A DNA stretch of 20,058 nt from a virus. Positions 1 through 20,058 of this stretch are shown piece by piece. The stretch is taken from positions 1 through 20,058 of IMG/VR virus record IMGVR_UViG_3300017986_001421; one strand, written 5' to 3'. A model generated the notes under the pieces. That model did no database searches, was not told the DNA's origin, and worked only from the letters and a program-made list of their open reading frames with translations. A program made the translations under genes and the position numbers. Position 1 is the stretch's first letter, and the number at the start of each line of letters is the position of its first letter.

Positions 1-477
1 AAAGTTGCGATTCAATCTGGACTACGTTCAGAAATCGCAGAAGGATTTATGGACAAGTTGAAAGACTTGTTTGTAGAATCTTACATTGAAGTCCCAGAGT
101 CCAAAGTAGACCTAGTAGACGAACTAGCAACTGCAAACGAAGAACTAGAAGAACAGTACAACGATGCAGTAGCTAAGAGCCTATCACTTGCAGAAGAGCT
201 AAACTCTTTCAAACGCGCGGCGATTATTCGTGAAGCGTCAAAAGACTTGGCAGAAACTCAAGTTGAAAAGCTAACCAAACTCGCAGAGAGCATTGACTTT
301 GAATCAGAAGAAGATTTTGCAGCAAAAGTAGACACTTTGAAAGCATCATACTTCAAGTCAGACGCGCCAACTTCACCTATCTCAGAAGATACAGAAGATG
401 ACAACGCAGATGACACTGTTGAACTAACAGGTTCAATGGCTGATTATGTCAGCGCACTTAGAAAAACAATAAAATAA
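1..477 (+). CDS. 22: Prohead core scaffolding protein gp22 (C-terminal part)
   Basis: The reading frame is open from base 1, so the gene begins before the window and the Met at base 49 is internal. The visible 158 residues are acidic and strongly helical, with heptad-like stretches (ELATANEELEEQYNDAV) expected of an internal scaffold. The segment around GLRSEIAEGFMDKLKDLF and the ending KASYF followed by a low-complexity acidic tail resemble gp22 of marine T4-like phages. In T4, gp22 forms the prohead core around which gp23 assembles and is later degraded by the gp21 protease. It lies 15 bases upstream of the capsid gene, as in T4. Identification rests on this position plus sequence character. 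Confidence 0.88.
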   Translation, partial: KVAIQSGLRSEIAEGFMDKLKDLFVESYIEVPESKVDLVDELATANEELEEQYNDAVAKSLSLAEELNSFKRAAIIREASKDLAETQVEKLTKLAESIDFESEEDFAAKVDTLKASYFKSDAPTSPISEDTEDDNADDTVELTGSMADYVSALRKTIK

Positions 478-492
478 TTAGGAGATCCTTAA

Positions 493-1860
493 ATGGAACA
501 AACTTATGATCGCTTAGTAGAAAAGTGGTCTCCAGTATTGAACGAAGAAGCAGCAGGTAAAATCACAGACGCTCACAAGCGTTCTGTAACTGCAGCAGTT
601 CTGGAGAACACAGAAAAAGCATTGCAAGAGCAAGGCTTGATGGAAACAGCAGCTAACGCAGCTGGTAACGGTGTTTCAACTGTAGATGGCGGCACAGGCG
701 CAGCGTCTAACTGGAACCCAATCCTTATCTCACTAGTTCGTCGTGCTATGCCAAACCTAATGGCATACGACATTTGTGGTGTTCAGCCAATGTCAGGTCC
801 AACAGGCTTGATCTTTGCGATGAAATCACGCTACAAAACAACTAAAGCTGGTGCAAACGGTACTGGTTCAGGTACAGAGGCACTATTCAACGAAGCACTA
901 GTTGGCTTCTCAGGTGACTCAACAGCAACTGGTAACGGTTCAGCAGGTCCATCTGGTCTATCTGGAGTATCAGATACAGACGGTGGTGGATCATTGGTTG
1001 ACTCAGGTGCATCATATGTACCAACAACAGGTGACGCATACACAACAGCAGAAGCTGAAGCACTAGGTAACACTGGTGAGTCATTTGCTGAAATGGGTTT
1101 CACCATTGAAAAAGCAACTGTGACAGCGAAGTCACGTGCATTGAAAGCAGAGTACACACTTGAGCTTGCACAAGACTTGAAAGCAATCCACGGTCTAGAC
1201 GCAGAGACAGAATTGGCAAACATCTTGTCAACAGAAATCTTGGCAGAAATCAACCGTGAAGTTGTTCGTACAATCAACGCACAAGCGAAGATTGGTGCGC
1301 GTCAAGCTAACGTAACAACCAAAGGTATCTTTGACTTGTCATCAGATGCAGATGGTCGTTGGTCAGCAGAGAAGTTCAAAGGTCTTGGTGTACAGCTAGA
1401 TCGTGAAGCTAACACAATCGCAAAAGAAACACGTAGAGGAAAAGGTAACATGGTTATCTGTTCTTCAGACGTTGCTACAGCACTTGCAGCTTCAGGAATG
1501 TTGGATTACGCTCCAGCGTTGTCAACAAACTTGAACGTAGATGACACAGGCAACACATTTGCTGGTGTTCTAAATGGTCGTATCCGCGTATACATCGATC
1601 CATATGCAGAAACAGATTACATCACTGTAGGTTATAAGGGTACTAACCCATATGACGCAGGTGTATTCTACTGCCCATACGTACCACTAACAATGGTTCG
1701 TGCAGTTGGTGAGAACGACTTCCAGCCACGTATCGGGTTCAAAACTCGTTATGGCATGGCATCAAACCCATACGTAGGTTCAGATGCGGCTGATGGTCTT
1801 GCAACTAACCGTGAGAACCAGTACTACAGAATCTTCCGCGTAGACAACATCTTGACATAA
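493..1860 (+). CDS. 23: Major capsid protein gp23
   Basis: This 455-residue protein has unmistakable gp23 segments: RRAMPNLMAYDICGVQPM near residues 80-97, EMGFTIEKATVTAKSR, YTLELAQDLKAIHGLDAE, EINREVVRTIN and a C-terminal GFKTRYGMASNP. T4 gp23 is 521 residues; the difference is mainly in the variable insertion region. T4 gp23 is cut by gp21 after an LxE-type site near residue 65. Here GLME ending at residue 51 sits just before the conserved domain and is the likely equivalent site (inference). The residues near 115-175 are rich in Gly, Ser and Thr and probably form a surface insertion. A good ribosome site (TTAGGAGATC) precedes the ATG, and a strong terminator follows. Confidence 0.98.
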   Translation: MEQTYDRLVEKWSPVLNEEAAGKITDAHKRSVTAAVLENTEKALQEQGLMETAANAAGNGVSTVDGGTGAASNWNPILISLVRRAMPNLMAYDICGVQPMSGPTGLIFAMKSRYKTTKAGANGTGSGTEALFNEALVGFSGDSTATGNGSAGPSGLSGVSDTDGGGSLVDSGASYVPTTGDAYTTAEAEALGNTGESFAEMGFTIEKATVTAKSRALKAEYTLELAQDLKAIHGLDAETELANILSTEILAEINREVVRTINAQAKIGARQANVTTKGIFDLSSDADGRWSAEKFKGLGVQLDREANTIAKETRRGKGNMVICSSDVATALAASGMLDYAPALSTNLNVDDTGNTFAGVLNGRIRVYIDPYAETDYITVGYKGTNPYDAGVFYCPYVPLTMVRAVGENDFQPRIGFKTRYGMASNPYVGSDAADGLATNRENQYYRIFRVDNILT

Positions 1861-1883
1861 GAATCAAGAGTTCGGAAAAACTT

Positions 1884-1910
1884 AAGGGAGCCAAACGGCT
1901 CCCTTTTTTT
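1884..1910 (+). terminator. Rho-independent terminator after gp23
   Basis: The stem GGGAGCC / GGCTCCC has an AAAC loop and is followed by seven T residues; two A-T pairs can extend the stem. It lies 24 bases after the gp23 stop and would end the capsid transcript before it runs into the oppositely oriented tRNA gene two bases further on. Read on the minus strand, the same hairpin is followed by a TTAAGTTTTT stretch, so it may also end the tRNA transcript. Confidence 0.9.
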
Positions 1911-1912
1911 AT

Positions 1913-1989
1913 TGGCGATTGCGGAAGGACTCGAACCCTCAACCTACAGATTAGAAGTCTGTTGCTCTATCCAGTTGAGCTACGCAACC
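1913..1989 (-). tRNA. tRNA-Arg (anticodon TCT)
   Basis: Read on the minus strand this is a full 77-base cloverleaf with encoded CCA. The acceptor stem GGTTGCG pairs with CGCAATC (one G-T pair), the discriminator base is G, and the T-arm has the usual GGTTCGAGTCC. The anticodon stem ACAGA/TCTGT encloses the loop CTTCTAA, giving anticodon TCT (bases 1953-1955), which reads AGA. AGA is a frequent Arg codon in the neighbouring phage genes, so the tRNA probably supports phage translation. It begins on the base next to the stop codon of the small minus-strand gene and must be processed from a shared transcript. Confidence 0.96.
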
Positions 1990-2202
1990 TTAATAATTAC
2001 TACCATCTTCCCAAATGCCCCACGCAACTTCTTGCATATAGTCATGATCAGTGACGAGACCACGCAAGTAACGATTTTCAGCATAGGAATGGATTACTTC
2101 TGCAAGAAACTCTTTAAAAGTTTTGCAGTCTTCAGCAATGATACCAAGCACAACATCAAGCTCTTCTTCACACTGCATTATCATGTCTTTCATTTTAGCC
2201 AT
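1990..2202 (-). CDS. Small protein of unknown function upstream of tRNA-Arg
   Basis: This 70-residue acidic, mostly helical protein (starting MAKMKDMIMQCEEELD, ending GIWEDGSNY) matches nothing I recognise. It is a real gene rather than a shadow: an AAGGAGA ribosome site at 2209-2215 lies six bases before the ATG, and a sigma-70 type promoter lies just upstream. Its stop codon abuts the tRNA gene, so both share one short transcript. The opposing frame across this region reads through the tRNA and has no ribosome site. It is the only protein gene on the minus strand in this window, which suggests an inserted early cassette between late genes. Confidence 0.8.
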   Translation of the reverse strand: MAKMKDMIMQCEEELDVVLGIIAEDCKTFKEFLAEVIHSYAENRYLRGLVTDHDYMQEVAWGIWEDGSNY

Positions 2203-2231
2203 AACAGGTCTCCTTCTCTCATTACAGAATC

Positions 2232-2260
2232 ATATTAGCAGTATATTGGTGCAATGTCAA
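2232..2260 (-). promoter_or_regulatory. Sigma-70 type promoter for the minus-strand protein and tRNA-Arg
   Basis: On the minus strand a perfect TTGACA (2255-2260) is followed by 17 bases and then TAATAT (2232-2237). The predicted start near 2225 gives a leader of about 22 bases with the ribosome site. This is the form of promoter that host RNA polymerase would use early in infection. Confidence 0.75.
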
Positions 2261-2262
2261 CA

Positions 2263-2270
2263 TATAAATA
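2263..2270 (+). promoter_or_regulatory. T4-type late promoter
   Basis: TATAAATA is the exact consensus recognised by the gp55 late sigma factor in T4. It lies 30 bases before the structural gene at 2300, which is right for late transcription. It is two bases from the -35 box of the opposite-strand early promoter, so the two could not easily be occupied together. Confidence 0.78.
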
Positions 2271-2299
2271 GAACTATAACGTAATATTTAGGAAATAGA

Positions 2300-2848
2300 A
2301 TGCCTACATTAAATCCAAGTATCTCTGTGGACGTAAGTAATGTTACTAGTTCAAGTGGTTTGAATAATCTAAACTACTTGCAACCTTCTGCGTTTAAACT
2401 TTCTATTGACAGAAAGCATTATGCAAACTTAGAGTTTTTTGCTCAAACCGTTTTGCACCCTGCTCTTAGTCTAAACGCAGTAGAAGTTCCGTTCAAACGA
2501 ATATCATCAGTTCCTTTCGCAGGAGATAAATTGACATTTACTGAATTAACTGCTATGATTATAGTTGACGAAAATCTAAACTCTTATACAGAAATGTATA
2601 ACTGGATGAATAGGATTGTAGAGACTTCAGATAGAACGCCTACAAATAGAGACACTACGAAACCACCAACTACGGCTGACATAACATTATCAATATTAAG
2701 TAGCCATAATAATGTTGTGAGAACTATTAGATATTTTGATTGTTTACCAGTAAGCCTTGGTGATTTGCAGTTAGAGTCTACAAGCGGCGATGTGCAATAC
2801 ATATCTTTCCCTGCTACATTTAGATTTTCTACTTTTGAGTTAAACTGA
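2300..2848 (+). CDS. Tail-tube-fold virion protein (gp19-like; probable gp3 equivalent)
   Basis: This 182-residue protein has the architecture of the T4 tail tube protein gp19: an N-terminal FKLSIDRKHYANLEFFAQ strand region, a FAGDKLTFTELTAMIIVDENLNSY segment, and a C-terminal LPVSLGDLQLESTSGDVQY followed by a beta strand ending FSTFELN. T4 gp19 has the corresponding LP.+.GELQL pattern and is 163 residues. In marine T4-like phages, from memory, a tail completion protein called gp3 sits in this slot between gp23 and uvsY, so this is probably that virion protein rather than the main tube subunit. It has a late promoter upstream and an AGGAAA ribosome site. The family call is firm; the exact role is inferred. 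Confidence 0.75.
   Translation: MPTLNPSISVDVSNVTSSSGLNNLNYLQPSAFKLSIDRKHYANLEFFAQTVLHPALSLNAVEVPFKRISSVPFAGDKLTFTELTAMIIVDENLNSYTEMYNWMNRIVETSDRTPTNRDTTKPPTTADITLSILSSHNNVVRTIRYFDCLPVSLGDLQLESTSGDVQYISFPATFRFSTFELN
2531..2559 (+). promoter_or_regulatory. Possible intragenic sigma-70 promoter upstream of uvsY
   Basis: A perfect TTGACA (2531-2536), a 17-base spacer and TATGAT (2554-2559) lie inside the tail protein gene. It would allow early transcription of uvsY and uvsW independently of the late promoter at 2263. It overlaps coding sequence, so chance cannot be excluded. Confidence 0.45.
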
Positions 2849-2863
2849 TGATTGGAGTATATT

Positions 2864-3307
2864 ATGACATTAGAAGAAATATTAGAAGAGTGGGCAACTG
2901 ACTCTAAACTACCTAATATTAATCTAGATGAAGCCTCAAGAGAAACACCATCACTACATTCTAAGTATCTGTCTATCTTGTCAAATGCTAAGTTGCGTTT
3001 GAAGAAAGCAGAGATGGATCAAAAGTCTTTATTAAAACAAAAGTTTCTTTACTACAACGGCAAGCTATCTAAAGACGAAATAGATGCTTTAGGTTGGGAC
3101 TATGATCCTATGGATGGACTAAAGATCTTAAAAGGTGAAATGGATTACTATTATGATTCCGATAAAGATATCCAAGCATCTGAACTTAAAATACAGTACT
3201 ATAAAACTATTATAGATACACTAAATGAAATCGTAAATAATCTAAACTGGCGTCATCAGACAATCAGTAATATGATTAAGTGGAAGGTATTTGAAGCCGG
3301 TGGCTGA
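2864..3307 (+). CDS. uvsY: UvsY recombination mediator
   Basis: This 147-residue protein aligns along its length with T4 UvsY (137 residues). Shared features are a MTLEEILEEW start like MRLEDLQEEL, a central LLKQKFLYYNGKLS matching the ALKARLDYYSG stretch, then a D-x-D-x-x segment and the ending KVFEAG like RAFEAGK. UvsY loads the UvsX recombinase onto single-stranded DNA coated with gp32. I chose the ATG at 2864 because GGAG lies seven bases before it and it matches the family start; a TTG four codons earlier has no ribosome site. Its end overlaps the start of uvsW. Confidence 0.95.
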   Translation: MTLEEILEEWATDSKLPNINLDEASRETPSLHSKYLSILSNAKLRLKKAEMDQKSLLKQKFLYYNGKLSKDEIDALGWDYDPMDGLKILKGEMDYYYDSDKDIQASELKIQYYKTIIDTLNEIVNNLNWRHQTISNMIKWKVFEAGG

Positions 3308-4799
3308 TATAGTATGTAAACTTAGAGACTATAGTACATTAGAAGTGGACACTGATAGTGCATTAGCTGCAGAACTCAGTGACCACTTTTCTTTTTATGT
3401 GCCTGGTTATAGATGGATGCCAGCGTATAAAAATAAAGTGTGGGATGGTAAGATAAGACTGTTTAATCGCATAAACGGTGAGCTTCCCGCAGGGCTATAT
3501 TCTTATTTGTTAAAGTTTGCAACTCAGCGATCATATACTGTTGACACTCAAGAGTCGGATCAGTATGGCTTTCCGATTCCTCCTCAACAACCTCTTCCAA
3601 ATATGTCTGATTTACTAGCTGACCCAAAGCTTCCATTTCAGCCTCGAGTCTATCAATACGATGCGATTGAAACAGCCCTATCAAGAAGTCGAGCAATTTT
3701 ATTATCTCCTACTGGATCTGGCAAGTCATTCATTATTTATCTAATGATGAAATACTGGCTTTACTATTTATCAGATGGTTGGAAATATCCTAAAGCAGGA
3801 AGAGTGCTAGTGATTGTTCCAACAACATCTCTAGTTGAACAAATGCATCAAGACTTTATTGACTATGGTTTCAGTCAGGATGGTATGCATAGAATATATT
3901 CTGGTAGAGATAAGAACGCAGATAAAGCTGTTATAATTTCAACTTGGCAATCAATATATAAGTTTCCACCAAAATGGTTTCAACAGTTTGGTATGGTGAT
4001 TGGTGATGAGTGTCATGGATTTAAATCCAAGTCTCTATCGTCAATAATGAACAAAGCAACTGAAGCTAAATATAGATATGGACTAACAGGCACACTAGAT
4101 GGTACACAAACACACAGACTAGTTCTTGAAGGATTATTTGGTCCTGTGTATCAAGTAACTAAAACAAAATCATTGCAAGATGATGGTACTTTAGCAGCAC
4201 TAGACATAAAAGTTCTTTTGTTAAATTACTCAGAGAAAGTAAGGAAAGACTTTGGAAAGAAAACTTATCAAGAAGAAATCGAGTTCATTATTGGACACCC
4301 TGTTCGTAATCGCCTTATTTGTAATCTCGCTTTGGATGCTAAAGGAAATACTCTCATCTTATATAATCGTGTGGACGCTCATGGAAAGCCTCTCTACGAA
4401 CTTATAAATAGTAAGGTAGAAGAAGGTAGAAAAGTTTTTTTTATATCTGGTGATGTTGAAGCCTCTGATCGTGAAATGATTAGAAAAATAGTGGAGAAAC
4501 AAAAAAATGCTATTATTGTTGCAAGCCTTGGGACTTTTAGTACTGGTATCAATATTCGTAATCTGCACAATATCGTCTTTGCTAGCCCGTCAAAGTCTCA
4601 AATTAAAGTTTTACAGAGTATCGGAAGAGGGTTACGCCAATCCGATGACGGAAGAAGCACAACGCTCTATGACTTGACTGATGACTTACATTGGAAGAAT
4701 AGAAAGAACTATGCTCTTTTACATGGTGCTGAAAGAGTAAAGATATACAATAAAGAGCAGTTTAAACACAAAGTAATAAAGGTTGACCTTGATGAGTGA
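3300..4799 (+). CDS. uvsW: UvsW RNA-DNA and DNA helicase
   Basis: This superfamily 2 helicase of 499 residues compares with 503 in T4. The N-terminal domain has the UvsW pattern ...FSFYVPGYRWMP...WDGKIRLFN...LPAGLY. Helicase motifs follow: Walker A PTGSGKS (137-143), motif II DECH (236-239), motif III GLTGT, and motif VI QSIGRGLRQ (439-447). UvsW unwinds R-loops, Holliday junctions and stalled forks, and in T4 drives the change from origin to recombination-dependent replication. I place the start at GTG 3300, overlapping the uvsY stop by eight bases, since this fits the T4 N-terminus; a TTG at 3291 is the alternative. Neither has a strong ribosome site, so coupling to uvsY translation is likely. 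Confidence 0.95.
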   Translation: MADIVCKLRDYSTLEVDTDSALAAELSDHFSFYVPGYRWMPAYKNKVWDGKIRLFNRINGELPAGLYSYLLKFATQRSYTVDTQESDQYGFPIPPQQPLPNMSDLLADPKLPFQPRVYQYDAIETALSRSRAILLSPTGSGKSFIIYLMMKYWLYYLSDGWKYPKAGRVLVIVPTTSLVEQMHQDFIDYGFSQDGMHRIYSGRDKNADKAVIISTWQSIYKFPPKWFQQFGMVIGDECHGFKSKSLSSIMNKATEAKYRYGLTGTLDGTQTHRLVLEGLFGPVYQVTKTKSLQDDGTLAALDIKVLLLNYSEKVRKDFGKKTYQEEIEFIIGHPVRNRLICNLALDAKGNTLILYNRVDAHGKPLYELINSKVEEGRKVFFISGDVEASDREMIRKIVEKQKNAIIVASLGTFSTGINIRNLHNIVFASPSKSQIKVLQSIGRGLRQSDDGRSTTLYDLTDDLHWKNRKNYALLHGAERVKIYNKEQFKHKVIKVDLDE

Positions 4800-5202
4800 A
4801 GTAAGACAACTAAAGCTGAGTTCTGGCGAAGAGGTTATATGTCAAGTGTTAGACTGGGCAGACGAAGAGAACGGTGATATTATCGTAAGGCATGTTTATA
4901 AAGTAACAACTATTGACGATGATGCACGTGGATTGAGACTATATAACTTAAGACCTTGGATGACAATGCAAGAAGGTGATGATATGTTTATAAACTTAAA
5001 CATCATGCACGTGATTGCGCAAGCCAAGCCAGATAGTAAACTTGAAACTCAGTTCAAAGGTGCTGTTAAACACTCTAATATGACAGAGGAAGAACTTGAA
5101 CAAAAAGTTCAAGACTATATAGATCAAATGAGAAATAGCTTGAACGAAGATGAAGACTTTGATAATGTTATAAGTTTCCCAGGAAACGACAAGATACACT
5201 AG
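4792..5202 (+). CDS. Conserved small protein of unknown function, possible Sm/SH3-like barrel
   Basis: This 136-residue protein starts MSEVRQLKLSSGEEVICQVLDW, and the ATG overlaps the uvsW stop by eight bases. The first 80 residues alternate hydrophobic and polar residues with a SGEEV turn, as in small beta-barrel folds of the Sm or SH3 type (fold guess only). The C-terminal third is acidic and helical (MTEEELEQKVQDYIDQM) and ends in a low-complexity DEDFDN segment. A similar gene often follows uvsW in marine T4-like phages, from memory. It is the last gene of the uvsY-uvsW operon. An antisense promoter points into its 3' end from 5234-5261. Confidence 0.75.
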   Translation: MSEVRQLKLSSGEEVICQVLDWADEENGDIIVRHVYKVTTIDDDARGLRLYNLRPWMTMQEGDDMFINLNIMHVIAQAKPDSKLETQFKGAVKHSNMTEEELEQKVQDYIDQMRNSLNEDEDFDNVISFPGNDKIH

Positions 5203-5233
5203 TATACTCACCCACCTCAAAAGCCTCTCTTTA

Positions 5234-5261
5234 ATTATACAGATTTTTACTGATTCGTCAA
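5234..5261 (-). promoter_or_regulatory. Antisense sigma-70 type promoter
   Basis: On the minus strand TTGACG (5256-5261) is followed by 16 bases and a perfect TATAAT (5234-5239). The predicted start near 5227 would give a transcript antisense to the 3' end of the 4792-5202 gene and then uvsW. No credible protein gene lies downstream on that strand. The first 11 bases and the ATCTG before the -10 box match the promoter before hsp20. Confidence 0.65.
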
Positions 5262-5275
5262 GTACTTTTTTTAAG

Positions 5276-5304
5276 TTGACAAGATAAAAAATATTCGATA
5301 AAAT
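5276..5304 (+). promoter_or_regulatory. Sigma-70 type promoter for gene 55 operon
   Basis: A perfect TTGACA (5276-5281), 17 bases and TAAAAT (5299-5304) lie 22 bases before the gp55 ATG, in an AT-rich spacer. It diverges from the antisense promoter at 5234-5261; the -35 boxes are 14 bases apart. It would let host RNA polymerase make the late sigma factor early. Confidence 0.78.
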
Positions 5305-5326
5305 ATTAGAAATTGAAGGATATATT

Positions 5327-5926
5327 ATGGCAAGACAAAAACGAAAAAATATTCATTATGTAAATAACAAAGAGTTTTCACAAGCTGTTGTAGAATACTG
5401 TGTAAGCGTAAAAGAAGCAAAAGATAGCAAAGCAGATTTACCTATTGTTCCCAACTACATCGCTGAATGTTTTTTAAAGATAGCTGAAGGATTGTCGCAC
5501 AAGGCAAACTTTATTCGCTATACTTATCGTGAAGAAATGGTTATGGATGCTGTTGAGAATTGTCTTAAAGCCATAGAGAACTATAATATAGAAGCTGCAA
5601 CTCGCACTGGTAATCCGAATGCGTTTGCTTATTTCACCCAGATTTCGTGGTATGCCTTTCTTAGACGTATTGCTAAAGAAAAGAAACAACAAGACATCAA
5701 GCTAAAGTATATGACATCATCTGGGGTTGAAGAATATATTATGTCGAATGGTGATGAAGGTTCTAATACAGTGGTACAAGCCTTTGTTGATCAGTTGAAA
5801 GATCGCATTGATAAAGTAAAAGAAAAAGATAGTGAGTTTAAAATCTTTGCAGAAGAAGAAAAGAAAAAGGCAAAGAGAATGAAGAAAACTATCTCAGTAG
5901 ATTCGGACTTAAGTAACTTCTTATGA
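5327..5926 (+). CDS. 55: Late-transcription sigma factor gp55
   Basis: This 199-residue protein is like T4 gp55 (185 residues). It opens with the family YVNNKEF segment, followed by FLKIAEGLSHKANFIRYTYREEMVMDAVENCLKAIENYN, the sigma region 2-like core that binds RNA polymerase and melts the promoter. NPNAFAYFTQISWYAFLRRIAKEKK then matches T4 [21 protein letters not shown]. gp55 recognises TATAAATA promoters. The C-terminus SDLSNFL resembles the hydrophobic tail by which T4 gp55 binds the sliding clamp gp45 (inference). An AAGGA ribosome site precedes the ATG, and the stop overlaps the next gene (ATGA). Confidence 0.96.
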   Translation: MARQKRKNIHYVNNKEFSQAVVEYCVSVKEAKDSKADLPIVPNYIAECFLKIAEGLSHKANFIRYTYREEMVMDAVENCLKAIENYNIEAATRTGNPNAFAYFTQISWYAFLRRIAKEKKQQDIKLKYMTSSGVEEYIMSNGDEGSNTVVQAFVDQLKDRIDKVKEKDSEFKIFAEEEKKKAKRMKKTISVDSDLSNFL

Positions 5927-6351
5927 AAATATTAGTAATGGGATTGCCTGGTGCTGGTAAAACACACTTTGCAGTTCGTCTTCAAAATCATTTAAACTGC
6001 GCTTGGTATAACGCTGATGCAGTTCGCAAAATGGCGAATGATTGGGATTTTAGTGATGAAGCTAGAATCCGACAAGCAAGCAGAATGAGAAACTTAGCAG
6101 ACTTTGAAAAAGGATTTGGGCGCACGGTTATCTGTGACTTTGTTTGTCCAACAAAACATACAAGATATATTTTTGAAGCAGATGTTACGATCTGGTTGAA
6201 TACCATTGTTGCTGGAAGATTTCAAGACACTAATGTTATTTTTGAAGATCCAGAAAACGTAGATTATACTATAGATCATTTTATGAGTGATGAAGAAATA
6301 CAAGGAATAGCAGAATGTTTGATTGGCAAAAACCCACAGTACAAATGTTAG
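5923..6351 (+). CDS. P-loop kinase resembling adenylylsulfate (APS) kinase
   Basis: This 142-residue protein has a Walker A GLPGAGKT (7-14). Further on are NADAVRK, the counterpart of the APS kinase DGDNVR motif, and DWDFSDEARIRQASR, like the FSxEDRxENIRR helix. VICDFVCPTKHTR corresponds to the AFISPxxxxR segment. APS kinases phosphorylate adenylyl sulfate to PAPS. The Asp-Gly-Asp of the family is replaced by Asn-Ala-Asp, so the substrate may differ; relatives also act on small nucleotides or nucleic acid ends. It overlaps gp55 by four bases and the following nucleotidyltransferase by 37 bases, so the two enzymes are probably made together. Confidence 0.75.
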   Translation: MKILVMGLPGAGKTHFAVRLQNHLNCAWYNADAVRKMANDWDFSDEARIRQASRMRNLADFEKGFGRTVICDFVCPTKHTRYIFEADVTIWLNTIVAGRFQDTNVIFEDPENVDYTIDHFMSDEEIQGIAECLIGKNPQYKC

Positions 6352-6722
6352 GACGGTGGCAACCTTGGCACGATGGGCATACTGAACTATTCAAAAATGC
6401 ACTTGACATTACAGGACAAGTTGCTATAATGGTACGTGATGTATATAACTTCAAAGGTGACGCTGGTGCAGGCCGCACGGTTGCCCAAGATGATAATCCA
6501 TTTGGTATGATTCAAGTTGTTGAAAATATTCAAAAGAGTTTGGAAGTACATGGATATCGTGACGGTTATGAGTACATCATCATGGAAGTACCTAATATTG
6601 TTGATATCAGTTATGGTCGTGGAGTTGGATACACATTTACTGAACATGACTTAGGTGCTTTTATTCATAACATTTCTGCTACTAATATTAGAAAGCAAAT
6701 GAGAGAAGATGGCAAACTTTAA
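6315..6722 (+). CDS. HxGH-motif nucleotidyltransferase (cytidylyltransferase-like)
   Basis: This 135-residue protein carries GRWQPWHDGH (13-22), with the HxGH ATP-binding signature of the nucleotidylyltransferase alpha/beta phosphodiesterase superfamily. The ISATNIRKQ stretch (120-128) matches the ISxTxxR motif that closes over ATP. This family includes NMN, pantetheine-phosphate and glycerol-3-phosphate nucleotidyltransferases and FAD synthases, and ATP sulfurylase is related. The GRxQPxHxGH form is nearest to NadM/NMN adenylyltransferase-like proteins, but the substrate cannot be told from sequence. It overlaps the CysC-like kinase by 37 bases. A perfect-consensus promoter lies inside it at 6403-6430. 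Confidence 0.78.
   Translation: MFDWQKPTVQMLGRWQPWHDGHTELFKNALDITGQVAIMVRDVYNFKGDAGAGRTVAQDDNPFGMIQVVENIQKSLEVHGYRDGYEYIIMEVPNIVDISYGRGVGYTFTEHDLGAFIHNISATNIRKQMREDGKL
6403..6430 (+). promoter_or_regulatory. Intragenic consensus sigma-70 promoter upstream of genes 47 and 46
   Basis: A perfect TTGACA (6403-6408), a 16-base spacer and a perfect TATAAT (6425-6430) lie inside the nucleotidyltransferase gene, about 290 bases before gp47. It reads toward 47, 46, 45 and 44 and could be their early promoter. Both hexamers are exact matches to the bacterial consensus, which is rare by chance. Confidence 0.6.
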
Positions 6723-7783
6723 TGAAAATAGCTATATTAAATGATACTCACGCTGGCATACGTAATAGCAGCGATATATTTATTGCCAATGCTGATAAGT
6801 TCTATAGTGATACCTTTTTTCCGTATCTTGTGGAGAATAATATTAACCATATTGTTCATTTGGGCGACTATTACGATAATAGAAAATACGTTAATTTTAG
6901 ATCACTTAACTGTAATAGACAACATTTTCTCAAGCCTCTACGAGAGCTTGGTATCACAATGGATATCATACGTGGAAACCACGACACCTTCTACAAGAAC
7001 ACTGGAGAACTAAACTCCCTAAAAGAATTGTTAGGGCATTACATGAATGAGATAAATATTATTCATGATCCTACAGTTATGGAATATGGCTCTCTTAAGA
7101 TGGGTCTAGTTCCATGGATTGATGATGAAAATGAAACCCAATGCATGGACTTTCTAGCTAAAGCTAAATGTGATTGGATTGGTGGACACTTTGAAATATC
7201 AGGATATGATATGATGAAAGGGGTTAAGTGTGAGCATGGCTTAGACAAAAGTGTTTTTAAAAGATTTGAAAGGGTTTTATCTGGACATTTCCATACAAAA
7301 TCTGAGCAAGATAATATAATGTACCTTGGATCTCAGATGGAGTTTTTCTGGAATGATGCACATGATAAAAAATATTTTCACGTTCTTGATACTGAGTCTC
7401 GTGAGCTTACCGCTATTAATAATCCACATACTTTGTTCCATCGCATCAGATATGATGACACTCGCTTTGATTACAATGATTTTGATTATTCTTTAGTTGA
7501 AAACAAGTTTGTAAAAATAGTTGTTATCAATAAATCAGACTTATATTCTTTTGATCGCTTTGTAGATAAGATACAAAACAGTAATATTCTTGAACTCAAG
7601 ATTGCAGAAAACTTTGAAGAGTTTGTAGGTAAAAATGTTGATGATCAGAATATTTCTATTGAAGAAACTTCTGATTTATTGTATACTTACATAGATGCTG
7701 TAGACACTGATCTAGACAAAGATAGAATCAAAAAAGAAATGTCTGAGCTAATGATAGAGGCACAAACGTTAGAGATTGTCTAA
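6722..7783 (+). CDS. 47: Recombination nuclease subunit gp47 (Mre11/SbcD-like)
   Basis: This 353-residue calcineurin-like phosphoesterase compares with 339 in T4. All metal-binding motifs are present: DTH (8-10), GDYYDN with D49, RGNHD (84-88), GGHF with H156, and SGHFH with H189 and H191. With gp46 it forms the phage Mre11-Rad50 complex, which resects DNA ends to give 3' tails for UvsX-driven recombination and degrades host DNA. The C-terminal part beyond residue 240 is the capping and gp46-binding region. The start codon shares one base with the preceding stop (TAATG), indicating coupled translation. Confidence 0.96.
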   Translation: MKIAILNDTHAGIRNSSDIFIANADKFYSDTFFPYLVENNINHIVHLGDYYDNRKYVNFRSLNCNRQHFLKPLRELGITMDIIRGNHDTFYKNTGELNSLKELLGHYMNEINIIHDPTVMEYGSLKMGLVPWIDDENETQCMDFLAKAKCDWIGGHFEISGYDMMKGVKCEHGLDKSVFKRFERVLSGHFHTKSEQDNIMYLGSQMEFFWNDAHDKKYFHVLDTESRELTAINNPHTLFHRIRYDDTRFDYNDFDYSLVENKFVKIVVINKSDLYSFDRFVDKIQNSNILELKIAENFEEFVGKNVDDQNISIEETSDLLYTYIDAVDTDLDKDRIKKEMSELMIEAQTLEIV

Positions 7784-8013
7784 TGACAAAAATCATACAT
7801 ATCAATCGAAATATTATTCAGCAAAATGCAAAGCATGGTCGTGAAGAACCAGTGTGCCGTGTTGAAGAAAAAGGTAAAGTGGTATATTGCATGGAAGTGG
7901 ATATTAAAGGTCCATCTCGTATGATATATCGTCCTAGCAAACCTCGCCCATGCGGTGCGAAGCTTTGGATTGAAACTGATAGTGAAGTTGAAATGATAGG
8001 TATAAAAGCTTGA
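7783..8013 (+). CDS. Small conserved protein between gp47 and gp46, function unknown
   Basis: This 76-residue basic protein contains three Cys residues (CRV, YCM, PCG) and a Pro-rich RPSKPRPCGAKLWIETDS stretch, probably a small beta fold. I do not recognise a family. Its start shares one base with the gp47 stop and its end overlaps the gp46 start, so it is a true member of the operon. Such tight placement between two subunits of one complex suggests it is made with them, but any contact with gp46/gp47 is speculation. Confidence 0.75.
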   Translation: MTKIIHINRNIIQQNAKHGREEPVCRVEEKGKVVYCMEVDIKGPSRMIYRPSKPRPCGAKLWIETDSEVEMIGIKA

Positions 8014-9722
8014 TTATATTCAAATCTTTGAAATGGAAAAACTTTCTCAGCACAGGCAATAACTGGTCAGAGATTGATTTCACTTCGCACAAGTCAACGC
8101 TTGTCGTTGGACAAAATGGTGCAGGTAAATCAACTATGCTAGATGCATTATCCTTTGCACTGTTTGGTAAGTCTCATCGTAATATATCAAAGCCTCAACT
8201 AGTAAACTCAATCAACAATAAAGATTGTTGTGTTGAAGTTATGTTCAATGTACACAATACCGACTATACAATCAAGAGGGGTATAAAGCCAAACATTTTT
8301 GAGATATGGCAAGGTGACAGTATGATTAATCAATCGTCACATGCTAAAGAGTACCAGAAGATCCTCGAACAAAACATCTTGAAGCTTAATCATAAAAGCT
8401 TTCATCAGATTGTTGTGTTGGGTTCTTCTTCTTTCATTCCTTTCATGCAACTCTCAGCACAAAATCGGAGAGATGTGATTGAGGATCTTCTGGACATTAA
8501 CGTTTTCTCTAAGATGAATAGCATTCTAAAAGAAAAAGCATCAGAACTAAAGGATGGTATGAAGGATGTCACGAGCAAGATTGAGATCAACAAGACCAAA
8601 GTTGATGCCCAGAAAAAGTACATCAAGGATGTCAAGGCTCTCCAAAACGAAGCCAAAGAAGAGAAACTCAAACTCATCGAAGATTATCGAAATGAAATCG
8701 AGACTCTTAATGCACACAATGAAAAACTATCTACCTTTGTGGAAGAGAGTTTACATTCAACCACAACTGAGAAAGATACGCGCCAAGCGAAAGTCCAAGA
8801 ACTCAATGGCTTCAAAACAAAGTTTGAGTCAGACATTCGTAAGCTGGTCAAAGAGATTAAGTTTTTTGAATCAAACGATGTTTGCCCATCATGTGATCAA
8901 AGTATCACAGAGGAGACAAAGCAGACCCATATCTTGGAAGGAAAAACAAAGGCAAAAGAGTTACAGAAAGCATTGGAAGATGCTTCAAGATCTACTGAGA
9001 AAAACCTATCAGTAATATCTGAACTTGATAAAGTGCTAGAAGAATGTAGAGAAAAACAATCTACAATCCATGCTAATAATCAGTCAATATCAAACTTTCA
9101 AAAATCTATTGATAGAAGTCAAGAGGAAATGGATAAGCTAAATGCTAATGTAGATTTAGAGGAAGCGAGTTCAGAGCTTAGTAACTTGATAGAAAACGCA
9201 GACGCTCTTGTAGAAAAAAGATTGCAAATGAATGAGCAACAAAACTACAACACAGTTATTGCTGAAATGTTAAAAGATACTGGTATCAAAACAAAGATTG
9301 TGAAGCAGTATTTACCCATTATAAATATGTTCGTAAATAAATATCTGCAAGTCTTAGACTTCTTTGTATCGTTTAACTTAGATGAAGCGTTTCAAGAAAC
9401 TATAAAGTCTAGACATAGAGATAACTTTTCTTATCAATCTTTCTCAGAGGGTGAAAAGCAGCGTATTGACTTAGCATTGTTGTTTACTTGGAGACACATT
9501 GCTAAGATGAAAAACAGTGTTGCAACTAATCTGTTGATACTAGATGAAACCTTTGACTCATCCTTGGATCACGAAGGTGTAGATAACCTTATGAAAATCA
9601 TCTATAGTTTAGATGAAGATACAAATGTTTTTGTTATTTCTCATAAGGGTGAGATGGTTGACGGAAAGTTTGATAATAAGATAAAAGTTGTTAAAGAAAA
9701 GAACTTCAGTAAAATAAAATGA
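8010..9722 (+). CDS. 46: Recombination nuclease ATPase subunit gp46 (Rad50/SbcC-like)
   Basis: This 570-residue SMC-type ATPase compares with 560 in T4. In order it shows Walker A GQNGAGKS (34-41), the RRDVIEDLL stretch after the Q-loop region, a coiled-coil arm, and a zinc hook CPSC (292-295). The returning coil follows, then the signature SFSEGEKQRID (about 478-488), Walker B LLILDETFDSS (about 508-518) and the H-loop ISHKGE. Together with gp47 it processes DNA ends. The start is TTG at 8010: an in-frame stop lies at 7989-7991 and no ATG occurs before the conserved FKSLKWKNF. It overlaps the previous stop by four bases. Confidence 0.96.
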   Translation: MIIFKSLKWKNFLSTGNNWSEIDFTSHKSTLVVGQNGAGKSTMLDALSFALFGKSHRNISKPQLVNSINNKDCCVEVMFNVHNTDYTIKRGIKPNIFEIWQGDSMINQSSHAKEYQKILEQNILKLNHKSFHQIVVLGSSSFIPFMQLSAQNRRDVIEDLLDINVFSKMNSILKEKASELKDGMKDVTSKIEINKTKVDAQKKYIKDVKALQNEAKEEKLKLIEDYRNEIETLNAHNEKLSTFVEESLHSTTTEKDTRQAKVQELNGFKTKFESDIRKLVKEIKFFESNDVCPSCDQSITEETKQTHILEGKTKAKELQKALEDASRSTEKNLSVISELDKVLEECREKQSTIHANNQSISNFQKSIDRSQEEMDKLNANVDLEEASSELSNLIENADALVEKRLQMNEQQNYNTVIAEMLKDTGIKTKIVKQYLPIINMFVNKYLQVLDFFVSFNLDEAFQETIKSRHRDNFSYQSFSEGEKQRIDLALLFTWRHIAKMKNSVATNLLILDETFDSSLDHEGVDNLMKIIYSLDEDTNVFVISHKGEMVDGKFDNKIKVVKEKNFSKIK

Positions 9723-10327
9723 GAATAAGAACTTTCAACTTAGAGGAACAAACACCTATACAAAAATATGGTGATGGTAGAATAGCAAACTATGGTATGA
9801 CTCATTTGATAAATTTAATGGGTCCAGATGTTATCTATGTGGAAACTGGTGTATGTGGTGGCAGTTCTATTTCTTATATTGTGCAAAGGTGCCCGGGCAT
9901 AAAAAAAGCATACGGAGTAGATTTTTATAGACCTAATGTGGATACTTTTGAGCAACCTGGTTATAGTGTATATAATGAAAAAAAACTCAAAAGACTGTAT
10001 AACACAGCAAAACAAAGAATTGTAGCTAGTGGACAAAAAGATAAAGTTACACTCATACTTGAACATACAGACGTTGCTGTAGATTATTTTGACGATAACA
10101 GTATTGATTTTTTGTTTTTAGATCATTATCTTAATGCAAAAGATGTTGCAGAGGCTTGTGAAAAGTGGTATAATAAAGTAAAGATTGGTGCATACTTTTC
10201 TGGTCATGATTGGGGCTATACAGGTGTTCACCAAGAAGTTTTAAAATTCAGAGAGAACCATAACATAACATCTCCACTAAGTGTTTTCGGTGCAGAGTGG
10301 GTTTGGAAAAAGGAAGGAAATATATAA
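9719..10327 (+). CDS. Class I methyltransferase-like protein
   Basis: In this 202-residue protein, VIYVETGVCGGSSISYIV (about 38-55) is a glycine-rich motif I of the SAM-dependent methyltransferase fold, followed by KKAYGVDFY, an acidic strand end of motif II type. IDFLFLDHYLNAKDVAEACEKWYNKVKIGAYFSGHDW matches the small-molecule methyltransferase group in which an Asp-His pair follows motif IV (Methyltransf_24 type). The target is unknown; these proteins often act on sugars or peptides rather than DNA. It overlaps gp46 (ATGA) and shares a base with the gp45 start (TAATG), so it is inserted into the 46-45 interval of the T4 order. Confidence 0.7.
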   Translation: MRIRTFNLEEQTPIQKYGDGRIANYGMTHLINLMGPDVIYVETGVCGGSSISYIVQRCPGIKKAYGVDFYRPNVDTFEQPGYSVYNEKKLKRLYNTAKQRIVASGQKDKVTLILEHTDVAVDYFDDNSIDFLFLDHYLNAKDVAEACEKWYNKVKIGAYFSGHDWGYTGVHQEVLKFRENHNITSPLSVFGAEWVWKKEGNI

Positions 10328-11001
10328 TGGAAATCTGTGCAAATACAGTAAATGTTCTTAAGAACTTTTCTGCTATTAATGGTAATATTGTTATCAAGCC
10401 TGGTAATAAACTAATGACAATCTCAGAAGCTAAAAATATTTTAGCAGAGGCAACTGTACCTGAAGAGTTTATGAGTCAAGTGGGTATCTATGATCTCACA
10501 GAGTTCTTAAATGTACTTGGTCTAGTTGATAATCCAAAAGTACGGTTTGAAGAAAACTATATGAATATTGGTGGACAAACTGGTCGTGAGTTGGTGAAGT
10601 ATTATTATGCTGATACTGACATGTTAACAACACCAACTAAACCTATTGAGATGCCTGAAGCAGATGTTTGGTTTACTTTAGATGAAAACACTCTGATGGG
10701 ACTGAAACGTGCAGCTTCTGTGTTTGGTCATGGGCAGTTGGCTATTGAACCTAATAATGGTAGCATTAAACTTTCCGTTGTAGATCCTGATAATGCTACT
10801 GCTAATGAATATTCTGTTGATGTTGATGGGGGATACAATAACGATAGCTTTAAGTTTATACTAAATATAACTAATCTTAAAATGGTACCTGATACCTATG
10901 AGGTTAAGATTTCATCAAAACTAATTTCACAATTTACAAATGAAGGTGGAGACCTAACATATTGGGTCGCACTTGAAAAGTCATCAAAGTATGGAGAATA
11001 A
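10327..11001 (+). CDS. 45: Sliding clamp gp45
   Basis: This 224-residue protein compares with 228 in T4 and has the clamp features: a start of MEICANTVNVLKNFSAINGNIVIKPGN parallel to T4 LKNFATINSGIMLKSG, VGIYDLTEFLNVLGLV like VAIYDLNGFLGILSLV, and NDSFKFILNITNLKMVPDTYEVKI like NTFNFIINMANMKMQPGNYKLLL. The trimeric ring tethers polymerase gp43 to DNA and activates late transcription through gp55. The ATG at 10327 follows an AAGGAAGG ribosome site and shares a base with the preceding stop; a longer reading from a TTG at 10297 is not supported by family length. Confidence 0.95.
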   Translation: MEICANTVNVLKNFSAINGNIVIKPGNKLMTISEAKNILAEATVPEEFMSQVGIYDLTEFLNVLGLVDNPKVRFEENYMNIGGQTGRELVKYYYADTDMLTTPTKPIEMPEADVWFTLDENTLMGLKRAASVFGHGQLAIEPNNGSIKLSVVDPDNATANEYSVDVDGGYNNDSFKFILNITNLKMVPDTYEVKISSKLISQFTNEGGDLTYWVALEKSSKYGE

Positions 11002-11002
11002 T

Positions 11003-11233
11003 ATGGCTAAAAATAATGAAGCAGAAGTACAGCTAGCGCATGAATCACATGCACCAGTATATGATTTGGCAAACCGTATCAGTCGTTCAACTGTAGCAGT
11101 TGTAGATACAATGGTTCAACGTGGTGCTATCAAAGGCGAAGAACTAACAACGCTTGGTCAGCTACGCGATCAAGCAGTTCAAATGATTCAAATGTGTGAA
11201 ACATATCAAACGGATCAAGCTGCTAACTCATAA
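11003..11233 (+). CDS. Small conserved protein downstream of gp45, function unknown
   Basis: This 76-residue, probably helical protein (MAKNNEAEVQLAHESHAPVY...) contains an amphipathic pattern VYDLANRISRSTVAVVDTMVQRGAIKGEELTTLGQLRDQAVQMIQMC. I do not recognise a family. In T4 the small RNA-polymerase-binding protein RpbA is encoded next to gene 45, but I see no clear similarity. The ATG at 11003 has GGAG eight bases upstream inside the gp45 stop region. Its stop shares a base with the next start. Confidence 0.75.
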   Translation: MAKNNEAEVQLAHESHAPVYDLANRISRSTVAVVDTMVQRGAIKGEELTTLGQLRDQAVQMIQMCETYQTDQAANS

Positions 11234-11871
11234 TGTTTGAAGATCTTTTATATCTACCGTTAGATATAGAGAACGCTCCAAAAGACTGTTTATCTAAACT
11301 AAACGATATTGACTTCCAAAAAATCTATAGAGATGATTATCGAAACTGTTGGCATGTTCCTTTAATGGGACCTGCTAACGGTGATTATCATTGGACACCG
11401 ATTTCTAATGAGTTCAAATCTTTAGTTGAATGGGCAGAAGATTGTGTATTTCCTTTATTAGGTAAGAGTAGGATAATGATTATTACTACTCTTCCTGGTA
11501 CTGCTAATCCACCCCATATAGATTGCAGTCCTCAAATGTTTAATACCTTGCAGCATAAGTTTAGGTATGTGTTGCAAGGAAACATTGATGATTTAGTGTT
11601 TATGTCATCAGATGATGACGTATACTTAGAAGATACTATTGATAAACCCTTTATTATGAGTGGTCGCTGGCCTCACTATATGCTCAACTCAGATACAGTA
11701 ACAAAGTTTACTTTTGCGTTTGGTGCTCCATGGGATGGAGATTTATCAAATAAAACATATTTTGATCTTTTAAAAAGATCTCACATGATGTATAATGATT
11801 ACTATATCACTTCTAAAGGCTTAGAGCTACCACACGATTATGAGAAATATTATGAAAACAAATACAAATGA
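11233..11871 (+). CDS. Putative Fe(II)/2-oxoglutarate oxygenase, aspartyl/asparaginyl hydroxylase-like
   Basis: This 212-residue protein contains ANPPHIDCSPQMFNTLQHKFRYVLQG (92-116), where H95 and D97 form an HxD pair and R111 lies in the RYxLQG strand as in the Asp/Asn beta-hydroxylase group. A distal His (WPHYMLNSD, H148) and the closing KFTFAFGAPW strand complete the double-stranded beta-helix pattern. The substrate is unknown; family members hydroxylate Asp, Asn or Pro side chains or free amino acids. It sits between gp45 and gp44, where T4 has no such gene, and overlaps the gp44 start. Confidence 0.68.
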   Translation: MFEDLLYLPLDIENAPKDCLSKLNDIDFQKIYRDDYRNCWHVPLMGPANGDYHWTPISNEFKSLVEWAEDCVFPLLGKSRIMIITTLPGTANPPHIDCSPQMFNTLQHKFRYVLQGNIDDLVFMSSDDDVYLEDTIDKPFIMSGRWPHYMLNSDTVTKFTFAFGAPWDGDLSNKTYFDLLKRSHMMYNDYYITSKGLELPHDYEKYYENKYK

Positions 11872-12799
11872 CTTTCTTTGGGTTGAAAAATACCGTCCAC
11901 AGACAATCGATGAAACTATTCTTCTTCCTTCTCTCAAAAAAACGTTTCTGAACATTGTCGATAAAGGTGAGTTACCTAATATGCTTTTTACAGGTACAGC
12001 TGGTCTTGGTAAGACTACTGTAGCTAAAGCTCTTTGTAAACAACTTGACTTGGACTACATTATTATTAATGGCTCAGAGGAAGGCAACATCGATACATTG
12101 AGAGGCAAGATCAAACAGTTTGCTTCTAGTGTATCGTTGTCGGGTGGGTTCAAGGTCGTTATCCTTGATGAGGCTGACTACTTGAACCCACAATCGACAC
12201 AACCAGCTCTTCGTGGATTTATAGAAGAGTTTAGTAATAACTGTCGGTTCATTCTTACTTGTAACTTTAAGAACCGTATTATTGAACCGCTACATTCTCG
12301 TTGCGGTGTTTATGAATTTAATACTACAAAAAAAGACATGGCTGATTTAGCAGCGCAGTTTTTCAAGCGTTTTCGATATATACTAGAGCAAGAAAACGTC
12401 GAGTACAATCCAAAGGCAGCAGCAGATCTTGTAAGTAAATATGCACCAGATTGGAGAAGAGTATTAAATGAGGCACAACGGAATGCCATTAGTGGTATGG
12501 CTATTGATGGTAGCACTACTGGGGTTAGCAGTAACTCCATTGATAATCTAGTAGTAGCATTGAAGGAAAAGAACTTCAAAGCTATGCGTAAATGGGTAGT
12601 AGAGAACATGGACATGGATACTACTGCTATCTTTCGTGGTGTCTACGATTCAATGAACACTTATGTTGATGCCAAATCTATTCCTCAACTTGTACTTATT
12701 CTTGCCGACTATCAATATAAAGATGCTTTTGTAGCAGATCATGAGTTAAATACAGTAGCATGTATGACAGAGATTATGGCACAGGTCCAATTCAAGTAA
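11852..12799 (+). CDS. 44: Clamp loader large subunit gp44
   Basis: This AAA+ ATPase of 315 residues compares with 319 in T4. It opens with FLWVEKYRPQTIDETIL, the clamp loader KYRP motif. Walker A GTAGLGKTT (48-56), Walker B VILDEAD (103-109), sensor 1 TCNFKNR (136-142) and the SRC motif (149-151) follow. gp44 with gp62 opens gp45 and loads it on primed DNA. The start is probably ATG 11852, inside the preceding gene; ATG 11840 four codons earlier is also possible. The start context AAATATTATGAAA is similar to sites bound by RegA in T4, so RegA control is plausible (inference). Confidence 0.95.
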   Translation: MKTNTNDFLWVEKYRPQTIDETILLPSLKKTFLNIVDKGELPNMLFTGTAGLGKTTVAKALCKQLDLDYIIINGSEEGNIDTLRGKIKQFASSVSLSGGFKVVILDEADYLNPQSTQPALRGFIEEFSNNCRFILTCNFKNRIIEPLHSRCGVYEFNTTKKDMADLAAQFFKRFRYILEQENVEYNPKAAADLVSKYAPDWRRVLNEAQRNAISGMAIDGSTTGVSSNSIDNLVVALKEKNFKAMRKWVVENMDMDTTAIFRGVYDSMNTYVDAKSIPQLVLILADYQYKDAFVADHELNTVACMTEIMAQVQFK

Positions 12800-13356
12800 A
12801 GAAGTATGATTCTTCTCTTGAAGAATATATGAAAGACTTCTGTGATAGAATAGATTTGTCTAACTGGAATTTTGACAGATTAAACCTTTCTGAAATAACT
12901 TACTTCTGCGCTTTCTACAATAATAAAATAATATCCATAAATGGTGTTCGACAAGTAGATAGCGATACTTGGGCAGGATATACTCGCCTTGCAACAGATC
13001 CAAGATACTATAAGCTTTTAAAACTAAACAGAGGTAAAGGTAGCTTATGTACAATATGGTGCAGTTCGAGTATTCCTCTCAGATATTTAAGTACACCTTC
13101 ATTTAAATATTGTTTAGAACGTGGTGCTAAAAATCTTATATGTTATTGCAATATAGATAATCAAGACGGTATGCTCAATGAAAAAAACAGAAAACATTAT
13201 TTTAAGTTAGTTGATGTTGGGTTATTAGATTATGACGGTATTGAGGTTATCAACGGAGTTTTGCAAGATAAGTTTATATTAAACTATGAGCTTATTTTAA
13301 AACATGTTGAAGAGGCTTGGCAAAACTGTCGTTTAGAATTTAGGAGTATAGAATGA
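12760..13356 (+). CDS. Protein of unknown function, possible GNAT-like fold
   Basis: This 198-residue protein overlaps the end of gp44 by 40 bases. The middle part (FCAFYNNKIISINGVRQVDSDTWAGYTRLATDPRY) and the later FKYCLERGAKNLICYCNIDN...KHYFKLVDVGLL...VLQDKFILN follow the strand-helix order of GNAT acetyltransferases. However, the acetyl-CoA loop (R/QxxGxG/A) is not clear, so the enzyme call is weak. An in-frame ATG at 12829 is an alternative start; neither has a good ribosome site. It ends in an ATGA overlap with the next gene. Confidence 0.6.
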   Translation: MYDRDYGTGPIQVKKYDSSLEEYMKDFCDRIDLSNWNFDRLNLSEITYFCAFYNNKIISINGVRQVDSDTWAGYTRLATDPRYYKLLKLNRGKGSLCTIWCSSSIPLRYLSTPSFKYCLERGAKNLICYCNIDNQDGMLNEKNRKHYFKLVDVGLLDYDGIEVINGVLQDKFILNYELILKHVEEAWQNCRLEFRSIE

Positions 13357-14408
13357 AAGTATCAGATATCCCAGGTTTAGGACGTTTTGGTAAGTTTATA
13401 GATGATGTAGACTTTTTCGACATTTCAGACGATCAGTGGTTAGAGATTGGTAAAATACATTTAGATTCGCTAGTTACCATCATCAGAGATACTGATTTAG
13501 ATAGGTATAGTTACATCAAGTATATGAGTAAGTGGGGCATGAGTCGAATGTCATTCCGCTCTTTACTCAAGTTAAAATGCCCTTGGTGGGATGGTAAATA
13601 CGAAACCATGAACGATGAGTTTACAGATGAAGAAAAACTTGCTGTAAAAACGTTTTATAATATCACAGAGTTCCCTATGAAAAACTATGAAGTTGTAAGG
13701 GTTCAAGGTGGATATGATGAACATGGGCTACCTCTTGGCATGTTTGCTGAAGGAGAACTCTTGTGGCATAGTAATGAAAGTGGGATGCTAGCGCATTCTC
13801 CTGGTGTTGCTTTGTTGGCATACGAAAATACTACAAAAAGTGCTACAGGATTTTTAACAACAGTAGATTATTATGAAAGTGTTCCTGATAGTTTTCGTCG
13901 TGAGCTAGATGAAATGATATTGATCCATAACTTTATGCCTGGTAAAATAGCACCTGGTCTGAATAGTCCACAAGATAATGTCATGTATAAAAATATGGTT
14001 CCTAAAGCTAATAATGAAATACCATTAGTTATTAAAAGTCCTGGGGGTCATTTAGGTTTACACTATAGCTTCAACACAGTTACTGGTATTAAAGGTATGA
14101 GTGATACTGAAGCTAAAAAAGTATTAGAAAAAATCCGTAAAGAACTTGAAGTAGAAGAATACATTTATGACCATTGGTATCAACAAGATGGGGATCTGTG
14201 TCTATTTGATAATAGTATCACACAGCATAGAAGACTAGGCGAAACTAAGAATAGGCTTTGTCTACGGTATCAGTATGACTACAGTAATCTCCAAGAAACC
14301 CCTTGGATGCCATATTTACAACAACCGTATATTGACGAATATAAAAAAGATATCAAAGATATTATAAGCATGGTGCCTAATAAGGATGAGTTCAAGTTAC
14401 CAGTATGA
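13353..14408 (+). CDS. TauD-like Fe(II)/2-oxoglutarate oxygenase with altered metal site
   Basis: This 351-residue protein follows the TauD/TfdA layout. LLWHSNESGMLAHSPGVALLAYENTTKSATGFLTTVDYYESVP (137-178) corresponds to the first iron-ligand loop and the following strand. PLVIKSPGGHLGLHYSF matches the HPxTGxxxLF region, and LCLFDNSITQHRRLGETKNRLCLRYQYDYS contains the distal His (H292) and the Arg that holds 2-oxoglutarate. In TauD the first ligand pair is HxD; here it is H139-Ser-Asn141, with Glu142 next. It may use fewer protein ligands, use Glu142, or be inactive. An AGGAG ribosome site precedes the ATG. The substrate is unknown. Confidence 0.72.
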   Translation: MKVSDIPGLGRFGKFIDDVDFFDISDDQWLEIGKIHLDSLVTIIRDTDLDRYSYIKYMSKWGMSRMSFRSLLKLKCPWWDGKYETMNDEFTDEEKLAVKTFYNITEFPMKNYEVVRVQGGYDEHGLPLGMFAEGELLWHSNESGMLAHSPGVALLAYENTTKSATGFLTTVDYYESVPDSFRRELDEMILIHNFMPGKIAPGLNSPQDNVMYKNMVPKANNEIPLVIKSPGGHLGLHYSFNTVTGIKGMSDTEAKKVLEKIRKELEVEEYIYDHWYQQDGDLCLFDNSITQHRRLGETKNRLCLRYQYDYSNLQETPWMPYLQQPYIDEYKKDIKDIISMVPNKDEFKLPV

Positions 14409-14857
14409 AAAACAGAACTTCTATAATAGTAGTTCCCCAAATCGAAAAAGAAGCTGAATATGATATTTACATTGATTCTAAATATGTTCCTAAGTATCAG
14501 TTTTATAAAAAAAGCTCTGAATATGGGTATCGTAATATAGTCATCAAAGTGCGCAAAGGCTCTTTAAAAATAAATAAGGATTTATGTTGGGCGTGTTATA
14601 CTACTAATGATGATAACTTTGTACCTATTGTACAAAATGATTATTGTGATTGGTTTCATGGTATAAATTGTAAGGCTGATGTTTGGTATGAAGCCCCTAA
14701 GATTTTACATTTTTACCATTTGTTTTTTCAAGGTCCGTCTTATCTCAATGGCATCAATCCAATATTTGATTATGATGCTAAATATCCTTCAGTACTTGAT
14801 AAGAGAGATGAAAACAAAATCAAGATGATGAAGGAGTTAAACTTAAAATGGCAATAA
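14405..14857 (+). CDS. Protein of unknown function
   Basis: This 150-residue protein is rich in aromatic residues (YDIYIDSKYVPKYQFYKK, DYCDWFHGINCKADVWYEAPKILHFYHLFFQ) and has no motif I recognise. It looks like a compact soluble domain; there is no signal peptide or membrane segment. It overlaps the TauD-like gene by four bases and the glutaredoxin gene by ten, so it is translated as part of this insert between gp44 and gp62. Confidence 0.7.
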   Translation: MKNRTSIIVVPQIEKEAEYDIYIDSKYVPKYQFYKKSSEYGYRNIVIKVRKGSLKINKDLCWACYTTNDDNFVPIVQNDYCDWFHGINCKADVWYEAPKILHFYHLFFQGPSYLNGINPIFDYDAKYPSVLDKRDENKIKMMKELNLKWQ

Positions 14858-15138
14858 TATTATACACACAGCCCAGATGCACTTATTGTGAAATTATGAA
14901 ACAAAAGCTTGACAATACTGGCTTAACGTATTATGTTATTAACATTCAAGAAGATAAAAAAGCGTTAGATTTTATGAAAGATAGAGGGCATAAAACAGTA
15001 CCTCAACTGTATGCTCATGACAAACATATCAATAAAAAAGACACGCAAGAATATACTTCGGAAGAGCGTTTTAAACTTATTACTGAAGCTATGGAATCCT
15101 GGCCGTGGCAAGATAGTGGCATTGAACAAGGTATATAA
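14848..15138 (+). CDS. Glutaredoxin
   Basis: This 96-residue thioredoxin-fold protein has the redox motif CTYC (11-14) after the first strand (IILYTQPR) and KTVPQLY with cis-Pro52. The usual GG motif after the Pro is replaced by a charged INKKDTQEY stretch. Glutaredoxins keep thiols reduced and can serve ribonucleotide reductase. The Cys-x-x-Cys pair indicates a dithiol enzyme. It overlaps both the upstream unknown gene and gp62 (TAATG). Confidence 0.9.
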   Translation: MAIILYTQPRCTYCEIMKQKLDNTGLTYYVINIQEDKKALDFMKDRGHKTVPQLYAHDKHINKKDTQEYTSEERFKLITEAMESWPWQDSGIEQGI

Positions 15139-15515
15139 TGAAACCATTTGAATATGTAAACAGTATTACTCACACAAAACAAAATATCATGGTAGACGAT
15201 GTGACAGAAAAGTCATATAACGGTTTCATGATTAATAGATCACTAAGTTACTTTCAAGATACCGTTGGTCTTGCAAATGTAATGAATCAGTACCATCATA
15301 CGGACAACAAACTACAATATCACTTTCTTATAAATATCATTCGTAAACGTAAAAGATTTTCGAAATGGATGAAACCAGAAACTGAGAGTGATATTGAAGT
15401 GGTAAAAGAATACTATGGGTACAGCAACGAAAAAGCAAAACAAATATTACCACTATTATCACCTGAACAAATAACTATAATAAAACAGAAGGTGAGTAAA
15501 GGTGGAAGAAACTAG
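15138..15515 (+). CDS. 62: Clamp loader small subunit gp62
   Basis: This 125-residue protein is shorter than T4 gp62 (187). The segment KSYNGFMINRSLSYFQDTVGLANVMNQY...YHFLINIIRKRKRFSKWMK matches the T4 stretch SKFMVENALSQFP...MN...FNYLMAAVPRGKRYGKWAK. The following EVVKEYYGYSNEKAKQILPLL resembles LLAKRYQVNTNDAINYKSIL. gp62 joins four gp44 subunits to make the loader. The N-terminal region of T4 gp62 is reduced here. Its place just before regA is the same as in T4. The end of the gene overlaps the RegA start. Confidence 0.88.
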   Translation: MKPFEYVNSITHTKQNIMVDDVTEKSYNGFMINRSLSYFQDTVGLANVMNQYHHTDNKLQYHFLINIIRKRKRFSKWMKPETESDIEVVKEYYGYSNEKAKQILPLLSPEQITIIKQKVSKGGRN

Positions 15516-15912
15516 TTTAATACAATGGTCACCGGCAGATATGCTAGAGGTGACTTTAAATGAACCAGATGATTTTTTGAAAGTAAGAGAAACACTAACA
15601 CGCATTGGCGTTGCTTCTCGTAAAGATAAAAAACTATTTCAATCATGTCATATCTTACATAAACAAGGACGTTACTTTATTGTCCACTTTAAAGAGTTGT
15701 TTATGTTAGATGGTAAAAAAGCTAATCTAGAAGAATCAGATATTCAAAGACGTAACACTATTGCTACGCTCATGAGTGATTGGGGATTAGTAGAGATTCA
15801 AGATCAAGGCAAAGCATCAAACTGTGCTCCATTGAGACTGATTAAGATTTTACCTTATAAAGAAAAGGATCAGTGGGAGCTTTGTCCAAAGTATAATATT
15901 GGCAATAAATAA
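15502..15912 (+). CDS. regA: RegA translational repressor
   Basis: This 136-residue protein aligns with T4 RegA (122 residues): MLEVTLNEPDDFLKVRETLTRIGVASRKDKKLFQSCHILHKQGRYFIVHFKELFMLDGK, then MSDWGLVEI and the ending WELCPKYNIGNK. RegA binds the start regions of early phage mRNAs, including those for gp44 and gp45, and blocks translation. The T4-like start is Met14 (ATG 15541), but no ribosome site precedes it. GTG 15502 has GAAGGTGAG just upstream and overlaps gp62 by 14 bases, so I use it. If right, the protein carries a 13-residue N-terminal extension (MEETSLIQWSPAD). Confidence 0.95.
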   Translation: MEETSLIQWSPADMLEVTLNEPDDFLKVRETLTRIGVASRKDKKLFQSCHILHKQGRYFIVHFKELFMLDGKKANLEESDIQRRNTIATLMSDWGLVEIQDQGKASNCAPLRLIKILPYKEKDQWELCPKYNIGNK

Positions 15913-16433
15913 TGATCCCAGACGGACTTACACAAGCTATAGCAGAACGGAAAGCACTTCATGGTAGATTAGATTTGCCTGAGAGTGCTTTTCCTTCTTG
16001 GGATCAGATCGTTCCTTACTTCGATCAATCGTTCTTAAATGGTAACAAAAGAGCAAGAGATCCTCATAAGATCTTTGTTAATGTTGACACAAATGATTTT
16101 CCAATAGTAAGACAAATAAAAACTGAACTTGGAAAAACATTAAACAAAGCAGGAATATCATGTCATTGCTATGCTGGTTTTAGTCCTAATGCTATGGCAT
16201 CTCCACCTCATAAAGATGGTATGGAAGTTTTCTTTGTTATGATAAAAGGAACTATGCCTTGGAAAATATTTGAAAATGGTTGCGACTATGATGATAGAAC
16301 ACAAACGATGACAACTAAGTCTACATTTTCACGAAGACTTATCCCTGGAGATTTTGTGTATATTCCAACAGGTGTATATCATTGTGCAATGCCAGATAGC
16401 TCAAGAGTAGGGTTCTCGTTTGGTTGGGGCTGA
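15912..16433 (+). CDS. Putative cupin/JmjC-type Fe(II) oxygenase
   Basis: This 173-residue protein has SPPHKDGMEVFFVMIKGTMPWKIFE (97-121), with an HxD pair at H100 and D102, then RRLIPGDFVYIPTGVYHCAM with the distal H157 and a final strand RVGFSFGW. This is the cupin arrangement seen in JmjC-type ribosomal oxygenases (GDxxYIPxGxxH). Those enzymes hydroxylate ribosomal proteins, but the substrate here is unknown. Its start shares one base with the regA stop. It is the last gene before the hsp20 promoter. Confidence 0.65.
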   Translation: MIPDGLTQAIAERKALHGRLDLPESAFPSWDQIVPYFDQSFLNGNKRARDPHKIFVNVDTNDFPIVRQIKTELGKTLNKAGISCHCYAGFSPNAMASPPHKDGMEVFFVMIKGTMPWKIFENGCDYDDRTQTMTTKSTFSRRLIPGDFVYIPTGVYHCAMPDSSRVGFSFGWG

Positions 16434-16447
16434 TATGCAAAAAACGG

Positions 16448-16478
16448 TTGACGAATCACTCCACATCTGATATAAATA
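16448..16478 (+). promoter_or_regulatory. Combined sigma-70 and late promoter before hsp20
   Basis: TTGACG (16448-16453), 17 bases and TATAAA form a sigma-70 type promoter. The -10 box is also part of an exact late-promoter TATAAATA (16471-16478). The same site could therefore be used by host RNA polymerase early and by the gp55 form late. The TTGACGAATCA start is identical to that of the antisense promoter at 5251-5261. Confidence 0.72.
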
Positions 16479-16536
16479 ATACTGCGATGCAGAAATCTGG
16501 TCGCATAACTTTCTTGCTTGTATAAAGGAGATAACA

Positions 16537-17001
16537 ATGACAGGCTTACAAACACTATTCCCACGTTCATCTTTTGTTGGGTTTGACCATCTATTCAATG
16601 AACTAGAACACGTTGCAAGACATGCTCAAGATCATTATCCACCCCATAATATTATTAAAACATCTGAGTCAGATTATCTGATTGAGATGGCAGTGGCGGG
16701 GTTCTCAAGAGATGAACTTAATGTAGAAGTTAAAGATCGTACTTTGACTGTTACTGGAGAACATGTGTCTAGAGGTCGTGAGTTTATTCATCGTGGTATT
16801 TCTACTAAGAAGTTTAAGCGCACATTCAGGCTGTCTGAACATGTAAATGTTAACGGAGCAGACTTAGTGGACGGAATATTGTCAGTTGAACTGAAATATG
16901 TAGTTCCAGAAGCACTGCGTCCTCGTAAAATCGAAATCGGTCATTACGAGGAACTGAAAAATGACACAAACACTAAAGAGCTTCTTACTGAAGCTAATTA
17001 A
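16537..17001 (+). CDS. hsp20: Small heat shock protein (Hsp20/alpha-crystallin family)
   Basis: This 154-residue protein has an N-terminal GFDHLFNELEHV motif and an alpha-crystallin domain of about residues 40-130: YLIEMAVAGFSRDELNVEVKDRTLTVTGEH, KKFKRTFRLSEHVNVNGADLVDGILSVELKYVVPE. A C-terminal RKIEIG carries the IxI motif that bridges subunits. It is an ATP-independent holdase; T4-like marine phages often carry one, perhaps for capsid or tail assembly. An AAGGAGATAAC ribosome site gives the start. The end overlaps the DUF1127 gene by 41 bases. Confidence 0.95.
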   Translation: MTGLQTLFPRSSFVGFDHLFNELEHVARHAQDHYPPHNIIKTSESDYLIEMAVAGFSRDELNVEVKDRTLTVTGEHVSRGREFIHRGISTKKFKRTFRLSEHVNVNGADLVDGILSVELKYVVPEALRPRKIEIGHYEELKNDTNTKELLTEAN

Positions 17002-17185
17002 CAACTATCAACTAGCCAAAGCCATTCGCCAAACAGAAAATGAATTGCGTAGGCTAACTGATGCAGAATTGAACGATATTGGTATTGCAAGAGGCGATAT
17101 CTATTCTATTGCCAGACAAGATACAGATATGAAACAATCACATCTCATTGCGCCTTTTAATCCTAACCTAAGAGGATTTGTCTAA
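16961..17185 (+). CDS. Small DUF1127-domain protein
   Basis: In this 74-residue protein, residues 27-51 (ENELRRLTDAELNDIGIARGDIYSI) match the DUF1127 (YjiS-like) signature, a short helical domain common in proteobacteria, mainly alphaproteobacteria. Some bacterial members bind RNA and affect RNA turnover and stress or phosphate metabolism. The N-terminal part KSFLLKLINNYQLAKAIRQ is amphipathic. It starts inside hsp20 and its stop shares a base with the next gene, so it is made with both. Its presence hints at a proteobacterial host from which it was acquired (inference). Confidence 0.85.
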   Translation: MTQTLKSFLLKLINNYQLAKAIRQTENELRRLTDAELNDIGIARGDIYSIARQDTDMKQSHLIAPFNPNLRGFV

Positions 17186-17367
17186 TGGCTTTCTTAGTAG
17201 ATACAGTTATTATCGATCATCGTTCATTTGCTCAAAAACTTTGGGCTGGTTTTCAAAACTGGTGTGAAGTTGTTGGGTATAGCAGAGCGGCAACACATCT
17301 TGCATCTCTTGGCTATCATAAAGAAGCTAAAGAATGTATGATGCAAATCGCAAAGCTGAAACGCTAA
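17185..17367 (+). CDS. Small protein of unknown function, paired with DUF1127 gene
   Basis: This 60-residue, basic, helical protein ends SRAATHLASLGYHKEAKECMMQIAKLKR, a helix-turn-helix pattern like a single helical repeat. I do not recognise a family. It resembles the DUF1127 protein in size and in having a tryptophan/aromatic first helix, so it could be a diverged relative, but no signature is visible. GAGG lies upstream of the ATG, which shares a base with the DUF1127 stop. A hairpin follows it. Confidence 0.65.
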   Translation: MAFLVDTVIIDHRSFAQKLWAGFQNWCEVVGYSRAATHLASLGYHKEAKECMMQIAKLKR

Positions 17368-17383
17368 TAGAAGAATCATAGCA

Positions 17384-17405
17384 AAGGGGCGGGAGATCGC
17401 CCCTT
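17384..17405 (+). terminator. GC-rich hairpin without U-tract (processing site or weak terminator)
   Basis: The stem AAGGGGCG / CGCCCCTT is eight pairs with loop GGAGAT. The sequence after it (AGATCACACA) has no T-run, so it is not a standard intrinsic terminator. It may stabilise the 3' end of the upstream hsp20 transcript or mark an RNA cut site. It lies 17 bases after one gene and 27 before the next. Confidence 0.55.
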
Positions 17406-17431
17406 AGATCACACACAATAAGGAGACACAC

Positions 17432-17665
17432 ATGTCAAATCCATATCAAATCCGTTACGATGTATTGCAAATGGCAAAAGAAATGCTAGACAAGCAATAC
17501 GACATTCAAATGGCTGTTGCACATAAAGCAATGGAAATGTATAAAGAGAATACTGAACAAGCTTTGGAAGCTTATCAGAAATACATTCCAAAGGTTGTTA
17601 CACCAGAAGAAATCAAAGCTCAAGCTGATAAGCTGTATGAGTTTGTAACAGATAAAAAAGAATAG
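17432..17665 (+). CDS. Small conserved phage protein, function unknown
   Basis: This 77-residue helical protein starts MSNPYQIRYDVLQMAKEMLDKQYD and ends KVVTPEEIKAQADKLYEFVTDKKE. Proteins with a similar MSNPYxIRxDVLxMA start and an EEIxxKAxxLYxFV end are common in marine T4-like phages, from memory, with no known role. The ending LYEFV superficially recalls clamp-binding tails but is not at the C-terminus. It has a strong AAGGAGA ribosome site and its own terminator. Confidence 0.82.
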   Translation: MSNPYQIRYDVLQMAKEMLDKQYDIQMAVAHKAMEMYKENTEQALEAYQKYIPKVVTPEEIKAQADKLYEFVTDKKE

Positions 17666-17668
17666 AGG

Positions 17669-17690
17669 AAGGAGCTTCGGCTCCTTTTTT
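17669..17690 (+). terminator. Rho-independent terminator with UUCG loop
   Basis: The stem GGAGC / GCTCC, extended by A-T pairs, closes the stable TTCG tetraloop and is followed by six T residues. It is four bases after the previous stop. The late promoter of the next gene begins two bases after the T-run, so termination and late initiation are placed back to back. Confidence 0.93.
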
Positions 17691-17691
17691 A

Positions 17692-17699
17692 TATAAATA
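17692..17699 (+). promoter_or_regulatory. T4-type late promoter before nitroreductase-like gene
   Basis: Exact TATAAATA lies 18 bases before the ATG at 17718 and directly follows the UUCG terminator. Transcription would start close to the ribosome site (AGAGG), giving a very short leader. Confidence 0.72.
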
Positions 17700-17717
17700 C
17701 CCAAAAAGAGGTATTTC

Positions 17718-18341
17718 ATGTTTCAACAAATGATTGAAAAGGCTGTAAATAAAAGCCAACATTGTCAAAGAAACTGGGACTTGTCAGAAAAGATTCCAGA
17801 AAGAGACATGAAGGTTTTAGAGACAGCTATAACAGCATGTCCAAGTAAACAGAACTATATTTTCTATAAACCTTACATGGTCACTCATAGAGAAACAATA
17901 GACAAGCTTTACCACGCAGCAGATGGTTTCGCACTAGAAGATGGGACCACTAAGAAAAACTCACAAGTCCTTGCGAACCTATTAGTTGTGTTTGTTGAGG
18001 ATGAAGGATTTCTAGATCAGCTACCAAGAAACAAAGAAGCGGCTGAATATAAAGAGTCTGGTCAAGTACATCCAAGTGTATATAACCAAAGACAACTTGC
18101 GATTGGTATTGCGTCAGGATATTTAAATCTCACTGCATCTTTACTAGGATATTCTACTGGTTGTTGCACATGCTTTGACAGACGTAAAGTAAGAGAGATA
18201 CTTGACCTAAAGTCAGATGCACATCTTATGATGGGAGTTGGCATTCCTGATGGTAGTAGACCTCGTAGAGAGCATCACAAAGAGCGTGACTTTACCTTCC
18301 CAACATTTACTAAAAATATGGAAGCAGTAAGAATCGCTTGA
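17718..18341 (+). CDS. Nitroreductase-family flavoprotein
   Basis: This 207-residue protein has the nitroreductase plan. Helix 1-2 is KIPERDMKVLETAITACPSKQNYIFYKPYMV, with the Ser/Asn pair in the phosphate-binding region of FMN. VLANLLVVFVED is the central strand. NQRQLAIGIASGYLNLTASLLGYSTGCCTCFDRRKVREIL matches the ALGxxxxNLxLAAxxLGLGTCxxG region, and DAHLMMGVGIPDGSRPRRE is the C-terminal loop. The usual RRSxR start is missing. These enzymes reduce quinones, nitro compounds or flavins; the phage role is unknown. A late promoter suggests late expression. Its stop codon overlaps the -35 box of the gp43 promoter. Confidence 0.78.
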   Translation: MFQQMIEKAVNKSQHCQRNWDLSEKIPERDMKVLETAITACPSKQNYIFYKPYMVTHRETIDKLYHAADGFALEDGTTKKNSQVLANLLVVFVEDEGFLDQLPRNKEAAEYKESGQVHPSVYNQRQLAIGIASGYLNLTASLLGYSTGCCTCFDRRKVREILDLKSDAHLMMGVGIPDGSRPRREHHKERDFTFPTFTKNMEAVRIA

Positions 18342-18366
18342 CATTCTAAATAATATTTTATATACT
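18338..18366 (+). promoter_or_regulatory. Sigma-70 type promoter for DNA polymerase gene 43
   Basis: A perfect TTGACA (18338-18343), 17 bases and TATACT (18361-18366) lie 27 bases before the gp43 ATG. The predicted start near 18373 gives a leader of about 20 bases that contains the AGGAGG ribosome site. Confidence 0.78.
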
Positions 18367-18393
18367 GTAAGCTAGTGTAAGTTAGGAGGCTGT

Positions 18394-20058
18394 ATGAACT
18401 TTTACACGAGCGTTAACAGATATGGTAGTTCTATTTTATACCGTGGGGTAAACGAGAGCGGAAACCGTATCGAAAAGCGAATAAAATTTGAACCCACGTT
18501 ACATGTACTTTCCCCAAAACAAAATACTAAATGTAAATCTCTTGATGGACATCCATTAGAGGAGATAAAGTTTGGTTCTATGGCTGAAGCAAAAGATTTT
18601 ATGCAGAAGTACAAGGACGTAGAAAACTTTGACATTTATGGCAATCAAAACTTTGTTCAACAGTTTATCACACAAAAGTTTCCAAGAGAGATTGAGTTTG
18701 ACGCTAGTAAGATTAATGTTGTAAACATTGATATTGAGGTTGCATCAGACGAAGGATTTCCATTCCCTGAAGATGCTGCTCACCCAGTAATCTCTATTGC
18801 GTTGAAGTCTAGTCTGAGTGATGTTTATCACGTTTGGGGGCTTGATGCTTATGATGCAGAAAATGCATACTCAGATAAAATACTTGTTCAATATCGTCAC
18901 TGTAAAAACGAGATAGAACTACTCGCAAAGTTTGTTGAGTATTGGAGAAACAATAGCCCAGATGTAATCACAGGTTGGAACGTCAGACTTTTTGATATTC
19001 CCTACCTTGTAAATCGTATTAATCGTGTTGGTTCTCAAGATGCAGTCAAAAGACTGTCACCGTGGGGATTGGTTTCAAAACGTGAACTTGCTATCAAAGG
19101 CAAGCGGATGGATGCTTACGAACTAACAGGCATTCAACAACTTGACTACTACGATCTGTTTCAGAAGTTTGGATATTCGTATGGCGCACAAGAGTCATAT
19201 AAGCTAGATCATATTGCTTACGTGGTCTTAGGTGAACGTAAACTATCCTATGAAGAACATGGTAATCTTTATACATTATACAAAGAAGATCATCAGAAGT
19301 TCATTGACTATAACATTCGGGACGTTGAACTGATTGAACGTATAGAGGAAAAGATGGGGCTTATCACTCTCGCTATGACTATGGCATATAAGGGTGGTGT
19401 GAACTACAGTGACACCTTTGGCACAACTGCAATATGGGACTCCATCATCTATAGAGAACTGAATAGTAAAAATATTATTGTTCCACCAAATAAACATAAA
19501 ACAAAATCGTCATATCCTGGCGGCTATGTAAAAGAGCCGTATGTTGGTGCGCATGATTGGGTTGTCTCCTTTGACTTGAACTCACTATATCCTAACCTGA
19601 TCGTTCAATATAATATGTCACCAGAAACTCTTTGCACAGAGTATACATTCCCTTCAGGCGTTGATCAGTACTTATTGCATTCAACTTCAATCAATGAGAA
19701 CGTATCCGTTGCAGCAAATGGATCTTGTTACTATAAAGATCAGCAAGGTATTCTACCAAAGATTATTGAAAGCTATTATGAAGAACGTAAAGCGGTCAAA
19801 AAGCAAATGCTTGTTGCACAACAAGAGTATGAGAAACAAAAAACTGTCGAGTTAGAGAGGCAGATCAATCAACTCGAAAACAGACAAATGGCAATCAAAA
19901 TCCTTTTGGACTCTTTGTATGGTGCACTAGGTAATCAATACTTTAGATACTTTGATATGCGTATAGCAGAAGGTATTACTTTGTCAGGTCAATTATCCAT
20001 TCGATGGGCAGAGAATGCGATCAACAAAGAGATGAACAAAATACTAAAAACAAGTGGA
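18394..20058 (+). CDS. 43: DNA polymerase gp43 (N-terminal 555 residues, cut by window end)
   Basis: This is a family B polymerase. Exonuclease motifs are NIDIEV (Exo I; D113, E115), GWNVRLFD (Exo II; N196, D201) and YNIRD (Exo III; Y306, D310), so proofreading should be active. Polymerase motif A is SFDLNSLYP (D394). Motif B begins at K502 as KILLDSLYGALGNQYF, where the family has KxxxNSxYG; here Asn is replaced by Asp506. Motif C lies past the window end. The protein is about 60 residues shorter than RB69 gp43 by this point. The ATG at 18394 follows a strong AGGAGG. T4 gp43 can repress its own translation, but I see no clear operator hairpin here. Confidence 0.97.
   Translation, partial: MNFYTSVNRYGSSILYRGVNESGNRIEKRIKFEPTLHVLSPKQNTKCKSLDGHPLEEIKFGSMAEAKDFMQKYKDVENFDIYGNQNFVQQFITQKFPREIEFDASKINVVNIDIEVASDEGFPFPEDAAHPVISIALKSSLSDVYHVWGLDAYDAENAYSDKILVQYRHCKNEIELLAKFVEYWRNNSPDVITGWNVRLFDIPYLVNRINRVGSQDAVKRLSPWGLVSKRELAIKGKRMDAYELTGIQQLDYYDLFQKFGYSYGAQESYKLDHIAYVVLGERKLSYEEHGNLYTLYKEDHQKFIDYNIRDVELIERIEEKMGLITLAMTMAYKGGVNYSDTFGTTAIWDSIIYRELNSKNIIVPPNKHKTKSSYPGGYVKEPYVGAHDWVVSFDLNSLYPNLIVQYNMSPETLCTEYTFPSGVDQYLLHSTSINENVSVAANGSCYYKDQQGILPKIIESYYEERKAVKKQMLVAQQEYEKQKTVELERQINQLENRQMAIKILLDSLYGALGNQYFRYFDMRIAEGITLSGQLSIRWAENAINKEMNKILKTSG

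Follow-up and report, generated by a model that had tools for sequence, protein, structure and literature searches.

Introduction

Few viruses of marine bacteria are as common as the T4-like phages. In T4, initiation at oriF, also called ori(uvsY), depends on a promoter and on an R-loop that primes replication; UvsW later takes this R-loop apart (PMC3016281). The origin is on the strand opposite to uvsW, beyond the 3′ end of that gene. It is driven by a MotA-dependent promoter, downstream of which lies an AT-rich unwinding element; the transcript is the uvsY mRNA and heads for the 3′ end of uvsW. R-loops are reported to initiate more readily at G clusters (Roy and Lieber 2009, as cited by PMC10704377). 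In the accessible literature the only origin named is a single theta origin predicted for cyanophage Syn9; in S-PM2 an RNA of ~225 nt, CfrI, has been detected opposite psbA and a homing endonuclease (both PMC2984593).

The window analysed here comprises the 20,058 nt of a 20-kb IMG/VR entry that belongs to a T4-like marine phage. Upstream of gene 55 it carries a promoter on the minus strand that leads to no gene. Like oriF, this element lies at a gene end beside uvsW, on the opposite strand and directed at the uvsW 3′ end; it is promoter-driven and neighbours the gene whose helicase product takes R-loops apart. It differs from oriF in having no gene, no MotA box and no downstream AT-rich element, and in having a palindrome at its start. 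Direct homology to oriF was considered and was not seen, the T4 origin having a MotA box and neither a palindrome nor a G-cluster at its start. With CfrI the element has in common that it is non-coding, is antisense to phage genes, and consists of a promoter opposite a protein gene without an ORF of its own; CfrI, however, is a detected and defined RNA of a T4-like cyanophage, whereas the minus element lies elsewhere, occurs family-wide and is predicted from sequence. Finally, the element resembles the host-like sigma70 promoters of T4-like cyanophages (TTGACA-17-TATAAT, with the same −35 dialect of the genome) but is antisense and gene-less, with a palindrome and a G-rich start that are absent from 116 sense promoters. 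Since it lacks one defining feature of each, we file it under neither oriF nor CfrI-type RNA. It is new as a promoter in being antisense and gene-less and in having a start-centred palindrome.

Judged by the loci compared below, minus-strand positions 5202–5261 are a conserved, gene-less promoter module of sigma70 type, present once per genome and opposing the 3′ end of uvsY-uvsW-X. Its parts are the promoter, the palindrome around the putative start, and a G-rich or purine-rich first 20 nt.

Results

Promoters and genes of the locus

PHROG matches in the window include gp23, UvsY, UvsW, gene X, gp55 and the sliding clamp (features of the locus are collected in Table 1). A T4-type late promoter, TATAAATA, at 2263–2270 lies ahead of gp3-uvsY-uvsW-X and immediately precedes gp3, the gene upstream of uvsY. 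The S-PM2 homologue of gene X matches Pfam Sm_like (PF16243, E = 1.4e-10); the cyanophage annotation 'methylamine utilization' for this gene looks wrong, the family being Sm-like.

Table 1. Features of the uvsW–gene 55 locus, in window coordinates.
Feature	Position	Strand	Evidence
uvsW helicase; second gene in the path of the minus transcript, after X	3291..4799	+	PHROG 16, E=1.6e-106
Gene X (T4-GC 139), Sm-like family; faces the minus transcript	4792..5202	+	PHROGs 527/471
Conserved GTATAC, outer border of the module; overlaps last base of X stop codon	5202..5207		Relatives
G-rich first transcribed stretch (predicted), GAGGTGGGTGAG	5207..5218	-	G-cluster in relatives
Small palindrome AAAG-AGAGG-CTTT, weak copy; abuts -10, straddles expected start	5219..5233	-	Swap test in relatives
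Expected start of minus transcript, G	5227	-	7th base after -10, inferred from spacing
Antisense promoter -10 hexamer TATAAT, 16-nt spacer	5234..5239	-	Conserved in relatives
Antisense promoter -35 hexamer TTGACG	5256..5261	-	Position conserved in relatives
Gene 55 promoter, host-like, TTGACA-17-TAAAAT	5276..5304	+	11/12 match; conserved in relatives
gp55, late sigma factor	5327..5926	+	PHROG 234, E=2.8e-51

The initial annotation placed a divergent promoter pair here, and both members were confirmed, each with a score of 11/12 (plus, 5276–5304; minus, TTGACG-16-TATAAT at 5261–5234). The AT-rich window has many matches at the loose threshold (94, where shuffles predict 73); only five sites in the 20 kb score at least 11/12, and the pair upstream of gp55 accounts for two of these. 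The plus promoter leads to gp55 (5327) and is also conserved in relatives; its proposed role in serving that gene is supported. The minus promoter reads into X and uvsW in the antisense direction. The statement that no credible protein gene lies downstream of it holds: the ORFs that start within the first 60 nt of the minus RNA are short, those of different phages are not related, and none is shared among the relatives.

Conservation and −35 dialect

Eighty gp55 homologues were fetched and the gap upstream of each was read. A minus promoter with 16–18 nt spacing, in the same register, was found in 58 of 64 non-redundant qualifying X-gp55 gaps. In a second set, of cyanophage-type non-redundant gaps, 60/62 had TTGACA or TTGACG at 17-nt spacing, with TATAAT, TACAAT, TAGAAT or similar as the −10. 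Full-gap shuffles are weak for single loci, given the high AT content (many p values of 0.05–0.3); the strength of the result lies in the fixed register across loci. The promoter is retained in phages of both cyanobacteria and SAR11, and cultured phages that carry it are Syn1, S-PM2, Syn9, P-SSM2, P-SSM4, P-HM1, Pelagibacter phage HTVC008M and C48C1; in Methylophilales phage Melnitz-3 the match is weaker (TTGACA ... TATATT).

Whole-contig searches showed that in three contigs of 98–123 kb TTTACA/TGTACA-17-TATAAT sites are numerous and TTGACA sites absent, while TTGACA predominates in the other contigs searched. The −35 of the minus promoter always matches the dialect of its own genome, which argues that the element is of a functional promoter type. 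The dialect differs even among closely related marine T4-like phages (contigs of L018, L030 and L043 versus those of L061, L077 and L082); it may track the host sigma factor, and could then aid host assignment.

Exact consensus promoters in six long contigs numbered ~87 in gene sense and 9 in antisense. Six of the nine were the minus element, one per contig, and this was the sole antisense type common to all six; of two other antisense sites, one stands ahead of an ORF facing the other way and one is inside coding sequence. In Syn9 (177 kb), the element, with a predicted start near position 123,703, is among three strong minus-strand sites and is the only intergenic one.

Host-like promoters reportedly drive the middle genes of Syn9, and on that assignment the minus RNA is more likely to be middle than early. 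A search of the accessible literature found no description of the minus-promoter element; the Syn9 transcriptome (Doron et al. 2016) may already contain the minus transcript.

The palindrome around the expected start

The palindrome follows the −10 hexamer without a gap, which puts a start at the normal distance of 7 nt inside its loop; in cyanophages, the G at the expected-start spacing is conserved within the loop TGT. Perfect stems of at least 5 bp occurred in 31% of 58 loci, compared with 1% in shuffles and none among the plus promoters of the same gaps, and a 5-bp Watson–Crick palindrome was absent from all 116 of the sense promoters examined in four genomes. Since variable loop length misaligns the arms, alignment-based pair counting was replaced by a swap test, in which each left arm was compared with its own right side and with that of other phages. 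The arms co-varied, with z = 7.7 for cyanophages and 4.9 for the others, although ~40% of non-cyanophage loci had no clear palindrome. Cyanophage arms include AACTC/GGGTT, AACCT/AGGTT, AACAG/CTGTT, AACTG/CAGTT and CACTC/GGGTG. Non-Watson–Crick pairs in cyanophages were G·T on the minus strand in 49 of 49 cases and on the plus strand in none, many of them sharing one ancestral state; folding would thus be on the minus strand.

Two other uses of the palindrome were rejected. A regulator binding site was set aside because the half-sites differ between phages and the spacer varies from ~2 to 8, which a structure fits better. A 5′ hairpin in the minus RNA does not suit a palindrome that begins right after the −10, with the normal start in its loop.

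First transcribed bases and extent of conservation

A G-cluster was found within +1 to +20 in 64% of 69 non-cyanophage loci, the background frequency being 0.9% and that at sense promoters 3%. In cyanophages the first bases are purine-rich, mostly without a G-cluster. Conservation ends ~25 nt into the minus RNA: L003 and L004, for example, match up to the GTATAC border and diverge once past the upstream gene's stop codon. Minus-strand terminators within 300 nt showed no excess, with 16/69 loci against 16 in a codon-shuffled control. In the window there is a weak terminator-like hairpin (5113–5095), of a class that does not recur in the relatives, and the sole Rfam match is the tRNA at 1916–1989, with none at the minus promoter. 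The conserved unit is a promoter and ~25 bases, with a start-centred structure and no fixed target, pointing to a role of transcription in cis and not to a defined RNA body.

A GTTTCC/GGAAAC inverted repeat noted earlier within the transcript (5174–5187) is present, but it encodes part of the X C-terminus, is already lost in the closest relative, L001, and looks accidental.

Insertions on either side of the element

In twelve loci (group A: L003, L005, L007, L012–L015, L017, L027, L054, L055 and L076), an extra ORF lies between X and the gap, and the element still adjoins gp55 while facing an unrelated gene. In eleven others (group B: L046, L051, L052, L057, L061, L062, L065, L068, L071, L077 and L078), at least one ORF lies between the two promoters, always including a cytidylyltransferase-like ORF (Pfam PF01467 in L061). 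The group B minus promoter is always a perfect TTGACA-17-TATAAT directly after X, and gp55 retains its own promoter. In L051, the start codon of the inserted gene lies inside the minus −35 without a plus promoter, so that expression of this gene requires plus transcription to pass through the element. The region upstream of gp55 is thus an insertion hot spot, which in group B phages has received the cytidylyltransferase-like gene exactly between the two promoters.

As insertions on either side leave it intact, the element is neither a fixed control region of gp55 nor a strict plus-strand terminator. Because they separate it from the gp55 promoter or from X, its antisense target is not fixed either. 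In all cases uvsW and X lie within ~0.5–1.8 kb in its path. An unfixed target argues against a dedicated RNA that silences uvsW and favours a cis role of transcription itself.

Discussion

The minus RNA probably acts on the spot, perhaps by beginning DNA copying or by opposing late genes. A gene-less cis-element common to cyanophages and SAR11 phages points to an essential infection step overlooked by annotation. Of the possible uses, we tentatively favour an RNA-primed (R-loop) start of replication, with cis-antisense interference ranked close to it in second place. Replication is suggested by the unique position of the element, its autonomy, a G-rich start that would favour R-loops, a foldable palindrome, and the positional parallel with T4 oriF. 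Host RNA polymerase would initiate at ~5227, and the G-rich RNA would remain paired to the template while the freed minus strand (the non-template) folded into the palindrome. The RNA 3′ end would then prime leading-strand synthesis toward uvsW, and late-made UvsW would unwind such R-loops and so close the origin, as in T4. Against this reading, no AT-rich unwinding element was seen downstream of the minus promoter, where AT content after +20 (0.65) is like background; the AT-rich stretch at these loci lies upstream. The absence of a start palindrome and G-cluster from T4 oriF, the general lack of a G-cluster in cyanophages and the loci without a clear palindrome also count against it. Base-skew profiles do not single the site out but are uninformative, gene orientation and late-gene codon use being their main determinants.

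A wider proposal is more doubtful. Here the element would initiate replication throughout the family of marine T4-like phages, as a module built of a single gene-less promoter, a start in the loop of a hairpin that the non-template strand can form, and a G-rich, R-loop-prone first stretch. Host RNA polymerase would thereby make the first primer, and the module would work like oriF with a different anatomy.

Under cis-antisense control, the minus transcript, or collision of its polymerases with those arriving from the upstream late promoter, would reduce expression at the 3′ end of uvsY-uvsW-X, a late operon, until the late phase. We hold this reading tentatively too, at slightly lower confidence. 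The antisense orientation to the end of the uvsW operon, proposed in the initial annotation, is supported by the geometry and strengthened by its family-wide conservation, with uvsW and X always in its path. Complementarity being automatic, only the promoter would need conserving. The operon of the window has its own T4-type late promoter, T4 UvsW is itself made from a late promoter (PMC3016281), and CfrI shows that S-PM2 produces cis-antisense RNA (PMC2984593). Interference would, however, leave the palindrome at the start and the G-cluster unexplained, and it has to accommodate foreign genes tolerated as first target and the lack of a terminator or defined RNA. The stronger form suggested earlier, a dedicated RNA that holds uvsW down, is unsupported, given that conservation ends at about +25, that a dozen phages have unrelated first targets, that terminators are not enriched and that the repeat at 5174–5187 is not conserved.

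A short trans-acting RNA, whose G-rich 5′ end would pair with other messages or bind the neighbouring Sm-like X protein, is unlikely. The conserved G/purine-rich first 20 nt and the membership of X in the Sm-like family would suit such an RNA, but nothing is conserved beyond ~+25, no terminator or Rfam match was found, and the G-cluster is weak in cyanophages. Slightly less probable again is that the block acts in the plus RNA, as a 3′ hairpin, processing site or Rho-type terminator ending the uvsW operon. The plus strand does read as a stop codon, GTATAC, a C-rich stretch and a small hairpin; this would leave unexplained why a perfect TTGACA-17-TATAAT occurs at a fixed register on the minus strand, why the cyanophage wobble pairs form only on that strand, and how the L051 insertion, which starts in the minus −35 without a plus promoter, is transcribed through the block.

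That one regulator binds both −35s and couples gp55 to the antisense RNA is very improbable. The two −35 hexamers do change together between phages, but this co-variation is explained by the genome-wide dialect and is not local, so the reading is largely refuted. The earlier view of the pair as a single regulatory unit was also wrong, since in 11 loci the inserted cytidylyltransferase gene separates two promoters that both survive. That the resemblance to a promoter arose by chance in AT-rich intergenic sequence, a reading for which the frequency of loose matches in the window might speak, is refuted by conservation at fixed spacing in >100 diverged gaps and can be dismissed.

Other features of the window

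Between gp23 and gp3, the minus strand carries a tRNA gene (1916–1989) and a 70-aa ORF (1990–2202), which have their own promoter (2260–2232) and a bidirectional terminator (1884–1905). Downstream of gp55, the overlapping ORFs 5923–6351 and 6315–6722 match the N- and C-terminal parts of a single PHROG, 10255 ('kinase'), and make up a kinase/nucleotidyltransferase pair that is split or unfused; inside the second of them lies, at 6403–6430, an extended promoter with a perfect 12/12 score. In the last ~1.7 kb of the window (18345–20058), the longest ORF on either strand is at most 77 aa.
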